NCBI GenBank assembly: GCA_902584685.1
Contig: CACIAP010000004.1
Span: forward strand, 1-64,000
Length of the DNA stretch: 64,000 bases
Reading direction: 5' to 3'
Origin: an uncultured Pelagibacteraceae bacterium
Lineage (GTDB): Bacteria > Pseudomonadota > Alphaproteobacteria > Pelagibacterales > Pelagibacteraceae
Below, in pieces: positions 1 to 64,000 of this stretch. A model generated the notes under the pieces. The model searched no databases. It saw nothing but the letters and a program-made list of their open reading frames with translations, and was not told the DNA's origin. The first letter of the stretch is position 1, and the number at the start of each line of letters is the position of its first letter. The translations under genes were made by a program, and so were the position numbers.

Positions 1-1
1 T

Positions 2-1474
2 TTTACTGAAAAACTTCTTTTAGAGGCTTGTTTAGAATTAATGTCTGATAAATCGATTATCGCAATTCAAGATATGGGTGCAGCAGGATTGACTTCATCA
101 AGTATTGAGATGGCATCAAAAGGAAACTTAGGAATTGAATTACATTTAGATAAAGTTCCTTGTAGAGAAGAAAAAATGACGCCGTATGAAATTATGTTAT
201 CTGAAAGCCAGGAAAGAATGTTGATAGTTTTAGAAAATGGCAAAGAAGATAGTGCCAAAAAAATATTTGACAAATGGAACTTAGATTTTGCAGTAATTGG
301 CAAAACAACTAACTCCAAAAATATTGAATTATATTTTGAAAAAGAAAAAGTTGCTAATGTACCAATTAAATTTTTAGCAAATGAGGCTCCTATGTATGAT
401 AGGCCTTGGAAGAAAACAAAGCTTCCTCAGAAGATTAAATTTACAAATAATGAATTTAAAAAATTAAAATTTAATGATGTAATTAAAAAAATGATTTCTA
501 ATCCAAATATTTGTTCTAAACAATGGATATGGGAACAATACGATCATACTGTAATGGGTGATACAATCCAAAAACCTGGTGGTGATGCAGGTGTTGTCAG
601 AGTACATGGTACTAAAAAAGCAGTGGCCTCCTCTGTTGATTCATCTGCTTCCTATTGTTATGCACATCCATTTACAGGAGGAAAACAAGTTGTTTGTGAA
701 GCGTGGAGAAATTTAGTTTCAGTCGGTGCAGAACCTATAGCAATAACAAATTGTTTAAACTTTGGAAATCCAGAGAAAAAAGAAAATATGGGGGAATTCG
801 TTGAGTGTATAGATGGAATTAATGAGGCAAGTAAGTATCTAAATTTTCCTGTTGTTTCAGGAAACGTGTCATTCTACAACGAAACAAAAGATAAAGGTAT
901 CAAACCTACTCCAACAATTGGAGGCGTTGGGTTAATTAAAGATTACGAAAACCTAATGAGTATGAATTTTAAGTCAAACGGAAATTTAGTTTTGGTAATA
1001 GGAAAAACAGAAGGTAGTTTAGAACAAAGTATATTTGCCAAGGTAATTTTAGATGAAAGAAAAGGACCACCGCCTGAAATAAACCTATTTAATGAAAAAA
1101 ATAATGGTGAAACTGTTCTTAAACTTATCAAAGAAAAGTTAGCTTTGTCAGTTCATGATATATCTCTTGGTGGAATAATGATTGGTGCCTTAAAGATGTG
1201 TATAGCGGGCAGTAAGGGAATTAAATTTTATAAGTTCAAGGACTTAATAAATATTTATCAATATTTTTTCTCTGAGGATCAAGGTAGATATATTATTGAA
1301 GTAGATAAAAATAATTTAAAAAAAGTAGAGAATATTTTAAAGAAAAATTCTGTGCATTTTGATTTACTGGGTGAAATAACTGAAAAAGAGATTATCATAA
1401 ATGATGAGCTAACTTTTACAGTGGACAAGGTGACAGAATTTTATAAAGGTTGGCTATATAAATACATGAGTTAA
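2..1474 (+). CDS. purL: Phosphoribosylformylglycinamidine synthase subunit PurL (5'-truncated by window edge)
   Basis: This is the C-terminal part of the ATP-dependent FGAM synthase that converts FGAR plus ammonia to FGAM in de novo purine synthesis. The reading frame is open to the window edge, so the start lies outside; the ATG at base 41 is internal. Visible family motifs are QDMGAAGL, GDAGVVRVHG and SVHDISLGG, typical of the AIRS-like domains of PurL. About 490 residues are visible out of the usual 720-740. It is followed after 2 bases by a BolA gene and then a glutaredoxin, an arrangement seen in other alphaproteobacteria. The identification is firm. Confidence 0.95.
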   Translation, partial: FTEKLLLEACLELMSDKSIIAIQDMGAAGLTSSSIEMASKGNLGIELHLDKVPCREEKMTPYEIMLSESQERMLIVLENGKEDSAKKIFDKWNLDFAVIGKTTNSKNIELYFEKEKVANVPIKFLANEAPMYDRPWKKTKLPQKIKFTNNEFKKLKFNDVIKKMISNPNICSKQWIWEQYDHTVMGDTIQKPGGDAGVVRVHGTKKAVASSVDSSASYCYAHPFTGGKQVVCEAWRNLVSVGAEPIAITNCLNFGNPEKKENMGEFVECIDGINEASKYLNFPVVSGNVSFYNETKDKGIKPTPTIGGVGLIKDYENLMSMNFKSNGNLVLVIGKTEGSLEQSIFAKVILDERKGPPPEINLFNEKNNGETVLKLIKEKLALSVHDISLGGIMIGALKMCIAGSKGIKFYKFKDLINIYQYFFSEDQGRYIIEVDKNNLKKVENILKKNSVHFDLLGEITEKEIIINDELTFTVDKVTEFYKGWLYKYMS

Positions 1475-1476
1475 TT

Positions 1477-1707
1477 ATGGCAATGGATTTGAAAGAAATT
1501 GAAAAAATGATTAAAGAAGCTCTACCAGATGCATCTATTGATATACAAGACCTAGCAGGTGACGGGAATCACTATTCCGCCACAGTGACTTCTTCTCAAT
1601 TTAAAGGTAAGAATAAAGTGCAGCAACATAAAATGGTGTATGACGCTCTAAAAGGAAAAATGGGAAATGAGCTTCATGCTTTAGCACTTAAGACAAAGGA
1701 AAATTAA
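1477..1707 (+). CDS. BolA family protein
   Basis: This 76-residue protein has the BolA fold signature: an acidic N-terminal helix, a central GDGNHYSATVTS strand-turn segment and a C-terminal ELHALALKT segment with the conserved His. BolA proteins partner with monothiol glutaredoxins to handle [2Fe-2S] clusters and iron signalling, and exactly such a glutaredoxin follows, its ATG sharing one base with the BolA stop codon (TAATG). The two are therefore probably translationally coupled. Length and the absence of a long N-terminal extension fit the small BolA/IbaG type. Confidence 0.93.
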   Translation: MAMDLKEIEKMIKEALPDASIDIQDLAGDGNHYSATVTSSQFKGKNKVQQHKMVYDALKGKMGNELHALALKTKEN

Positions 1708-2039
1708 TGGATCAACAAGTTAAAGAGCAGATTGAAAACTCAATAAATAACAGTGATGTTTGTTTATTTATGAAAGGAAGTCCAGAAGCTCCACAATGTG
1801 GCTTCTCGATGGCTGTTTCAAATATATTAAAAATTTTGGAAGTTAAATATCAAAGCGTTGATGTGTTAAAAGATCAAAAAATACGTGAAGGTATTAAAAT
1901 ATATAGTGAGTGGCCAACGATCCCTCAACTTTACATAAAAAAAGAATTCATCGGTGGATGTGATATCATCAAGGAAATGTTTGAGAACGGTGAACTTAAA
2001 AAAGTTTTTGACGAAAAAGGTATAGGGTATAAAAAATAA
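1707..2039 (+). CDS. grxD: Monothiol glutaredoxin, Grx4/GrxD family
   Basis: This 110-residue monothiol glutaredoxin carries the diagnostic CGFS active site at residues 31-34, preceded by the conserved FMKGSPEAPQ stretch. The glutathione-binding WPTIPQLY and GGCDI motifs follow. Family members bind a [2Fe-2S] cluster in a heterodimer with BolA and pass it to apoproteins; the overlapping upstream bolA gene supports that partnership. It ends 2 bases before the convergent rpsD stop, leaving no room for a conventional terminator between them. Confidence 0.96.
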   Translation: MDQQVKEQIENSINNSDVCLFMKGSPEAPQCGFSMAVSNILKILEVKYQSVDVLKDQKIREGIKIYSEWPTIPQLYIKKEFIGGCDIIKEMFENGELKKVFDEKGIGYKK

Positions 2040-2041
2040 TA

Positions 2042-2659
2042 TTATCTTGAGTAATATTCGATTACTAGATTTGGCTCCATAACAACAGGATAAGGAACTT
2101 CTTCAAACTTTGGTGTTCTCACAAACTTAATAGTTCTTTTCTTTTCATCTACTTGTAAGTATTCAGGAATATCTCTTTCCTTATTAGCTAATGCAATATC
2201 TATGATAGCTAATTGTTTTGACTTATCTTTTATCTCGATTGTATCTTCTTCGCTTAAAAGGTAGCTTGAAATGTTTACCTTTTTTCCATTCACTTTTACA
2301 TGTCCATGGTTGATAAACTGTCTTGATGAAAAAATCGTGCTAGAAAATTTTGCTCTGTAAATAACTGAGTCCAGCCTTCTCTCTAATAATCCTATTAAAT
2401 TTTCCGCAGTATCCCCTTTTTTCATAATGGCTTTTCTATAAACGTTTCTGAATTGTCGCTCATTTATATTTCCATAATATGATTTTAATTTTTGTTTAGC
2501 TTGAAGTTGAGTACCGTAGTCTGATAGTTTTGCACTTTTAGATTGCCCATGTTGTCCTGGAGGGTATGCTCTTTTGTTAAAAGGACTCTTTGGTCTCCCC
2601 CAAAGATTTACCTTTAACCTTCTATCAATTTTGTGTTTAGAATTTAATCTTTTTGTCAT
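2042..2659 (-). CDS. rpsD: 30S ribosomal protein S4
   Basis: A 205-residue S4 protein that nucleates 16S rRNA folding in small-subunit assembly. The N-terminal region contains the expected [19 protein letters not shown] segment and the middle has an S4 RNA-binding domain ([12 protein letters not shown], then [18 protein letters not shown]). It stands as a single gene rather than in the alpha operon with rpoA, which is common in alphaproteobacteria. The start is an ATG with no strong Shine-Dalgarno sequence in the AT-rich leader. Confidence 0.98.
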
Positions 2660-2699
2660 TTTGTGAAATGGTTTATAAACTTCACATCTTATTTGTCAA

Positions 2700-3413
2700 T
2701 CAACGTTTTTTTCCTAGACTTGCAAATACGCTTGATAAAATACGTGTTTCTTTGTCTGAAAGTTCCATTCTATAAAAAATGTTTCTTAAATTTTCAAGCA
2801 TTATAGGTTTTTTTTCTTTATACTTAAAAAAATTAATTTCATTTAGATTATTTAAACATAAGTTTATCATTGCTTGAATTTCCTTTTTAGAAGCTTTCTT
2901 AACCTTTTTTGACTTTTTAAACTGGTTTGATTTAGAGCTTAAAAAACTTGATACAAATTGTGCAATAATGATTAGGCTATGGGATAGATTTAAAGATTTA
3001 AAATTTACATTTGTTGGTATTTGTAAAGTGTAATTTGCATAACTAACTTCTTTATTTGATAAACCTGATGCTTCCGAACCAAATAAAAAACCAATTTTTT
3101 TTCTAAAATCTATTTTTTTTAAACCCTCAAGATTAATATGTTTTACATTTTTGTTTCTAAATCTTGCAGATGTGGCGATCAATATATCGATATCTCCTAA
3201 GGAACTTTCTAAATTATTAAATACTTTACTTTTCTTTATAATGTCTTTTGCTCCAACGGATGTCGCTAATATCTTATCGTTAGGAAAAATAGGTTTTGGA
3301 TCAATCAGATAGAGCTTTTGGAAATTAAAATTCTTTATTGCTCTTGCGCAGGAACCAATATTTTCTGATAGCTGCGGTTTGTGTAAAATAAATGTAACTT
3401 TACTTTTGTTCAT
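2700..3413 (-). CDS. RNA methyltransferase, TrmJ-like (SPOUT, TrmH group)
   Basis: This 237-residue protein has the SPOUT/TrmH knot motifs: an N-terminal LHKPQLSENIGSCARAI segment, central FLFGSEASGLSN, and IPTNVNFKSLNLSHSL near the SAM-binding knot. TrmJ enzymes 2'-O-methylate position 32 of tRNAs. A lysine-rich stretch and a C-terminal helical region follow the catalytic domain, as in TrmJ. Its ATG directly abuts the stop codon of the upstream DUF1989 gene, so the two are probably co-transcribed. The exact tRNA target is inferred from family membership. Confidence 0.85.
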   Translation of the reverse strand: MNKSKVTFILHKPQLSENIGSCARAIKNFNFQKLYLIDPKPIFPNDKILATSVGAKDIIKKSKVFNNLESSLGDIDILIATSARFRNKNVKHINLEGLKKIDFRKKIGFLFGSEASGLSNKEVSYANYTLQIPTNVNFKSLNLSHSLIIIAQFVSSFLSSKSNQFKKSKKVKKASKKEIQAMINLCLNNLNEINFFKYKEKKPIMLENLRNIFYRMELSDKETRILSSVFASLGKKR

Positions 3414-4274
3414 TTATTTGATGCCATGATTTCTATTGTAGTTAGATAATGTTGAAGGATTAATTCCTTTAAGATATTTTTGATCAACATCCCATATAGA
3501 AACCTTTAATGGATAGCACTTTGCAACATCAGACGAATGTTCTGATCCACAGTCTCCACCTGGGCAAGCAGATAAAGCCCCTAATAAATCTGTTTCAGCA
3601 AAAAATTCCAAATAATCACCAGGTCTTACAGGACTTGACTTCATAAAATATTGCTTAGTGTCGTTAGTAAAGCCAGTAAGCATAAATACATTTAATACAT
3701 CGTGTACAATTTTTTCTGCGTCATCTAATTTGATATTTTTCTCTTTAACCAAGACTCTAGTTAAGTTTGAATGACAACAATAATGATAATCGTTTTTTGA
3801 TGTTAGTTTATACGTGTAAGGATCACATCTAGTACCAATAACATCGTGGACCGAGCCCCCATCTTTGTCATAACCATACCAATCTAATGTATCCCACGTA
3901 ATTGTTGCCAATGATCTTAAATATGGAAAACTACTAAACATTTTATCTCCAACTGAAATATGTGTTCCGTAAAGAGCTCTAGTTTTTCCAGAATAAAACT
4001 TTTCCTCTAAATTATTAGCTTGAAATAAATTTAAATCTCCAACTTGTGGTCCTTCAACACTTTCTATTCTAAAAAAATTACCTGATTTAACATTAAAAGT
4101 TTTAGCATCTCTTGGAGGGACAATGACTTCATCAACTTGCTTGATGTGTTTTCTAGCTTCATGTAATATTTCAAGATTATTATTTATTGTATCATTTGGG
4201 TAACAAACAACAGGATCTGCTCCTACCCTGCTTTCAATATCAGTAGGTTTCTTAGAGAACTTCTTGATTTTCAT
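3414..4274 (-). CDS. DUF1989 family protein (urea carboxylase-associated type)
   Basis: This 286-residue protein matches the DUF1989 family, found next to urea carboxylase or in small-amine degradation clusters. Recognisable features are the early VIVPPRDAKTFNVKSG segment, a DTLDWYGYDKDGG-like middle, the YHYCCHSNL stretch and the Cys-rich SACPGGDCGSEHSSD motif, which looks like a metal site. Here it sits between trmJ and cimA, abutting both with no spacer, and no urea carboxylase or allophanate hydrolase gene is present. Its reaction is unknown; context gives no substrate. Confidence 0.75.
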   Translation of the reverse strand: MKIKKFSKKPTDIESRVGADPVVCYPNDTINNNLEILHEARKHIKQVDEVIVPPRDAKTFNVKSGNFFRIESVEGPQVGDLNLFQANNLEEKFYSGKTRALYGTHISVGDKMFSSFPYLRSLATITWDTLDWYGYDKDGGSVHDVIGTRCDPYTYKLTSKNDYHYCCHSNLTRVLVKEKNIKLDDAEKIVHDVLNVFMLTGFTNDTKQYFMKSSPVRPGDYLEFFAETDLLGALSACPGGDCGSEHSSDVAKCYPLKVSIWDVDQKYLKGINPSTLSNYNRNHGIK

Positions 4275-5876
4275 TTATTTACTTGCAGGAGCTTTATCCT
4301 TAAATAATTTGAAATCTAAACTATCGATAAGAGCTTTAAATGATGCATCAATTATATTTGGTGATACACCAATGGTAAACCAATTTTTTCCTTGAGAGTC
4401 TGTACTTTCAATTGATACTCTTGTAGTCGCTTCTGTTCCTGTATTTAAAATTCTTACTTTATAGTCAACTAATTTTAAATCTTTTAAATATTCAGAGTAT
4501 TTTTCTAACTTAGTAACATTTTTTCTTATAGCGTTATCTAAGGCATGAACAGGTCCATTGCCCTCACCTTCGCAAACTATTTGTTCACCATCAACCTCTA
4601 ATTTTGCTTTCGCTCTAGAAATTATTTTATCCTCACTGTTTTTTGAAACTGAAACATCGTATTCTTTAATTGAGATATATCTTGGAATTTCTCCCATTAC
4701 TCTTCTAGCTAGTAATTCAAAAGAAGCATCAGCTCCATCGTAACTGTAACCAATAAATTCTCTGTCTTTTACTTCTTCCAAAAGTTTTTTAACTTTTGGA
4801 TCGTTTTCTTCAATATCTATTCCAATTGTTTTAAGTCTGGATAAAATATTTGATTTACCAGACTGATCAGAAACAACTATATTTCTGTTGTTACCAACAT
4901 CTTCTGGATTAATATGCTCATAGGTTTTAGGATCTTTTTGAACAGCAGATACATGTAAACCTCCTTTGTGTGAAAATGCTGCAGCACCTACATATGGTAA
5001 ATGTTTATTGGGTTTTCTATTTAATATTTCATCAAGTAACCTTGAACATTGTGTAATGTGTTTGATATTTTTTTCTTTAATACTTATTTCAAATTTATCT
5101 GATAATTCTTTTTTAAGATGAAAAGTTGGGATAATTGACATTAAGTTAGCATTACCGCATCTTTCACCTAAACCATTTATAGTTCCTTGTATTTGTCTTG
5201 CTCCTGATAAAACGGCTGCAATTGAATTTGCAACTGCATTACCAGTATCATTATGTGCGTGAATACCTAAGTTTTCACCAGGTATGTGTTCTGAAACTTC
5301 TTTAACTATTTTTGTAACTTCATGAGGAAGTGTTCCACCATTAGTATCACAAAGAACTATCCATTTAGCACCGTTATCGTATGCAGCTTTAATGCAAGCT
5401 AAAGCATACTTTGGATTTGCTTTGTAGCCATCAAAGAAGTGTTCTGCATCAAACATAAACTCTTTGTTATTTTTTACAAAATGTTTTGTTGTCTCTTTAA
5501 TATTTTCTAAATTTTCCTCATTAGTTATCCCTAATGCAACATCAACATGAAAATCCCAAGACTTTCCTACTAAACAAACAGATTTAGTATTTGAATTTAA
5601 AATCGCTGACAAACCTGGATCATTTTCTGCACTTCGTCCAGCTTTCTTTGTCATTCCAAAAGCAGTGAAGGTAGAATTTTTTAAATCTAAACCCTTTTGA
5701 AAAAGTTCTGTATCAGACGGATTAGCCCCTGGCCAACCTCCCTCTATATAATCCACACCAAGATCATCTAAAGCATGAGCAATCTTTGTTTTTTCATCAA
5801 TTGAAAAATGTACACCTTGAGTTTGGGCTCCATCTCTCAATGTAGTATCAAATATGTATAATCGTTCTTTACTCAT
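4275..5876 (-). CDS. cimA: Citramalate synthase
   Basis: This LeuA/HMGL-family enzyme condenses pyruvate with acetyl-CoA to (R)-citramalate, the threonine-independent entry to isoleucine. The N-terminus has the DTTLRDGAQTQG catalytic motif, followed by the HAHNDTGNAVANS metal-binding motif and GLGERCGNA. A C-terminal LeuA-dimer regulatory domain (about residues 400-530) begins near SYDGADASFELL. The start chosen is the ATG whose ATGA overlaps the cysS stop; an in-frame TTG four codons upstream would lie inside cysS and is less likely. CimA rather than isopropylmalate synthase is supported by the long form and GADASFELL region. Confidence 0.9.
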   Translation of the reverse strand: MSKERLYIFDTTLRDGAQTQGVHFSIDEKTKIAHALDDLGVDYIEGGWPGANPSDTELFQKGLDLKNSTFTAFGMTKKAGRSAENDPGLSAILNSNTKSVCLVGKSWDFHVDVALGITNEENLENIKETTKHFVKNNKEFMFDAEHFFDGYKANPKYALACIKAAYDNGAKWIVLCDTNGGTLPHEVTKIVKEVSEHIPGENLGIHAHNDTGNAVANSIAAVLSGARQIQGTINGLGERCGNANLMSIIPTFHLKKELSDKFEISIKEKNIKHITQCSRLLDEILNRKPNKHLPYVGAAAFSHKGGLHVSAVQKDPKTYEHINPEDVGNNRNIVVSDQSGKSNILSRLKTIGIDIEENDPKVKKLLEEVKDREFIGYSYDGADASFELLARRVMGEIPRYISIKEYDVSVSKNSEDKIISRAKAKLEVDGEQIVCEGEGNGPVHALDNAIRKNVTKLEKYSEYLKDLKLVDYKVRILNTGTEATTRVSIESTDSQGKNWFTIGVSPNIIDASFKALIDSLDFKLFKDKAPASK

Positions 5877-7234
5877 TTTATTTTCCAAGTTGTTTTATCA
5901 TCTTTATCTTCAATTAAAATACCTTTATCTAAAAGTTCATTTCTGATTTCATCAGCTAATTGGTAATTTTTATTGTCTCTAGCTGCATTCCTGTCTTTTA
6001 TCTTTTGTAAAATCTCTTCCTCTGAAATTTCAAGAATATTCTTTTTAAACTCTTGCCATTTTGACTTTGGTTCAATTAACAGCCCAATAAAATTACACGC
6101 TGTTGTAAAAATTTCTTTGTCTTTGTCAGATCCTTTAACAGCTTTATCATATAATTTATGAATATTACTTATATATCCAGGTGTATTTAAATCATCATAA
6201 AGAGGAATTAAATCATCATCTGGGATTAATACTTTGCCCTCTGGTTTTTTTTGGCACTCGTACCATTTATCTAAAGTTTTTTTTGATTGTGTTAATAAAT
6301 CATCACTCCAATCCATTGCTTGTTTGTAGTGAGTTGAAATTAAAGCCAGTCTTAAAACTTGGCCATTATATTTCTGATAGAAATCCTTAATTTTAAAAAT
6401 ATTTCCTTGTGACTTTGCCATTTTTTCATTTGCTATTGTAATAAAACCGTTATGTATCCAATAGTTTGAAAAGGATTTAGTATTATTAGCGCATCTTGAT
6501 TGAGCAATTTCATTTTCGTGATGAGGAAAAATTAAATCTCTTCCTCCACCGTGTATGTCAAAAGTATCACCGAGATATTTTTTTGACATTGCGGAACACT
6601 CTAAATGCCAACCAGGTCTTCCATTGCCCCAAGGTGAGTCCCAACTTGGCTCATCTTTATTAGATGGTTTCCACAATACAAAATCTTCTGGATTTTTTTT
6701 ATTTTCTGATACTTCAACTCTAGCTCCTGCTTTTAATTCTTCTATATTTTTATTTGATAATTTTCCATAATCTTTAAAACTAGAAACATCAAAATAAATA
6801 TGAGAATTTTTTTCATAAGCATTTTTATTTTTAAAAAGAACGTTAATCATTTCAACCATTAAAGAAATATTCTCTGTCGCCTTGGGCTCAAAAGATGGTT
6901 TTTCACAATTTAAATAATCACAATCATTGTGAAAACTATTGGTAATATTTTTAGTTAAAACATCTATTGATATTTTTTTTTGTTTTGCGCTTTCAATAAT
7001 TTTATCGTCTATATCAGTTATGTTTCGAACATAAGTAACTGATTTATTTCCATACTTACATTTTAAAACCTTGAACAGAATATCAAATACTACTAATGGT
7101 CTTGCATTACCTATATGAGGATCATCATAAACTGTTGGTCCACATACATACATTTTCACTTTTTTTGGGTCTATTGGTTCAAATATTTCTTTTTTACCGC
7201 CAAGACTATTAGTTAAATATATATCTTTGTTCAT
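5873..7234 (-). CDS. cysS: Cysteinyl-tRNA synthetase
   Basis: This 453-residue class I synthetase charges tRNA-Cys. It shows the zinc-binding Cys and HIGH-like motif in YVCGPTVYDDPHIGN (about residues 29-43), the WHLECSAM and HGGGRDLIFPHHENE segments that hold further Zn ligands, and a KMAKS variant of the KMSKS loop. The anticodon-binding C-terminal part ends with an ADEIRNELLDKGI helix and a DDKTTWK tail. Its stop overlaps the cimA start by four bases, so cysS and cimA are translationally coupled. Confidence 0.97.
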   Translation of the reverse strand: MNKDIYLTNSLGGKKEIFEPIDPKKVKMYVCGPTVYDDPHIGNARPLVVFDILFKVLKCKYGNKSVTYVRNITDIDDKIIESAKQKKISIDVLTKNITNSFHNDCDYLNCEKPSFEPKATENISLMVEMINVLFKNKNAYEKNSHIYFDVSSFKDYGKLSNKNIEELKAGARVEVSENKKNPEDFVLWKPSNKDEPSWDSPWGNGRPGWHLECSAMSKKYLGDTFDIHGGGRDLIFPHHENEIAQSRCANNTKSFSNYWIHNGFITIANEKMAKSQGNIFKIKDFYQKYNGQVLRLALISTHYKQAMDWSDDLLTQSKKTLDKWYECQKKPEGKVLIPDDDLIPLYDDLNTPGYISNIHKLYDKAVKGSDKDKEIFTTACNFIGLLIEPKSKWQEFKKNILEISEEEILQKIKDRNAARDNKNYQLADEIRNELLDKGILIEDKDDKTTWKIK

Positions 7235-7279
7235 TATATTAGGAATATACCTTTAATTTAGATTTGTGAATCTATTTGA

Positions 7280-8017
7280 TTAACTAGGAATCTTGCATAT
7301 TGGAATTGGCTCCATTTTATGCAAATTTGCTTTTCTGATTTGAATATATTTATCTCGATTTTTTGAATTCTCGTTATCCATGGCCTCTTCTATTTCTTTG
7401 TATGATAATCCTAATTGACCTTCATCAGTTCTACCATCATCCCAAAGACCATCTGTTGGAGCTGCATTAATAATATCATCAAGTATCTTTAATTCTCTTC
7501 CAAGCTCCCATACCTCAGTTTTGTTGCAATCAGCTATTGGAGATATATCAACACCACCATCACCATATTTTGTATAAAAACCAACTCCAAAGTCTTCAAC
7601 TTTATTTCCAGTTCCAACAACTATTCCGTTGTTAGCTGCTGCAACTTGATAAAGTGTTGACATTCTTAATCTTGCTCTTGAATTAGCCATACCATGTTCG
7701 TTACTAAAATCTTTTAGTGTACTTTCGAATGTTTTGAATAAACTGTCTAGTTCAACTGTATGCCCTTCAACATTTTTAAAATTTTTCTTTAACCATTCTT
7801 GATGCCTTAGGCTTAAATCATGTTGGGAACCATTTTGTTTTATTGGCATCGATAATACGATTGTTCTTAATCCAGTCATGGCACTGAGTGTACTTGAAAC
7901 TGAAGAATCAATTCCTCCTGATATACCAATAACTAATGATTTAGCTTTTACTGGCATTGAATTTACGTAATTTAAAATCCAATCTTTAATAAATATTACT
8001 TTTTTAGAAGATTCCAT
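7280..8017 (-). CDS. nadE: NAD synthetase, ammonia-dependent type
   Basis: This N-type ATP pyrophosphatase amidates deamido-NAD to NAD. The P-loop SGGIDSS lies at residues 33-39, with GTGNKVEDFGVGFYTKYGDGG in the deamido-NAD site and a DGLWDDGRTDEGQLG loop. At 245 residues it lacks the N-terminal glutaminase (CN-hydrolase) domain of long NadE proteins, so it should use free ammonia. It is a separate gene with 45-base spacing to cysS and 37 bases to the DAHP synthase gene. Confidence 0.94.
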   Translation of the reverse strand: MESSKKVIFIKDWILNYVNSMPVKAKSLVIGISGGIDSSVSSTLSAMTGLRTIVLSMPIKQNGSQHDLSLRHQEWLKKNFKNVEGHTVELDSLFKTFESTLKDFSNEHGMANSRARLRMSTLYQVAAANNGIVVGTGNKVEDFGVGFYTKYGDGGVDISPIADCNKTEVWELGRELKILDDIINAAPTDGLWDDGRTDEGQLGLSYKEIEEAMDNENSKNRDKYIQIRKANLHKMEPIPICKIPS

Positions 8018-8054
8018 GATTCAAATATAAGACAAAATTTAAATTTTTAAATGT

Positions 8055-9434
8055 CTAAGATGCCGCTTTAATTGCATTTCTTGCATAGTTGGAATTCTTT
8101 TTGATCTCATCTGAGATTAAGAAAGCCAATTCTAAAGCTTGATCTGCGTTCAATCTAGGGTCACAATGAGTGTGGTATCTACTTGATAAATCTTGTTCAG
8201 ATATATTTTTTGCCCCACCTGTACATTCTGTCACATTCTGACCAGTCATTTCTATATGTAATCCACCAGCATAAGAACTTTCGCTTTGATGTACTGCAAA
8301 AACATTTTTTACTTCGTTTAATACTTTATTAAACGGTCTTGTTTTAAAACCTGTTGTTGATTTAATTGTATTTCCATGCATTGGATCACATGACCAAATT
8401 ACATTTAAACCTTCTTTTTTAATTCTTCTTATCAACTTAGGTAAGAATTTTTCAACTTGATCGTGACCAAACCTAGATATTAAAGTAATTTTACCTTTTT
8501 CATTTTTTGGGTTAATTACTTCACAAATTTTTGCAATCTCTTCTGGTTTAGATGTCGGTCCACATTTTATACCAATTGGGTTTTCAATACCTTTGCAAAA
8601 TTCAACATGTCCTCCATCTAATTGTCTTGTTCTATCACCAATCCAGACAAAGTGTGCTGACGTTGCATGATACTCTCCTGTAGTCGAGTCAACCCTTGCC
8701 ATACTTTCTTCAAATGGTAAATGCAAAGCTTCATGAGATGTCCAAAAATTTACTGTTTTTAATCTTCTATTGAAATCTGAATTAATTCCACAAGCATCCA
8801 TAAATGCCAAAGCATCTGCAATTTTATCTTCAAGTTCTTTAAATTTTTTGGCTTGAGGACTTTTTTTAATGTAACCTAAATTCCATAAGTGTACATTTTT
8901 TAAATCAGCAAAACCCCCGTTAGAAAATGCTCTTAAAAGATTTAATGTTGAAGCAGACTGAGAGTATGCCTTAAATAATCTTTTTGGATCATGTCTTCTA
9001 GATTTTTCAGTAAAATCAATTCCATTTACATTGTCACCTAAGTAACTTGGTAATTCTTTATCACCCTGTTTTTCAGTTGGTGCACTTCTAGGTTTTGCGA
9101 ACTGTCCTGCTATTCTTCCGAGTTTAATAATTGGAAGCGAAGCTGAGTATGTAAGTACTAATGACATCTGAAGAATAACTTTAAATGTATCTCTTATATT
9201 GTCCGGATTAAACTCAGCGAAACTTTCTGCACAGTCTCCTCCTTGTAAAAGAAAAGCCTTTCCATCAACAACTTGTGAAAGTTGATCTTTAAGATGTCTT
9301 GTCTCACCAGCAAATACTAATGGTGGAAAAGATTTAATTTTACTTAATACCTGGTTAAGTTCCTTTTCACTTTCATAAGAAGGAACATGTTTGACAGGAT
9401 ATTTTCTCCAACTGTTTGGTCTCCAATTTTTCAT
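8055..9434 (-). CDS. 3-deoxy-7-phosphoheptulonate synthase, class II
   Basis: This 459-residue enzyme condenses phosphoenolpyruvate with erythrose 4-phosphate in the first step of the shikimate pathway. It is the class II (plant/AroG-II) type: it begins with WRPNSWRKYPVKHVP, carries LLQGGDCAESFAEF with the metal-binding Cys, GRIAGQFAKPRSAP, and the C-terminal WSCDPMHGN and HIEMTGQNVTECTGG metal/substrate motifs. Class II enzymes differ wholly from E. coli AroFGH. The start fits the conserved N-terminal W-P-S-W pattern of the family. Confidence 0.96.
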   Translation of the reverse strand: MKNWRPNSWRKYPVKHVPSYESEKELNQVLSKIKSFPPLVFAGETRHLKDQLSQVVDGKAFLLQGGDCAESFAEFNPDNIRDTFKVILQMSLVLTYSASLPIIKLGRIAGQFAKPRSAPTEKQGDKELPSYLGDNVNGIDFTEKSRRHDPKRLFKAYSQSASTLNLLRAFSNGGFADLKNVHLWNLGYIKKSPQAKKFKELEDKIADALAFMDACGINSDFNRRLKTVNFWTSHEALHLPFEESMARVDSTTGEYHATSAHFVWIGDRTRQLDGGHVEFCKGIENPIGIKCGPTSKPEEIAKICEVINPKNEKGKITLISRFGHDQVEKFLPKLIRRIKKEGLNVIWSCDPMHGNTIKSTTGFKTRPFNKVLNEVKNVFAVHQSESSYAGGLHIEMTGQNVTECTGGAKNISEQDLSSRYHTHCDPRLNADQALELAFLISDEIKKNSNYARNAIKAAS

Positions 9435-9493
9435 AATTCAACCTTAAGATGAATATATAACTAAATTATGACAAAAGAGAATAGTTATTTTTA

Positions 9494-11314
9494 TTATTCT
9501 ACTGTTACTGATTTAGCTAAATTTCTTGGTTTATCAATGTCATAACCTTTTTTAAGTGCAGAATAATACGCGAGCTTTTGTAAAGGAATTGTTACTAAAA
9601 AAGGAAAAAGGTCATCTTCAGTGTTTTCAACTTCAATAGTCTCCCAAATATTTTCAGAATAAACTTCATCTTTACTTTTATTTGTAACAAGCAAAACTTT
9701 TGCTCCTCTTGCTATAACTTCCTGCATGTTTGAAATAGTTTTTTTATAATGTTGATCTCTTGGAGCAATAACTACAACAGGCATTCCATCTTCTATAAGA
9801 GCTAGTGGTCCATGTTTCATTTCACCTGCAGGATAACCTTCTGCATGTACATACGCTAGTTCTTTCAATTTTAAAGCTCCTTCTAATGCTATTGGAAATG
9901 AATATCCCCTGCCTAAAAACATTGAACCTTTTGCATCAACAAATGAACTGCATATTGATTGTATTTTGTTTTCGGTTTCTAAAGAATGTTTAACTAATTT
10001 TGCGAGATTAAATAAATTTTTGATCTTCTTTAAATAATCTTTTTTACTTATATCTTTCCTTTTTTGAGCTAATTTTAAGCAAAGTATATATAAAACAAGC
10101 ATTTGTCCTAAGAAAGCTTTGGTAGATGCAACACCAATTTCTGGACCACAATGAATAGGTAAAACGAATTTGGAGTCTCTTGCTATTGAACTTTCAATAA
10201 CATTTACAACTGAGCATGTCTTCATTTTATTTTTGTTACAAAGATCCAAAGCTGCATAAGTATCAGCAGTTTCACCAGACTGAGAAACAAAAATATAAAG
10301 ACAATCTTTCTTAAATTTATTTTTTCTATAACGAAACTCTGAAGCAATATCGATACTAACATCAAATGTTGTTAATTGCTCGAACCAATATTTTGCAATA
10401 AGACAAGAGTGATAAGCTGTGCCACAACCTATCAAAGTAATAGAGTTTATTTCTTTTTCCTTATATGGAAAATTAAAAATGTTTATATCTTTATTAATTT
10501 TGTCTATGTACTCGTTTACACAATTTTTAATAGTGTTTGGCTGTTCATCGATTTCCTTTGCCATAAAATGTTTGTAGTCACCTTTTTCATAGTTTTGTTC
10601 ATTAGATGACAGGAGTAATATCTTTTTATTTATCTTTTTTCCACTCTGGCTAAAAAACTCAACATTATCTTTTTTTATAATGCAAAACTCACCATCATTG
10701 AGATATGAAATTTTATTGGTCATAGATTTTAAGGCATAAGAGTCTGATCCTAAATAGTTTTCACCAGGACCATAGCCAACAGCTAAAGGTGAGCCTCTTC
10801 TTGCACCAATTATTAAATTTGGATTATCTTTAAAAATTATACCTAAAGCAAAACTTCCATGAAGTTTCTTTAAAACTTTAATAATTGCGTCTTTGAGATT
10901 ATCTTTTTTTAAATATTCAGTAATAAGGTGAACAATAACTTCAGTATCTGTTTGGGACTTAAACTTATGTCCTTTATTTATTAAAAACTTTTTTAGCAAT
11001 GTTGAATTTTCAATTATTCCATTATGAACTACAGATACATTTTCTGATGAATGTGGATGAGCATTAATTGTGTTTGGGATACCATGAGTTGCCCATCTTA
11101 CATGGCCAATACCAACATTTCCTGTTAATTTTGATTTTGCAACAGCTTCCTCTAAACTTTCAACTCTTCCTTCGCATTTAACTTCCTTAATATATCCAGC
11201 GTCAATCGTAGCTATTCCTGCTGAGTCATAACCTCTATACTCTAATTTTTTTAGAGAATTTATAATTGGAGAAGAAACTAATTTGTTACTTGTTATTCCA
11301 ATAATTCCACACAT
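9494..11314 (-). CDS. glmS: Glucosamine-6-phosphate synthase (isomerizing)
   Basis: This 606-residue enzyme makes glucosamine 6-phosphate from fructose 6-phosphate and glutamine, the entry to peptidoglycan and LPS amino sugars. The N-terminus MCGIIG supplies the catalytic Cys2 of the class II glutaminase domain (about 1-240). Two SIS isomerase domains follow, the first with SQSGETADT, the second containing GRGYSFPIALEGALKLKE. The C-terminus DIDKPRNLAKSVTVE is canonical. The gene lies 3 bases from the GlmU-like acetyltransferase gene upstream, making a compact UDP-GlcNAc unit. No glmS ribozyme is possible in such a short leader. Confidence 0.98.
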   Translation of the reverse strand: MCGIIGITSNKLVSSPIINSLKKLEYRGYDSAGIATIDAGYIKEVKCEGRVESLEEAVAKSKLTGNVGIGHVRWATHGIPNTINAHPHSSENVSVVHNGIIENSTLLKKFLINKGHKFKSQTDTEVIVHLITEYLKKDNLKDAIIKVLKKLHGSFALGIIFKDNPNLIIGARRGSPLAVGYGPGENYLGSDSYALKSMTNKISYLNDGEFCIIKKDNVEFFSQSGKKINKKILLLSSNEQNYEKGDYKHFMAKEIDEQPNTIKNCVNEYIDKINKDINIFNFPYKEKEINSITLIGCGTAYHSCLIAKYWFEQLTTFDVSIDIASEFRYRKNKFKKDCLYIFVSQSGETADTYAALDLCNKNKMKTCSVVNVIESSIARDSKFVLPIHCGPEIGVASTKAFLGQMLVLYILCLKLAQKRKDISKKDYLKKIKNLFNLAKLVKHSLETENKIQSICSSFVDAKGSMFLGRGYSFPIALEGALKLKELAYVHAEGYPAGEMKHGPLALIEDGMPVVVIAPRDQHYKKTISNMQEVIARGAKVLLVTNKSKDEVYSENIWETIEVENTEDDLFPFLVTIPLQKLAYYSALKKGYDIDKPRNLAKSVTVE

Positions 11315-11317
11315 AAT

Positions 11318-11929
11318 TTATTTTTTTCTTTTATAATTTTTTACTTCAGTTTGGTTCGTCCTTGTAAGCGCTAAAGAACCTTTTTTGACATTCTTAGTGA
11401 TTACAGAACTAGCACCAACAATTGCTTTTTTACCAATTTTAACTGGAGCGACTAATGATGTGTTTGATCCTATAAAGGCCCCTTCTTCAATTATTGTTCT
11501 ACTTTTTTTAACTCCATCGTAATTGCAAGTGATTGTTCCTGCGCCAATATTAGATTTTTTTCCTATTATTGCATCTCCAATATAAGAAAGGTGATTTGCT
11601 TTTGAATTCTTTTTTAACCGAGATTTTTTAATTTCAACAAAGTTACCGACTTTTGAACCTTCTTCCAAAACAGTTCCAGGTCTTAAACGTGCGTATGGAC
11701 CAATTGAAACATTATTATCAACACTTACACCTTCAAGGTGAGAAAATGCTAATATTTTAACATTATTTTTAATTTTTACTTTTGAGCCAAAAACAACGTA
11801 TGGTTCGATTGTTACATTTTTTCCAATTTTAGTATCATTTGAAAAAAAAACAGTCTCAGGCGCAGTCATTTTTACACCTTGATTTAAAAATTTTTTTCTA
11901 AATTTATTTTGAATATTAGTTTGTTTCAT
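11318..11929 (-). CDS. glmU: GlmU-like glucosamine-1-phosphate acetyltransferase (acetyltransferase domain only)
   Basis: This 203-residue protein aligns only with the C-terminal left-handed beta-helix half of GlmU. It starts at the linker helix, and the MTAPETVFF segment matches the start of the GlmU beta helix. Then come hexapeptide repeats, [26 protein letters not shown] and [11 protein letters not shown], all acetyl-CoA and GlcN-1-P binding motifs. The whole uridylyltransferase domain (about 230 residues) is missing. Only 71 bases separate its ATG from the divergent gph gene, so it cannot be encoded upstream. It should acetylate GlcN-1-P; UTP transfer must come from another protein. Confidence 0.85.
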
Positions 11930-12000
11930 TGATTTTTTCTTATAGATAAGTATTTATGATAAAGAATTCACAAAATATTTCTTAATAATACTTTTTAAAA

Positions 12001-12690
12001 ATGAGTCAAAAATTCACAGTTTTAGTAGATTTAGATGGAACCATAGTAGATACAGCTCCAGATCTAATGAATGCTCACAATTATGTAATGAAAAAGTTTG
12101 GGTACGAAACAAAGACAACAGAAGAAATTAGAAACCTTGTTGGTAAAGGTGCTGGCGCCTTAATTGGAAGATCTATTTGGGGAACAGCTAAAAAGGAATT
12201 TGGAAAAATATCAGATAAAAAAATTAAAGATGAAATGGTAAAAGATTTTATAGATTATTATGGAAAGAATATTGTTAATGAAAGTAAGATTATAGATGGT
12301 GTGTTAGAATTTTTGAAGTGGTCTAAACAAAATAGTATTTCGCTGGCGGTTTGTACTAATAAACAAGAACATTTGGCAATTGATTTGTTAAAAAAAATAA
12401 AAATTTTTGACTATTTTGAATATGTTGCTGGTAGCAATACATTTGATTATTGTAAACCTGATCCTAGACATTTAACTTCTGTGATTGAAATTCTTCAAGG
12501 AGATATAAAAAAATCTTTAATGATTGGTGATAGTGAAACAGATTCTGCTGCAGCTAATTCTGCTAACTTACCATTTATATTGCTCGAGGATGGATATACT
12601 GATAAAAAAGTAAATGAAATACCTCATGATCATTTGGTAACCAACTTTCAGGGTATTGAGAAAATAGTTTCAAAATATTTGAATACTTGA
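12001..12690 (+). CDS. gph: HAD-family phosphatase, phosphoglycolate phosphatase-like
   Basis: This 229-residue HAD hydrolase has motif I VDLDGTIVDTAPD near the N-terminus, motif II VCTNK, the motif III Lys near YCKPDP, and motif IV MIGDSETDSAAA. The helical cap between motifs I and II matches the Gph/PGP type, which removes 2-phosphoglycolate arising from DNA repair or RubisCO side reactions. SAR11 has no RubisCO that I know of, so repair or another sugar phosphate is more likely. It is divergent from the glmU-like gene and 35 bases upstream of prpD. Confidence 0.8.
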   Translation: MSQKFTVLVDLDGTIVDTAPDLMNAHNYVMKKFGYETKTTEEIRNLVGKGAGALIGRSIWGTAKKEFGKISDKKIKDEMVKDFIDYYGKNIVNESKIIDGVLEFLKWSKQNSISLAVCTNKQEHLAIDLLKKIKIFDYFEYVAGSNTFDYCKPDPRHLTSVIEILQGDIKKSLMIGDSETDSAAANSANLPFILLEDGYTDKKVNEIPHDHLVTNFQGIEKIVSKYLNT

Positions 12691-12725
12691 AATAAATGGA
12701 GTACTAAACTCAAAAAAGGAATAAA

Positions 12726-14228
12726 TTGAAAATACATAAAGTAAAAGTTTTCGCATCAAAAGATAAATTAAGTAAAAAAAATCAACTTGCATGGAAGATT
12801 GCTGAAATTGCAAGTGATAATGCTAAATTAAATAAAGATGCAGTTGACATGGTGATAAACAGGATGATTGACAATGCATCTGTAGCTATCGCTTCATTAA
12901 ACAGAAAAGCTGTAATTACCTCAAGAGAAATGGCAATGAAACATTCAAGAAGTAATGGTGCTACTCTTTTTGGAATTAATTCAAAAAAGAAGTTTGATTG
13001 TGAGTGGGCTGCCTGGTCCAATGGAACTGCTGTAAGAGAATTAGATTTCCACGATACTTTTTTAGCAGCAGACTATAGCCATCCAGGAGATAACATTCCT
13101 GCCTTAATGGCTGTTGCACAACAAAAGAAAGTCTCCGGCTTAAATCTTATTAAGGGAATTATTACTGCATATGAGGTGCAAGTAAATCTCGTTAAAGGTA
13201 TCTGTCTTCATAAACATAAAGTAGATCATATCGCTCATTTAGGTCCAAGTGTTGCAGCTGGTCTGGGGACAATGCTTAATTTAAAAACAGAAACAATCTA
13301 TCAAGCTGTTCAACAAGCATTGCACGTAACTATCTCAACAAGACAATCTAGAAAAGGAGAGATTTCTAGTTGGAAGGCTTTCGCTCCAGCGCATGCTGGA
13401 AAACTTGGTATAGAAGCAGTCGACAGAGCAATGAGAGGTGAAGGAGCGCCAAGTCCAATTTATGAAGGAGAAGATAGTGTGATAGCAAGAATACTTGATG
13501 GAAAAAAAGCATTATATAAAGTTCCACTTCCAAGAAAAAATCAGGAAAAAAAAGCAATTCTTGAAACATACACAAAAGAATATTCAGCTGAATATCAAGC
13601 GCAAGCGCTTATAGACCTTGCAAAAAAATTAAATAAAAAAATAGATAATTTAAATGAAATAAAAAAAATAGATATATATACAAGTCATCACACTCATTAT
13701 GTAATTGGAACTGGAGCAAATGATCCACAAAAAATGGATCCTAATGCGAGTAGAGAAACTTTAGATCACTCAATAATGTACATATTTGCTGTCGCTTTAG
13801 AGGACGCTGATTGGCACCACGTAAAATCATATAGTAAATCAAGAGCAAGAAAGAAAAGTACTTTAAAGATATGGAGATCTATTAAAACTCATGAAGATAA
13901 AAAATGGACAAAACGTTATCATGATCCAAACCCAAAAAATAAAGCTTTCGGGGCTAAAGTTATAGTTACGTTAAGAAATAATAAAAAAATTGTTGAAGAG
14001 CAAGGTGTAGCAGATGCTCATCCTTATGGTTTGAGACCATTTAAAAGAGCTAATTATATTAAAAAGTTTTTAACTTTAACTAAAGACATAATACCTAAGA
14101 ATGAGTCAAGTAGATTTCTAAGAGATGTTCAAAACTTAAGAAAATTAAAATCAAATCAATTACATAAATTAAATATTGAAATTAATAATAGAAATATTAA
14201 AAAAAATAAAAAAAATGGTATTTTTTAA
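12726..14228 (+). CDS. prpD: 2-methylcitrate dehydratase (MmgE/PrpD family)
   Basis: This 500-residue PrpD dehydrates 2-methylcitrate to 2-methyl-cis-aconitate. The family signature includes LAWKIAEIA early on, then GTAVRELDFHDTF, ADYSHPGDNIPA, LHKHKVDHIAHLG and the C-terminal DAHPYGLRPF. The start is a TTG preceded at 5 bases by an AAGGA Shine-Dalgarno sequence; the next in-frame ATG is 41 codons on and would remove conserved sequence. prpB and prpC follow, each overlapping by one base, so a three-gene methylcitrate operon is clear. This route clears propionyl-CoA, for example from DMSP, branched-chain amino acids or odd-chain acids. Confidence 0.94.
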   Translation: MKIHKVKVFASKDKLSKKNQLAWKIAEIASDNAKLNKDAVDMVINRMIDNASVAIASLNRKAVITSREMAMKHSRSNGATLFGINSKKKFDCEWAAWSNGTAVRELDFHDTFLAADYSHPGDNIPALMAVAQQKKVSGLNLIKGIITAYEVQVNLVKGICLHKHKVDHIAHLGPSVAAGLGTMLNLKTETIYQAVQQALHVTISTRQSRKGEISSWKAFAPAHAGKLGIEAVDRAMRGEGAPSPIYEGEDSVIARILDGKKALYKVPLPRKNQEKKAILETYTKEYSAEYQAQALIDLAKKLNKKIDNLNEIKKIDIYTSHHTHYVIGTGANDPQKMDPNASRETLDHSIMYIFAVALEDADWHHVKSYSKSRARKKSTLKIWRSIKTHEDKKWTKRYHDPNPKNKAFGAKVIVTLRNNKKIVEEQGVADAHPYGLRPFKRANYIKKFLTLTKDIIPKNESSRFLRDVQNLRKLKSNQLHKLNIEINNRNIKKNKKNGIF

Positions 14229-15124
14229 TGCACTTTATTAAAAAAAAGATAAAAGAAAAAAGAGAAGATTTTGTAGATAAATTAAAAAGTGGAAAAATTT
14301 TAAGAGTTCCTGGTGCATATAACCCTTTAACTGCTAAAGTAATCGAAGAAATTGGCTATGATGCTGTTTATGTTTCGGGCGGAGTAATGTCTAATGACCT
14401 TGGTTACCCAGATATAGGCCTTACAACACTTGAAGATGTAAGTAACAGATCAAAACAAATAGCAAGAGTTACAAACTTACCAACGATTGTAGATATTGAT
14501 ACGGGTTTTAAGTCTTGCAAAAAAACAATTAAAATTTTTGAAAAATTTGGAGTGACAGCAGTACATATAGAAGACCAAGTTGAAAGAAAAAGATGTGGTC
14601 ACCTTGATAATAAAGAACTTATTTCAGTTAAAAAAATGGTAAAAAAAATTGAAGAGTGTGTAAAAGTTAGGAAAGATAAAAATTTTAAGATAATTGCTAG
14701 ATCTGATGCAAAAGGTGTCGAGGGAATTGATAAAATGATTGATAGATGTAAAGCATATATCGACGCAGGGGCCGAAATAGTTTTTCCTGAAGCTTTAAAA
14801 GATAAAGGTGAATTTGAAAAAGTGAGGAAAAGTCTAAATTCATATTTACTGGCAAACATGACAGAATTTGGAAAATCAGATCTTTTAGATTATAAAGAGC
14901 TTGAAAATTTGGGTTATAATATTGTTATTTATCCTGTTACAACTCAAAGATTAGCAATGAAAAGTGTGGAGGAAGGTTTGAGGAAAATTTTTGAAGAAGG
15001 ACATCAAAAAAACCTTATTGATAAAATGCAAACTAGAAGTAGATTGTATGACTTGGTAGATTATGAGAAATACAATGCTCTCGATAAAAAAATATATAAT
15101 TTTAGTACAGATGGACATGATTAA
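14228..15124 (+). CDS. prpB: Methylisocitrate lyase
   Basis: This 298-residue isocitrate-lyase superfamily enzyme splits 2-methylisocitrate to pyruvate and succinate. The catalytic KRCGH motif is at residues 121-125, and the metal/substrate-binding DTGF at 91-94. The GGVMSN and RSDAKGVEGID segments are also family-typical. Its ATG shares one base with the prpD stop codon and its stop shares one base with the prpC start, implying coupled translation and balanced output of the three enzymes. Confidence 0.96.
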   Translation: MHFIKKKIKEKREDFVDKLKSGKILRVPGAYNPLTAKVIEEIGYDAVYVSGGVMSNDLGYPDIGLTTLEDVSNRSKQIARVTNLPTIVDIDTGFKSCKKTIKIFEKFGVTAVHIEDQVERKRCGHLDNKELISVKKMVKKIEECVKVRKDKNFKIIARSDAKGVEGIDKMIDRCKAYIDAGAEIVFPEALKDKGEFEKVRKSLNSYLLANMTEFGKSDLLDYKELENLGYNIVIYPVTTQRLAMKSVEEGLRKIFEEGHQKNLIDKMQTRSRLYDLVDYEKYNALDKKIYNFSTDGHD

Positions 15125-16248
15125 TGACGGAAGATATTAAAAAAGGTTTACTTGGAATTGTAGTTGATGAGACGGAAGTTTCAAAAGTAATGCCAGAAAT
15201 TAACTCTCTTACATATAGAGGATATGCTGCACAAGACTTATGTGCAAAATGTAAGTTTGAAGAAGTTGCATATCTTATTCTAAATGGAGAATTACCTTCT
15301 GAAAAACAGCTAAAAAATTTTGAAAAAGTAGAGAGAAAAGAGCGAAACCTATCAAAAACATTATTGAAAAGTATTAAGAATTTTCCAAAAAAATCACATC
15401 CTATGGATGTGGCTAGAACAGCAGTAAGTATAATGGGATTAGAAGATAAAGAAACTAAAGACAATTCTCCTGAAGCAAACTTGAGGAAGGTAATGAGAAT
15501 TTTTGCAAAAACACCTGTTGCTTTAGCAGCCTTCTATAGAATTAGAAAAGGAAAGAAAATCATTAAACCAAAAAGTAATTTGTCATTCTCGGAAAACTTT
15601 TTTTATATGTGTTTTGGAAAAGTTCCTGAAAAAGAAATTGTAAAAGCGTTTGATGTATCTCTTATATTATATGCTGAACATAGTTTTAATGTTTCTACGT
15701 TTACTGCAAGAACAATTACTAGTAGCTTGTCAGATATTCATGGTGCAATTACTGGTGCTATTGCAAGTTTAAAAGGACCGTTACACGGTGGTGCCAATGA
15801 AGAAGTAATGCATATGATGAATAAAATTAAAAAGCCTGAAAATGCCTTAAATTGGATAAATAATGCACTAGATAAAAAAGCTGTTGTTATGGGTTTTGGT
15901 CATAGAGTTTATAAAAGTGGTGATTCAAGAGTGCCGACTATGAGAGAATATTTTTCTAAAGTTGCAAAAGTAAAAAAAGATAAGAGGTTTGAAAAAATTT
16001 ATGACATTGTCGAAAAAGTGATGATTGAAAGAAAAAATATTCATCCTAATGTAGATTATCCTACCGGACCAACTTACCATTTAATGGGATTTGACACCGA
16101 CTTTTTTACACCAATTTTTGTAATTTCTAGAATAACTGGCTGGTCTGCGCACATTCTTGAGCAACATGCAGCAAATAAATTAATAAGACCACTTGCTAGT
16201 TATAAAGGAAGTAGCTATCGTAAAGTTGTCCGTATAAATCAAAGATAA
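15124..16248 (+). CDS. prpC: 2-methylcitrate synthase
   Basis: This 374-residue citrate-synthase-fold enzyme condenses propionyl-CoA with oxaloacetate. Catalytic His residues are in AEHSFNVSTFTAR and GPLHGGANEE, with GFGHRVYKSGDSR and the C-terminal ITGWSAHILEQ forming the rest of the site. Context with prpD and prpB, plus its short length, favours PrpC over the main citrate synthase GltA. It may have some citrate synthase activity, as is common in the family. Its stop is immediately followed by the stop of the convergent methyltransferase gene. Confidence 0.95.
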   Translation: MTEDIKKGLLGIVVDETEVSKVMPEINSLTYRGYAAQDLCAKCKFEEVAYLILNGELPSEKQLKNFEKVERKERNLSKTLLKSIKNFPKKSHPMDVARTAVSIMGLEDKETKDNSPEANLRKVMRIFAKTPVALAAFYRIRKGKKIIKPKSNLSFSENFFYMCFGKVPEKEIVKAFDVSLILYAEHSFNVSTFTARTITSSLSDIHGAITGAIASLKGPLHGGANEEVMHMMNKIKKPENALNWINNALDKKAVVMGFGHRVYKSGDSRVPTMREYFSKVAKVKKDKRFEKIYDIVEKVMIERKNIHPNVDYPTGPTYHLMGFDTDFFTPIFVISRITGWSAHILEQHAANKLIRPLASYKGSSYRKVVRINQR

Positions 16249-16899
16249 CTAATTAAAATTAAATTTTGCAAATCGTTCATGGACGATTTTATATTTTATT
16301 TTATTTTCATCAGAAAATTCTTTAATTGCTTGTCTTACTCCTAAAGCCTGACTTAAGTTAAGATCATCACATAGTATTGTTCCTTTATTTTTCAAAAGTC
16401 TATGACTATGGACTAGATCATTTTTAACAGTATTATATTCATGACCACCATCAATAAATATAAAATCAACTTTTTCTAGTTCGATATTTTTTAGTACTTC
16501 GTTTGAGTTTCCTTTCAAGAGAGTTACATTTTTTTTAAATTTAGAAAGTAAGTCTTCTACAGCTTCTAAGCTATAAGGGTTTTTTTTTTTTATATATTTA
16601 AAATAAAAATTTTTTAGGGGATTATTAAAAGTTTTTACTGGTGCAATTTCATCTTTATATTCATCGCCTTCATCAAAAATATCTATACCAGTATAACTAA
16701 AACCTGGTCCATGATTTTTGTTCATAAGTTCACAGACATTTCTAGCTGTTACACCATGGAATACTCCAATTTCTAAAAAAGATTTAGGATTGCTTTTTTG
16801 GATCTCTTCTAAGAAGAGATCCCCAATATTTTTCTGTTTAAGACTTGTTTTTCTAAAGTACTTTTTATATTTCAATTCTATGAAAAGGCTTCTACCCAA
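16249..16899 (-). CDS. Class I SAM-dependent methyltransferase (Methyltransf_24-like)
   Basis: This protein of about 216 residues has SAM-fold motifs SFLEIGVFHGVTARN (motif I), YTGIDIFD (motif II), and VDFIFIDGGHEYNTVKNDL (motif III/metal site). That pattern fits small methyltransferases acting on envelope or sugar substrates, but the substrate is unknown. The start is uncertain: the longest frame begins with a TTG inside the 3' end of nrdB, and another TTG lies 8 codons in. Overlap with nrdB suggests it is the third gene of the nrdAB operon, although a functional link to nucleotide reduction is not evident. Confidence 0.7.
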   Translation of the reverse strand: MGRSLFIELKYKKYFRKTSLKQKNIGDLFLEEIQKSNPKSFLEIGVFHGVTARNVCELMNKNHGPGFSYTGIDIFDEGDEYKDEIAPVKTFNNPLKNFYFKYIKKKNPYSLEAVEDLLSKFKKNVTLLKGNSNEVLKNIELEKVDFIFIDGGHEYNTVKNDLVHSHRLLKNKGTILCDDLNLSQALGVRQAIKEFSDENKIKYKIVHERFAKFNFN

Positions 16900-17888
16900 T
16901 TACCTTGTGTGGACGCTTTAGAATACTCAGTTGCTCTTCCTTCGAAGAAGTTCATGTGCTCAACAGCATTCAACATAGTATCAAGCCAAGTAAGTGGATT
17001 TTTTTGCACATCATAAATCGGCTCAAGACCTAACTGAACTAATCTTCTATTTCCTATAAACCTAATATAATCTTTGACTTCTTTTGCAGTTAACCCTTCC
17101 ATAGGCCCCATCTCGAAAGCTAAATCAATAAATGCATCTTCGTGTTCAATTATAATTCTACATGCATCATATAATTCTTTTTTAAGTTTTGGTGTCCAAA
17201 TCTCAGGATTTTCTTTTATAAACTCTTTGAAAATTCTGATCATTGAATTACAGTGAAGAGTTTCATCTCTTACGGACCAAGTAACTATCTGTCCCATACC
17301 TTTAAGTTTATTGTGTCTTGGAAAGTTTAACAAAATTGCGAAACTTGCAAATAATTGTAGTCCTTCTGTAAAAGCACTAAATACGGCAACAGTCTTTGCA
17401 ATATCTTCTTTCGAATTAACATTAAAACCTTGCATGTAATCGTACTTATCTTTCATTTCTTTATACTTCATGAAAGCTGAATATTCTGACTCAGGCATAC
17501 CAATTGTATCTAACAAATGTGAGTAAGCAGCTACGTGAACTGTTTCCATGGCAGCAAAAGCTGTCATCATCATTAAAACTTCTGTTGGTTTAAATACTGA
17601 TGTGTAGTGTCTTAAATAACAGTTGTTAACTTCAACATCTGCTTGAGTAAAAAATCTAAATATTTGTGTTACTAAATTTTTCTCTGGTCCAGACAAATTT
17701 TTCTGCCAGTCTCTAACATCGTCTCCTAGTGGTACTTCTTCTGGTAACCAATGTATTCGTTGTTGGGTTAACCACGCATCATAACACCACGGATATCTGA
17801 ATGGTTTATAAACAGGATTTTCTACTAATAACCCCATTTTTTTTGGTTGAATAATTTTTTCTTTTTCCTCTTTTTTTACTACTGACAT
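16878..17888 (-). CDS. nrdB: Ribonucleoside-diphosphate reductase, beta subunit (class Ia)
   Basis: This is the radical-generating small subunit. Carboxylate and His ligands of the di-iron centre are visible in QADVEVNNCYLRH, FAAMETVHVAAYSHL, SAFTEGLQLFA and RDETLHCNSM, followed by EHEDAFIDLAF. The C-terminal tail that docks to NrdA is present. The chosen start is the ATG of MSVVKKEE; a GTG three codons upstream is possible. Either way the start overlaps the 3' end of nrdA, and the pair is one operon. No ATP-cone is fused to this subunit. Confidence 0.97.
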   Translation of the reverse strand: MSVVKKEEKEKIIQPKKMGLLVENPVYKPFRYPWCYDAWLTQQRIHWLPEEVPLGDDVRDWQKNLSGPEKNLVTQIFRFFTQADVEVNNCYLRHYTSVFKPTEVLMMMTAFAAMETVHVAAYSHLLDTIGMPESEYSAFMKYKEMKDKYDYMQGFNVNSKEDIAKTVAVFSAFTEGLQLFASFAILLNFPRHNKLKGMGQIVTWSVRDETLHCNSMIRIFKEFIKENPEIWTPKLKKELYDACRIIIEHEDAFIDLAFEMGPMEGLTAKEVKDYIRFIGNRRLVQLGLEPIYDVQKNPLTWLDTMLNAVEHMNFFEGRATEYSKASTQGNWVEAFS

Positions 17889-19816
17889 GATAGACACTCC
17901 TCGTATTTGTTTTCGTCATTTTCTTGTTGTTTTGATTTATATACATTTGCAGTAATGTCAGTTGATTTTGCATCGTTAACATTTTCTGCTCTTTGTATTG
18001 ATTTAGACCTGCAATAATAAAGGCTCTTCAATCCTTTTTTCCATGCTTGGAAATGGATTTGATGAAGATCTCTTTTGTGAACGTCAGCAGGTAAAAATAA
18101 GTTTATAGATTGTGCCTGTGAAATATGTGGGGTTCTGTCTGCGCTTAAATCGACAAGCCATCTTTGATCTAATTCAAAAGCTGTTTTAAAAACATCTTTT
18201 TCTTCTTGAGTTAAAAAATCTAAGTGTGATACAGAACCTTGGTTTGTCGTAATTGTTGACCAAGTTTCATCTGTATCTTTTTCGTGTTTTTCTAATAGTT
18301 TTCTTAAGTATTTATTTCTAACATTGAAAGATCCTGAAAGAGTTTTGTGAGTGTAACTGTTTGCTGCAATCGGCTCAACTCCAGGAGAAGTTCCGCCACA
18401 AATAATAGAAATCGAAGCAGTTGGAGCTATAGCAGTTTTATTTGAAAATCTTTCTTTAAAACCATATTCAGCTGCATCAGGACATGCTCCTCTTTCTTCA
18501 GCTAAATCTTTTGATGATTTATCGACTTTCTTTTGAATATTTTCAAAAATCTTTTTGTTCCAAACTTTGCTCATTACTGACTCTAGAGGTATCATTTTTT
18601 TCTGATAGTATGAGTGAAGCCCCATAACACCTAAACCAACACTTCGCTCTTTTGCAGCCGAGTAAGTTGCATCACTAAATTCTTCTGGAGCATTGTTAAT
18701 AAAGTCAGTTAAGACATTATCTAAAAATCTCATCACATCATCTATAAAACTTTCATCATCTTTCCATTCATCGTATTTTTCAATATTTAACGAAGATAAA
18801 CAACAAACAGCAGTTCTGTCTCTACCCTCTTTATCAATGCCTGTTGGAAGAGTAATCTCACTACACAAATTAGATGTCTTAACTGTTAAGCCAGCTAACT
18901 TATGATGTTGAGGTATTTGTCTATTAACTGTATCAATAAAAATAATATATGGCTCACCAGTTTCAACCCTTGCAGTTAAGAGTCTTATCCATAAATTTCT
19001 AGCTGAAACAGTTGATTGTACCGCTCCATTTTTTGGACTCTTAAGTGCCCATTGTTCATCAAGTTCAACTGCTCTCATAAAAGCATCTGAAACAAGTACA
19101 CCATGATGCAGGTTAAGAGCTTTTCTATTTGGATCTCCACCAGTAGGTCTTCTCATTTCAATAAATTCTTCAATCTCTGGATGGTCAATAGGTAAATAGC
19201 AAGCAGCAGATCCTCTCCTTAACGAACCTTGACTTATTGCCATTGTTAAAGAGTCCATAACTTTTATAAAAGGAATTATTCCAGAAGTTTTTCCAACTCT
19301 TCCAATTTTTTCACCAATAGATCTTAGATTGCCCCAGTAACTTCCAATACCACCACCTCTTGCAGCTAACCAAACATTTTCACTCCAAAGACCTAAGATA
19401 CCATTTAAACTATCACTTGCTTCATTTAGAAAACATGAAATTGGCAGGCCTCTTGTAGTTCCTCCATTAGACAGAACTGGAGTTGCGGGCATGAACCATA
19501 GATTGCTGATATAATTATATAATCTTTGTGCATGGAGGTTATCGTCAGCATAATGACTTGCTACTCTTGCAAACAAGTCTTGGAAAGACTCATTCTCCCC
19601 TAAATATCTGTCGCTAAGTGTTGCTTTCCCGAAATCTGTTAGATTTGAATCTCTGCTTCTATCAATCTTTATTGTGATACCTCTAGAGTTTTGAAATAAC
19701 TCTGTGTTGTTGTTGAGCGAGAATAAATCTGGACCTTTAGTCTTATTCCTCTGATCAACCTGAGGTTTAAATTCAGAGACAGCTTTCTTTATTGCCTGAG
19801 ATAAAACTTTGTTCAT
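17879..19816 (-). CDS. nrdA: Ribonucleoside-diphosphate reductase, alpha subunit (class Ia)
   Basis: This 645-residue large subunit reduces NDPs to dNDPs. Redox cysteines appear in LPISCFLNEASD, the NLCSEITLP segment and the C-terminal ECLSC pair that is re-reduced by thioredoxin or glutaredoxin; the radical-transfer LYYCRSKS segment is also there. The protein begins almost directly with the catalytic fold, so the roughly 90-residue N-terminal ATP-cone that senses dATP in E. coli NrdA is absent. A GGGAG Shine-Dalgarno sequence sits just upstream of the ATG, and a pair of NrdR-like boxes lies 35-81 bases upstream, indicating transcriptional control. Confidence 0.97.
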   Translation of the reverse strand: MNKVLSQAIKKAVSEFKPQVDQRNKTKGPDLFSLNNNTELFQNSRGITIKIDRSRDSNLTDFGKATLSDRYLGENESFQDLFARVASHYADDNLHAQRLYNYISNLWFMPATPVLSNGGTTRGLPISCFLNEASDSLNGILGLWSENVWLAARGGGIGSYWGNLRSIGEKIGRVGKTSGIIPFIKVMDSLTMAISQGSLRRGSAACYLPIDHPEIEEFIEMRRPTGGDPNRKALNLHHGVLVSDAFMRAVELDEQWALKSPKNGAVQSTVSARNLWIRLLTARVETGEPYIIFIDTVNRQIPQHHKLAGLTVKTSNLCSEITLPTGIDKEGRDRTAVCCLSSLNIEKYDEWKDDESFIDDVMRFLDNVLTDFINNAPEEFSDATYSAAKERSVGLGVMGLHSYYQKKMIPLESVMSKVWNKKIFENIQKKVDKSSKDLAEERGACPDAAEYGFKERFSNKTAIAPTASISIICGGTSPGVEPIAANSYTHKTLSGSFNVRNKYLRKLLEKHEKDTDETWSTITTNQGSVSHLDFLTQEEKDVFKTAFELDQRWLVDLSADRTPHISQAQSINLFLPADVHKRDLHQIHFQAWKKGLKSLYYCRSKSIQRAENVNDAKSTDITANVYKSKQQENDENKYEECLSCQ

Positions 19817-19850
19817 TATACTCCCTTTTTAATACTATTTATTAATAAAA

Positions 19851-19866
19851 CAACTATATGTTGTGT
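19851..19866 (-). promoter_or_regulatory. Putative NrdR box 1 (nrdA-proximal)
   Basis: Read on the minus strand the 16-mer is ACACAACATATAGTTG, matching the published NrdR-box consensus ACACWATATATWGTGT at 13 of 16 positions by eye. It lies 35 bases upstream of the nrdA ATG. NrdR is the ATP/dATP-sensing repressor of ribonucleotide reductase genes in bacteria. A second similar box lies 15 bases further upstream, the usual tandem arrangement. Confidence 0.65.
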
Positions 19867-19881
19867 GCAGATTTCTTAAAT

Positions 19882-19897
19882 ACACTATATAAATCAA
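19882..19897 (-). promoter_or_regulatory. Putative NrdR box 2 (distal)
   Basis: On the minus strand the 16-mer TTGATTTATATAGTGT matches the NrdR consensus at 11 of 16 positions, with a perfect TATATAGTGT right half. The 31-base centre-to-centre distance to box 1 equals three helical turns, as reported for cooperative NrdR box pairs. The degenerate left half lowers certainty when taken alone; the pairing is the stronger argument. Confidence 0.55.
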
Positions 19898-19971
19898 AAA
19901 TCAATAGAACATTTATAGAACATATAAAAAATAGTTCAATAAAAAAATCAAATAAATATACATATATCAAC

Positions 19972-21417
19972 ATGGAAGTGGAAAAAAAAATCGACCCATT
20001 AGGATTTAGAGAATATGACGCTAGGTGGTTATACCCAAAAAGCATCAACTCGAAAGGAATCGAGGCAGTAGGAAAAGGATTCGGAACTCAAGTAATTAAC
20101 TCATCAAAAAATCCTATTGTGATTGTTGGGAATGACTACAGATCTTATAGCGAAGAAGTTAAAAATAATTTTATAAAAGGACTTTTATCAACTGGCTGCA
20201 ATGTAAAAGATATTGGTTTATGTTTATCACCCACAGTTTATTTTTCTCAATTTAAGATTAAATCAAATGCTGTTGCAATGATAACGGCAAGCCACAATGA
20301 AAATGGATGGACAGGAATAAAGATGGGAATTGAAAAAGGTTTAACTCATTGCAAAGAAGAAATGTCAGAACTTAAATCAATAGTAATGAATGAATTATTT
20401 AAACAAGGTTCAGGTAAATATGAAAAAGTAAGAGATTTTAATAAAGTATATATTGATGAACTATCAAAAAATAAAATTAAGAAAAAATTAAAAGTTGTGG
20501 CTGCCTGTGGTAATGGCACTGCTGGAATATTCGCACCTGAAATTCTTAGGAATATTGGGTGTGAAGTAATAGAGCTTGATTGTAACTTAGACTATAGTTT
20601 TCCTAGATATAACCCAAATCCAGAAGATATGAAAATGTTACATGAAATTTCAAAATGTGTAAAAGAAAACAATGCTGACGCGGGTTTTGGGTTTGATGGA
20701 GATGGAGATAGAGTTGGGGTTATAGATAATAAAGGAAATGAAATATTTGCAGATAAAATCGGTTTGTTAATTGCTAGAAATATTTCAGAGTTACATCCTA
20801 ATAATAAATTTATTGTGGATGTAAAATCTACAGGATTATTTAGTAAGGATGAAATTTTAAAAAAGAATAATTGTAAAACTCTGTATTGGAAAACAGGACA
20901 TTCATATATTAAAAGAAAAGTAAAAGAAGATAATGCTATTGCTGGTTTTGAGAAAAGTGGCCACTTTTTTTTTAATAAACCCTTAGGATTTGGCTTTGAC
21001 GATGGAATTAATTCAGCAATACAAATTTGTCATTTAATTGATAATCAAAATAAAAAATTGGATGTTTTAATAAGTGATTTGCCAAAAACTTTTCAAAGCC
21101 CGACTATGGGACCATTTTGTAAAGATGAAGAAAAATATAAAGTTATAGACGAAATTATCTCTAATATAAAAAAACTTCAGACTGACAAACAAAAAATATG
21201 TAATCAGGAAATAACTGACATACTTACAGTCAATGGTGTAAGATTTACACTTGCTGATGGATCTTGGGGTCTTGTAAGAGCATCTTCAAACAAACCATCA
21301 CTTGTTGTTGTTACAGAGAGTCCGGTATCAGATAAAATAAAAACCGATATTTTTAGATTTATTGATGATCTACTTCAAAAAACTGGGAAGATAGGCGAAT
21401 ACGATCAAAAGATATAG
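19972..21417 (+). CDS. manB: Phosphomannomutase/phosphoglucomutase (alpha-D-phosphohexomutase family)
   Basis: This enzyme moves phosphate between C6 and C1 of hexoses, feeding sugar nucleotides. The phosphoserine loop is in TASHNENGWTGIKMG, the metal-binding loop is FGFDGDGDRVGVID, the sugar loop is GFEKSGHFFF, and a C-terminal phosphate-binding domain follows. I start it at the ATG of MEVEKKIDPLGFREYD, where family similarity begins. A longer in-frame extension of 38 codons upstream would cross the nrdA control region and looks like non-coding AT-rich sequence. Substrate preference (mannose or glucose) cannot be told from the sequence. Confidence 0.85.
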   Translation: MEVEKKIDPLGFREYDARWLYPKSINSKGIEAVGKGFGTQVINSSKNPIVIVGNDYRSYSEEVKNNFIKGLLSTGCNVKDIGLCLSPTVYFSQFKIKSNAVAMITASHNENGWTGIKMGIEKGLTHCKEEMSELKSIVMNELFKQGSGKYEKVRDFNKVYIDELSKNKIKKKLKVVAACGNGTAGIFAPEILRNIGCEVIELDCNLDYSFPRYNPNPEDMKMLHEISKCVKENNADAGFGFDGDGDRVGVIDNKGNEIFADKIGLLIARNISELHPNNKFIVDVKSTGLFSKDEILKKNNCKTLYWKTGHSYIKRKVKEDNAIAGFEKSGHFFFNKPLGFGFDDGINSAIQICHLIDNQNKKLDVLISDLPKTFQSPTMGPFCKDEEKYKVIDEIISNIKKLQTDKQKICNQEITDILTVNGVRFTLADGSWGLVRASSNKPSLVVVTESPVSDKIKTDIFRFIDDLLQKTGKIGEYDQKI

Positions 21418-21419
21418 TT

Positions 21420-21821
21420 TTAAACTTTATTTCCTTTAATCATAAAATAAAAGCCGCCAATAAAAAGAAAAATTTGCTCACTAGTAAATAATTTTTGGGT
21501 AATAAACCAATCTGGGTGAGCAATTATAAATATATTTGTCATGATTATTACTATTACAAGTCCCGCAAATCTTGTAAGTGTATCTCCTATGGGATTTCTC
21601 AAAAAACCACTCACAATTAAAATTACTCCAGATAAAAGTTCACTTAATGCAACAAATGTTGCAAGTGCTGGGGGTAAACCAAAATATTCAACTAGACCTG
21701 CTGGTGGCAAAGGAAATTTAGCATAACCGTGAATGATAAAAGCTATTCCAATACCGAATCTTAACAAAAGAGAAGCAAGAGCTTCAAAGTTTAGTAAAAA
21801 GTTTTTTAATTTAGAAACCAT
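21420..21821 (-). CDS. DoxX family membrane protein
   Basis: This 133-residue integral membrane protein has four predicted hydrophobic helices and the DoxX motif LLRFGIGIAFIIHGYAKF near the N-terminus, followed by VALSELLSGVILIVSGF. DoxX-family proteins are associated with thiosulfate:quinone oxidation or with oxidative-stress complexes, but most bacterial members are uncharacterised. It ends 2 bases from the convergent phosphohexomutase gene and is preceded by a TauE/SafE permease gene, which may hint at sulfur metabolism; that link is an inference only. Confidence 0.85.
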   Translation of the reverse strand: MVSKLKNFLLNFEALASLLLRFGIGIAFIIHGYAKFPLPPAGLVEYFGLPPALATFVALSELLSGVILIVSGFLRNPIGDTLTRFAGLVIVIIMTNIFIIAHPDWFITQKLFTSEQIFLFIGGFYFMIKGNKV

Positions 21822-21879
21822 TAATTAAAATTTAGATAATTTATATTTAAGTTCAAGATAAGTTTTTGATTTATCACCA

Positions 21880-22710
21880 TTAAATATTAAAATATCTGTA
21901 AAGAAATATTGTAGCAACTACATATAAAAAAATTCCAAAAAGTACTTGAACTTTTGCCCTATCAAGTTTGTGCACTGTATTAGCCCCAATTCTAGCCATT
22001 ATTGTTGTAATAGGGACGAATATTAGAAAGGCAGGGATATTTACAAAACCTATGCTGAGGGGAATATCAACATCCTTAAATAATCCTGAAAAGAAAAAAC
22101 CAATTGCGCCAAATAATGAAATTATAAAACCAATGGCTGCAGCGCTCCCTATTGCTCTATTTATTGAATAACCAAAATATCTTAAAACAGGGACATTAAT
22201 CATTGCTCCAGTAATACCCATTGGAGCTGAAATTAAACCAGAGAAAAACCCAAACGAAAGCCGAGGCAGTAAATTAAATGAAGGATAAACTTTTTTACTT
22301 TTATTTTTTGCAAGGAGTAAATAAGCACCTAAAAAATAGACCATGATTGAAAAAAAAAGAACTAATGATTTAGTATTCATCATAGAAGCAATTATAGTCC
22401 CGGTTATGACACCAAAAACAACAAATGTTCCAAAAGTTTTTATTATACTTAAATCAACAGCACCATGTTTTCTGTGAGCTAATACTGATGAGAATGAAGT
22501 TAATATTGTTATTGTAAATGCAGTCCCAACTGTAAGATGCATTAGATAATTTCTGTCTATTCCAAAAGTTTCAAAAATAAAGAAAAGAAATGGCACAGAA
22601 ATTAATCCACCACCAATTCCAAATAGTCCCGCAAAGAAACCAACAGGAATAGCTGCAGCAATCATTAATAAAATGAAAAATATGTATTCGTTGAAAATAA
22701 TCTGGTCCAC
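21880..22710 (-). CDS. TauE/SafE family anion permease (copy 1)
   Basis: This 276-residue protein has about eight hydrophobic helices and two copies of the family motif: GFFAGLFGIGGGLISVP near the N-terminus and GLISAPMGITGAMINVP in the second half. TauE/SafE proteins export or import sulfite, sulfoacetate or other small organic anions. The start is a GTG, the ATG alternative being 15 codons in. A diverged paralogue lies 9 bases upstream, so the pair arose by tandem duplication and is co-transcribed. The substrate is unknown; sulfite export would fit sulfonate use elsewhere in the window. Confidence 0.85.
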   Translation of the reverse strand: MDQIIFNEYIFFILLMIAAAIPVGFFAGLFGIGGGLISVPFLFFIFETFGIDRNYLMHLTVGTAFTITILTSFSSVLAHRKHGAVDLSIIKTFGTFVVFGVITGTIIASMMNTKSLVLFFSIMVYFLGAYLLLAKNKSKKVYPSFNLLPRLSFGFFSGLISAPMGITGAMINVPVLRYFGYSINRAIGSAAAIGFIISLFGAIGFFFSGLFKDVDIPLSIGFVNIPAFLIFVPITTIMARIGANTVHKLDRAKVQVLFGIFLYVVATIFLYRYFNI

Positions 22711-22719
22711 AATTTTAAT

Positions 22720-23556
22720 TTAATTGATACTTAGATATTCTAAAAATGATCTAATTGATACCAAAATTAAAAAAGTTCCAAATATTTTGCTAAGTATTTT
22801 TTTATCGATTTTGTAGACTGCTTTTGCACCTAACCTAGCCATTATCATGGTAACTGGGACAAATACTATGAAGCCGAGTAAATTTATATATCCCAGACTG
22901 AACGGTGTGTTAACATTATCAATAATTTTCCCACCAGAGATCATTGTAATTGTTCCAGTAACAGCAATTAGGAAACCTACTGCTGCAGCTGTTCCAATTG
23001 ATTTTCTAATATCATAACCAAATGTTCTCATGAAAGGAACCATTAATGATCCGCCCCCAATTCCTAAAGGAATAGAAATAAATCCAATCAATATACCAGA
23101 AATATTTTTAACTAAATTTGATATTTGTTTTGGGTTATCAACTAATTTTTCTCTCAAAAAAATAAAAAAAAGTCCTACCATAAAAGCGAATATAGAAAAA
23201 AATAATACAAGTGCAGGAGTTTTCAAATTAACTGCCAAGAAAGTTCCAAAAAAAACTCCAATTAAAATAAAAATTCCAAAAGATTTTACCATTTTAAAAT
23301 CTACTGCATCATGTTCTCTGTGTGTTAGAGTAGATATAATTGAAGTTGGAATTATAATTGCTAAAGATGTACCGACCGCTAGATGCATTCTTGTTACAAT
23401 GTCAAAGTCTAAAACTGTGAACGCATAATAAAGAGCTGGAACCATAATTATGCCCCCGCCTACTCCAAGTAAACCAGCCATAAATCCTGCAACTGCTGCG
23501 GCAATTGCTAAAACAGATAAAAGATAAAAAATTTCATTGATATTTAAATTTTCCAT
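22720..23556 (-). CDS. TauE/SafE family anion permease (copy 2)
   Basis: This 278-residue paralogue of the downstream permease has the same inverted-repeat architecture with GFMAGLLGVGGGIIMVP and GFISIPLGIGGGSLMVP motifs and about eight membrane segments. The shared THREHDAVDFKMVKSFG loop compares with the AHRKHGAVDLSIIKTFG loop of copy 1, showing common origin with clear divergence. Its ATG shares one base with the dusA stop codon. Two adjacent different copies could form a heteromer or have distinct substrates. Confidence 0.85.
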   Translation of the reverse strand: MENLNINEIFYLLSVLAIAAAVAGFMAGLLGVGGGIIMVPALYYAFTVLDFDIVTRMHLAVGTSLAIIIPTSIISTLTHREHDAVDFKMVKSFGIFILIGVFFGTFLAVNLKTPALVLFFSIFAFMVGLFFIFLREKLVDNPKQISNLVKNISGILIGFISIPLGIGGGSLMVPFMRTFGYDIRKSIGTAAAVGFLIAVTGTITMISGGKIIDNVNTPFSLGYINLLGFIVFVPVTMIMARLGAKAVYKIDKKILSKIFGTFLILVSIRSFLEYLSIN

Positions 23557-24563
23557 TATGAATTTAACTGATTTGCTTTTTCATTGTTTTGCACAATAGT
23601 CATTATGTGTTTTGCTTTTTGAAAATCTGAGTCTCTTGCCATCATATTGTCACTTAAATATCTTTTCCAATCTTTAGAGCCAGGTTGACCGTGATACAGC
23701 CCTACTGTGTGTCGCATTATGTGATTTACTTTTGTACCAAGTTTTACTTCTTCCTCTAAATAACTTATGATTTCTTTTGCAATTTGTTCTCTTGATGGCA
23801 CTTCATTTGTATTAAATATTTCTTTCTCAATATCAGTTAAAAAGTAAGGATTTTGATAAATTGCTCTTCCAATCATCACACCATCACAATGTTCTAAATG
23901 TTTTTTAATTTCCTCAGTTTGTGAGACTCCTCCATTAATTATTACCTCAAGCTCTGGGTTTGCTTTCTTAATTTCGTAAACCATTTTGTAATTTAGTTTT
24001 GGTATATTTAAATTTTGTTTAGGAGTAAGACCTTTTAATAAAGCCTTTCTTGCATGAAGTATAACTGTTTTGCATCCAGATTGTTTTATTTTGTTAATGA
24101 AATTATTTAAATATTCAAAGTCCTCAATTTCATCAACTCCTATCCTGGTTTTAGCTGTAACTGGAATTTTGCATGAATTGACCATGTTATTAATGCAATC
24201 TGCAACTAAATCAGGTTCTTTCATCAAACATGCTCCAAATGAATTTTTTTGCACTTTTTTGCTCGGACAACCCAAATTAATATTTATTTCATCATAACCA
24301 AATTGTTCTGCTAGTTTAGCAACTTCTGCTAGTTCATTTTTGTCTGAGCCCCCAACTTGAAGAGCAACAGGCTTTTCTTCCTCTCTAAAACCAAGTATTC
24401 TTTTTCTATCCCCATGAATTGCTGATTTCGTTGCAACCATCTCAGAATACAACATTACGTTTTTACTGATAAGTCTTAAAAAATATCTATCATGCCTATC
24501 AGTGCAATCCATCATAGGCGCAACAGATATTTTTCTATTGATTTTTTTGTTTTTAAAATCCAA
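23556..24563 (-). CDS. dusA: tRNA-dihydrouridine(20/20a) synthase
   Basis: This 335-residue FMN flavoprotein reduces uridine in the tRNA D-loop. It shows the SVAPMMDCTDRHDRYF start of the TIM barrel, ALQVGG, INLGCPSKKVQ and the catalytic Cys in GACLMKEP, then KTRIGVDE and VIINGGV. The Sub-class is DusA from the APMMD-TDRH pattern. The start is a TTG lying inside the last codons of dctM; no closer ATG precedes the conserved barrel. Position between a TRAP permease and TauE genes gives no functional clue and reflects compaction. Confidence 0.93.
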   Translation of the reverse strand: MDFKNKKINRKISVAPMMDCTDRHDRYFLRLISKNVMLYSEMVATKSAIHGDRKRILGFREEEKPVALQVGGSDKNELAEVAKLAEQFGYDEININLGCPSKKVQKNSFGACLMKEPDLVADCINNMVNSCKIPVTAKTRIGVDEIEDFEYLNNFINKIKQSGCKTVILHARKALLKGLTPKQNLNIPKLNYKMVYEIKKANPELEVIINGGVSQTEEIKKHLEHCDGVMIGRAIYQNPYFLTDIEKEIFNTNEVPSREQIAKEIISYLEEEVKLGTKVNHIMRHTVGLYHGQPGSKDWKRYLSDNMMARDSDFQKAKHIMTIVQNNEKANQLNS

Positions 24564-25884
24564 TTGGTTTACCCATTAATTTGTCAGGTAACCAAGTTAC
24601 TATTTCTGGGAAAATACACAATATTATTATACAAATAACCATCATTGCCATAAATGGAACCGAGCCTTTCAATATTTCAGAAAGACTTACGTCGGGTGTA
24701 ATTCCTTTTATAATATATAAATTTAATCCAACAGGTGGCGTGATCAATCCAATTTCCATATTAATTGTAAAGACAATTGCGAACCAATAAGGATCGAAGC
24801 CAAACTGAGTAATTATCGGCAAAAGTATTGCAGAGGTCATAACTATAACTGCAACAGGTGGTAAAAAGAACCCAGCGATTAACAAGAATATGTTTATATA
24901 GAAAAACAAGACCCATTTATTTAATCCCATTTCTACTATTGTTTGTGCAATCGATTGTGTTACGTAAAGAGTAGATAGGCTAAATGCAAAAATATAAGAA
25001 CCTGCAATAATAAACATTATCATCACACTTTCTTTCATAGATACTTTTACGATGTCCCATATTTTTTTGGGTTGATAAATTCTATAAACGATTGCAATCA
25101 TGACAAATACAAGAAATGCACCTACGCCAGATGCTTCGGAGGGTGTTGCTACTCCACCGTATAAAACATATAAAACTCCGACAACAATTAGTAAAAATGG
25201 CATTACTCTAGGAATAACCTCTAGTTTTTCTTTAAGTGTTGGTGGTGTTCTGTTTCTTAAAATTTCTGCAGATTTTTTGTCAATAAAATAAGAATAGATG
25301 TAAGCCCATAACATAAATAACCCAGCCAAAAGTAATCCTGGAATGACACCGCATAAAAATAATCTTCCGATTGAAGTACCAGTTGCTAATCCATAAACAA
25401 TTAAAACAATACTGGGTGGTATTAAAACACCTAAAGTTCCGCCTGCTGCTATACATCCAGTTGCTAACCTTGCTGAGTATCCTCTTTTTCTCATTTCTGG
25501 AATACCCATTGTCCCTATTGCTGCACATGTTGCGGGACTTGATCCACTTAAGGCTGCGAAGATAGAACAAGCTCCAATGTTTGAAACAACAAGGCCACCA
25601 GGCAATCTCCAGAGCCATCTGTCTAAACCAGTATATAAATCTTTGCCAGCTGGAGAATTTGCAACAGCCATTCCCATTAAAATAAACATTGGTATAGACA
25701 ACAAGACAAATGAATTTAAACCTGCATAAAATGTTTCTGCAAAAACATTTAAAATTGAAAAGCCTTCAGCGATAACCAAAAAAACAACTGAAATAAAACA
25801 CAAACCGAATGCTATTGGTATACCTGAAAATAGCATCACAACAGTTGCTACTCCAACTACTAAACCTAATAATAAAGGATCCAT
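24553..25884 (-). CDS. TRAP transporter large permease (DctM-like)
   Basis: This 443-residue protein of 11-12 hydrophobic segments is the large membrane subunit of a tripartite ATP-independent periplasmic transporter, which drives solute uptake with a sodium or proton gradient. Motifs include SGSSPATCAAIGTMGIPEM, GTLGVLIPPSIVLIVYG and GLITPPVGLNLYII, all typical of DctM/SiaM. It shares one base with the dctQ stop codon. The substrate is not determined by the permease. Confidence 0.95.
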   Translation of the reverse strand: MDPLLLGLVVGVATVVMLFSGIPIAFGLCFISVVFLVIAEGFSILNVFAETFYAGLNSFVLLSIPMFILMGMAVANSPAGKDLYTGLDRWLWRLPGGLVVSNIGACSIFAALSGSSPATCAAIGTMGIPEMRKRGYSARLATGCIAAGGTLGVLIPPSIVLIVYGLATGTSIGRLFLCGVIPGLLLAGLFMLWAYIYSYFIDKKSAEILRNRTPPTLKEKLEVIPRVMPFLLIVVGVLYVLYGGVATPSEASGVGAFLVFVMIAIVYRIYQPKKIWDIVKVSMKESVMIMFIIAGSYIFAFSLSTLYVTQSIAQTIVEMGLNKWVLFFYINIFLLIAGFFLPPVAVIVMTSAILLPIITQFGFDPYWFAIVFTINMEIGLITPPVGLNLYIIKGITPDVSLSEILKGSVPFMAMMVICIIILCIFPEIVTWLPDKLMGKPIGF

Positions 25885-26381
25885 TACTTAAACTCCTTTA
25901 ATTTTCTTATGTGCAAGATTAATTCAGATATATATGACATAGTCATAAGTATTGCACCAATAAGCATTGATGAATAGGGTATCCAAAGCGGAGGACCCCA
26001 CACTGTTCCGGTATTGTAATTCTTTATAAACGCTTCGTAAGTAATTTCATAACTTACGTAAAATAAAATTAGAAAAAAAATTAAACAAAGACTGTCAGTA
26101 AAAATTTTAAGTTTAGTGACATTCTTTTCACTTAAAAAAGTGTATAGATACTCCATATTAACGTGACCTTTTTCACTTAAAACATAAGCAGCACCAATAA
26201 ATGTTGAGGCTACTAATAACATGGTAACAAGCTCTGTTTGCCATGTAATAGCGTTCTTAAATAAGTATCTCTCGAAAACTAATTCTGTAATGATAACGAT
26301 AGAAAGAAAAAGACAGCCAGCTGCAAAAATTCCACAAGCTTTCGCTAACCAGTTCGTCAATTTAATAAATTTATCAGTCAT
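25884..26381 (-). CDS. TRAP transporter small permease (DctQ-like)
   Basis: This 165-residue protein has four predicted membrane helices and the DctQ pattern FLSIVIITELVFERYLF then WQTELVTMLLVASTFIGAAYVL. It pairs with the large subunit encoded right after it. Its ATG comes 5 bases past a strong hairpin with a T-run that lies downstream of the binding-protein gene, so only read-through transcripts from dctP express this subunit and the large permease, unless a promoter lies in the hairpin region. Confidence 0.92.
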   Translation of the reverse strand: MTDKFIKLTNWLAKACGIFAAGCLFLSIVIITELVFERYLFKNAITWQTELVTMLLVASTFIGAAYVLSEKGHVNMEYLYTFLSEKNVTKLKIFTDSLCLIFFLILFYVSYEITYEAFIKNYNTGTVWGPPLWIPYSSMLIGAILMTMSYISELILHIRKLKEFK

Positions 26382-26386
26382 GAAAA

Positions 26387-26412
26387 ATACCCCTGCCGAA
26401 AAGCAGGGGTAT
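26387..26412 (-). terminator. Hairpin with T-run between dctP and dctQ (attenuating terminator)
   Basis: Ten perfect base pairs (ATACCCCTGC against GCAGGGGTAT) enclose a six-base loop and are followed on the minus strand by five Ts, immediately before the dctQ ATG. The stem is one of the few GC-rich stretches in the neighbourhood. It probably stops or protects most dctP transcripts, giving excess binding protein over permease, a known strategy in binding-protein-dependent transporters. Confidence 0.85.
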
Positions 26413-26425
26413 AATTTTAATTTAG

Positions 26426-27436
26426 TTATTTTACAGCAAGAGCCATATCAATCAATTTTTGACCGTTTGGCACTTTTTCTGCAAAGTTTTTGTATGAAGA
26501 TTTTTTAGCAATAGCTAACCAAGCATCAAAGTCTTCTTGTTTCATATAAGACAATTCTACTCCAGCTTTTTTATAAGCTTTTTCCATTGTCGTATCTAAA
26601 CCAGCAGCTTCTTTAGTCATAAACTTCTCTGCTTTTTTTCCAGCTTTCATTAAAGCTTTTTGTTGTTTGCTATCTAAGGCATCAAAAGATTTTTTTGACA
26701 TTAAAATTGGCTCATACATAAACCACAGACCAAATTTTCCTGGAGGTGTTGCACATTTTACTTGCTCATAAATTCTGTATGAAACAAAACTTCCTGAACT
26801 AGTATTAGCACCATCTAATACACCTGTTTGCAAACCGTTATAGATTTCAGAGGATGGCATTGATTGAATACCTGCTCCTGCCGCTTCTAACATTTGGTTA
26901 AATGCTTTACCTGCAGCTCTAAACGTTTGACCTTTTACAGATGCTGGATTTGAAATACAATTTTTCTTTGAAACAAATCCACCTGCAAGCCAAGCATCAG
27001 ACAAAACAACTACTCCAGCATCATTGATGATCTTTTTAATTTCTGTCATCATTGGAGATGCATTAACTCTTAATGCATGTTTATGGTTTTTAACCATTCC
27101 AGGCATTAAAGTAATGTCAAACTCTGGATGGAACTTAGCAGCGTATGCTAATGGAAACGCTGAAATATCCAATTGACCTGTTGTCATTGGCTTCCATTGT
27201 TCTTTTGGTTTGTAAAGTGATTTTGCAGGGTAAATTCTAATATCTACTCCTACATTTGATTTTTTCATTTCATCAGCAATAATTTGAACCATTTCGTGTC
27301 TTACGTCGAAAGACCCGTCAGCTCTTGGCGTACCTGGCCATTGGTGACTAGCTTTTAGAGTTACCGCAAAAGCTGATCCAATAGTTGTAGTTACGAAAAC
27401 TAATGAAAGAAAATACAACGATATTTTTTTTAACAT
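26426..27436 (-). CDS. TRAP transporter substrate-binding protein (DctP family)
   Basis: This 336-residue secreted binding protein has a signal peptide (LKKISLYFLSLVFVTTTIGSAFA) and a mature DctP fold: TLKASHQWPG, RIYPAKSLY, QLDISAFP and the family-typical FRAAGKAFNQML and GVLDGANTS. The conserved Arg that fixes a carboxylate is probably in the FRAAG segment, so an organic acid is likely bound, but which one is not clear. An AGAGAGGAATAAT Shine-Dalgarno leader suggests high expression. It is the first gene of the transporter operon. Confidence 0.93.
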   Translation of the reverse strand: MLKKISLYFLSLVFVTTTIGSAFAVTLKASHQWPGTPRADGSFDVRHEMVQIIADEMKKSNVGVDIRIYPAKSLYKPKEQWKPMTTGQLDISAFPLAYAAKFHPEFDITLMPGMVKNHKHALRVNASPMMTEIKKIINDAGVVVLSDAWLAGGFVSKKNCISNPASVKGQTFRAAGKAFNQMLEAAGAGIQSMPSSEIYNGLQTGVLDGANTSSGSFVSYRIYEQVKCATPPGKFGLWFMYEPILMSKKSFDALDSKQQKALMKAGKKAEKFMTKEAAGLDTTMEKAYKKAGVELSYMKQEDFDAWLAIAKKSSYKNFAEKVPNGQKLIDMALAVK

Positions 27437-27446
27437 TATTATTCCT
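27437..27446 (-). promoter_or_regulatory. Strong Shine-Dalgarno leader of dctP
   Basis: On the minus strand the leader reads GAGAGGAATAATAATG, with AGGA six to nine bases before the start. Nearly the same leader (GGAGAGGAATAA) precedes the tauA-like binding-protein gene, whereas most genes in this window have no clear Shine-Dalgarno sequence. Confidence 0.6.
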
Positions 27447-27528
27447 CTCTTTAATTATTTTAATAGTGTATTAAATGTAACTTCTTGATAAGAGTCAATA
27501 TGCTTAAAAAATACCATTAGCATCAATT

Positions 27529-28674
27529 ATGAACGGACCCTTAAAAGATATATTAGTTTTAGACCTAACTAGAGTGCTGGTTGGTCCTTATTGTACTATG
27601 ATTTTGTCAGACCTAGGGGCTAGAGTGATAAAAGTTGAAGCACCTGAAATTGGAGATGACTCTAGAAAATTTGGACCTTTTATTGATGATCAGTCTGCAT
27701 ACTTTATGTCCCTTAATAGAGGAAAAGAAAGTGTAGCTTTAAATTTAAAAAATTCTGAAGACAAAAAAATTTTTGAACAAATACTTAAAAAAGCAGATGT
27801 GTTAGTTGAAAATTTTAAGCCTGGAACGTTAGAGAAATGGGGATTTGGTTGGAAAAATTTATGTAAAAAATATCCAAAGTTAATCTATGCTTCTGCATCA
27901 GGTTTTGGTCAAACAGGTCCATTAAGAGAATTACCTGCATACGATATGGTTGTTCAAGGAATGGGTGGTCTGATGAGTGTAACAGGTCAACCAAATTCTG
28001 AACCTACAAGGGTTGGAACATCAATTGGTGATATTACTGCTGGTTTGTTCACAGCAATAGGCGTTAATGCAGCTCTTTATGATAGAAAAAAAACAGGAAA
28101 AGGAACTTACATAGATGTTTCAATGCTTGATTGTCAAATTGCAATTTTAGAAAATGCAATTGCAAGGTACTTAGCAAAAAATGAAATACCCAAACCAATG
28201 GGATCTCGTCATCCATCGATAGCACCTTTTGAAGCTTTTAAAACAAAAGATAGTCACATTATAATAGCAGCGGGTAATGACAAACTTTTTGAAAAACTTT
28301 GCCAAGTTTTGAATATCAATAATATTTTGAAAGATGAAAAATTTAAAACTAATTCATCTAGAGCTCAAAATATGGATGAATTAAAAAAAATTTTAGAAAA
28401 AGAACTTTTTACTAAAAATACTAATGACTGGGTCTCATTGATGGAAAAAGAAAAAATTCCATGTGGTCCAATCTTTAATATTAAACAAGCTGTTGAAAAT
28501 CCTCAAATCAAAGCAAGAAATATGATTGTAAATTCATATCATAAAAAAATTGGTGAATTTAAAACTGCCGGTAACCCAATAAAAATGTCTAACTATAAAG
28601 ATGAGGTAAAAAGAGGCGATATTCCGGATTTAGATGAACATAGAGAAAAAATTATTAAAGAGTTTTGTAATTAA
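27529..28674 (+). CDS. CoA-transferase family III (CaiB/BaiF)
   Basis: This 381-residue enzyme shows the class III CoA-transferase pattern: VLDLTRVLVGPYCTMILSDLGA at the N-terminus, KVEAPEIGDDSR, LNRGKES, the catalytic Asp within YDMVVQGMGGLM, and the C-terminal IPCGPIFNI. These enzymes move CoA between carboxylic acids such as carnitine, formyl, succinate or methylated acids. It is divergent from the TRAP transporter and might act on the same organic acid; that is an inference from 92-base adjacency. It overlaps convergent cmk by 20 bases. Confidence 0.9.
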   Translation: MNGPLKDILVLDLTRVLVGPYCTMILSDLGARVIKVEAPEIGDDSRKFGPFIDDQSAYFMSLNRGKESVALNLKNSEDKKIFEQILKKADVLVENFKPGTLEKWGFGWKNLCKKYPKLIYASASGFGQTGPLRELPAYDMVVQGMGGLMSVTGQPNSEPTRVGTSIGDITAGLFTAIGVNAALYDRKKTGKGTYIDVSMLDCQIAILENAIARYLAKNEIPKPMGSRHPSIAPFEAFKTKDSHIIIAAGNDKLFEKLCQVLNINNILKDEKFKTNSSRAQNMDELKKILEKELFTKNTNDWVSLMEKEKIPCGPIFNIKQAVENPQIKARNMIVNSYHKKIGEFKTAGNPIKMSNYKDEVKRGDIPDLDEHREKIIKEFCN

Positions 28675-29296
28675 TTTTTTCTATCTCCTGGGACATTTTA
28701 AGTAATACTTTTTTTTTATTTAGTTTATCTGTTCTAATTAAAATAGCATCTCTCATTTTTTTTAATGGTGAATGTTTTCTTTTTTTATCAAGTCTTGTTC
28801 TAATTCTAAGACTTTTCTTAACTTCTTTTAATGGGACTTTTTTCCTCAAATCTTTCCATCTTCTTTTAGAGGCTTCGTTTAAATTACAAGTAAAGTAAAA
28901 AGCTATGTCATAACGGGGATTTTTTTTCAGAATAGTGCTAGCTATATCTCTACCCTCAACACATATTCTCTTATTTTTTTCAATAATCTTTTTTTGAAAT
29001 TTTTTCATTATTTCTCTAACGTCTTTATTCTTAGCTAAATAACCAACATGATTACTAATTTCCTGAGAGTGAAGAGATTGTTTTTTTATTTTATTGTAAG
29101 AGATGTTTTTAAATTTCTTTTTTAAAAATGGAACTATTTTTTTTGGCTTATACTTAATGATAATTTTACTCGCATATCTGTACAATAATCCAGAATTTAT
29201 AAGAAAAAGTTTATATTTTTTAGAAACTAATTTTGCACCGGTGCTTTTGCCACTAGCTGCTTCTCCATCACATGCAATTCTTAAAGACCTATTCAT
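28655..29296 (-). CDS. cmk: Cytidylate kinase
   Basis: This 213-residue kinase phosphorylates CMP and dCMP. The P-loop is near the N-terminus (IACDGEAASGKST), followed by NSGLLYRYASK, the CVEGRDIAS substrate motif and a RRWKDLRKK LID region. It lacks the rpsA neighbour usual in proteobacteria. Sequence is lysine-rich, typical for this genome. Its 3' end reads into the convergent CoA-transferase gene by 20 bases. Confidence 0.92.
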   Translation of the reverse strand: MNRSLRIACDGEAASGKSTGAKLVSKKYKLFLINSGLLYRYASKIIIKYKPKKIVPFLKKKFKNISYNKIKKQSLHSQEISNHVGYLAKNKDVREIMKKFQKKIIEKNKRICVEGRDIASTILKKNPRYDIAFYFTCNLNEASKRRWKDLRKKVPLKEVKKSLRIRTRLDKKRKHSPLKKMRDAILIRTDKLNKKKVLLKMSQEIEKINYKTL

Positions 29297-29343
29297 TAAA
29301 ACTATGTTTAATTAAATAACTTATTTTGATTATGATTTAAATA

Positions 29344-29871
29344 TTATTGTTCTGAATTTTCTGAGTTATCAGCATCTTGCTGATCGTTTTCAGCTATTTC
29401 ATCGAGAGAAACTTCGTTACTTTTCTCTACTCCACCCTCTTCAGCTGGAGCATCATTTGATTGAGGAGCATCAGCATTTTGTAATTCAGCTAAATCTTCT
29501 TTTGAAACTTGAATTTTTTCAGGAACTTTTCTTGCTCTTTTAGAGGGTAAAATAGGTGCGCCACTTTTTGAAATTTCACCTTTGTATAAGTTTTCAAAAT
29601 CATCACCTATATCTTCATCTTCCTCACTTAAGTCATCAACTTGTTCGATATGTTTTCTAAGTTTGTAAACAGCACTATCAGTCAACTCACTTGTTTTGAC
29701 ATTTTCATTTGCAATTTCTCTAAGTGCAATAACAGTATTTTTATCGTTATCTTTTTCTACACTCGGTTCAATTCCAGAATTTAATTGAGTAGCTCTTTCC
29801 TTTGCAACTAAAACTAATTCATAAGGGCTGTCTACTTTATCGATACAATCTTCTACAGTTACTCTAGCCAT
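29344..29871 (-). CDS. rpoZ: RNA polymerase omega subunit with long acidic C-terminal extension
   Basis: The first 70 residues match Rpo[21 protein letters not shown], then RATQLNSG and [10 protein letters not shown]. Omega helps assemble the polymerase. Typical omega is 80-130 residues; this one has 175, the remainder being a low-complexity Asp/Glu-rich tail ([16 protein letters not shown] and an EQ/DA-rich terminus). The tail also holds a basic [10 protein letters not shown] patch. Alphaproteobacterial omegas often have somewhat extended acidic ends, so this is an extreme of a known trend. Confidence 0.9.
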
Positions 29872-29913
29872 GCGCAGTGTTTATACTCTGAAGTCTATAA
29901 AATCAAGGTGTTT

Positions 29914-31116
29914 TTATAAAATCGTTGGGTTAAGTTTGTTCTTAATTAAAAATAGCAAAATTAAGGAAATTAAAATATAGCCTCCAGAAATCATAGATAT
30001 CTGTTCTATGGAAAAGTCAAAGTCTATCATTAATCCAAAAAAAGCCGTTCCAAATGCTGTTGAAAATACCATTAAAGCAGTGGTTAGTGCTTTAATAGAT
30101 CCTATAAACTTAACACCATATAATTCAGCCCATGTTGATGAACCTAAAACGTTAGCAAATCCATTTGATACTCCAATAAGTCCCAGAAAGAAGAACGAGG
30201 AAACTGGTGATTGAAAGTAAATTAAAATTAATAAAGAAATTAAAAAAGGTATATTCATATATATAAGTAGTTTTCTACTTGTAAATTTATCAATCATATA
30301 CCCAGCTACGAATAAAGTTAATACTGATGCTATTGAATAAACCATAAATGATTGAGCTATAGTATATTCGCCCCAGTTTTTTGCGGACAAAATAAATGAT
30401 TGATAAACAAATATACCTGTAGCTATCCAGGGCATTGCTAGCATATTTAATGCTATAATAATAAACCTATAGTCTTTAATAACCTCAGATCTTTTCCATT
30501 GTTTTATATTTTGTTTAATAACTTCAGTATCGTTCTCTCTCGATGAAAGTTTTACCTCTTTAACTAAAAAGTAAGATATCAAAGGGAGAAATAAAATTAT
30601 GGCGATTGTAATAATGATCCATATATTTCTCCAATCCATTATTGTAAGAGCATAAATTATTGTTACTGGCATTAAAAATTCTGCAGTAGATAAGCCAAAC
30701 CATCCAGTGCTAAGTGCTTTACCCCGAGTGTTAGTAAAGTATCTAGATATTGTAGTAGAAGCAGTATGAGACATCATTCCTTGACCAGAAAATCTCATAA
30801 GTAATATTGCAATAAATAGAAATGCTATTGAATTAATTTTTGAAAAGGTAAAAGTTGAAATTGCAAGTAATGAAATAACAAAAAAAGAAAATTTTAAAAC
30901 ATCAAAGTCATCAATTTTCTTTCCAACCCAAATTAAGATTATACTACTCAATAAGGTTGCAGATGCATAGATTGAGCCAAATTGTCCATGAGTAATATTT
31001 AATTCATTTCTTATACTTTCGTTGAACAATCCTAGAAAAAAACTCTGTCCAAAGCTTGAAAAAAATGTAAATATAAAACCATAAATAATTACTTTAATAC
31101 TTAAACTTTTTAACAT
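29914..31116 (-). CDS. Major facilitator superfamily transporter
   Basis: This 400-residue protein has about twelve hydrophobic helices and MFS features such as GQFGSIYASATLLSSIILIWVG with a following KKIDD loop, and GYMIDKFTSRK between helices 8 and 9. The substrate is unknown. Its ATG is separated from the ATG of the divergent dehydrogenase gene by only 6 bases, so both promoters must sit within the neighbouring coding region or transcripts be nearly leaderless. Confidence 0.85.
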   Translation of the reverse strand: MLKSLSIKVIIYGFIFTFFSSFGQSFFLGLFNESIRNELNITHGQFGSIYASATLLSSIILIWVGKKIDDFDVLKFSFFVISLLAISTFTFSKINSIAFLFIAILLMRFSGQGMMSHTASTTISRYFTNTRGKALSTGWFGLSTAEFLMPVTIIYALTIMDWRNIWIIITIAIILFLPLISYFLVKEVKLSSRENDTEVIKQNIKQWKRSEVIKDYRFIIIALNMLAMPWIATGIFVYQSFILSAKNWGEYTIAQSFMVYSIASVLTLFVAGYMIDKFTSRKLLIYMNIPFLISLLILIYFQSPVSSFFFLGLIGVSNGFANVLGSSTWAELYGVKFIGSIKALTTALMVFSTAFGTAFFGLMIDFDFSIEQISMISGGYILISLILLFLIKNKLNPTIL

Positions 31117-31122
31117 TAAATT

Positions 31123-31992
31123 ATGTCTTGTAACGTTGCTTTCATTGGTCTTGGTGTAATGGGATATCCCATGGCTGGTTATATATCAAAAGGTGGGCAC
31201 AATGTAACTGTTTATAATAGAACAGGAGCGAAAGCTGATAAATGGCTGAAAGATTTTAAAGGAAAAAAAGCTGACTCACCTAAAGATGCTACGAAAGATG
31301 CTGATTATGTTTTTACATGTGTAGGAAACGATAACGATCTTAGAGAAGTTACGTTTGGAGAAAATGGAATATTTAAATCAATTAAGAAAGGTGCAGTCTA
31401 TATTGATAACACAACTGCTTCTGCAACAATTGCTAGAGAAATTTATTCACACGCAAAAAAAAATGGGTTTGGTTTTTTAGATGCACCTGTATCTGGTGGT
31501 CAAGCAGGTGCTGAGAACGGTGCGTTAACTGTAATGGTCGGTGGAGATCAAGAGGACTTTGATAAAGCATTAGATAAAATTGATTGCTACAGTAAAAAAG
31601 TAAAGTTGTTAGGTAAATCTGGCTCAGGTCAATTAGCAAAGATGGTTAATCAAATTTGTATTGCAGGATTAGTGCAAGGATTATCAGAAGCAATAAACTT
31701 TGGTCAAAAAGCAGGATTAAATATGGAAGATGTGATCGAGGTTATTTCAAAAGGTGCTGCACAATCTTGGCAAATGGAGAACCGATATAAAACAATGTTA
31801 GAAGATAAATTTGATTTTGGATTTGCTGTAGATTGGATGAGAAAAGATCTTAAAATTGCAATGGAAGAAGCAAAGAATAATGGATCATTGTTACCAATCA
31901 CAGAAATAATTGATAAATATTATGCTGAAGTTCAAGACATGGGTGGTAAAAGATGGGATACTTCAAGCTTAATAAAAAGATTTAGAAAGTAA
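31123..31992 (+). CDS. NAD(P)-dependent oxidoreductase, 3-hydroxyisobutyrate dehydrogenase family
   Basis: This 289-residue beta-hydroxyacid dehydrogenase begins directly with the Rossmann motif VAFIGLGVMGYPMAGY. It has the substrate motif DAPVSGGQAGAENGALT and the catalytic Lys in GQLAKMVNQICIAG. Family members reduce or oxidise 3-hydroxyisobutyrate, tartronate semialdehyde or succinic/glyoxylic semialdehydes; the exact substrate is not visible. It is followed after 4 bases by a PNPOx-like gene. Confidence 0.9.
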   Translation: MSCNVAFIGLGVMGYPMAGYISKGGHNVTVYNRTGAKADKWLKDFKGKKADSPKDATKDADYVFTCVGNDNDLREVTFGENGIFKSIKKGAVYIDNTTASATIAREIYSHAKKNGFGFLDAPVSGGQAGAENGALTVMVGGDQEDFDKALDKIDCYSKKVKLLGKSGSGQLAKMVNQICIAGLVQGLSEAINFGQKAGLNMEDVIEVISKGAAQSWQMENRYKTMLEDKFDFGFAVDWMRKDLKIAMEEAKNNGSLLPITEIIDKYYAEVQDMGGKRWDTSSLIKRFRK

Positions 31993-31996
31993 AAGT

Positions 31997-32596
31997 ATGC
32001 AGCCTGCGTACTATGAAGACTTCAGTGAAATAAAAAAGAAAATATGGTCAATGCTTGATGATGCAGTGACGAATAGAAGTTCTCAATTTAGAATTCCAAC
32101 TTTTATATGCGGTCATAATAACGATATAGATGGAAGAATTGTTGTTTTAAGAAAAGTAGATCAACAAAATAACTTAGTTCAATTCCATAGCGATATCAGA
32201 TCAGATAAAATAAAATTACTTAAAAACAACCCCAATGCAGCACTTTTGTTTTATGATAAGGATGAAAAAATTCAGGTTCGACTTAAAGTAAACTGTATTA
32301 TTAATCATAAAAACGACATTACAAAGAATTCTTGGGAAAAAACTCAACATATAAGTCGGAAATGTTATTTAGTTGATAATGGTCCAGGAACAAAGTCTGA
32401 TGTTCCAACATCAGGATTAAAACCTGGGTTAGATAGTTTTGATTATACTAAGGAACAAAGTGAAGAAGGTTATAAAAACTTCACTGTTATTCAGTGTAAA
32501 ATAAAATCTATTGAGTGGTTATATCTTGCTGCTAAAGGCCATCGAAGAGCAAAATTTGATTTGGAAAATAATAAAGATACTTGGTTAGTTCCTTAG
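31997..32596 (+). CDS. Pyridoxamine 5'-phosphate oxidase-like FMN-binding protein
   Basis: This 199-residue split-barrel protein resembles PNPOx-like flavoproteins: RIVVLRKVDQQNNLVQFHSDIRSDK matches the FMN-binding region, and WLYLAAKGHRRAKFD the C-terminal motif of the family. Vitamin B6 oxidase PdxH has a different, longer N-terminus and a stricter WEFW-like C-terminal segment, so this is more likely a PNPOx-like protein of unknown role. It shares interlocked stop codons (TTAG) with the convergent hypothetical gene. Confidence 0.75.
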   Translation: MQPAYYEDFSEIKKKIWSMLDDAVTNRSSQFRIPTFICGHNNDIDGRIVVLRKVDQQNNLVQFHSDIRSDKIKLLKNNPNAALLFYDKDEKIQVRLKVNCIINHKNDITKNSWEKTQHISRKCYLVDNGPGTKSDVPTSGLKPGLDSFDYTKEQSEEGYKNFTVIQCKIKSIEWLYLAAKGHRRAKFDLENNKDTWLVP

Positions 32597-33183
32597 TTTT
32601 TAATTTTTCTGATTAATAAACTGGTCATTGATCTTTTTTTACAAAACTTATAGTCATTATCACCTAATTTTTTTCCAGTTGCATCATCAAATAATTTCCA
32701 ATTGAATTTAACACAACTTGTTGGTTTTTTTCCTAAATTTAATATCTTGAGTTCAACAGTTCTTGGTCCACGATCTGTAACTGAGAAAGTTCTAGTCTCA
32801 CCTTTTTTCCACCAACCGAGAGGAAACTTACATCCATTTTTAATATATTTAGTTCCTGACCTTCTTTGGTCATAAACTCTTCCCATGCACTGACCATCAT
32901 TAGTCACTGTGAAAAGCTGAGTTTTTCTTACTCTACCCTGTTTATTTTTTAGAGTTCTTTTATATACTTTAATAATTTCTTTAGAACCTGGAGCTCTCCA
33001 ATCTATAGGACCAACAATTTTTTTTCTTTTCTTTTCACCAAATACTAAGTCTGCGGGTGTAAATCTTATTTCGGTATCATCTCTAATATCGCCCCCAGTA
33101 AATAATTCAAGGGGTATAAATCTCTCATTTGTGTAAGCGTTGGATGTAAATAAAAATAAAAGTATTAATATTTTTTTCATCAT
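32593..33183 (-). CDS. Hypothetical secreted protein
   Basis: I do not recognise this 196-residue protein. It has a clear signal peptide (MKKILILLFLFTSNAYT with cleavage before NERF), so it should be periplasmic. Four cysteines (in QCMG, NGCKF, TSCVK, KFCKK) could form two disulfides, and aromatic/Gly patterns such as FPLGWWKKGETRTF suggest a beta-rich domain. It is strongly basic. The neighbourhood (PNPOx-like, gamma carbonic anhydrase) gives no function. The stretch upstream is a 207-base non-coding gap. Confidence 0.75.
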   Translation of the reverse strand: MMKKILILLFLFTSNAYTNERFIPLELFTGGDIRDDTEIRFTPADLVFGEKKRKKIVGPIDWRAPGSKEIIKVYKRTLKNKQGRVRKTQLFTVTNDGQCMGRVYDQRRSGTKYIKNGCKFPLGWWKKGETRTFSVTDRGPRTVELKILNLGKKPTSCVKFNWKLFDDATGKKLGDNDYKFCKKRSMTSLLIRKIKN

Positions 33184-33390
33184 AATAATTATATTTTTTT
33201 TATTGTTATTGTGTTTAGTATATTCAAAAACTGCTTTCTTTCAACAAAAGTAATTTGTTAACAATTTTTCAAAGAAAATTCAACAAATAGCTAGCCAGCA
33301 GTAAGGATATAAATAAAAACAAATATGATGACATTATTCTAATTTATTTTAAAAGTTTAAAATAAATTTAATGGTAATATTAAATTATTA
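33184..33390. other. Longest non-coding gap of the window, with an AT-only hairpin
   Basis: This 207-base gap lies between the gamma carbonic anhydrase stop and the start of the secreted-protein gene, both on the minus strand. It holds a 13-base perfect inverted repeat at 33341-33353 and 33356-33368 (made of A and T only), about 22 bases after the carbonic anhydrase stop, plausibly its terminator. A 10-base palindrome TTGTTAACAA at 33255-33264 lies upstream of the secreted-protein gene and could be an operator. I see no tRNA or known riboswitch. Confidence 0.5.
33341..33368 (-). terminator. AT-only inverted repeat downstream of the carbonic anhydrase gene
   Basis: AATTTATTTTAAA and its exact complement TTTAAAATAAATT are separated by AG. 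An A/T-only stem is weak, but its position right after the stop codon fits a 3'-end hairpin of the upstream transcript. Confidence 0.4.
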
Positions 33391-33903
33391 TTAAAAAATT
33401 GATTTAGAATATTTTTTCCAATTGTCTTGATAATGTTTGGTATTTTCAAAGACTGCTTTTTTTTCTTCTTCAGTTACTTGTCTAATAATTTTTCCTGGAG
33501 ACCCTACGACTAAAGAGTTATCCGGTATCTCTTTATTTTCCGTAATCAAAGCCTTGGCTCCTATAATACAATTTTTTCCTATCTTTGCTTTGTTGAGGAT
33601 CACTGTACCAATTCCAATTAAACTATTGTCACCAATTGTGCATCCATGGAGCATCACTAAATGTCCGATGGTTACATTTTTTCCAACTTTTAACGGACAA
33701 CCTGGATCAGTGTGTAAGACACAACCATCCTGAACGTTTGAACCCTCGCCTATATGAATATTTTCAATGTCACCTCTTAAGGTTGCATTAAACCAAACAC
33801 TTGTATTCTTATCTAATGTTACATCTCCAATAATAACGGCATTAGGAGCTACCCAATTTTCGCCAGAGTTTTTTGGTTTTTTATTTTCCAAATCGTAAAA
33901 CAT
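33391..33903 (-). CDS. Gamma carbonic anhydrase family protein
   Basis: This 170-residue left-handed beta-helix protein carries the hexapeptide repeats of the gamma carbonic anhydrase/YrdA-PaaY family: SVWFNATLRGDIENIHIG, NVQDGCVLHTD, TIGHLVMLHGCTIGD, LIGIGTVILNKAKIG. The three His zinc ligands are probably those in VLHTD, GHLV and LHGC. Many family members have no proven CO2 hydration activity, so the function is uncertain. It is divergent from a thioredoxin-fold gene, 17 bases away. Confidence 0.88.
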   Translation of the reverse strand: MFYDLENKKPKNSGENWVAPNAVIIGDVTLDKNTSVWFNATLRGDIENIHIGEGSNVQDGCVLHTDPGCPLKVGKNVTIGHLVMLHGCTIGDNSLIGIGTVILNKAKIGKNCIIGAKALITENKEIPDNSLVVGSPGKIIRQVTEEEKKAVFENTKHYQDNWKKYSKSIF

Positions 33904-33920
33904 AATTTATATATTCTAGC

Positions 33921-34475
33921 ATGGCACTTTTAAAAACTCCAATATGTGATTTCGGTCTGAATGCAATAGATTTTAAGCTTAAATCAATTAATGGGGAATT
34001 ATTAACATTGAATAATGTCAAAGGCGCTAATGGGACTTTGATAATGTTTATTTGCAATCATTGCCCTTATGTAAAAGCGATAATAAGAGAACTTGCAGAT
34101 GATTGTGCAAAACTTAAAGAAGATGGCATTAATTCAGTTGCGATAATGTCAAATGATACCAAAAACTATCCTGAAGACTCTTTTGAAAATATGAAAAAGT
34201 TTTCTGATAGATATAATTTTTCATTTCCTTATTTAATTGATGAAACGCAAGAAATTGCAAAAAAATATGATGCCGTGTGTACACCAGACTTCTTTGGCTA
34301 CAACAAAAACCTTGAGCTCAATTACAGAGGAAGAATAAGAGAATTAAATGATTTAAAGCCTGTTGGTTCGGGTGACAGCGAATTGCTTAGATCAATGAAG
34401 TTAATTGCTAAAACTCAACAAGGTCCGAAAGAACAATATCCTAGTATGGGATGCAGTATAAAATGGTTTAAATAA
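33921..34475 (+). CDS. Thioredoxin-fold redoxin (AhpC/TSA-like)
   Basis: This 184-residue protein has a redoxin fold with a CNHC motif in FICNHCPYVKAI, followed by SVAIMSNDTKNYPEDSF and FPYLIDETQEIAKKYDAVCTPDFF. This matches the widespread cytosolic thioredoxin-family proteins annotated as redoxins, whose substrates are unknown. No signal peptide is visible. The last base of its stop overlaps the ATG of the glycosyltransferase gene. Confidence 0.85.
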   Translation: MALLKTPICDFGLNAIDFKLKSINGELLTLNNVKGANGTLIMFICNHCPYVKAIIRELADDCAKLKEDGINSVAIMSNDTKNYPEDSFENMKKFSDRYNFSFPYLIDETQEIAKKYDAVCTPDFFGYNKNLELNYRGRIRELNDLKPVGSGDSELLRSMKLIAKTQQGPKEQYPSMGCSIKWFK

Positions 34476-35563
34476 TGAATTTAATTATCACAAGAAGTTT
34501 TCCACCTGATGTTGGAGGTATGCAAAATCTTATGTTTGGCCTTACAAAATCACTGTCGGAACATATGATGGTTAAAGTATTTGCTGATGAACATTATCAG
34601 CAGGAAAAATTTGATGAAGACTTATCATTCTCAATTGAAAGAGTCGGAGGACCAAAAATCTTTAGAAAATTTAGAAAAGCTTCATTAATTAATAATTACC
34701 TACAAAAAAATACTAAAGTAAAAAATATCATCTCTGATCATTGGAAAAGTTTAGAAAATATAAATACAAAAATTAGAAAAACATGTCTTATTCACTCTAA
34801 AGAGATAAATCATAAAAAAGATTCTTTTCTTAATAAACGAGTTGTTAGAGTGTTAAACAACTGCGATCATATCATTGCAAATTCAAACTTCACAAAAAAC
34901 CTAGGTATTGAAATAGGTGTTAATGAGGAAAAAATCAAAGTTATTAACCCAGGTGTATTTCCAAGAGAAGAAATAAATCCAAAAATAGATGAAAAAATAT
35001 TAAAGAAACTTGAAGGAAAAGAGCCAAGACTAATTACTGTTGCTAGATTTGATAAAAGAAAAAATCATGAAAAAATAATTATGTCTTTGAGAAATTTGAA
35101 AGAAATTTACCCAAACATAATTTATATTTGTATTGGTCAAGGCGATACTTTGGAGTCTCAGAAAAAACTTATTAAAGAATTAAAACTTGAGAGTAATGTT
35201 TTGTTTTTGAAAAATTTATCTAAAGATGAAAAAAACTCTTACTTAAAAAATTCAAATGTTTTTGTTATGCCATCGATTTCTTATAAAAAATCTGTAGAGG
35301 GATTTGGAATTGTCTATGTTGAAGCTGCTCAATATGGAATTCCATCAATTGGTGGAAAGGTTGGTGGTGCGTCTGACGCAATTGTCAATAATGAAACTGG
35401 CCTTCTTTGTGATGGAAACAATTTAGATGAAATCTATCAAAGTTTAATTGATATATTGCAGAATAATAAATTCAAGGTTTTGGGAAAAAATGCAGAAGAA
35501 AATGCAAAAAAATTTCTTTGGTCAGAAATCTTAAAAAAATATTTAGAAATTTTAAAGAACTAA
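34475..35563 (+). CDS. Glycosyltransferase family 4
   Basis: This 362-residue GT-B enzyme has the N-terminal PPDVGGMQNLMFGL loop, TVARFDKRKNHEKII nucleotide-sugar domain motif, and the C-terminal SVEGFGIVYVEAAQYGIPSIGG segment with the EX7E pattern. It probably adds a sugar to lipopolysaccharide core or another envelope glycan. It overlaps the preceding redoxin gene by one base and the convergent GT9 gene by 12. Donor and acceptor are unknown. Confidence 0.9.
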   Translation: MNLIITRSFPPDVGGMQNLMFGLTKSLSEHMMVKVFADEHYQQEKFDEDLSFSIERVGGPKIFRKFRKASLINNYLQKNTKVKNIISDHWKSLENINTKIRKTCLIHSKEINHKKDSFLNKRVVRVLNNCDHIIANSNFTKNLGIEIGVNEEKIKVINPGVFPREEINPKIDEKILKKLEGKEPRLITVARFDKRKNHEKIIMSLRNLKEIYPNIIYICIGQGDTLESQKKLIKELKLESNVLFLKNLSKDEKNSYLKNSNVFVMPSISYKKSVEGFGIVYVEAAQYGIPSIGGKVGGASDAIVNNETGLLCDGNNLDEIYQSLIDILQNNKFKVLGKNAEENAKKFLWSEILKKYLEILKN

Positions 35564-36481
35564 TCTTTCAAAAACTTTCTCTGCACTTAAATTTTTCAAG
35601 TCGCTCACTTGAATTGCTTTGAAATTTTCCCTCTCAATACTTACTTTGTGAGCTGTAGTATGACTGCCAAACAACGACAGACCTTTAACATCCAAATGTG
35701 CTGCCATATGTGCAGGACCTGTATCATTAGCAACAACAAATTTACTTCTCTTTATTAAACCTGCAAGTTCCGAAATAGAAATAGCTTTATCTTCTTTTAG
35801 AATAGAAACAGCATCTAGCTTTTTGGCTTTTTCTATTTCATCAGGGCCAGGAGCTATCACTATTTTTAGATTAGGATGATTTTGTTTTATAAGTTTTATT
35901 AATTGATCGTAATATGGCCATTTCTTTTGCTGTAAATGCTCAGAGCAGAATGGAAATAACAATATATAATCAGATAAATTATATTTAGAAATAAGTTTAT
36001 CGATATTAGAACAAACCCAAGAAAAATCTGGCTTTAAAGTGTGAAATGTTTTTAAACCAGATATCTTTAATTGGTGATCAAATCTTTCTAATACTGGTTT
36101 TTTATCAAATTCTTTTTTAGTTTCATTTGCTGGAAGAGTAGTTTCTGAAGAAGACCATTTATAAGATCCTAAATTAGGAAATAAAATTTTTTTATAAAAT
36201 GAAGTCCTTGAGGAATTCTGTAGATCGTAGACCTTTGTAAACTTATTTTTTTTAATTTTTTTCATTAAAGAAAAAAGATATATCAAATTAAACCTGGACA
36301 ATCTTTTATCGACAATTACTTCTTTTATATTGGGATTTTTTTTAAAAAGATCTGAATATACGTGAGATGTTAATAAATAAATAAAATCATCTTTATGGTT
36401 GTCATAAATATCTTGAATTGCCCCACTCGCTTGAGCTATATCTCCTAGTGATCCATGCTTTATGATTAATATATTAGACAT
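35552..36481 (-). CDS. Glycosyltransferase family 9 (heptosyltransferase-like)
   Basis: This 309-residue GT9 member begins with NILIIKHGSLGDIAQASGAI, typical of LPS heptosyltransferases. VKGLSLFGSHTTAHK and FVVANDTGPAHMAAHL form the C-terminal ADP-sugar-binding site. It likely builds LPS core. It is divergent from the DUF6165 gene by 32 bases, and DUF6165 proteins frequently accompany such transferases. Confidence 0.9.
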   Translation of the reverse strand: MSNILIIKHGSLGDIAQASGAIQDIYDNHKDDFIYLLTSHVYSDLFKKNPNIKEVIVDKRLSRFNLIYLFSLMKKIKKNKFTKVYDLQNSSRTSFYKKILFPNLGSYKWSSSETTLPANETKKEFDKKPVLERFDHQLKISGLKTFHTLKPDFSWVCSNIDKLISKYNLSDYILLFPFCSEHLQQKKWPYYDQLIKLIKQNHPNLKIVIAPGPDEIEKAKKLDAVSILKEDKAISISELAGLIKRSKFVVANDTGPAHMAAHLDVKGLSLFGSHTTAHKVSIERENFKAIQVSDLKNLSAEKVFERLVL

Positions 36482-36513
36482 ATTTTTAACAATTTATCAC
36501 ACTATAAAATTTT

Positions 36514-36903
36514 ATGAATAAAATATTAGTTGAAGTATCTGTTGGTGAGTTATTAGATAAATTAACTATCCTTGAAATCAAAAAAGACAAAATCAAAGAC
36601 GCAGAAAAGTTAAAATTCATAAATTTAGAATATGATTCTTTAAAGGAACAATATGATAAAAATGTGAAAGTTGATGAAAAGATAAAGAGTTTATTCTCTG
36701 AATTAAAAGAAATAAATGCAAAACTGTGGGATATTGAGGATAATAAAAGACAATGCGAAAAGGATTCAAAATTCGATGATCATTTCATTTTATTATCAAG
36801 AGAGATCCACTTCTTAAACGACAAACGAGCAAGTATTAAGTTAGAAATAAATAATCACACTGGATCTAAGATCAAAGAGATTAAAGAGTATACTAAATAT
36901 TAA
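36514..36903 (+). CDS. DUF6165 family protein
   Basis: This 129-residue protein starts with ILVEVSVGELLDKLTILEIK, the hallmark of DUF6165. The rest is predicted helical and highly charged, perhaps a coiled coil (DEKIKSLFSELKEINAKLWDIED). DUF6165 has no known biochemical activity; family members are commonly in LPS or capsule gene neighbourhoods, as here next to GT9. Its stop abuts the stop of the convergent polyamine gene with no spacer. Confidence 0.8.
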   Translation: MNKILVEVSVGELLDKLTILEIKKDKIKDAEKLKFINLEYDSLKEQYDKNVKVDEKIKSLFSELKEINAKLWDIEDNKRQCEKDSKFDDHFILLSREIHFLNDKRASIKLEINNHTGSKIKEIKEYTKY

Positions 36904-37944
36904 TTATTTATTTAGAGAAGATGCAAAATTCCAAGAACAATCAAAGCTTGGAATATAAACTCTATCTAAGGATGTATTTCCAAAACTTTTTTCAAAAAGA
37001 TTTAACCATTTATCAACTTGCTTAGGTTTTTTATCTTGGCTTCCAACTTGTGCAGTTATAGTTCCATTTGGTTTGAGAATTCTTTTTAAAGATTTGATAT
37101 TTTTTGCAGCTAAATCAATACAATACTGATCATCGTTTAGGTCTACATAAATTTTATCATACTTGTTGTCTTCAACTGATTTAATACTTTCAAATGCATC
37201 TCCCCATACACACTGCACATGATTTTTTGTTGTTGCTTTCTTACCTACCTTAGATAAATATTTTTCACACATTGTTACAACTTCGGGGTCTAACTCATAC
37301 CAATCAATTAATTTAAAACCTTTAGAAATACATTCTCTTGCAACTCCTCCATCCCCACCACCAATAATTGCAGTTTTATCATTTGATGGATTAAGTTTTA
37401 AACCAGAGTTAACAAATGTGGAGCTGTACAAGTGTTCATCATTTTCTGCCACTTGAAGTTCACCATCGATAAAAAGAGATTTACCAAACTGTTCTAAATC
37501 TAATATTTCAATATTTTGACCTACTTTTGAGGTAAAGTTTTCTAAAACATCTTTTACCATGTAGTATTTTTTTAAACCTGGTGAGCTATAAATATCGTCA
37601 TAATAACTTATGGTATCTCTATTAAACTCTTTTTTAACAATTCTTTTATGTTTGATTTCTTTTTTTAAAATATCATATGCAACATTAGGATTTACTTTTC
37701 CACACGTAAAAAAATCAAAACTTATAATTCCTCTTTCTGGGAAAGTATGAAAGCTAATGTGACTTTCTGCTAATAAGGCTACAAGAGTTAAACCTTGTGG
37801 TTCGAATTTATACTTTGAAATCTCTAGAACAGTTACCTTTGCCTTCTTTGATATCTTGTAGACTAGTTTTTCAAAAAACTTTGGTTCGTACTCTTTTTCA
37901 GTACCTATTATATCTAAAGTAACGTGCTCCCCAACTTTCGTCAT
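36904..37944 (-). CDS. speE: AdoMet decarboxylase - spermidine (aminopropyl)synthase fusion
   Basis: Two enzymes of polyamine synthesis are fused in 346 residues. Residues 1-115 are a prokaryotic AdoMet decarboxylase: the self-cleavage pair Glu60-Ser61 yields the pyruvoyl group, followed by H66 and C81 in SHISFHTFPERG...FFTCG. Residues 120-346 are an aminopropyltransferase with GGGDGG at 195-200, ELDPEV at 217-222 and the acidic pair D268 and D271. Decarboxylated AdoMet could pass straight to the second domain, giving a polyamine and 5'-methylthioadenosine. The usual DSSDPxGP gate after the catalytic Asp reads DLNDDQYC, so the amine acceptor may not be putrescine. It is the last gene of an operon recycling that by-product. 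Confidence 0.88.
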   Translation of the reverse strand: MTKVGEHVTLDIIGTEKEYEPKFFEKLVYKISKKAKVTVLEISKYKFEPQGLTLVALLAESHISFHTFPERGIISFDFFTCGKVNPNVAYDILKKEIKHKRIVKKEFNRDTISYYDDIYSSPGLKKYYMVKDVLENFTSKVGQNIEILDLEQFGKSLFIDGELQVAENDEHLYSSTFVNSGLKLNPSNDKTAIIGGGDGGVARECISKGFKLIDWYELDPEVVTMCEKYLSKVGKKATTKNHVQCVWGDAFESIKSVEDNKYDKIYVDLNDDQYCIDLAAKNIKSLKRILKPNGTITAQVGSQDKKPKQVDKWLNLFEKSFGNTSLDRVYIPSFDCSWNFASSLNK

Positions 37945-37950
37945 AAAAAG

Positions 37951-38598
37951 TTATCCTTTTTTATAGTTTTTAACTTTTTCCAAAATAATATCCATCTCAC
38001 TTGATGAAAGAATTTTAGGTTCTCCTAACTTTATTGCATTTATGTATTGATGGCAAATATTTTCAACTTCTTCTGCAAGTTCGAAAGCCGAGTTCAAGTT
38101 ATCCCCATAAGCAACTTGACCGTGATTAGACATCAAGCATGCTTTTCTATTTTGTAATGCCTCAATAATATTGTCAGATAGTTCTTGTGTTCCAAAAGTT
38201 GCATACTTTGCACACTTTATGTTGTCTCCTCCAGCTAATGCTATCATGTAATGAAAAGCTGGAATGTCTTTATTGTGTGCAGATACAGCTGTTGCGTGTG
38301 GTGAATGAGCATGAACGACGGCTTTTGCATCAGCCTTCTTTAAATAAATATCTTTATGAAATCTCCATTCCGAAGAAGGCTGCAAACCTTTTTCATCATA
38401 TCTCCCCTCTAAAGATACAAAGACGATATCATCAGCTTTTAAACTGTCGTATTTTTTGCCTGATGGAGTAATTAAAAACCCCTCTTCATTATTATTCTGA
38501 GCTTTAAGTGAAATATTTCCTGATCTTAACGGAGATAAATTTGTACTATTTAGTTTTTGTGCAAATTTTATTATTTCTTCTCTACTCTTAACGTCCAT
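37951..38598 (-). CDS. Class II aldolase, fuculose-phosphate-aldolase-like (probable 5-(methylthio)ribulose-1-phosphate aldolase)
   Basis: This 215-residue Zn-dependent aldolase/adducin protein closely follows the FucA pattern: RSGNISLK, PSSEWRFH with catalytic E77, HAHSPH giving Zn ligands H96 and H98, NHG giving H159, and HYMIALAGG and YATFGTQELS segments. It lies 6 bases upstream of the fusion gene and after mtnA, so its likely substrate is methylthioribulose 1-phosphate (or the 5-deoxy analogue), giving DHAP and a two-carbon aldehyde. The alternative MtnB dehydratase is less similar, and no mtnC or mtnD is seen nearby. The function is an inference from context and FucA-type residues. Confidence 0.75.
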   Translation of the reverse strand: MDVKSREEIIKFAQKLNSTNLSPLRSGNISLKAQNNNEEGFLITPSGKKYDSLKADDIVFVSLEGRYDEKGLQPSSEWRFHKDIYLKKADAKAVVHAHSPHATAVSAHNKDIPAFHYMIALAGGDNIKCAKYATFGTQELSDNIIEALQNRKACLMSNHGQVAYGDNLNSAFELAEEVENICHQYINAIKLGEPKILSSSEMDIILEKVKNYKKG

Positions 38599-38911
38599 AA
38601 TTTTTTAAATATTTTAAAAATAAATACCCAAAAATTAGACCTACGCCTATTAGAATATACTGGTAAAGCTTTAATAATAAAAACTGTGGTGGAAGCTCAC
38701 TTTCATAAGGGTTCTGCATAAAAAAGTTTTTTGAACCGTCTTCATACAAATCAACAGGTCCAATAACTAAATAAATTCCATAAATTGCAATATAAATACA
38801 TGGTGCTAAAGAAATATAAATTAATGTCTTATTATTCTTAACAATACTTAACCAGTTAGCTGAAACTCCAACTAATAGAAGACAAACAAGTGATAAAATA
38901 AGTGGGTTCAT
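38588..38911 (-). CDS. Small three-helix membrane protein within the MTA operon
   Basis: I do not recognise this 107-residue protein. Three hydrophobic segments are visible, about residues 4-22, 30-53 and 82-101, separated by short polar loops; a conserved-looking YEDGSKNFFMQNPYESELPP loop joins the last two. It overlaps mtnA by 4 bases (ATGA) and the aldolase gene by 11, so it is firmly part of the operon. A role in moving a pathway intermediate or the volatile methylthio product across the membrane is possible but unsupported. Confidence 0.75.
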   Translation of the reverse strand: MNPLILSLVCLLLVGVSANWLSIVKNNKTLIYISLAPCIYIAIYGIYLVIGPVDLYEDGSKNFFMQNPYESELPPQFLLLKLYQYILIGVGLIFGYLFLKYLKNYGR

Positions 38912-39978
38912 TTAAATAAATTTTTTAATCCTTTTTCTGATGCTTCACAAATACCTTTTTCTGTTATTAAACCAGTTATATATTTTGCTGGTGTAACATC
39001 AAATGCTAAATTCATAGCCTTACTTTTATTTGGGTATATCTGTACTTTTTTTACTTTTCCATTTTCATCAACCCCTTCAATTTTTGATAACTCATCTGAA
39101 CTTCTTTCTTCAATTGGAATATCTTTAGAATTTTTAATTTTCCAATCAATAGTTGAACTTGGTAATGCTACATAAAATGGAACATTATTATCTTTTGCAG
39201 CGAGTGCTTTTAGATAAGTTCCTACTTTATTACATACATCGCCATTAGATAAAGTGCGGTCAGTTCCAACTATACACATATCAACTTGTCCCTTTTGCAT
39301 TAAAATTCCACCAGTGTTATCTGCAATAATTGTATTTTTAATCCCCTCTTCATTTAATTCATACGATGTTAAGTTTGCTCCTTGGTTTCTAGGTCTTGTT
39401 TCATCTGCCCAAACATGAACAGGAATTCCTTTCTTGTGTGCATGATAAATTGGTGATGTAGCTGTGCCCCAATTAATTGTTGCAAGCCATCCAGCGTTAC
39501 AGTGAGTTAAGATATTTACTGTATCTTTTTTTTTATTATAAATTTCCTCAATAATCTTAAGACCATTCAATCCTATGTTTTCACAAAACTTTATATCTTC
39601 TTCACAAATTTCTTTTGCTTCGTTAAGTGCTATTTCTAAAATCTTATTACTATTAACACCATATAATTTATTAATCATTCTATCTGCAGCCCATTTTAAA
39701 TTAATTGCAGTGGGTCTTGATTTTATCAAGTCATCAGCTGATTTTTTTAAATAAGATTGATCATTATTTTCTAATATTGCTAATACTAAACCATATGCAG
39801 CCGTAGCACCTATCAATGGGGCGCCTCTTACTTCCATTGTTTTAATGGCATTGATTGCTTCTTTAACAGTTTTTAAATCTTTTATTACGAATTTATGTGG
39901 AAGCTTTGTTTGATCAATTATTTTTACTACATTGTTTTCAAACCAGATTGTGCGGTGTTCTTTACCTTCAATTTTCAT
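38908..39978 (-). CDS. mtnA: Methylthioribose-1-phosphate isomerase
   Basis: This 356-residue eIF2B-alpha-like isomerase converts 5-methylthioribose 1-phosphate to methylthioribulose 1-phosphate. Motifs include KTMEVRGAPLIGATAAYGL, ILTHCNAGWLATINWGTA with the catalytic Cys, VWADETRPRNQGA, and the catalytic Asp in CIVGTDRTLSNGDVCNKVGTYLKA. Overlaps of 4 bases with mtnP before it and the membrane-protein gene after it show tight coupling. Confidence 0.96.
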   Translation of the reverse strand: MKIEGKEHRTIWFENNVVKIIDQTKLPHKFVIKDLKTVKEAINAIKTMEVRGAPLIGATAAYGLVLAILENNDQSYLKKSADDLIKSRPTAINLKWAADRMINKLYGVNSNKILEIALNEAKEICEEDIKFCENIGLNGLKIIEEIYNKKKDTVNILTHCNAGWLATINWGTATSPIYHAHKKGIPVHVWADETRPRNQGANLTSYELNEEGIKNTIIADNTGGILMQKGQVDMCIVGTDRTLSNGDVCNKVGTYLKALAAKDNNVPFYVALPSSTIDWKIKNSKDIPIEERSSDELSKIEGVDENGKVKKVQIYPNKSKAMNLAFDVTPAKYITGLITEKGICEASEKGLKNLFK

Positions 39979-40847
39979 TTATTTAAAACTCTACCTGCAA
40001 CTGTTCTTAATTTATCTTTGGTTTTTTGTGTTCTTTTTTCTGGTGCCGTTATAATGGCTACATCTAAACAATTATTAGTTGGATCTTTGGGATCAATATG
40101 TTTTTCAAAATTTTCTATAAGATTTTTAATCATATTCTTAGCCTTTGCGGCATTACCTAAAAGAACTTTTATTACTTGCTGAACATCAACATTTTCATGG
40201 TCTGGATGCCAGCAATCATAATCTGTAACCATAGACACAGACGCGTATCTTATTTCAGCCTCTCTAGCTAATTTTGCCTCTGGCATGTTGGTCATTCCAA
40301 TTACATCTGCTTTCCAAGATCTATACAAATTGGACTCTGCTAAAGTAGAAAACTGAGGGCCTTCCATAACTATATAAGTGCCTCCTCTTTGATAATCTAT
40401 TTTTTCCTTTTTGATAGAATCTTCGCAAGCATTCATTAATCCAGTTGAGGTTGGGTGTGCCATTGATACATGAGCAACAATTTCATCTTCAAAAAAAGTT
40501 TTATTTCTCACAAAAGTTCTATCAATAAATTGATCAACTATTACAAATTTTCCTGGAGGTAAATTTTCTTTAAGAGATCCTACAGCAGAAATAGAGACAA
40601 TGTCAGTAACCTCAAGTTGTTTAAGAGCATCAATATTTGCTCTGAAATTTATATTGGATGGATTAATAAAATGACCTCTACCGTGTCTTGGCAAAAAATA
40701 AACCTCTTTATTTTTGTAATTAGTTTTTATAATTTTATCTGAAGGTTCACCCCAGGGTGTATTTATGTCTAATAACTCTCTGTCTTTAAATTCCTCAACA
40801 TCATACAATCCACTTCCACCGATAATAGCCAATTTATTGTTTGCCAT
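39975..40847 (-). CDS. mtnP: 5'-methylthioadenosine phosphorylase
   Basis: This 290-residue purine-nucleoside-phosphorylase-family enzyme splits methylthioadenosine with phosphate into adenine and 5-methylthioribose 1-phosphate. It shows LAIIGGSGLYDVEEF, the phosphate loop LPRHGRGH, TYIVMEGPQFSTLAES and IGMTNMPEAKLAREAEI, then the base-site Asp in TDYDCWHPDHE. It is the first gene of the five-gene minus-strand operon and lies 41 bases from the divergent apt gene, whose product reuses the released adenine. Confidence 0.95.
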   Translation of the reverse strand: MANNKLAIIGGSGLYDVEEFKDRELLDINTPWGEPSDKIIKTNYKNKEVYFLPRHGRGHFINPSNINFRANIDALKQLEVTDIVSISAVGSLKENLPPGKFVIVDQFIDRTFVRNKTFFEDEIVAHVSMAHPTSTGLMNACEDSIKKEKIDYQRGGTYIVMEGPQFSTLAESNLYRSWKADVIGMTNMPEAKLAREAEIRYASVSMVTDYDCWHPDHENVDVQQVIKVLLGNAAKAKNMIKNLIENFEKHIDPKDPTNNCLDVAIITAPEKRTQKTKDKLRTVAGRVLNK

Positions 40848-40888
40848 ATTTAAAAGATAGTTTATTTAATAATATAACGCAAATTTAA

Positions 40889-41416
40889 ATGGATTTAAAA
40901 AAGTTTATAAGATCAATCCCTGATTATCCAAAGAAGGGGATTTTATTTAGGGACATTACAACTTTAATTAAAGACGAAAAAGCTTTTGAGGAAACAATTA
41001 ATCAAATAGTTGAGAGATCAACAAAATTTAAATTCAATAAAATCGCAGCAATAGAGTCAAGGGGTTTTGTTTTTGCATCTGCTGTTTCATACATTCTTAA
41101 AAAACCTTTCATAATGTTAAGAAAAAAAAATAAATTACCTGCTGAGACTCACTCAGTAGATTTTGAACTAGAGTATGGAACTGCAACTATTGAGGTGCAC
41201 AGAGACTCGATAAATGAAAATGATACTGTTTTAATTATTGATGATTTAATTGCGACTGGGGGCACGGCTGAGGCAGCCTCAAGACTAATTGAAATTTCAA
41301 AAGGAAAAGTTAGCGCATTTATATTTGTTATAAATTTATTTGACTTAGGCGGTTCTGATAAATTAATAAAAAAAGGTTTTAAAGTTGAGAATCTTATTGA
41401 ATTCCCTGGTCATTAA
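40889..41416 (+). CDS. apt: Adenine phosphoribosyltransferase
   Basis: This 175-residue type I phosphoribosyltransferase joins adenine with PRPP to give AMP. It starts DLKKFIRSIPDYPKKGILFRDITTL, has AIESRGFVFAS, LRKKNKLPAET and the PRPP-binding VLIIDDLIATGGTA. Divergent placement beside mtnP makes the pairing logical: adenine from methylthioadenosine is salvaged. Its stop codon is interlocked (TTAA) with that of the convergent GT2 gene. Confidence 0.96.
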   Translation: MDLKKFIRSIPDYPKKGILFRDITTLIKDEKAFEETINQIVERSTKFKFNKIAAIESRGFVFASAVSYILKKPFIMLRKKNKLPAETHSVDFELEYGTATIEVHRDSINENDTVLIIDDLIATGGTAEAASRLIEISKGKVSAFIFVINLFDLGGSDKLIKKGFKVENLIEFPGH

Positions 41417-42276
41417 TTTATCAATGGCCTAAACCAAGATTGTCTACCCAACAAAGCATTAAAAATTCCTGACATTCTCATCTTATAGATATTTCTTTTT
41501 TTATTTAACATGAGCGTGTAAATTAAATATTTTAAAAAATTTACAAATAAATTTCCCAAACCTAAAGAAATCGAAATAAAAATTCCTCGATGTTTTTTAT
41601 TAAAATAAAGTTTTGACCACATCCAATGCCAGTTTCTTGAAAGCTCAATTTCTTCACTATATTTATCATCAACAGCTTTGGCTCCTAAATGATGAATCTT
41701 TGAGTTTTTTATTATAAATATTTTCCCATTTTTTTTTCTTGCTCTTAAACACAAATCCACATTTTCTAAATACATAAAAATTTTTTCATCAAAAAAAATA
41801 TTATCAGAAAAATTTTTTTTATTTATAATCATGGAGTAACCATCAATCTCTTCAACGTTCTTAATTATGTTGTTATCAATTGACTCATTGCTTTTATTTA
41901 TCTTGTAATTTGGAAAACTTGGATTGTCTGATATCGGTGAAAGAATAGCAAAATTTTTCAAATTAATAATTGCCCTATTAATATTTGAAAAGGTATCTTT
42001 GTTTAACAATACATCTGGATTTAAGACATAAACATATTGGGTATTAGATTTAATAATACCAAGATTATTGGCAGCTCCCATACCTATATTTGTGGATAAA
42101 ATTACTTTAGTGTTATCATAATTTTGCTCTAATTCTTTTTTTAATTCTTCATCAGATGAATTTTCAATTATTAATTTTTGAAAATTTTTCGGTAGAGAAT
42201 TTAAACAATTGTAGATTACATTTCTGCTGTTAAATGTGACTATTACAAAGGTTAGATTATTACTTGTAAATTCCAT
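41413..42276 (-). CDS. Glycosyltransferase family 2 (rhamnosyltransferase-like)
   Basis: This 287-residue GT-A enzyme has FVIVTFNSRNVIYNCLNSL, an ENSSDEELK strand, the IGMGAANNLGI motif, YVLNPDVLL with the DxD-like Asp, and IFMYLENVDLCLRARKK for acceptor/catalysis. The GAANNxGI and NPD pattern is common in rhamnosyltransferases (WbbL type), and divergent dTDP-rhamnose-like genes start 49 bases away, supporting rhamnose transfer. The C-terminus is basic and may associate with the membrane. Confidence 0.85.
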   Translation of the reverse strand: MEFTSNNLTFVIVTFNSRNVIYNCLNSLPKNFQKLIIENSSDEELKKELEQNYDNTKVILSTNIGMGAANNLGIIKSNTQYVYVLNPDVLLNKDTFSNINRAIINLKNFAILSPISDNPSFPNYKINKSNESIDNNIIKNVEEIDGYSMIINKKNFSDNIFFDEKIFMYLENVDLCLRARKKNGKIFIIKNSKIHHLGAKAVDDKYSEEIELSRNWHWMWSKLYFNKKHRGIFISISLGLGNLFVNFLKYLIYTLMLNKKRNIYKMRMSGIFNALLGRQSWFRPLIN

Positions 42277-42325
42277 GTGATAATGAAGTATACTTAAAAT
42301 AGCTATTGTTGTAAAAAAAAAAGTA

Positions 42326-43348
42326 ATGAAAAAAATTATTGTAACTGGTGGTTTAGGATTTATTGGCAGTAATCTAATAAAACTATTAATAAAGAAAAAA
42401 TATTTTATAATTAATGTTGATAAAATTAGTTATGCATCAAATTTTTATAATACAAAAGACTTTTCAAATAAAAAAAACTATAAATTTATTAAGCTAGACA
42501 TTAATAATAAATCAAAATTAAACAAAATTTTAAAGTTATATAAACCTATCGCTATATTTAATTTAGCCGCTGAAACACATGTTGATAGGTCTATTGATGC
42601 TCCTTCAGAGTTTATAAGAAGTAATATATTTGGTATATTCAATTTATTAGAAGCATTCAGGGAATATTCAAAAAAAAATAAAAAAACTAAACTAATTCAT
42701 ATTTCGACTGATGAAGTTTACGGGGATGTATTGAGGGGTCGAAGTAAAGAGACTGATCCATATAGACCAAGTTCGCCTTATGCTGCATCAAAAGCTTCAT
42801 CAGATCATTTGGTGTATTCTTACGTTAGAACTTTTAAGCTAAATGCAATTATAACGAACTGTTCTAATAATTACGGACCTCACCAACATCCTGAAAAACT
42901 AATTCCAAAACTAATTTATAATATAATTAATGATAAGCCTCTTCCTTTATATGGAAAAGGAAAAAATTCTCGAGAGTGGATATTTGTAGACGATCATTGT
43001 GAAGCTTTGTTTAAAGTATTTAAAAAAGGATCCAAAGGTGAATTTTATAATATTGGGTCTAGCATAAACAGTAGCAATTTAGATATTGCAAAACTTCTTA
43101 TTGATATTGCTAAAAAAAAAATAAGGTTAGGTAATAAAGTAAAGATAAAATTTGTGAAAGATAGACCTGGCCATGATTTAAGATACGCATTAGATAATAA
43201 AAAAATTTTAAAAAAACTTAAATGGAAATCCAGAATAAATCTTAAAAAAGGTTTAGAAAATACTTTTAGGTGGTATTTTGAAAATATGAAATACTATACT
43301 TCTTTAAAAAAAAAGGATATCACACAGAGACTTGGATTAGTAAAATGA
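42326..43348 (+). CDS. rfbB: dTDP-glucose 4,6-dehydratase
   Basis: This 340-residue extended SDR has the NAD motif VTGGLGFIGSNLIKLL, the LAAETHVDRSIDAP segment, the active-site STDEVYGDV and YAASKASSDHLV (YxxxK), and NNYGPHQHPEKLIPK. It turns dTDP-glucose into the 4-keto-6-deoxy sugar. Its stop overlaps the rfbA start by four bases. Lysine and AT content are high even for this genome. Confidence 0.95.
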   Translation: MKKIIVTGGLGFIGSNLIKLLIKKKYFIINVDKISYASNFYNTKDFSNKKNYKFIKLDINNKSKLNKILKLYKPIAIFNLAAETHVDRSIDAPSEFIRSNIFGIFNLLEAFREYSKKNKKTKLIHISTDEVYGDVLRGRSKETDPYRPSSPYAASKASSDHLVYSYVRTFKLNAIITNCSNNYGPHQHPEKLIPKLIYNIINDKPLPLYGKGKNSREWIFVDDHCEALFKVFKKGSKGEFYNIGSSINSSNLDIAKLLIDIAKKKIRLGNKVKIKFVKDRPGHDLRYALDNKKILKKLKWKSRINLKKGLENTFRWYFENMKYYTSLKKKDITQRLGLVK

Positions 43349-44211
43349 TAAACAAAGCAATTATTTTAGCTGGGGGGATGGGAACTCGAATGAGTCCATT
43401 AACAAAAGCAGTAAATAAACAGTTACTTCCAATCTATGATAAGCCTTTAATTTTTTATCCTCTTTCAATTTTGATGTTGGCAAAAATAAAGGACATATTA
43501 ATAATAGTTAATAAAGGACAATTAAATCAGTATAAAAAAATTTTACCAGATGGAAGACATCTTGGTATCAATATCACATATAAAGAACAAAATTACCCAA
43601 AAGGTCTTCCTGATGCATTCCTTCTGGGAGAAAAATTTATTAACAACAAAAATGTTGCATTAATTCTTGGAGATAATTTTTTCTACGGGCAAAACTTAAC
43701 TGCGAAACTGATTAATTGTACGAAAATTAAAAGTGGTGCAAAAGTAATTTTACATAAAGTAATTAAACCAGAGTTATTTGGAGTAGCCAAAACTTCTAAA
43801 TCAGGAAAAATAACTACAATAAAAGAAAAACCAAAAAAATTCATTTCTGATTTAGCTATCACAGGGTTATATTTTTTTGATAATAAAGTTGTTGAATATG
43901 CAAAAAAACTCAAACCTTCATCAAGAAATGAATTGGAGATCACTGACTTATTAAAAGTCTATTTAAGAAAAAAAAAATTAACATCAGACATACTTGGACG
44001 AGGTGGCGCTTGGTTAGATACCGGATCTATAGATGACTTTTATAAAACAAGTGCTTTTGTCTCAGCGATTGAAAATAGACAAGGTTTTAAGATTGCTTGT
44101 ATCGAAGAAATCGCCTTTAATAATAAGTGGATTGGGAGAAAAGAAATTTCAAAAGCGATCCAATTTTATGGTAAATGCGATTATACCAATTATTTAAAAA
44201 AATTAATTTAA
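43345..44211 (+). CDS. rfbA: Glucose-1-phosphate thymidylyltransferase
   Basis: This 288-residue nucleotidyltransferase makes dTDP-glucose. It contains AIILAGGMGTRMSPLTKAVNKQLLPIYDKPLI in order, ILGDNFFYG with metal-binding Asp, IKEKPKKF, and GGAWLDTGSIDDF. Compared with a typical G-T-R-L-P-L motif it has Met for Leu after GTR, a mild variation. Order rfbB-rfbA-rfbC-rfbD-like with overlaps implies one operon. Confidence 0.95.
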   Translation: MINKAIILAGGMGTRMSPLTKAVNKQLLPIYDKPLIFYPLSILMLAKIKDILIIVNKGQLNQYKKILPDGRHLGINITYKEQNYPKGLPDAFLLGEKFINNKNVALILGDNFFYGQNLTAKLINCTKIKSGAKVILHKVIKPELFGVAKTSKSGKITTIKEKPKKFISDLAITGLYFFDNKVVEYAKKLKPSSRNELEITDLLKVYLRKKKLTSDILGRGGAWLDTGSIDDFYKTSAFVSAIENRQGFKIACIEEIAFNNKWIGRKEISKAIQFYGKCDYTNYLKKLI

Positions 44212-44214
44212 TTA

Positions 44215-44742
44215 ATGAAGAAAATAAAAACCAAATTTAAAGATTTATTTATTGTTCAAGCAAAAATTATTAAAGATAATAGAGGATGGTTAAAAGAGGA
44301 ATTTAAAAAAAAATTTGTTAAAAGAAGCCTAATTTTTACAGTAGTATCAAATTCTAAAAAAAATGTTTTAAGAGGATTGCATATGCAAACTAGAAATTCT
44401 CAAGATAAGTTTCTATCAGTTGTTAAAGGGAGAATACTTGATGTTGCTGTGGATTTAAGAAAGAACTCTAAAACATTTGGTAAACATTTTAAAGTTATTC
44501 TTAGTGAAAAAAATGGTAAACATTTATTTGTTCCGAGAGGATTTGCACACGGCATCCTAGGTTTAGACAAAGAAAATATCCTTCATTATGCATGTTCAAA
44601 TTACAGGGATCCAAGAAGTGAAGTTTCAATAAAATGGAACGATTCTGACTTAAAAATAAATTGGGGAACAAAAAAACCAATTATTTCAAAAAAGGATAAA
44701 TTTGCTCTTTCTTTAAAAGATTTTAAAAAAATTAGTAAATGA
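44215..44742 (+). CDS. rfbC: dTDP-4-dehydrorhamnose 3,5-epimerase family protein
   Basis: This 175-residue cupin-fold epimerase has DNRGWLKEEF, NVLRGLHMQTR with the catalytic His, GRILDVAVDLRKNS, and FVPRGFAHGILGL. It epimerises C3 and C5 (or C3 only) of the 4-keto-6-deoxy sugar. MQTR replaces the common QxP after the His, so product stereochemistry could differ from L-rhamnose. It starts 3 bases after rfbA and overlaps the next gene by four. Confidence 0.9.
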   Translation: MKKIKTKFKDLFIVQAKIIKDNRGWLKEEFKKKFVKRSLIFTVVSNSKKNVLRGLHMQTRNSQDKFLSVVKGRILDVAVDLRKNSKTFGKHFKVILSEKNGKHLFVPRGFAHGILGLDKENILHYACSNYRDPRSEVSIKWNDSDLKINWGTKKPIISKKDKFALSLKDFKKISK

Positions 44743-45443
44743 AAAAAATAATTTTTACTGGTGGAAGTGGAAAATTTGGTAAAATATTCAGGAAATTTAA
44801 TTTAAATAAAAAAAATATTTATTACCCTTCATCAAAAACTTTTGATGTAACGAATTTTAAGAGAATGGAGAAATTTATTAGGAAAATAAAGCCAAAATTT
44901 ATTATTCATGCTGCTGCAATTTCAAGACCTATGGATCTTCACGAAAAAAAAGTTATGAAAAGTATTAGTACAAACATTATTGGTACTTCAAACATTGCAA
45001 ATCTTTGTCATAAATATAAAATAAAACTTATATACTTCTCTACAAACTACGTATACCCGTCTAAAATAGGAAATTATAAAGAAGATCACCCAGTATTTCC
45101 AATTAATAATTATGCATGGTCTAAACTTGGAGGAGAGTGTGCGGTACAAATGTTAAAAGACTCTTTAATCTTAAGAATATGTATGACTGAAAAACCTTTT
45201 TTATATAAATATGCTTACACAAACTTAAAAACAAATTTCATGTTTCATGAAGACTTAGCAAAAGTTTTTTTTAGATTAATAAACAAGAAAGGTATAATCA
45301 ATGTGGGTGGTCCTGCACAGTCTGTTTACAACTTTGCAAAGAAGGAAAATAAAAAGATTAAAAAAAAAGTTTTAAAAACTGGAAAAAACAGTCTGCCATT
45401 AAAATCTTCTATGAATATTTCTAAATTTAAAAAAATGTTCTAG
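44739..45443 (+). CDS. Sugar-nucleotide reductase, dTDP-4-dehydrorhamnose reductase-like (short)
   Basis: This 234-residue extended SDR has the Rossmann motif IIFTGGSGKFGKIF, FIIHAAAISRPMDLHE and YFSTNYVYPS, with a YAWSK catalytic tetrad segment. Position as fourth gene of the dTDP-sugar operon suggests the final reductase (RmlD-like). At 234 residues it is about 50 shorter than usual RmlD, the shortening being in the substrate-binding part, so another reductase or a degenerate function is possible. It ends 3 bases before the tRNA-Met 3' end. Confidence 0.75.
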   Translation: MKKIIFTGGSGKFGKIFRKFNLNKKNIYYPSSKTFDVTNFKRMEKFIRKIKPKFIIHAAAISRPMDLHEKKVMKSISTNIIGTSNIANLCHKYKIKLIYFSTNYVYPSKIGNYKEDHPVFPINNYAWSKLGGECAVQMLKDSLILRICMTEKPFLYKYAYTNLKTNFMFHEDLAKVFFRLINKKGIINVGGPAQSVYNFAKKENKKIKKKVLKTGKNSLPLKSSMNISKFKKMF

Positions 45444-45446
45444 ATT

Positions 45447-45523
45447 TGGTAGCGGGAAGTGGGATCGAACCACTGACCTCGGGCTTATGAGTCCCGCGCT
45501 CTAACCAACTGAGCTACCCCGCC
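45447..45523 (-). tRNA. tRNA-Met (CAT), elongator type
   Basis: The 77-base minus-strand sequence folds as a tRNA: acceptor GGCGGGG pairs (with terminal G-U pairs) with TCCCGCT, the D-arm is AGCTCAGTTGGTTAGAGC-like, the anticodon loop is CTCATAA with CAT, and the T-arm holds GGTTCGATCC. CCA is encoded. The G1 start and loop are of the elongator type, not the C1-A72 initiator. The anticodon stem has an unusual A31/G39 opposition. Confidence 0.95.
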
Positions 45524-45577
45524 ATTAAATTCATGTTGATTTATACTACTTATTTTTTTTCATTCAAACAATTTATA

Positions 45578-45985
45578 CTAAAGATCAATATTAAACTTAG
45601 ACGGTTTCCAGTTTTTTGGCGCTAATTCTAAGTCGCTAAATTCAAAAGCAGGCGCGACTGTACAACCTATCAAACTATAAGATCCTGATGATTTCATTGC
45701 AAACCATATATTTTTTTTAATATTAAAATTAAAATTATTTTTTGATCCGATTTCATTAGTTTCAAATTTATCTCCATCTTCAGAAGTATAAATTAATAAT
45801 GGGCTACCTGAGTAAAAATGTAAGGTCTCATTTTTTGTTATTCGATGCCAATGGGAATGTTCATGCTGTTCTAATAAAAAATAAATATGGCTCACATCTT
45901 TATTTTTAAATATTTCAACATAATGTCCACCTTCTGGGTGCGCTATCATTTTATGTTGCTTGATTAGTGATTTAACAATACTCAT
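45578..45985 (-). CDS. Cupin domain protein (DUF985/Cupin_5)
   Basis: This 135-residue cupin matches the DUF985 family: HPEGGHYVEIFKN at the start, SHIYFLLEQHEHSHWHRI as the metal-ligand-like cupin motif 1, NETLHFYSGSPL, and the C-terminal TVAPAFEFSDLELA. Some family members are epimerase-like but most are uncharacterised. No partner gene is apparent; a small membrane-protein gene lies upstream. Confidence 0.85.
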   Translation of the reverse strand: MSIVKSLIKQHKMIAHPEGGHYVEIFKNKDVSHIYFLLEQHEHSHWHRITKNETLHFYSGSPLLIYTSEDGDKFETNEIGSKNNFNFNIKKNIWFAMKSSGSYSLIGCTVAPAFEFSDLELAPKNWKPSKFNIDL

Positions 45986-45998
45986 TCAGATTATATTT

Positions 45999-46181
45999 TT
46001 ATGACGCAATATATTTTATTAAGTAATATAATATACCTGTAATTATTGTAGCATATATAAATCCTATGGAAAAAAGTCTAATCATGTCATTTTGTTTCTT
46101 ATAATTAGTCTTTAAATAAATATAAATTTGAGTGTATATGCCAACAATAGCTATACTTAACAATATATCTGTAGGATTCAT
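45999..46181 (-). CDS. Small two-helix membrane protein
   Basis: I do not recognise this 60-residue protein. Two hydrophobic segments (DILLSIAIVGIYTQIYIYL and a C-terminal ATIITGILYYLIKYI) flank a basic KTNYKKQ loop. I start it at the ATG; a TTG 13 codons upstream is possible but has less support. A tandem arrangement with the cupin gene suggests co-transcription. Confidence 0.5.
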   Translation of the reverse strand: MNPTDILLSIAIVGIYTQIYIYLKTNYKKQNDMIRLFSIGFIYATIITGILYYLIKYIAS

Positions 46182-46266
46182 TTTTGTTGGTTTATATATC
46201 AAGAACAGTAATTCGTTCAACTAACATTGTTGGTTAATTAGTGAAATAAATTAATAAAACTTTAGA

Positions 46267-47121
46267 TTATTTTGCAGTAATTTTGTTTATATTGATGTTT
46301 CCTATATAGAACATTAAGGCCACATATTGAATTAAAGCATAAATTGCTATCGGTGTAATATATTCAATCTCATGAAATAATTGAGCTCCAACGATAAAAC
46401 CCATCGCTCCATTTTGCAGCATCGCTTCGATCATTATAGTTCTTTGAACCTTTATATCTCTCAAAGTATACCTTGTTATTAAATATACTGAGGTTAATAC
46501 AGAAATGATTACGACAAATGCAATTGCTCCTGCATCAGCAAAATAGCCACCTAAGTTTCCTTGCTCAGTAAATATTGCTACTAATAAAATAATTATAAAC
46601 AAAGCTAAAGCTGCTCTATCAAACTTTAAATTGTTACGCTCTGAAAATCGTCTAAAATTTCCTCTCACAAGGATTCCAACAAATGTTGGCAAAGCAATAA
46701 ATAAAAACATCCTTACTGAAAATTTCAAAAGATTTAGATCAAATTCTACCGATGAAAAGAAGGCTGCATAGATCTTTAAAAATATTGGGATGGATATAAA
46801 TGACACTAATCCACAAATAGAGGTGATGGTTATTGACAACGCTACATTTCCTTTAACAAGTTTAGTTGCATAATTTGACATTACTGCAGAAGGAAGAATT
46901 AATAATAAAAATACACCAAGTTGAAATTCGGCCTGCATCGGAAAGAAGGAAATAATGATAATTCCAATTAAAGGAAGCATTATCATCTGACATATTAGTG
47001 CTATGATAAGATTTCTGGGTTTTTTTAATACCTCAAAAAAATCTTTATAAGATAGATTAAGACCTAAAGAAAACATGATAAATATCATGCCAAGTGGTCC
47101 AACGGTTTTTACAAATTCCAC
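46267..47121 (-). CDS. Bile acid:sodium symporter family (SBF) transporter
   Basis: This 284-residue protein has about nine or ten hydrophobic helices, with LGMIFIMFSLGLNLSYKDFF at the N-terminus and an EAMLQNGAMGFIVGAQLF segment resembling the conserved crossover region (E-G-Q-N) of SBF/ASBT symporters. Bacterial members import organic anions such as pantoate or alpha-keto acids with Na+. The start is a GTG. A paralogue lies at 59.4-60.2 kb. The substrate is unknown. Confidence 0.85.
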   Translation of the reverse strand: MEFVKTVGPLGMIFIMFSLGLNLSYKDFFEVLKKPRNLIIALICQMIMLPLIGIIIISFFPMQAEFQLGVFLLLILPSAVMSNYATKLVKGNVALSITITSICGLVSFISIPIFLKIYAAFFSSVEFDLNLLKFSVRMFLFIALPTFVGILVRGNFRRFSERNNLKFDRAALALFIIILLVAIFTEQGNLGGYFADAGAIAFVVIISVLTSVYLITRYTLRDIKVQRTIMIEAMLQNGAMGFIVGAQLFHEIEYITPIAIYALIQYVALMFYIGNININKITAK

Positions 47122-47231
47122 AATTCCCTCACTCGCTTTATGAACGAAAAAAAATAAAATTCAAGGCATTTTTGTTCATTTTGGGGTTGCTAAATCATAT
47201 AATTTAAGATTATTTGCGTAAATAATAAAAA

Positions 47232-48236
47232 ATGTCATTAAGAGAGTTAAAATTTTCAAATCAAATCCAAGAAGAACAAATTAGATCTGTTTATCACAAA
47301 AATTTTAATTATATCGTTACAGAAAGATTTTATTTCCAACAACAGTGGCTATTTGCTGCTTATAATAGATTTAAAGACTTTGATAAGTATTTAATCTTAA
47401 TTTATTTAGTACAAAAAACTTTTAAAGCATATAAAGATTATCAAATCAAAAATTCATTTGATGAGTTTTATGCAAAAGACACTTACGAAATACCAAAAAT
47501 AAATGTAATTGATTTATCAAGAGAATTACTAATTTCAAAAGAAACTACTAGAAGAAAAATTTTAGAAATGGAAAGAGATGGTGCTATTAAAAAAGATAAG
47601 AAAAAAATAATGATAAATCGTAAAGGACAAGAGTACCAAAAACCAAAAGAATCAATACGAAACATGGCAAGATTACTTTCAAGATTTACTCAATTTCTAA
47701 GTCAAGCAGGTTATTTAGACAAAAAAGTTGAAAACTCTGTTTTGGATAAAAAGATAAAAGATAGTTTTACACAAATTTGGACTATCTTTTTTGAATTTCA
47801 AATACCAACTATTATAGGTTGGAAAAAATTTTTCGGAGATATAGAGACTTGGTCTATCTGGGCTCAATGTGCTTATAATCAAAATCTTGTAATCAATAAA
47901 AGTTTTAAAGAAAATTTAAGTCCAGAATTAACAGCGGATAATTTTATTGAAAAATTAAACAATGAAGGAACTCAAGGTTTGAATGCCATGACTATATCTG
48001 AGTTATCAGGGGTACCAAGACCTACGGCACTAAGAAAATTAAATAATTTAGCCAAAAGAAAATTGATAAAAAAGGATAAAAATAACCTTTACCTTCTATT
48101 TGGGGTGCCAAAATTGGATACAAATACTATTGAAAAAGATATAAATTTAAAAACAATTCGTAATATTAATAAAAATAATGAAGAAAGATTTATTAGAATG
48201 TTAACGAAAATATTAAATACTATCGTATTTAATTAA
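47232..48236 (+). CDS. Two-domain winged-helix DNA-binding protein of unknown family
   Basis: This 334-residue protein has two helix-turn-helix-like regions. One lies around residues 95-130 (VIDLSRELLISKETTRRKI then MERDGAIKKDKKKI), the other around 255-290 (MTISELSGVPRPTALRKLN then LAKRKLIKKDK). Each looks like a MarR/LysR-style recognition helix followed by a wing. The rest is helical with many aromatics. No family name comes to mind, though it may be SAR11-specific. It may regulate the divergent SBF transporter 110 bases away. Confidence 0.7.
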   Translation: MSLRELKFSNQIQEEQIRSVYHKNFNYIVTERFYFQQQWLFAAYNRFKDFDKYLILIYLVQKTFKAYKDYQIKNSFDEFYAKDTYEIPKINVIDLSRELLISKETTRRKILEMERDGAIKKDKKKIMINRKGQEYQKPKESIRNMARLLSRFTQFLSQAGYLDKKVENSVLDKKIKDSFTQIWTIFFEFQIPTIIGWKKFFGDIETWSIWAQCAYNQNLVINKSFKENLSPELTADNFIEKLNNEGTQGLNAMTISELSGVPRPTALRKLNNLAKRKLIKKDKNNLYLLFGVPKLDTNTIEKDINLKTIRNINKNNEERFIRMLTKILNTIVFN

Positions 48237-48421
48237 AGAGACGCGATTATACCAGTAATTACTATCACAGAACCAATTAGACCTAGAAATAAAAGATTTT
48301 CTTTTCTTTCTTTTTTCTTCTCTTCTCTAACTCTTGTTAATAAATCGTTGATATCAACTTTAATATTTGGCGTTTTTTTAAGCTCTACTTGTTGATCGTA
48401 ACTTGATGTTTCCCCACTCAT
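48233..48421 (-). CDS. Small tail-anchored membrane protein
   Basis: This 62-residue protein has a charged N-terminal part (VDINDLLTRVREEKKKERKEN) and a single C-terminal hydrophobic helix (LLFLGLIGSVIVITGIIASL). It could be a scaffold or a small subunit of a membrane complex; function is unknown. Its stop codon is interlocked with the upstream wHTH gene (TTAA). Confidence 0.6.
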   Translation of the reverse strand: MSGETSSYDQQVELKKTPNIKVDINDLLTRVREEKKKERKENLLFLGLIGSVIVITGIIASL

Positions 48422-48511
48422 AGATTGTATTTAACACCACCCGATTCGTTTTTTCAAGAAAAGCGTTGTTCAAAATGAGTTACAAATTTTCAAGCCCCTT
48501 TCAAAATGGTC

Positions 48512-50956
48512 CTACAAAGAACTAAGCTTCTTATCATTGAGGGGTCGGGTGATCACAGATGCTGAGTATTTTTCTTTCTCAACCTCTATCTCAAAGGCTT
48601 GTTTATCTATCTGATCACTAGTTAAGCCTGAATTAATGTAGCCAAATGCTAAATTTTTGTTGTAATTAAAAGAGTAACAGCCAGAAGTTGTATGTCCCAC
48701 AATCTTATCTTTTAAATAGATCGGCTCATCGTGAAGCAGAAGAGGTGCTCCTTCTTTAGAATGGTTCAAAATGAGCATTTTAAATTTCTTATGGTCCTTT
48801 TTGTCTCGCTTTTTTTCCAATGCTGCTCTTCCAATAAAATTTATATTCTTTTTAAAACTGACAGCAAAGCTTAAACCTGCCTCAAATTGGTTTTCCTCAG
48901 GTGAAATATCGTGGCCCCAATGTAAATAACCACTTTCCATCCTCATAATATCCATTGCATGCATTCCACATAGAGAAAGTTTAAAAGATTTACCTTTATC
49001 AATTAAAATATCAAAAAGTTTTAAAGCGTTTTCTTTTTTTACATAAAGTTCAAAGCCTAATTCTCCTACATATGAAATTCGTTGAGCCCATAATTCTATA
49101 TCATTAATTTTAACTAATTTAGCTGTAGCAAATTTAAAGTTTTCATTAGAAAAATCATCAGAACTTATTGAAGAAATCATCTCTCTACTTTTTGGTCCAA
49201 ATAAACCTAGACAACAATAATCTTCAGTAACATCTTTTAATTTCACATCTTTAGAAATATGCTTTAAAATATGAAATTTATCATGTTCTCTATTTGCAGC
49301 AGAAGAAACAATTCTAAAATAATTCTTTTCAATACAAATAACTGTTAAGTCAGTTTCAATTCCACCATCTTTATTTAACATTTGTGTATATTTAATTTTA
49401 CCAGGTTCGTTTGGAATATTAGCTGTACATAAAATTTGTAATTCTTCATGTGCTTTTTCACCTTTTAAATCAAATTTTGAAAATGGAGATAATTCAAACA
49501 AACCTACATTTGATCTTGCATTTTTTGTTTCAAATTCTGCACTTGGATACCAATTTTGATAATTGTAACTATATTTATAATCTTTGTTTTTTTCATCTTG
49601 AGAAAACCACATTGGTCTTTCATACCCACCAGATACACCAAAACATGCACCATGATCTTTCAATCTTTCATGATAAGGAAGAGTAATTACATTTCTTGAA
49701 GTTTTGTGTTGTTTATACGGCCAATGCATTCCATATAAATCACCAAGTGTTTCTGTTACTCTTTCTTTAATAAAATTTATGCCTGAGTGAAATTTTTGAA
49801 ATCTTTTAATGTCATAACTAAAAATATCTTCATTAATATGACCATTCATCATCCATTCAGCTGTAACTTTACCAACACCCCCAGCACTTGCTATTCCAAT
49901 ACTATTTAAACCACAACAAACAAAAAAGTTTTTAACTTCAGGAACTTCGCCCAATAAAGTATTTGTATCAGGTGTAAAAGATTCTGGTCCTGCAAAAAAC
50001 TTTCTTATTCCTGTTTTTTCCAAAATAGGAAATCTTTTCATACACGCATTTAAATAAGGTTCAAAATGTTCTAGGTTTTCTGGAAACTCACCAAAAGAAA
50101 AATCTTCTGGAACTTTATTAGTTTTATCGAATGCAGGAATTGATTTTCCTTCAAAAATTCCTAAAAGTAATTTTCCAGCATCTTCTTTAAAATAAGTTCT
50201 GCTATCAAAATCTCTGATTACTGGTAAATCTTTTGGCACCTCTTTTATTGGTTCCGTAATTACATAAAAGTGTTCAGCTGGATATAATGGAATACTTACA
50301 CCTAATTTTTCACCAATTTGTCTTGACCACATTCCTGTAGCTAAAACAATATATTCACACTCAATTTTTTCTCCATTAACAACAACACCTTCTATTCGTT
50401 TATTTTTTACTAAAATATCTTCAACAGGTGAGTCTTCAAAAATTTTTGCACCTTCTGCTCTTGCAGCTTTTGCAAGTAATTGAGTAATTCCAGATGGATC
50501 TCCCGATCCATCACCTGGCATTAAAATACCCCCAAGCAAATCATCATTTTTAATTAATGGAACTTTTTCTTTAATTTGATCTTTATTTAAAATTTGAACA
50601 TCAACATCAAAAAGTTGAGCAGTGGTTGCTTGTCTTTTTAATTCTTGCCATCTACCCTCTTCTTGAGCAATTGACATTGCACCGTTCAAACGAAGACCTG
50701 CTGAATGATCTACTTTTTTTTCAAGCTCTTTATATAAATCTAAAGAATATTTTCTTATTTTAGTTATTGTTGCAGAGGGTCCTAATTGACTGACTAATCC
50801 CGCAGCATGCCAAGTGGTGCCAGAAGTTAGTTTATCTCTTTCTAAAAGGATAACATCTTTCCAACCAAATTTTGCTAAATGATAAGCACAAGAACATCCA
50901 ACAACCCCACCACCAATAACAACAACTTTTGTGCTACTAGGTATTTTTTTACTCAT
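48512..50956 (-). CDS. FAD-dependent dimethylglycine/sarcosine dehydrogenase family, with GcvT domain
   Basis: This 814-residue protein joins a DAO-type FAD domain (GGGVVGCSCAYHLAKFG near the N-terminus and the covalent-FAD His region TSGTTWHAAGLVS) to an FAO_M linker and a C-terminal aminomethyltransferase (GcvT plus GcvT-C) domain from about residue 420. The architecture matches dimethylglycine or sarcosine dehydrogenase, which demethylates the amine and passes the methylene to tetrahydrofolate. It starts 4 bases after ald. Substrate cannot be fixed; glycine betaine breakdown products are plausible in SAR11. Confidence 0.9.
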   Translation of the reverse strand: MSKKIPSSTKVVVIGGGVVGCSCAYHLAKFGWKDVILLERDKLTSGTTWHAAGLVSQLGPSATITKIRKYSLDLYKELEKKVDHSAGLRLNGAMSIAQEEGRWQELKRQATTAQLFDVDVQILNKDQIKEKVPLIKNDDLLGGILMPGDGSGDPSGITQLLAKAARAEGAKIFEDSPVEDILVKNKRIEGVVVNGEKIECEYIVLATGMWSRQIGEKLGVSIPLYPAEHFYVITEPIKEVPKDLPVIRDFDSRTYFKEDAGKLLLGIFEGKSIPAFDKTNKVPEDFSFGEFPENLEHFEPYLNACMKRFPILEKTGIRKFFAGPESFTPDTNTLLGEVPEVKNFFVCCGLNSIGIASAGGVGKVTAEWMMNGHINEDIFSYDIKRFQKFHSGINFIKERVTETLGDLYGMHWPYKQHKTSRNVITLPYHERLKDHGACFGVSGGYERPMWFSQDEKNKDYKYSYNYQNWYPSAEFETKNARSNVGLFELSPFSKFDLKGEKAHEELQILCTANIPNEPGKIKYTQMLNKDGGIETDLTVICIEKNYFRIVSSAANREHDKFHILKHISKDVKLKDVTEDYCCLGLFGPKSREMISSISSDDFSNENFKFATAKLVKINDIELWAQRISYVGELGFELYVKKENALKLFDILIDKGKSFKLSLCGMHAMDIMRMESGYLHWGHDISPEENQFEAGLSFAVSFKKNINFIGRAALEKKRDKKDHKKFKMLILNHSKEGAPLLLHDEPIYLKDKIVGHTTSGCYSFNYNKNLAFGYINSGLTSDQIDKQAFEIEVEKEKYSASVITRPLNDKKLSSL

Positions 50957-50960
50957 CTAA

Positions 50961-52079
50961 TTAATTTTTGATTGCTTCTCCTGCACTAACATATTCGTGA
51001 CCAAAAACATCTGCAACAGCTTTATAGGTCACATGTCCTTTATGAACATTGAGCCCTGCTAAGAAGTTCTTATCTTCTCCTAAAGCTTTTTGATAACCTT
51101 TGTTTGCTAATTTCACTAAGTATGGGAGAGTTGCTTTATTTAATGCAAATGTAGAAGTTCTAGGAACTCCACCTGGCATATTAGCTACGCAATAATGAAC
51201 AACATCATTTACTATATATGTGGGGTCTCCATGAGTAGTTGGTTTACTTGTTTCAACACATCCACCTTGATCAATTGCAACATCCACTATTACAGAGCCT
51301 CTTTTCATTAATTTTAGCATATCTTTGGTAACTAATTTTGGAGCTTCTGCCCCAGGAATTAAAACACCACCAACTAACAAATCAGCTTCGGAAACTAATT
51401 TATTTAAATCAACTTTATCACTTTGTTCTGGAATAATTTTATCACCAAACATTTTAACTAATTGTTTTAATCTTTCTTCAGACTTATCAACTATATGAAC
51501 TTTAGCTCTCATACCTGTTGCAATAATTGCAGCGTTCTCTCCTACTACTCCACCACCAAGAATTAATACATTTGCTGGTTCACCGCCTGGTGCTCCACCT
51601 AATAAAATACCTCTACCCTTTTGATTTTTTTCTAAACAATGGGCTCCAGCTTGAACTGACATACGACCCGCAACTGCACTCATTGGAGCAAGTAACGGAA
51701 GTCTGCCATTATCATCTGTAACGGTTTCATAAGCAATATTGATGCTTTTAGATTTAATCAATCCTTCAGTAAGTTCTTTTGCGGCTGCTAAATGAAGATA
51801 AGTATAAAGAATTTGATTTTCCCTTAACATATCTACTTCAGCTTTTTGAGGCTCTTTTACTTTTACTATTATGTCTGCATCGTTAAAAATATCACCAGCT
51901 GTTTTTACAATTTTTGCACCAGCTTTAGTGTATTGATCGTTATCAAAACCAGCTTCAAATCCACTATTATTCTCAACTAAAACTTCATGACCCTCACCTA
52001 CTAAAGTTTTTACACTTTCAGGCGTTAATCCAATTCTATTTTCTTGTGGTTTTATTTCTTTGGGAACGCCAATTTTCAT
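50961..52079 (-). CDS. ald: Alanine dehydrogenase
   Basis: This 372-residue enzyme interconverts L-alanine and pyruvate with NAD. It begins MKIGVPKEIKPQENRIGLTP, the substrate Lys and His being near KVKEPQ and TYLHLAA, and has the Rossmann GGGVVGENAAIIATGM. Located between an omega-aminotransferase and a methylamine-type dehydrogenase, it would regenerate the pyruvate amino acceptor and release ammonium. Confidence 0.96.
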   Translation of the reverse strand: MKIGVPKEIKPQENRIGLTPESVKTLVGEGHEVLVENNSGFEAGFDNDQYTKAGAKIVKTAGDIFNDADIIVKVKEPQKAEVDMLRENQILYTYLHLAAAKELTEGLIKSKSINIAYETVTDDNGRLPLLAPMSAVAGRMSVQAGAHCLEKNQKGRGILLGGAPGGEPANVLILGGGVVGENAAIIATGMRAKVHIVDKSEERLKQLVKMFGDKIIPEQSDKVDLNKLVSEADLLVGGVLIPGAEAPKLVTKDMLKLMKRGSVIVDVAIDQGGCVETSKPTTHGDPTYIVNDVVHYCVANMPGGVPRTSTFALNKATLPYLVKLANKGYQKALGEDKNFLAGLNVHKGHVTYKAVADVFGHEYVSAGEAIKN

Positions 52080-52087
52080 AAAGAAAA

Positions 52088-53428
52088 TTAATTCTTTTTA
52101 CTTTTACTGTAGTTAGTAATTCCAGTTCTTAATTTTTCGATTATTTCATCAATATGTTTTTTTTCACATATAAACATAGGTGCAATAATAAGCGCATCAC
52201 CTGTAGCTTTGAAATTAACTCCAGCATCATAACAATGTTTGAAAGTTGCTAGTCCTGCTTTACCTGGTTTTCCATCCATTTTAATATCAATTCCACCCAT
52301 CATTCCATATCCTCTAATGTTATCAACTACATCAATATCTTTTAGTGAAAATAATCCTTCTTGAAAGTATGGACTTAGTTCTTTTGCTCTTTTAAAAATA
52401 TCTTCCTTTTCAAAAATATCTTGTACTGCTAAAGCAGCAGCTACAGATACAGGAATTCCTGAATATGTATATCCATGAAATAATTCTACTGCACCTTTAG
52501 GTGCCGCGTCTACAACAGCATCATAAATTTCTTCTTTGCATGCAACAACACCAAATGGAACAATTCCATTAGTTGTTGCTTTTGCCATTGTCATGATATC
52601 TGGAGTAACACCAAATTCTTGTGCGCCAAAAGCAGAACCTGTTCTACCCCATCCAGTTATTACTTCATCAAAAATTAAAAGAATATTATGTTTATCACAA
52701 AGTTCTCTTAATCTTTGTAAGTATCCAACTGGAGGTACAAGTGTTCCTGTCGAACCTGCAATTGGTTCAACAATACATGCTGCAATATTTTCCGATCCAA
52801 AGTTTGTACAAATTCTTTCTAAGTCATTTGCTATATCTGCACCAGTTTCTGGTTGACCAGATACAAATTTATGTTCGTCTAAGTGTGTATGCCTCATATG
52901 AACTACACCTGGCATCAAAACACTTGCATATGCTTTAACGTTATTAATCATACCACCAACAGAAGTTGCTCCAATATTCATGCCATGGTATGCTCTTTCT
53001 CTTCCAACAAATCTAAACCTTTGACCTTCACCTCTTGCTTTATGATAAGCTACACTAATTTTAATTGCAGTCTCTACAGCAGTAGATCCACAAATTGTAT
53101 AAAAAATTCTATTTAAGTTTCCTGGAGTGTGTTTTGAAATTCTAGTTGCTAATTCAAAAGATCCACCAAAACCTTGTTGAAAAGGTTGAGCATAATCTAA
53201 TGTTTTTAATTGATTTGTAATTGCATCAATAATTTCCATTCGACCATGACCAAGTGGATTACAAAAAAGTCCAGAGCTTGCATCTATTTGAGTATTTCCT
53301 TCGTGGTTTTTAAGATAAACACCTTTAGCTTCAGTAATTAATCTTGGTCTCTCTTTAAAATCTTTGTTGGATGTAAATGGCATCCAATGTTCGTTAAGCG
53401 AATTTGGTATTGAAGGTTTTTGGCTCAT
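52088..53428 (-). CDS. Omega-amino acid:pyruvate aminotransferase (class III, PLP)
   Basis: This 446-residue PLP enzyme resembles beta-alanine or omega-amino acid:pyruvate transaminases: LNEHWMPFTSNKDFK, the PLP phosphate site CGSTAVETAIK, RERAYHGM, IFDEVITGWGRTG and the Schiff-base Lys in MTMAKATTNG. Alanine produced would be reoxidised by the adjacent Ald. The divergent taurine-type transporter makes taurine a candidate substrate (sulfoacetaldehyde product), but the sequence also fits beta-alanine or other omega-amines. The upstream 180 bases separate it from the transporter. Confidence 0.85.
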   Translation of the reverse strand: MSQKPSIPNSLNEHWMPFTSNKDFKERPRLITEAKGVYLKNHEGNTQIDASSGLFCNPLGHGRMEIIDAITNQLKTLDYAQPFQQGFGGSFELATRISKHTPGNLNRIFYTICGSTAVETAIKISVAYHKARGEGQRFRFVGRERAYHGMNIGATSVGGMINNVKAYASVLMPGVVHMRHTHLDEHKFVSGQPETGADIANDLERICTNFGSENIAACIVEPIAGSTGTLVPPVGYLQRLRELCDKHNILLIFDEVITGWGRTGSAFGAQEFGVTPDIMTMAKATTNGIVPFGVVACKEEIYDAVVDAAPKGAVELFHGYTYSGIPVSVAAALAVQDIFEKEDIFKRAKELSPYFQEGLFSLKDIDVVDNIRGYGMMGGIDIKMDGKPGKAGLATFKHCYDAGVNFKATGDALIIAPMFICEKKHIDEIIEKLRTGITNYSKSKKN

Positions 53429-53608
53429 TTTTTTCTATTCCTAATATTTAGACTAATTAATATTAATTAACTATAAAAATCTATTATAGCAGTACAACCA
53501 AAAATTGAATAGTCTATTTTGACACCCATTCCTGTTAACAACTTCATTTACATCTGTTCTATTTTCAACTTAAATACTGGTTATAAATTTAAATAAGGAG
53601 AGGAATAA
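53429..53608. promoter_or_regulatory. Divergent promoter region, aminotransferase / tauA-like
   Basis: This 180-base intergenic region must carry both promoters. A TTGACA hexamer at 53519-53524 on the + strand is a possible -35, though I see no good -10 at 17 bases. A strong AAGGAGAGG Shine-Dalgarno sequence ends 7 bases before the transporter gene. No clear operator repeat. Confidence 0.45.
53595..53602 (+). promoter_or_regulatory. Strong Shine-Dalgarno sequence of tauA-like gene
   Basis: AAGGAGAG followed by GAATAA and ATG is the strongest ribosome-binding site in this window, matching the need for abundant binding protein. It resembles the dctP leader. Confidence 0.7.
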
Positions 53609-54550
53609 ATGAGAAAAATACTAAGTTTTATTCTTGGAAGTATCTTGGCTCTTAACTTAACTATTTCAGTAGCTAATTCAGCTGCAAAAGAAGTTAGAGT
53701 TGCTTACTTTTTAGAATGGCCTAGTCCAAACCTAGAAGACATGCAGAAGAAAAATTTTGCTAAAGCTTTAGGTGTACCAGTTAAGTGGACTAACTTCACA
53801 AACGGTGGAGCAATGACTGACGCTATGTTAGCGGGAGACATCGATATTTCTTACTCACAAGGTTTAGTACCTTTCATAAACGCAGTTAAATCTAAAGCAC
53901 CTATCAAACTTGTAGATATAGCTATGGAATATGGAATGGGTGGAACAACTTGTGTAACTTCAAATAAATCTGGCATTACAAAAGCTAATGCTACTGAACT
54001 TGAAGGTAAAAAAGTTGCTGTACCACTAGGAACAATGGCTGAATACGTTTTTGATGAAAGTATGAAAGTTGTTGGCGCAGACAGAAAAAAAATGGATATT
54101 ATTCAAATGGACCCTGAAGAAGGTGCTGCTGCATTAGTAAGTGGTGATGTTGTAATGGCATGTTTATTTGGTGGTAATTCAATTAAAGCTGCAACAGCTG
54201 TTGGAACAAGATTACTTACAGTTCAAGAAGCAAGAGACGCTGGTATCTTAGGAATAGATATTACTTCAGTAACTACTAAGTTCATGAAGGAAAATCCTGA
54301 AATGCTAAGAACTTTTATTGAAGTTACTCATGAAGCTAATGCTAGATATAAAGCTGGTAAAAGCGACATGAACTCAATGTCTAGAGCTTCTGAAATGAAA
54401 GTTGGTGATATGAAAGAAACTTTAAATGGTTTTAAATTCTTAACACCAGAGGAAACTAAACAATCTATGACAAAAGGAAATCTTGATGCATTCTTAAAAG
54501 GAATGGGAACACCAAGAGGAAACGTAGACACTAGTTTCTTACCTTTATAA
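53609..54550 (+). CDS. tauA: ABC transporter substrate-binding protein, TauA/SsuA-like
   Basis: This 313-residue periplasmic protein has a signal peptide (MRKILSFILGSILALNLTISVANSAA). The mature part opens EVRVAYFLEWPSP and has GGAMTDAMLAGDIDISYSQGL and KKVAVPLGTMAEYVF, typical of the NMT1/TauA cluster. It captures taurine or another small sulfonate/amine for uptake; the specific ligand cannot be read from sequence. A terminator-like hairpin follows, so it is probably made in excess of the permease. Confidence 0.85.
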   Translation: MRKILSFILGSILALNLTISVANSAAKEVRVAYFLEWPSPNLEDMQKKNFAKALGVPVKWTNFTNGGAMTDAMLAGDIDISYSQGLVPFINAVKSKAPIKLVDIAMEYGMGGTTCVTSNKSGITKANATELEGKKVAVPLGTMAEYVFDESMKVVGADRKKMDIIQMDPEEGAAALVSGDVVMACLFGGNSIKAATAVGTRLLTVQEARDAGILGIDITSVTTKFMKENPEMLRTFIEVTHEANARYKAGKSDMNSMSRASEMKVGDMKETLNGFKFLTPEETKQSMTKGNLDAFLKGMGTPRGNVDTSFLPL

Positions 54551-54571
54551 TCATTAGGTTAAATAGAATTA

Positions 54572-54610
54572 AATAGGCGCCAATTTTTTTAATTGGTGCC
54601 TATTTTTTTT
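54572..54610 (+). terminator. Strong hairpin and T-run after the tauA-like gene
   Basis: AATAGGCGCCAATT pairs with AATTGGTGCCTATT (14 pairs, one G-T) around a TTTTT loop, followed by an eight-base T-run. It lies 21 bases after the stop codon and 28 bases before the ATP-binding gene, so permease genes depend on read-through or a weak own promoter. Same logic as the hairpin behind dctP. Confidence 0.9.
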
Positions 54611-54637
54611 ATATCAATTTTAATGTAAGGTCTTGTT

Positions 54638-55435
54638 ATGAGTGATTTAGTTTCTCAAAATCTAAATATGATCTTTAAATCTCCTAAAGGAGAAACTGTT
54701 CATGCATTAAAAGATTTAAATTTCACAATCAAAAAAGGAGAGCTATTAACAGTTCTTGGTCCATCAGGATGTGGAAAAACAACTTTACTAAATATTGCAG
54801 CTGGTTTTATTAGACCTACATCAGGAACAATTACTTTAGGATCAAATGAAATTAATGGTCCTGGAGTTGATAGAGGGATGGTGTTTCAACAAGGTGCTTT
54901 GTTTGAATGGTTAACTGTTTCTGAAAATGTAAACTTTGGATTAAGAATGAAGAAAAAAGATCCGGGTGAAACTCAAAAAAAAGTTGATGAGTGGTTAGAA
55001 ATAGTTGGTCTAAAAGGTTTTGGAAATACACCAACATATCAATTATCAGGTGGTATGCAGCAAAGAGTGGCGCTTGCAAGGTGTTTAATAAATGATCCTG
55101 ATTTAATTTTAATGGATGAGCCTTTAGGTGCATTAGATGCATTAACTAGAGAAAAAATGCAATCACTTGTTTTAAAAATTTGGAAAGAAACTGGAAAAAC
55201 AATTATCTTAATTACTCACTCAGTTGAGGAAGCTTTATTATTAGGTGAAAGATTATATGTGATGGCACCAAGACCAGGTAGAATTCATAAAGAATATAAA
55301 CTTCCATTTGCAGAAATGGGTTTAAAAGAAGATTTAAGAGAAATTAAAAAAATTAAAGAATTTTCATCAAAACGAGAAGAAATACTTTCCATGATTTGGA
55401 ATATGGAAGAGGAAATAATGGGGAAAGATAATTAA
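54638..55435 (+). CDS. tauB: ABC transporter ATP-binding protein, TauB-like
   Basis: This 265-residue ATPase has Walker A GPSGCGKTT, Q-loop MVFQQGALFEW, the LSGGMQQRVALARC signature, Walker B LILMDEPLGALDALT, and the H-loop THSVEEALLLG. It is of the nitrate/sulfonate/taurine (TauB/SsuB) subfamily. The stop directly abuts the permease start codon, so both are translated together. Confidence 0.95.
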   Translation: MSDLVSQNLNMIFKSPKGETVHALKDLNFTIKKGELLTVLGPSGCGKTTLLNIAAGFIRPTSGTITLGSNEINGPGVDRGMVFQQGALFEWLTVSENVNFGLRMKKKDPGETQKKVDEWLEIVGLKGFGNTPTYQLSGGMQQRVALARCLINDPDLILMDEPLGALDALTREKMQSLVLKIWKETGKTIILITHSVEEALLLGERLYVMAPRPGRIHKEYKLPFAEMGLKEDLREIKKIKEFSSKREEILSMIWNMEEEIMGKDN

Positions 55436-57361
55436 ATGTTTACCCAATTCATTACAATATTAATTTTGGTATCGATTGTTGGATGTATTCTTTACGGAAG
55501 AAGATTAATAAGAACAGAAAAAGTTGATGCTGTATTTGGTAACCCTGAAAGAGCTAAAGGTGGAACACATTGGATAATTGTTGGAAGTAGTGCGATACTA
55601 TTAATTTGGTTATATTATTCTTGGGATATTGCGAAAGGTTTTTATCCTAAATCTGCTAATGAATTGTGCCAGGTTGCTAAAGTTAATGAATCTCTTTTAG
55701 GTTTAAAGTATCAGTTTCCAATAGAAGAGAGAGAATTTAAAAGCACATCAATAATAAAAATTGAAAATAAAAACCTTCAAATAATCACTAACGAAATACA
55801 AAGCTCTCCAGATTTAAGCAGTCCACAGAAAACAACTTTAGTTGGATTTATCAACGAGACGAGACAGTTAATTCCATTACTAACAAACGAAAATTTAATG
55901 GAAACAGATACAAAAATTCAGATTAAAGAGATGACTGATGAAATAAGGCTTTTAACGTCTAACTTTAAAAAGAATGATTACCCATTTGAAACTGATGAAC
56001 AAAAAAATGAAAGATTAAAAGCAGTATCTGAAGAAGGTGGTTGGGGTATCACAAAAGTTCAATCTGGTACAGGTTCAATCGAAAATACAATTGAAGTACC
56101 TTTAGTTCCAGCTACTAATAAAGGTCTTAAATTTGATGCTGCTGCAAAAGAACTTGAGATAATAAACGATAAATTCTTTAAATTAAGAAATCATAACCCA
56201 CAATTTAAAAATTCAATAAAAAAATTAAAAGATACCATTAAGGAGTATAGAAGTAATTTAGGCGATACAGAGGAAGTAGCATCAAATTATGCAAAAAATA
56301 TTGTAAAGATCGCAAGAAGAATAGAGTATGCAAGTATTTATCCACCAAATGCACTGAATGAAATGCAGAATGCAATTGTTGAGTTCGACAATGTTCAAAA
56401 ATCTGAACAAGGTGGATTAAGATTTGTAGATATGTTTTTATTTCCTGCAGGAACAATTGTATCAAGCGGAACGAGTTGTTCTGAACAAGGTTCAGGAAGA
56501 TGGTTGCCTAAACCATCAGATACTCTTAATAAATTTATTTTAATGTCAAAACCAAGTGTTGGTTACAAAAATATACCATTACTTTGGATTGATATGATGG
56601 ATGTAAGTAAAATAATTGGATTTATTTTACCAGATTGGATTGCAGATATTCTTCCAGGGGAATACCCTATTCATACCAAAGACGGTGTGGTTGAACAAAA
56701 CTTTAAAGGTAGAGTTCTTAAAGTTGTTACAGGAGATTTTAAATTATTTAAAATTCCTGTTCCTTATGGACACATTTGGGACTCATTTCTAAGAGTATTT
56801 TTAGGACTTATCTTTGGAATTTTAATTGGAGTTCCACTTGGATTATTTATGGGTTTAAATAGATTTGCTAAAGGCTTCTTTGATCCTTTAATTGAGCTTT
56901 ACAGACCTGTGCCACCATTAGCATGGGCTCCTTTAATCATTTCAGTTTTAGGTATCGATAATACTGGAAAAGTATTCTTGTTATTTATGGTCTCATTATC
57001 AATCATGATTATCTCTGCACGGGCTGGTGCATCTGGAACTCAATTATCAAAAATTCATGCAGCTCATTCACTCGGTGCATCCAAAAAACAAATTTTAAGA
57101 TATGTGATCTTTCCTAATTCTTTACCTGAAATTCTTACAGGAATAAGAGTGGCGGTTGGAATGTGTTGGGGAACTCTTGTTGCAGCTGAATTTTTAGCAG
57201 GTACTACAGGAATTGGATTTGTTGAAAATGTCGCAAAAAAATATTTCCAATATGAAGTTATTTGGATAACTATTTTCATTATGGGTATGCTGGGACTATT
57301 ATTCGACGTTACATTAAGAAAAATAATAGATAAAACTATCCCATGGCGTGGAAAAGGTTAA
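55436..57361 (+). CDS. tauC: ABC transporter permease, TauC-like, with about 420-residue N-terminal extension
   Basis: The C-terminal 200 residues are a normal TauC-type permease: several membrane helices from about residue 450 and the EAA-type coupling loop AHSLGASKKQILRYVIFPNSLPEILTG. Ahead of it are two hydrophobic helices (about residues 5-21 and 46-63) and a long soluble stretch with helical, charged sequence such as KNSIKKLKDTIKEYRSN and a FPAGTIVSSGTSCSEQ segment, presumably periplasmic. Usual TauC is about 270 residues. The extension might gate the transporter, bind the carrier protein or sense ligand; its role is unknown. Confidence 0.88.
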   Translation: MFTQFITILILVSIVGCILYGRRLIRTEKVDAVFGNPERAKGGTHWIIVGSSAILLIWLYYSWDIAKGFYPKSANELCQVAKVNESLLGLKYQFPIEEREFKSTSIIKIENKNLQIITNEIQSSPDLSSPQKTTLVGFINETRQLIPLLTNENLMETDTKIQIKEMTDEIRLLTSNFKKNDYPFETDEQKNERLKAVSEEGGWGITKVQSGTGSIENTIEVPLVPATNKGLKFDAAAKELEIINDKFFKLRNHNPQFKNSIKKLKDTIKEYRSNLGDTEEVASNYAKNIVKIARRIEYASIYPPNALNEMQNAIVEFDNVQKSEQGGLRFVDMFLFPAGTIVSSGTSCSEQGSGRWLPKPSDTLNKFILMSKPSVGYKNIPLLWIDMMDVSKIIGFILPDWIADILPGEYPIHTKDGVVEQNFKGRVLKVVTGDFKLFKIPVPYGHIWDSFLRVFLGLIFGILIGVPLGLFMGLNRFAKGFFDPLIELYRPVPPLAWAPLIISVLGIDNTGKVFLLFMVSLSIMIISARAGASGTQLSKIHAAHSLGASKKQILRYVIFPNSLPEILTGIRVAVGMCWGTLVAAEFLAGTTGIGFVENVAKKYFQYEVIWITIFIMGMLGLLFDVTLRKIIDKTIPWRGKG

Positions 57362-58404
57362 TTCTATTTTTATTTATATTTTCAGTATCAGCTGAAGCTT
57401 CAGAATTTAAAATAAATAAAGTTACAGATTTAGATGCTCCTTGGGGCTCAACTTTCATATCTGATAAAGAATTATTAATTACTGAGAAGTCAGGAAAAAT
57501 TAAATTAATAGAACTGAGCGGCGGAAATGTTTCAGAAGTAATTCATAATCTTAAAATATTAGAGGATGGTCAAGGAGGTTTGTTAGATATTTTATATAAA
57601 GATGATGTTGTTTTTGTTAGCTACTCAGAGGATCACGGAAAATTTAAATCTACTACTTCTATTGCAAGAGCAAATTTAGATAGAGGGGAATTAAAATTTG
57701 ACAATATATTTGTTGCCCAACCCCCTATTAATTCAGGTTATCATTTTGGTTCCAGACTAGCAGTTAAAGATGAATTTCTTTTTGCATCTGTGGGTGAAAG
57801 AGGACAAGGAATGATAGCACAAGATCCAACTCAACATCCCGGCAGCATTATTAGAATTAAGCTTGATGGGAGTATCCCAAAAGATAATCCTAAATTTATA
57901 GATAAAAAAGATTGGTTGCCCGAAATATTTCAAATTGGTGTAAGAAACCCACAAGGTTTAACAGTATCTCCTTTTGATAAAAAAGTTTATGCAAGTAATC
58001 ACGGAGCGAAAGGCGGTGATTGGTTTGGAGAAATTAAGAAGAGTGAAAATTATGGATGGAAAATATTAGGTTGGGGTGGAACAAATTATAGTGGAACTAA
58101 GATAGGACCAAAATGGATGCCTGGTTACACAAAAGCTATTAAATATTGGGTTCCTTCAATTGCAACAAGTGCAATAACAATTTATAAAGGTAATGAATTT
58201 AAAGAATGGAATGGTCAAGCATTAGTAACATCTTTGAAAGATATGTCTTTAAGAAAGCTTGATTTTTCTGACACAAAAAATGTGCAAGAAGAAATTGTAT
58301 TTCAAAATCAAATTGGAAGAATTAGAGATATTCAGGTTCATCCCGTCAATGGAAAGATTTACTTTCTTGGTCAGGACGGTCTATGGTTGATGGAAAAAAA
58401 CTAA
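57343..58404 (+). CDS. PQQ-type soluble aldose/sugar dehydrogenase (GSDH family)
   Basis: This 353-residue protein has a signal peptide (MAWKRLILFLFIFSVSAEA) and the six-bladed beta-propeller motifs of the YliI/soluble aldose dehydrogenase family: DAPWGSTFISDKELLITEKSGKI, GGLLDILY, GYHFGSRLA, GVRNPQGLTVSP and HGAKGGDWFGE with candidate PQQ and calcium residues. It would oxidise periplasmic sugars or other alcohols. It overlaps the permease gene by 19 bases and the next gene by 22, so it is part of the same transcript. Confidence 0.82.
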   Translation: MAWKRLILFLFIFSVSAEASEFKINKVTDLDAPWGSTFISDKELLITEKSGKIKLIELSGGNVSEVIHNLKILEDGQGGLLDILYKDDVVFVSYSEDHGKFKSTTSIARANLDRGELKFDNIFVAQPPINSGYHFGSRLAVKDEFLFASVGERGQGMIAQDPTQHPGSIIRIKLDGSIPKDNPKFIDKKDWLPEIFQIGVRNPQGLTVSPFDKKVYASNHGAKGGDWFGEIKKSENYGWKILGWGGTNYSGTKIGPKWMPGYTKAIKYWVPSIATSAITIYKGNEFKEWNGQALVTSLKDMSLRKLDFSDTKNVQEEIVFQNQIGRIRDIQVHPVNGKIYFLGQDGLWLMEKN

Positions 58405-59402
58405 AAAAAATTGTTATCCAAATTTTTAAAAAAAGAGGATTAAGTCTCTCTCATGCAACAATAAGTGCTAAAGCTTTAATTAATGCTGAGTATGTCGGTG
58501 CATATGGTCATGGAGTATCAAGGCTTAAGATGTATTGTGAAAGAATTAAAAAAAAAGTTATTAATCCAAAACCAAAAATTAAGATTAAGAAAATATCTAA
58601 CTCCATATCTTTTATTGATGCAAACAATTCAATTGGATTTGTTGCAGCAGATACAGCTATTAAAACTTTAATTAAGAATACAAAAAAAACAGGTATTGGA
58701 TTAGTCGGTGTAAAAAATTCAGGACATTATGGTTTGTCAGGTTATTACGTTGAACAAGCGGTTAAAAAAAATTTAATGGTATGGTGTTTTACTAATGCAC
58801 CACCTGCAATAGCACCTTATGGAGCAAAAAAAACTTTGTTTGGGACTAATCCAATTTGTTTTGGAACTCCTTCAGGAGGAAAGGTTCCATTTATTTTAGA
58901 CTCATCTGTTTCAATGATTAATAGAGGTATCATTAGAGTTGCTGCTAGACTTGGTAAAAAAATTCCAGCTGGTGTTGCCTTAGATAAAAATGGAAACCCC
59001 ACCACAGATGCTAAAAAAGCTTTGAAGGGAGTTCAGCTTCCGATTGCAGGTTTTAGAGGGTCAGGTCTTGCATGGATGGTTGATATTTTAAGTGGAGTTA
59101 TTACAGGGGCTGCTCACGGCGGAAAGGTTAGAGACCCATTCGATGATTTTAGAGGACCACAAAACGTTGGACATTTATTTTTAGCTATTAGGCCTAATAT
59201 CTTTATTGGGAAAAATTATATCAAAAGAATAAAAGAAAATATCAGAATTATTAAAAAACTTCCACGAGCTAAAGGTTTTGCCTCAATTTCTTATCCAGGG
59301 GAAAATAAAGCAAAAAGATTTTCGAAAAACTTTAAAAAGAAAATTAATTTACCGAGAGAAATAGAAAAAGATTTAGAAAAATTAATTGGTACTTCTTCTT
59401 AA
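58383..59402 (+). CDS. Ldh_2 family malate/L-lactate/sulfolactate-type dehydrogenase
   Basis: This 339-residue NAD(P)-dependent enzyme of the Ldh_2/MDH-2 family shows AEYVGAYGHGVSRL, NSGHYGLSGYYVE with the catalytic His, and IAPYGAKKTLFGTNP, plus GFRGSGLAWMVDILSGVITGAAHG. Known members include (R)-sulfolactate dehydrogenase ComC, ureidoglycolate dehydrogenase and malate dehydrogenases; the sequence alone does not choose. Because a sulfopropanediol-dehydrogenase-like gene is nearby, sulfolactate oxidation is an attractive guess. Confidence 0.8.
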   Translation: MVDGKKLKKIVIQIFKKRGLSLSHATISAKALINAEYVGAYGHGVSRLKMYCERIKKKVINPKPKIKIKKISNSISFIDANNSIGFVAADTAIKTLIKNTKKTGIGLVGVKNSGHYGLSGYYVEQAVKKNLMVWCFTNAPPAIAPYGAKKTLFGTNPICFGTPSGGKVPFILDSSVSMINRGIIRVAARLGKKIPAGVALDKNGNPTTDAKKALKGVQLPIAGFRGSGLAWMVDILSGVITGAAHGGKVRDPFDDFRGPQNVGHLFLAIRPNIFIGKNYIKRIKENIRIIKKLPRAKGFASISYPGENKAKRFSKNFKKKINLPREIEKDLEKLIGTSS

Positions 59403-60236
59403 TAAAAATACAAAAGTAAATCCAGTTATATACATTATAAGTGCATAGGCACCAGTTGGTATTGCATACAATATATCAGACCCAAATATTTGAGTAGAGA
59501 CAAACAGCGCCAAAGTTCCGTTTTGTAAACCACATTCTAAAGCAATACATTTTAGTTGCTTAACCCCAGATGCAAAAATTTTACCAAGATAATATGCAAT
59601 TATCATCATGGTAACATTTAAAAGTAAGGCAATAAGACCCGCTTGTTTCAATAAATTTATTAAGTTTTCTCTTTCTTCATAAAACGCAGCAAAGAAAAAA
59701 ATTGCAAACAATACAATGTTGAGTTTATTAAATATTTCTACTTTTGAAGCTACAAAATTTTCTGCAAATTTTCTTATAATCATTCCTAATATAACTGGCA
59801 CAGTAACAACTAAAAACATCTTAAATGCGATACCAATCATTGATATATTTTCTGCAATATTGGTAATTCCAAACAAATCTGCAGATGTAAAAATTATAAA
59901 AGGCACTGTAATAATACTTAATAAACTTATTATCGCTGTTAAAGAAATTGATAATGCTACATCTCCGTCAGCAAATTTAGTCATAATGTTTGAAGTAACT
60001 CCTCCCGGTGCAGCAGCAATAATCATTACGCCAATTGCAATTTCAGGAGGTGTTTTTAAAATTATAATTAATAAATAAGCAACGATTGGAAGAATTATTA
60101 ATTGTGAAACAAAACCAACAATAAAATCTTTAGGTGTTTTTAATACTCTTGTAAAATCTTCAAGTTTTAAACCTAATCCTAAACCAAGCATTATTAATGC
60201 AAGGATTATCGGTGTTATTTTTGTTACGATTTCCAC
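59382..60236 (-). CDS. Bile acid:sodium symporter family (SBF) transporter, second copy
   Basis: This 284-residue protein has about ten hydrophobic segments with LIMLGLGLGLKLEDFTRVLKTP early and ALECGLQNGTLALFVSTQIFG near the end, the SBF E-G-Q-N crossover pattern. The start is a GTG. It converges with the Ldh_2 gene and overlaps it by 21 bases. A homologue is at 46.3 kb. The organic anion carried is unknown, but proximity to sulfonate-type enzymes would fit uptake or export of an intermediate. Confidence 0.85.
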   Translation of the reverse strand: MEIVTKITPIILALIMLGLGLGLKLEDFTRVLKTPKDFIVGFVSQLIILPIVAYLLIIILKTPPEIAIGVMIIAAAPGGVTSNIMTKFADGDVALSISLTAIISLLSIITVPFIIFTSADLFGITNIAENISMIGIAFKMFLVVTVPVILGMIIRKFAENFVASKVEIFNKLNIVLFAIFFFAAFYEERENLINLLKQAGLIALLLNVTMMIIAYYLGKIFASGVKQLKCIALECGLQNGTLALFVSTQIFGSDILYAIPTGAYALIMYITGFTFVFLLRRSTN

Positions 60237-60304
60237 TCTTTATATTACCACAAATATGCTCAAATTCCTTTATACTCATTATAAAAACAAATATAAGATT
60301 TTAA

Positions 60305-61216
60305 ATGATTTCAGATAAGCAAATAGTGTGTCCTAACAATCTTTTGGATGCAGCTAGCAAAAAGAAGGGTGTCAGTGCAGCAATTGTCAATGCTGGAAAA
60401 CCTTTACCAATGCTTTCAGTGATGGATGCGGTTAAAGAAAATTTAATTAAACCAATTTTTATTGGAGACAAACAAGAAATTCGAAAATGTGCTGAAGAAA
60501 TTAAATTTGATATTTCCCAGTATGAAATTATTCATGAGCCAGTGGAAAATAATACTGCAATTGTAGCAGCTAAATTAGCAAAAGCAGGAAAGATCAAAAT
60601 TATAGTCAAAGGTCATATTCATACCGACATATTAATGAAGGAAGTTTTAAAAAGAGAATATCAACTTTTAGGAAAAACTAGACTAAGTCATATATGGCAT
60701 ATGACATTAGACAAAGAGGACAAACCTCTAATTATAACTGATGGTGCTTTAAATGTTTTACCAAATGTTAAAACTAAAATGCATATTTTAAAGAATGTAA
60801 TTAATTTCTCAAAAAGGATTGGAAACAATAGACCTAAAGTTGCAGTCTTATCAGCTACAGAAGAAGTTCTTGATAGTATACAAAGTTCAATGGAAGCAAA
60901 AGAAATCACTGAATTATCAAAAAAAGAAAATTTAGATGCTGATGTTTTTGGTCCTTTAGCCTTTGATAATTGTATTTCTAAAAAATCAGCTAACATAAAG
61001 GGAATAAAAAATATTGTTGCAGGGGAAGCAGATGTTTTATTAGTGCCAAGTGTAGAAACTGGGAATGCTTTGGTTAAAATGATGATTTATTTTATGGGAG
61101 CGTGCGCAGCAGGAGTTGTAGTTGGTGGAAAAGTTCCTGTGGTTATAACAAGTAGATCAGATGAGGCAGTTGCAAGATTAGCTTCTATCGCTGCAGCAGT
61201 AGTTGCATTAGATTAA
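60305..61216 (+). CDS. Phosphate acetyl/butyryltransferase family protein (Pta-like)
   Basis: This 303-residue protein is the catalytic domain of phosphotransacetylases: KPIFIGDKQEIRK, VKGHIHTDILMKEVLK, TDGALNVLPNVKTKM and VAGEADVLLVPSVETGNALVK. Pta exchanges acetyl-phosphate with acetyl-CoA; here no acetate kinase follows. In sulfonate catabolism a Pta removes acetyl-phosphate made by sulfoacetaldehyde acetyltransferase (Xsc); Xsc is not in the window. Butyryl or other acyl groups are also possible for this short type. Confidence 0.82.
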   Translation: MISDKQIVCPNNLLDAASKKKGVSAAIVNAGKPLPMLSVMDAVKENLIKPIFIGDKQEIRKCAEEIKFDISQYEIIHEPVENNTAIVAAKLAKAGKIKIIVKGHIHTDILMKEVLKREYQLLGKTRLSHIWHMTLDKEDKPLIITDGALNVLPNVKTKMHILKNVINFSKRIGNNRPKVAVLSATEEVLDSIQSSMEAKEITELSKKENLDADVFGPLAFDNCISKKSANIKGIKNIVAGEADVLLVPSVETGNALVKMMIYFMGACAAGVVVGGKVPVVITSRSDEAVARLASIAAAVVALD

Positions 61217-61239
61217 TAATGAAATATAAATTTATATAA

Positions 61240-62526
61240 ATGACAATTAAATATTTAAAAAAAGCAACTAAAACAGCTTCAACGGATGACACTAAAACAA
61301 AAGAAATTGTACAAAATCTTTTAAAAGAACTTGAAAAATCAAAAGAAGAAGGTTGCAAAGAATTAACAAAAAAGTTTGATAAATATGACGGTGAAATAAT
61401 TGTTTCTAAAGAAAAAATTGAAGATATTAAGAAGAAATTAGATCAAAAGACTAAGGACGACATTAGATTTTCTTACGACAGAGTTAAAAAATTTGCTGAA
61501 GCCCAATTAAAAAACTATGGACAAGACTTTGAGGTAGAACTTTCAAATGGATTGTATGCAGGACAAAAACTAGTACCTGTAAATACAGCTGGGTGTTATA
61601 TACCTGGCGGTAGATATGCGCACATAGCTTCAGCTGTTATGAGTGTAACCACTGCAAAAGTAGCTGGAGTTAAAAATATAATCGCTTGCAGTCCTCCAAA
61701 AGAAAATATAGGTGCTCACCCTTCTATAATTTATACAGCAGACTTATGTGGCGCAGATGTAATTTTAAATTTAGGTGGTGTACCAGCAATTGCTGCAATG
61801 ACATATGGTTTATTTGGCAATGCGCCCGCTGATATTTTAGTTGGACCTGGAAATCAATTTGTTGCTGAAGCTAAAAGAATTTTGTTTGGTAAAGTAGGTA
61901 TTGATTTATTCGCGGGACCAACAGAGATTGGAATTATAGCTGATGAAACGGCAGATCCAGAAATTGTTGCGGTTGACTTGGTAGGACAAGCTGAACATGG
62001 TTATAACTCGCCTGCTTGGTTATATACAACAAGTCAAAAATTAGCTGATGCAGTTATGAAAAGAGTTCCTGAATTAATTGAAGAATTGCCAGAGGTTCCA
62101 AGATTAAGTGCTGAAGCAGCATGGAGAGATTATGGTGAAGTCATTTTATGTGACACTAATGAAGAAATGGTCAAAGTTAGTGATGATTATGCTCCTGAAC
62201 ACTTAGAATTACAAACAAAAAATTTAAAATGGTTCCATGAAAAATTAAAAAATTATGGATCATTATTTATAGGTGAAGAAACTACCGTTGCTTACGGTGA
62301 TAAATGTTCAGGTACTAACCACATATTACCTACTAAGGGAGCTGGAAAATATACTGGTGGTTTATTTGTCGGTAAATTTATTAAAACATTAAGTTTTCAA
62401 AGAATGACTAAAGAGTCTACAAAAGAAGTTGGTGCTGCAGCTGCTAGAATTTCAAGATACGAAGGAATGGAAGCTCATGCAAGAACCGGTGATGTAAGAC
62501 TTCGAAAATATGGTTATTCGAATTAG
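61240..62526 (+). CDS. Histidinol-dehydrogenase-family enzyme, sulfopropanediol-dehydrogenase (HpsN)-like
   Basis: This 428-residue Zn/NAD alcohol dehydrogenase has the HisD fold: VNTAGCYIPGGRYAHIAS, ILVGPGNQFVAEAKR, FAGPTEIGIIAD and the catalytic E-H pair in YAPEHLELQ. Segments such as GQAEHGYNSPAWLYTTS and HARTGDVRLRKYG resemble HpsN, which oxidises (R)-2,3-dihydroxypropane-1-sulfonate to sulfolactate, more than biosynthetic HisD. It is not surrounded by other his genes. The Pta-like gene lies 23 bases upstream. It could still be a HisD serving histidine synthesis; the substrate is inferred. Confidence 0.75.
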   Translation: MTIKYLKKATKTASTDDTKTKEIVQNLLKELEKSKEEGCKELTKKFDKYDGEIIVSKEKIEDIKKKLDQKTKDDIRFSYDRVKKFAEAQLKNYGQDFEVELSNGLYAGQKLVPVNTAGCYIPGGRYAHIASAVMSVTTAKVAGVKNIIACSPPKENIGAHPSIIYTADLCGADVILNLGGVPAIAAMTYGLFGNAPADILVGPGNQFVAEAKRILFGKVGIDLFAGPTEIGIIADETADPEIVAVDLVGQAEHGYNSPAWLYTTSQKLADAVMKRVPELIEELPEVPRLSAEAAWRDYGEVILCDTNEEMVKVSDDYAPEHLELQTKNLKWFHEKLKNYGSLFIGEETTVAYGDKCSGTNHILPTKGAGKYTGGLFVGKFIKTLSFQRMTKESTKEVGAAAARISRYEGMEAHARTGDVRLRKYGYSN

Positions 62527-62966
62527 TGGCAAGCTATATTAAATTTTTTTAATCTCCAATAATTATAAGGCCAAGGTGTAACAAAACCCACGATCAACAT
62601 CAGTGGGACAACCCACCAAGTTAATATTGCTCCACCTGTTAAAAGATAATCTGTTAAATTCATTGCAACTTCCATACTGATCATAGATATAAAACTCATC
62701 CCTATCGCTGTATTAAATGCTTTTTTAAAATCAAAATTTTGTCTCATAAGTATAATTGTTTCCAAAATTATACTCGTGATTAATCCATTGATTATTGCTA
62801 AAGTCATTATTCCAAGAACTGGAAATGGAATTTTAGTTAATTGAAAAAATAAGATTGTTCCAAAATCACCAATAGAGCATCCTAGTAAACACCACGCAGT
62901 ATTTTTTGCACTTCTTTTCCATGTGTGTTTACAGGACCAATTAAAAGATAAACTTTCTGAACTCAC
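62523..62966 (-). CDS. DUF4396 family membrane protein
   Basis: This 147-residue protein has about four hydrophobic helices and the DUF4396 pattern with WKRSAKNTAWCLLGCSIGDFG near the N-terminus, containing conserved Cys residues, and EVAMNLTDYLL later. DUF4396 members often neighbour cupredoxins and copper proteins, suggesting metal handling, as here. The start is a GTG. It converges on the HpsN-like gene with interlocked stops (TTAG). Function is unproven. Confidence 0.75.
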   Translation of the reverse strand: MSSESLSFNWSCKHTWKRSAKNTAWCLLGCSIGDFGTILFFQLTKIPFPVLGIMTLAIINGLITSIILETIILMRQNFDFKKAFNTAIGMSFISMISMEVAMNLTDYLLTGGAILTWWVVPLMLIVGFVTPWPYNYWRLKKFNIACH

Positions 62967-62972
62967 TAAAAA

Positions 62973-63482
62973 TTATTTTAAGTCTACGTTAGCTACCATT
63001 CCAATTTGATAATGACCAGGCACATTGCAAGCAATTTCAATATTCATTGCATTGTCAAACTTCCAAACTAAATCCCCTTTTTCATTTGGAGCTAATAGAA
63101 CACTATTGCTATGTGAGTGACCCATTGACTTATCCATCTTAGCCATTTTCTTCATTTTCTCTCTATCAATTGAGTCAGCTAATAAAATTTCATTCTCAAC
63201 CATTTTTTCCATTTCAGGCTGATGTTTTTTGTGCATCATTGCATTAGCAATATTAAATTCATGTACAAGGTTACCTGCATTAACTACTTCGAACTTTATC
63301 GTTTCACCTTTTTTAATATTGAAAGATTTTGGTTCATAGTAGTTGTCGTACATCTTTACTTTAATAGTTCTATTCACTTCATTAAGTTTTCCTTTTGAAC
63401 CTATCATCATATTTTTACCTGCAAATGATGCAGACGTAAAAATAAAAAATATAGTCAAAATATATGTATAAATTTTAGTCAT
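62973..63482 (-). CDS. Secreted cupredoxin-like copper protein
   Basis: This 169-residue protein has a signal peptide (TKIYTYILTIFFIFTSASFA) and a plastocyanin-like fold. The type 1 copper ligands are probably His in GNLVHEFNIA and the Cys, His and Met of IACNVPGHYQIGM. A Met/His/Lys-rich insert (MMHKKHQPEMEKM and MAKMDKSMGHSHS) lies between the strands and could bind extra Cu(I). It sits 6 bases from the DUF4396 gene and 2 bases from the alternative oxidase gene, forming one operon. Confidence 0.85.
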   Translation of the reverse strand: MTKIYTYILTIFFIFTSASFAGKNMMIGSKGKLNEVNRTIKVKMYDNYYEPKSFNIKKGETIKFEVVNAGNLVHEFNIANAMMHKKHQPEMEKMVENEILLADSIDREKMKKMAKMDKSMGHSHSNSVLLAPNEKGDLVWKFDNAMNIEIACNVPGHYQIGMVANVDLK

Positions 63483-63484
63483 AA

Positions 63485-64000
63485 TTAATTATTTCCTCCT
63501 AAGTTTTCCTTTGTTGTTATTTCTTTTTTAGTTATTTTTACTTCATGCATTTTATAAGGATCAATATTTGATTTAATAGGTTTCGCTTTTTTAATTAAAT
63601 CAAAGACATTAATTTTTTCTTTTGTTTTTCTTTCGTCTATAACATCAGCAAAGCTATGATTTACATCTCTATGTCCTGCTTCATCATCTCTTATAACTTT
63701 TACAACATCTTTTAATGTTGCATGTAACGGTAAGTTCCAATAATTTATTGCAACTTCAGGAGCAGGTTGATCTTTAATTTTACCAGTTTCTAATTCGTGT
63801 AAATATTCTGTGTAACTTCTGACAGCTTCTTCTTCAAAGTAACCAACAATTCTATGTGCAGTTCTTTGAGAAATTAAATAAATAATTGCGTAAGTAATTA
63901 TGAAAATAAACTGTGCAATCATTATTACAATTCTTTCAATAAAAGTTGGTTTCGCGATATGAATGAATGTCATTAAGTGCATTCTTTCATTTTCAGCTTC
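63485..64000 (-). CDS. aox: Alternative oxidase (AOX), 5'-truncated by window edge
   Basis: The frame remains open to the window edge; the visible 171 residues are the C-terminal part. At the edge the sequence reads [12 protein letters not shown], the di-iron NERMHL motif. FEEEAVRSY and [14 protein letters not shown] supply the other di-iron Glu/His ligands. AOX passes electrons from ubiquinol to oxygen without pumping protons, a bypass of cytochrome oxidase. The ATG at base 63982 is internal. The start lies outside the window. A cupredoxin and DUF4396 gene follow. Confidence 0.95.

Follow-up and report, generated by a model that had tools for sequence, protein, structure and literature searches.

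A polyamine-synthesis operon of Pelagibacteraceae (SAR11) that probably disposes of its own methylthioadenosine through a DHAP-shunt-like route

What becomes of the methylthioadenosine (MTA) that polyamine synthesis is predicted to release in SAR11 bacteria? The question is raised by a gene cluster in a 64,000-nucleotide stretch of DNA (the window) from an uncultured Pelagibacteraceae bacterium, the genome of which is 70% complete. The window contained, on the minus strand, mtnP, mtnA, a gene for a small hydrophobic protein, a FucA-type class II aldolase gene, and speDE, which encodes a fusion of AdoMetDC and aminopropyltransferase, with apt on the other strand (Table 1). Open reading frames and spacings agreed with this order and with the divergence of apt from mtnP, both of which had been given in a preliminary description of the locus. 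Overlaps of 4 bases (mtnP/mtnA), 4 bases (mtnA/107-aa gene), and 11 bases (107-aa gene/aldolase) were found, the aldolase and speDE were 6 bases apart, 41 bases separated apt from mtnP, and the speDE stop abutted a convergent DUF6165 gene (gap 0). Gene spacing suggests that the operon forms one transcript. Between positions 36400 and 41500, promoter-like sites were fewer (16) than in shuffled sequences (mean 28), and no terminator-like sites were found; one promoter-like match (9 of 12) was located at 40899-40871(-), and such matches were not above the shuffles.

Table 1. Features of the operon and its divergent neighbor, with positions in the window.
Feature	Size (aa)	Position	Strand	Evidence	Predicted role
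speDE (AdoMetDC + aminopropyltransferase fusion)	346	36904..37944	-	PF02675 at 7-109, PF01564 at 170-338	predicted MTA producer
FucA-type class II aldolase		37951..38598	-	PF00596 175 bits	
107-aa hydrophobic protein	107	38588..38911	-	three hydrophobic stretches	clade-specific accessory
mtnA, methylthioribose-1-phosphate isomerase	356	38908..39978	-	TIGR00512 424 bits (cut-off 279)	
mtnP, methylthioadenosine phosphorylase	290	39975..40847	-	TIGR01694 303 bits (cut-off 274.85); NF006492 438.2 (437)	MTA + Pi -> adenine + methylthioribose 1-phosphate (predicted)
mtnP/apt intergenic region, 41 bases		40848..40888	.	sequence	candidate divergent promoter region
apt, adenine phosphoribosyltransferase, divergent		40889..41416	+	TIGR01090 196 bits (cut-off 186)	

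The operon probably links the making of polyamines to removal of the resulting by-product by a DHAP-shunt-like route. SpeDE would decarboxylate S-adenosylmethionine and move aminopropyl groups to putrescine or spermidine, thereby freeing MTA, which MtnP would split into adenine and methylthioribose 1-phosphate. Apt would turn the released adenine into AMP, MtnA would isomerize methylthioribose 1-phosphate to methylthioribulose 1-phosphate, and the FucA-type aldolase would cleave the latter into DHAP, which would enter central metabolism, and (methylthio)acetaldehyde. The aldehyde would be removed by a dehydrogenase encoded outside the operon, and no dehydrogenase for it was identified in genomes with the FucA-type aldolase. 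In sister lineages, an aldolase/short-chain dehydrogenase (SDR) fusion replaces the aldolase and would add the aldehyde step, or a small nucleosidase-like protein replaces the whole branch. DHAP and adenine could be recovered, and no sign supported a "recycling" of the methylthio group. Gene order, protein families, conserved aldolase residues, co-occurrence, adjacency, and replacement across genomes form the direct basis of this proposal; what we infer is each reaction of the proteins in the window, the transcription of the genes as one unit, and what becomes of the methylthio aldehyde.

The predicted MTA producer is a single open reading frame in which PF02675, PF17284, and PF01564 all exceeded their cut-offs, with an N-terminal AdoMetDC (TIGR03330, 96 bits, cut-off 75.65, residues 4-109) and a C-terminal aminopropyltransferase (Spermine_synth PF01564, 77 bits, cut-off 22.9, residues 170-338), as in the SAR11 fusion. 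The second domain scored below the NCBI spermidine synthase cut-offs (TIGR00417, 95 vs. 250; NF002010, 124 vs. 260). Matches in the PDB were to AdoMetDC at residues 4-112, and to thermospermine and spermidine synthases within residues 114-341. Expressed in E. coli, the fusion enzymes of two Candidatus Pelagibacter strains, HTCC1062 and HTCC7211, are reported to be active and to make spermidine and spermine/thermospermine (PMC11107197). Noell et al. suggest that the SpeE reaction of SAR11 can go backward as well (PMC8437039), which counts against a reading of the operon as polyamine synthesis with by-product disposal.

The aldolase had been described as FucA-like rather than MtnB-like, and its scores agree: 207 bits against the L-fuculose-phosphate aldolase subfamily model NF005984 (below the cut-off of 264) vs. 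75 bits against MtnB TIGR03328 (below the cut-off of 137). Against FucA TIGR01086 it scored 186 bits, below the cut-off of 400. It was 45% identical to E. coli FucA over 210 residues, and matched PDB chain 6btd, which we take to be DrdA, with an E-value of 1.5e-44. The equivalents of the functional FucA residues E73, H92, H94, H155, and Y113 were invariant in all 105 distinct SAR11 orthologues, and that of Y209, likewise functional, was kept in 104, with one gap. The Thr26 equivalent was Arg in 105/105, and the Phe206 equivalent was mostly Ala (55) or Val (29), with Phe in eight and Ile in six of the 105. The pocket of DrdA is reported to be larger than that of FucA (PMC6079011). A wider aldehyde pocket is a tempting idea, but a reading of specificity from these residues was rejected; an E. 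coli record considered as a possible Ald2 was FucA instead. The structure model was poor (pLDDT 63.5) and gave no structural support. The predicted substrates are methylthioribulose 1-phosphate and/or 5-deoxyribulose 1-phosphate, which the enzyme would split into DHAP and an aldehyde; its substrate may be 5-deoxyribulose 1-phosphate, as reported for DrdA (PMC6079011), or both. Among its plasmid homologues, the three annotated records examined (of 603) all lay beside FGGY sugar kinases, and none had mtnA. FucA-type aldolases serve several sugars, which counts against an MTA-specific reading.

A DHAP shunt calls for an MTA phosphorylase (or a nucleosidase plus a kinase), MtnA, and a class II aldolase of aldolase type. 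All three genes are present here, with FucA-type residues of the aldolase conserved in SAR11 orthologues, and no classical MtnB-MtnC-MtnD branch competing for the same intermediate was found among the 147 genomes of the order. MtnB (TIGR03328), MtnC (TIGR01691), and ARD/MtnD (PF03079) exceeded their cut-offs in none of these genomes, nor did the RuBisCO-like isomerase (PF00016) of the MTA-isoprenoid shunt, and these routes were rejected; the same searches passed the cut-off in 2, 1, 2, and 5 of 14 control genomes, respectively. Matches below the cut-off occurred for MtnB in 117 genomes, the best (90.7 and 88.3 bits) being a second class II aldolase in genomes G120 and G046, for MtnC in 55 genomes, and for ARD in one (G007, 21.8 bits). 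The window's own genome, within its 70% completeness, had one PF00596 match only. The preliminary description had favored an aldolase-type route over MtnBCD and had proposed a search for mtnB, mtnC, and mtnD elsewhere, and both this view and its coupling of the route to the polyamine fusion gene were supported by genome comparison.

The operon minus its membrane protein is the usual arrangement in Pelagibacteraceae. The grouping exceeds chance: among 30 aldolase loci retrieved from the order, all had the fusion gene after the aldolase and 29 had mtnA before it, the remaining locus beginning within the aldolase at a contig end. The 107-aa protein, which had been counted as part of the operon core, is a local extra that was present in only 22/80 named loci, the slot elsewhere being empty or occupied by another short open reading frame or unrelated genes. 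It had no family match in Pfam or NCBIfam at E 0.001, and its low-confidence model (pLDDT 69.5) was mostly helical. Relatives were found after mtnA (68% identical, one locus) and after a sulfatase gene (56% identical, three loci), and a role as pathway transporter or core part was rejected on these grounds.

The fusion gene was found in 84 of the 147 genomes, and exactly one MTA module adjoined it in 83, the exception being cut by contig ends. The module was mtnP-mtnA-FucA-type aldolase in 64 genomes, mtnP-mtnA with an aldolase/SDR fusion in 13, and a small nucleosidase in six. Some relatives have an aldolase of another kind, with a dehydrogenase fused to it, in place of the FucA-type one. No genome of the 147 had two modules, and the aldolase or nucleosidase lay at most 141 bases from the fusion gene in 83/83. 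All 64 genomes with the FucA type contained the fusion gene, 79 of 80 mtnA genomes contained one of the two aldolases, and none of 11 nucleosidase genomes had an mtnA or mtnP match. The single mtnA exception (G144) has a contig that ends about where the aldolase would end, given a layout like that of locus L041. Eight of ten same-family genomes without the fusion gene also lacked mtnA, mtnP, both aldolases, and the nucleosidase, the exceptions being G144 (mtnP-mtnA) and G009 (nucleosidase). A quick tree was built from 118 distinct fusion proteins; 62 of its 115 inner branches were weakly supported, and related genomes were not independent. It required 15 module changes, and for the FucA type, at least seven were imposed by branches with good support. 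Between genomes G088 and G074 (loci L041 and L042), the flanks were 81.6% and 89.4% identical, and the aldolase cassette alone differed. Unrelated genes were inserted between module genes in some loci. The predicted waste-disposal module is exchanged among three alternatives in the relatives compared, and is hardly ever missing.

The aldolase/SDR protein scored 908 bits against NF006192 (cut-off 639) and 446 bits against RhaD_aldol-ADH TIGR02632, below the cut-off of 567.75 that marks RhaEW. Its SAR11 neighbors were mtnA and speDE, and it lay on the opposite strand in all 16 laid-out loci of fusion-bearing genomes; therefore, a shared transcript is excluded there for that step. Outside SAR11, 37 of 60 alphaproteobacterial loci (a sample of 60 of 68 matching genomes) had mtnA and/or mtnP on the same strand, no more than about 4 kb away, and several other Alphaproteobacteria had apt between mtnP and mtnA in the cluster. 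The other 23 loci, six of which have less than 2 kb of upstream sequence, contained neither gene, and mtnK was found in none of the 23. In five plasmid records (of 739), chosen for having annotation, the gene was in each case close to mtnK and to a sugar ABC transporter, with mtnA next in the three loci extended. RhaEW is reported as an aldolase fused to an NAD-dependent lactaldehyde dehydrogenase that yields DHAP and lactate with NAD, and is inactive with NADH supplied (PMC3870299). It is tentatively suggested, at somewhat less than an even chance, that the aldolase/SDR protein is an unrecognized DHAP-shunt enzyme that would cleave methylthioribulose 1-phosphate and oxidize the aldehyde with NAD in the manner of RhaEW. 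The product would then be (methylthio)acetate rather than methylthioethanol, and the oxidation would pull the unfavorable aldol cleavage. SAR11 polyamine synthesis would thereby be coupled to an obligatory outflow of a small methylthio compound set by the module of the strain, possibly an unmeasured flux of dissolved organic sulfur. The third module, a 174-aa nucleosidase-like protein beside speDE, scored 58 bits against TIGR01704, below the cut-off of 73.8.

Inherited gene order, with no functional coupling, would also place these genes together, as the genomes that share the operon are for the most part closely related and gene order is retained in streamlined genomes; this explanation is scarcely probable given the 15 module changes, each with the module beside the fusion gene, the clean cassette swap between close relatives, the co-absence of module genes from fusion-less genomes, and the unrelated insertions. 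That the aldolase-fold protein is a methylthioribulose-1-phosphate dehydratase (MtnB) of a truncated methionine salvage is hardly credible: it shares the fold family and some score with TIGR03328, but remains far below its own FucA-model score, conserves the FucA Glu73 and Tyr113 positions, has no MtnC or ARD partner over cut-off in the 147 genomes, and gives way in 13 fusion genomes to an aldolase/SDR protein built like RhaEW. A true aldolase for L-fuculose phosphate or another sugar phosphate, present in the operon by chance, would fit the identity to E. coli FucA and the sugar kinases beside the three plasmid homologues. Such an enzyme is nevertheless very unlikely here, since the operon has no kinase and no isomerase other than MtnA, and the aldolase is strictly linked to mtnA and exchanged in place with the aldolase/SDR fusion, itself linked to mtnA or mtnP in most of the other alphaproteobacterial loci.

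The more serious alternative, possible though rather doubtful, is that MtnP, MtnA, and the aldolase mainly dispose of 5'-deoxyadenosine from radical SAM enzymes, turning 5-deoxyribulose 1-phosphate into DHAP and acetaldehyde, with the speDE adjacency secondary, or that they serve both by-products. The 6btd match, presumably to DrdA, would suit it, as would three f2 genomes that had mtnA and the aldolase/SDR gene without the fusion gene. In Bacillus thuringiensis, the FucA-like aldolase DrdA, which forms a trio with a kinase and an isomerase, is reported to use 5-deoxyribulose 1-phosphate as substrate (PMC6079011), and the E. coli DHAP shunt is reported to handle both MTA and 5'-deoxyadenosine (PMC10986504). 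Against it, the module follows the MTA-producing fusion gene, being present in 83/84 fusion genomes, absent from 8/10 fusion-less genomes of the same family, and, in its FucA form, never found apart from that gene (64/64).

Disposal of MTA made by the operon itself remains the preferred reading, and on the basis of the genome comparison, the methylthio group from every cycle of polyamine synthesis is predicted to leave through one of three exits, with strains differing in which one they use. The fate of MTA sulfur in SAR11 thus becomes a question for single-enzyme assays and labelled-MTA feeding, and part of a family named only "bifunctional aldolase/short-chain dehydrogenase" gains a suggested role. 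Earlier work had already described the shunt, the trio of genes, and the fusion enzyme. In the open-licence literature searched, no paper was found that links SAR11, a FucA-type aldolase, and speDE, or aldolase/SDR and methylthioribulose; the coupling, the module exchange, and aldolase/SDR as an MTA enzyme were likewise not found there.

Among known systems, the speDE of the window resembles the HTCC1062 and HTCC7211 fusions in domain order and host group, and the available text on these treats the fusion enzyme itself, not an operon or MTA (PMC11107197). The SAR11 nucleosidase-like protein is smaller than the MTA/SAH nucleosidase MtnN/Pfs and falls below its model's cut-off. The aldolase/SDR module has the domain architecture of RhaEW, the orthologues of which are reported to lie always in rha loci (PMC3870299), whereas the SAR11 module lies near mtnA/mtnP. 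The DrdA trio, which is reported from six phyla, similarly combines a phosphorylase or kinase, an MtnA-like isomerase, and a FucA-like aldolase; in contrast, its reported function is 5-deoxyribose disposal, and the available text includes no polyamine gene (PMC6079011). A shunt with MtnP, MtnA, and Ald2 is reported to have been shown in Rhodopseudomonas palustris (PMC5893883). The DHAP shunt of this species, Rhodospirillum rubrum, and some E. coli (MtnP, or Pfs with MtnK; MtnA; Ald2) resembles the SAR11 operon in having MtnP and MtnA together with a class II aldolase, predicted to give DHAP and (methylthio)acetaldehyde, and in lacking MtnBCD (PMC5893883, PMC10986504). The SAR11 operon differs from it in including the MTA-producing speDE and in an aldolase that is exchanged in sister lineages.

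The preliminary description had recognized in the window a compact operon linking polyamine synthesis to the recycling of methylthioadenosine (MTA), and its coordinates and gene identifications proved correct with regard to ORFs, family profiles, and spacings. Successive overlaps in the five-gene run were 4, 4, and 11 bases, followed by a final gap of 6, and the run ended with the fusion gene speDE (AdoMetDC/aminopropyltransferase), the predicted MTA producer. The genome containing the window is 70% complete (24 contigs), and the window MtnA was up to 96% identical to the nearest named loci. The flanking surface-polysaccharide-type genes included GT9 and GT2 by Pfam, and further glycosyltransferase and nucleotide-sugar genes were judged by eye. 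DUF6165 was located directly downstream of speDE in the window and in a close relative (locus L051), without an ABC transporter. Many relatives (L033 and many of L034-L072) carried an amino-acid-type ABC transporter there, with permease-like genes alongside a lysine/arginine/ornithine-like binding protein (TIGR01096, 232 bits, below the cut-off of 256).

Features of the window (operon and neighbors), of compared loci (L), and of genomes of the order (G)
Feature	Location	Strand	Remarks
mtnP, mtnA, 107-aa hydrophobic protein, FucA-type class II aldolase, speDE fusion	window 36904-40847	minus	five genes, head to tail
apt	window	opposite to the run	start 41 bases from the five-gene run
Surface-polysaccharide-type genes	window 34475-36481, 41413-45443		both sides of the operon
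tRNA-Met	window 45447-45523		near the operon
L041 (genome G088)			aldolase/SDR; compared with L042
L042 (genome G074)			FucA-type; compared with L041
Insertion spots	L033:2506-3438; L058:4826-6860; L071:4337-5314; L041:5008-13981; L043:3199-3861
Amino-acid-type ABC transporter	L033:7724-9001		downstream of speDE
Nucleosidase-like protein, 174 aa	L053:4820-5344		also in 10 further genomes
Class II aldolase family, ~240-260 residues	G042:C3:120219-120797; G142:C9:5234-5740
Second class II aldolases	G120:C2:29693-30253; G046:C1:332583-333104
mtnK-mtnA near aldolase/SDR	L252:7702-13001; L253:7610-12501		Mariluticola and Ensifer plasmids

Six proteins and four families served as queries against 147 sampled genomes of the order, 105 of which had completeness of >=90% and contamination of <=5%. 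Three predicted MTA disposal modules were distinguished, and only clear orthologues were counted: FucA-type (64 genomes with at least 141 bits; next best, 53), aldolase/short-chain dehydrogenase (aldolase/SDR; 16 genomes with at least 716 bits; next best, 74), and nucleosidase (all 11 matches, including one 36-residue fragment). By this count, no genome among the 147 contained two modules. The fusion gene was found in 84 genomes, all of a single family (84 of 94), and in none of the 53 genomes of the second family, where three weak matches to the decarboxylase part alone were left out of the count. Among the 84, the FucA-type module was present in 64, aldolase/SDR in 13, and nucleosidase in 6. 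The remaining genome, G109, had no module; its mtnP lay on a different contig from the fusion gene, which was 142 bases from a contig start. The aldolase or nucleosidase gene adjoined the fusion gene on the same contig in 83 of 83 cases, with 4 to 141 bases between matches. Similarly, mtnA was found in 80 genomes, and 79 of these also encoded the FucA-type aldolase or the aldolase/SDR. The remaining one was G144, whose contig stops ~20 bases past the expected aldolase end, assuming the L041 layout. Conversely, G036 harbored an aldolase but no mtnA, as its contig begins inside the aldolase gene. No mtnA or mtnP match occurred in the 11 nucleosidase genomes, and eight of the ten fusion-less genomes of the fusion-bearing family lacked every part. 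In the second family, 46 of 53 genomes had none of the modules, three had aldolase/SDR, and four nucleosidase; all of these module genomes lacked the fusion gene, and the MTA genes of this family are therefore independent of it. These results suggest a functional linkage of the polyamine fusion gene and the MTA module that is well supported, with chemistry predicted from sequence.

If 64 and 13 genomes were placed independently among the 84, the probability of mutual avoidance would be ~1e-10, computed ignoring kinship; because the genomes are related, a tree is the better test. A quick maximum-likelihood tree (LG+G4, SH-aLRT only) was built for 118 distinct fusion proteins. Of the 150 loci supplied, 138 were usable; the other 12 lacked most of the fusion gene or had no unambiguous single module. 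The three module labels needed 15 changes on this tree, in which 62 of 115 inner branches were weakly supported; label shuffling gave a mean of 18.4. When only well-supported branches were considered, 7 changes were forced for FucA-type, 6 for aldolase/SDR, and 2 for nucleosidase. DNA identity between the L041 and L042 flanks was 81.6% in a 2.5-kb stretch to one side of the aldolase gene and 89.4% in a 13.3-kb stretch to the other; the intervening segment carried one aldolase gene in L041 and the alternative one in L042. Among the best 80 of 168 named SAR11 relatives fetched by mtnA, 73 loci were FucA-type, 6 aldolase/SDR, and 1 ended inside mtnA. The aldolase/SDR gene was opposite in strand to mtnA or speDE in 16 of 16 loci mapped from the fusion-bearing family; therefore, only the FucA-type version forms one compact operon there. 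In two genomes of the second family (L049 and L050), aldolase/SDR followed apt-mtnP-mtnA, all on one strand.

The mtnP-mtnA and mtnA-aldolase gaps were also insertion spots for unrelated genes, around which the MTA genes persist: an alpha/beta hydrolase-like gene, genes for a DegT aminotransferase and an epimerase, asparaginase II, a sulfatase accompanied by TRAP-transporter-like genes (the TRAP label assigned by eye), and an opposite-strand gene. The 107-aa membrane protein was present in 22 of the best 80 of 168 named loci (21 FucA-type, one aldolase/SDR), always just after mtnA. A sulfatase gene and then a 56% relative of this protein occurred in L041, L042, and L061; elsewhere, the slot was empty or held other genes. 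A different short ORF (~60-67 residues, hydrophobic start) lay between mtnA and the aldolase in five compared loci (L058, L059, L060, L062, and L063). The membrane protein is regarded as lineage-specific cargo.

The window aldolase was 45% identical to E. coli FucA. Its score with the L-fuculose-phosphate aldolase subfamily model was 207 bits, short of the cut-off of 264, and NCBI's own rule therefore does not name it FucA; the MtnB model gave 75 bits (cut-off, 137). It matched PDB chain 6btd, a DrdA entry (E 1.5e-44). Equivalents of FucA Glu73, His92, His94, His155, and Tyr113 were present without exception in the 105 distinct SAR11 orthologues; that of Tyr209 was kept in 104, with one gap. 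Another class II aldolase family (~25% identical) was common across the order, including 46 of the 53 genomes of the second family, also where the MTA genes are absent.

The 677-aa aldolase/SDR passed the cut-off of NF006192, the bifunctional aldolase/short-chain dehydrogenase model (908 vs. 639 bits), and stayed below that of TIGR02632, the rhamnulose model (446 vs. 567.75). In all 77 sequences checked (17 SAR11 and 60 other Alphaproteobacteria), both HxH histidines, the YxxxK Tyr and Lys, the Asp after the second strand, and the first and last glycines of the nucleotide-binding TGxxxGxG were kept; the middle glycine varied, and the likely catalytic Ser was Thr in one sequence. Relatives (E <=1e-100) were encoded by 68 of 385 alphaproteobacterial genomes. 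Same-strand mtnA and/or mtnP lay within ~4 kb in 37 of 60 fetched alphaproteobacterial loci (both, 18; mtnA, 14; mtnP, 5; neither, 23). In each of five rhizobial-type plasmid records inspected, aldolase/SDR stood near mtnK and a sugar ABC transporter; mtnA was also near in 3 of 3 extended records. In the Mariluticola and Ensifer plasmids, the mtnK-mtnA genes preceded split transketolase-type genes and one for a RuBisCO-like protein, and therefore one locus offers two possible routes for one intermediate. The nucleosidase-like protein scored below the MTA/SAH nucleosidase cut-off, and in five of the loci compared, all without mtnP-mtnA-aldolase, its gene separated apt from speDE.

Neither the classical methionine salvage pathway nor the isoprenoid shunt was supported: the MtnB, MtnC, ARD, and RuBisCO large families exceeded their cut-offs in none of the 147 genomes; in 14 control genomes, they did so in 2, 1, 2, and 5, respectively. 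Weak MtnB-model matches in 117 genomes were mostly the operon aldolase or the ~240-260-residue family. The best scores (90.7 and 88.3 bits; cut-off, 137) belonged to the second aldolases of G120 and G046, which outscored the operon's own aldolase.

In the open-licence literature searched, no report was found of the coupling of speDE with MTA genes in one operon, of module exchange, or of aldolase/SDR as an MTA enzyme. Already described are the DHAP shunt (PMC5893883, PMC10986504), the trio of phosphorylase or kinase, isomerase, and aldolase (PMC6079011), the fusion enzyme of SAR11 (PMC11107197), and SAR11 polyamine use, with MTA once in the main text, as a figure abbreviation (PMC8437039). Equilibrium constants of ~1e-4 are typical of such aldol cleavages (PMC6079011), and thus aldehyde removal matters. 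Aldolase/SDR shares the architecture of Chloroflexus RhaEW, which formed DHAP and lactate with NAD, was inactive with NADH, and yielded neither product without NAD (PMC3870299). By analogy, the aldolase/SDR module would oxidize (methylthio)acetaldehyde to (methylthio)acetate. FucA-type genomes would need a separate aldehyde-removing enzyme.
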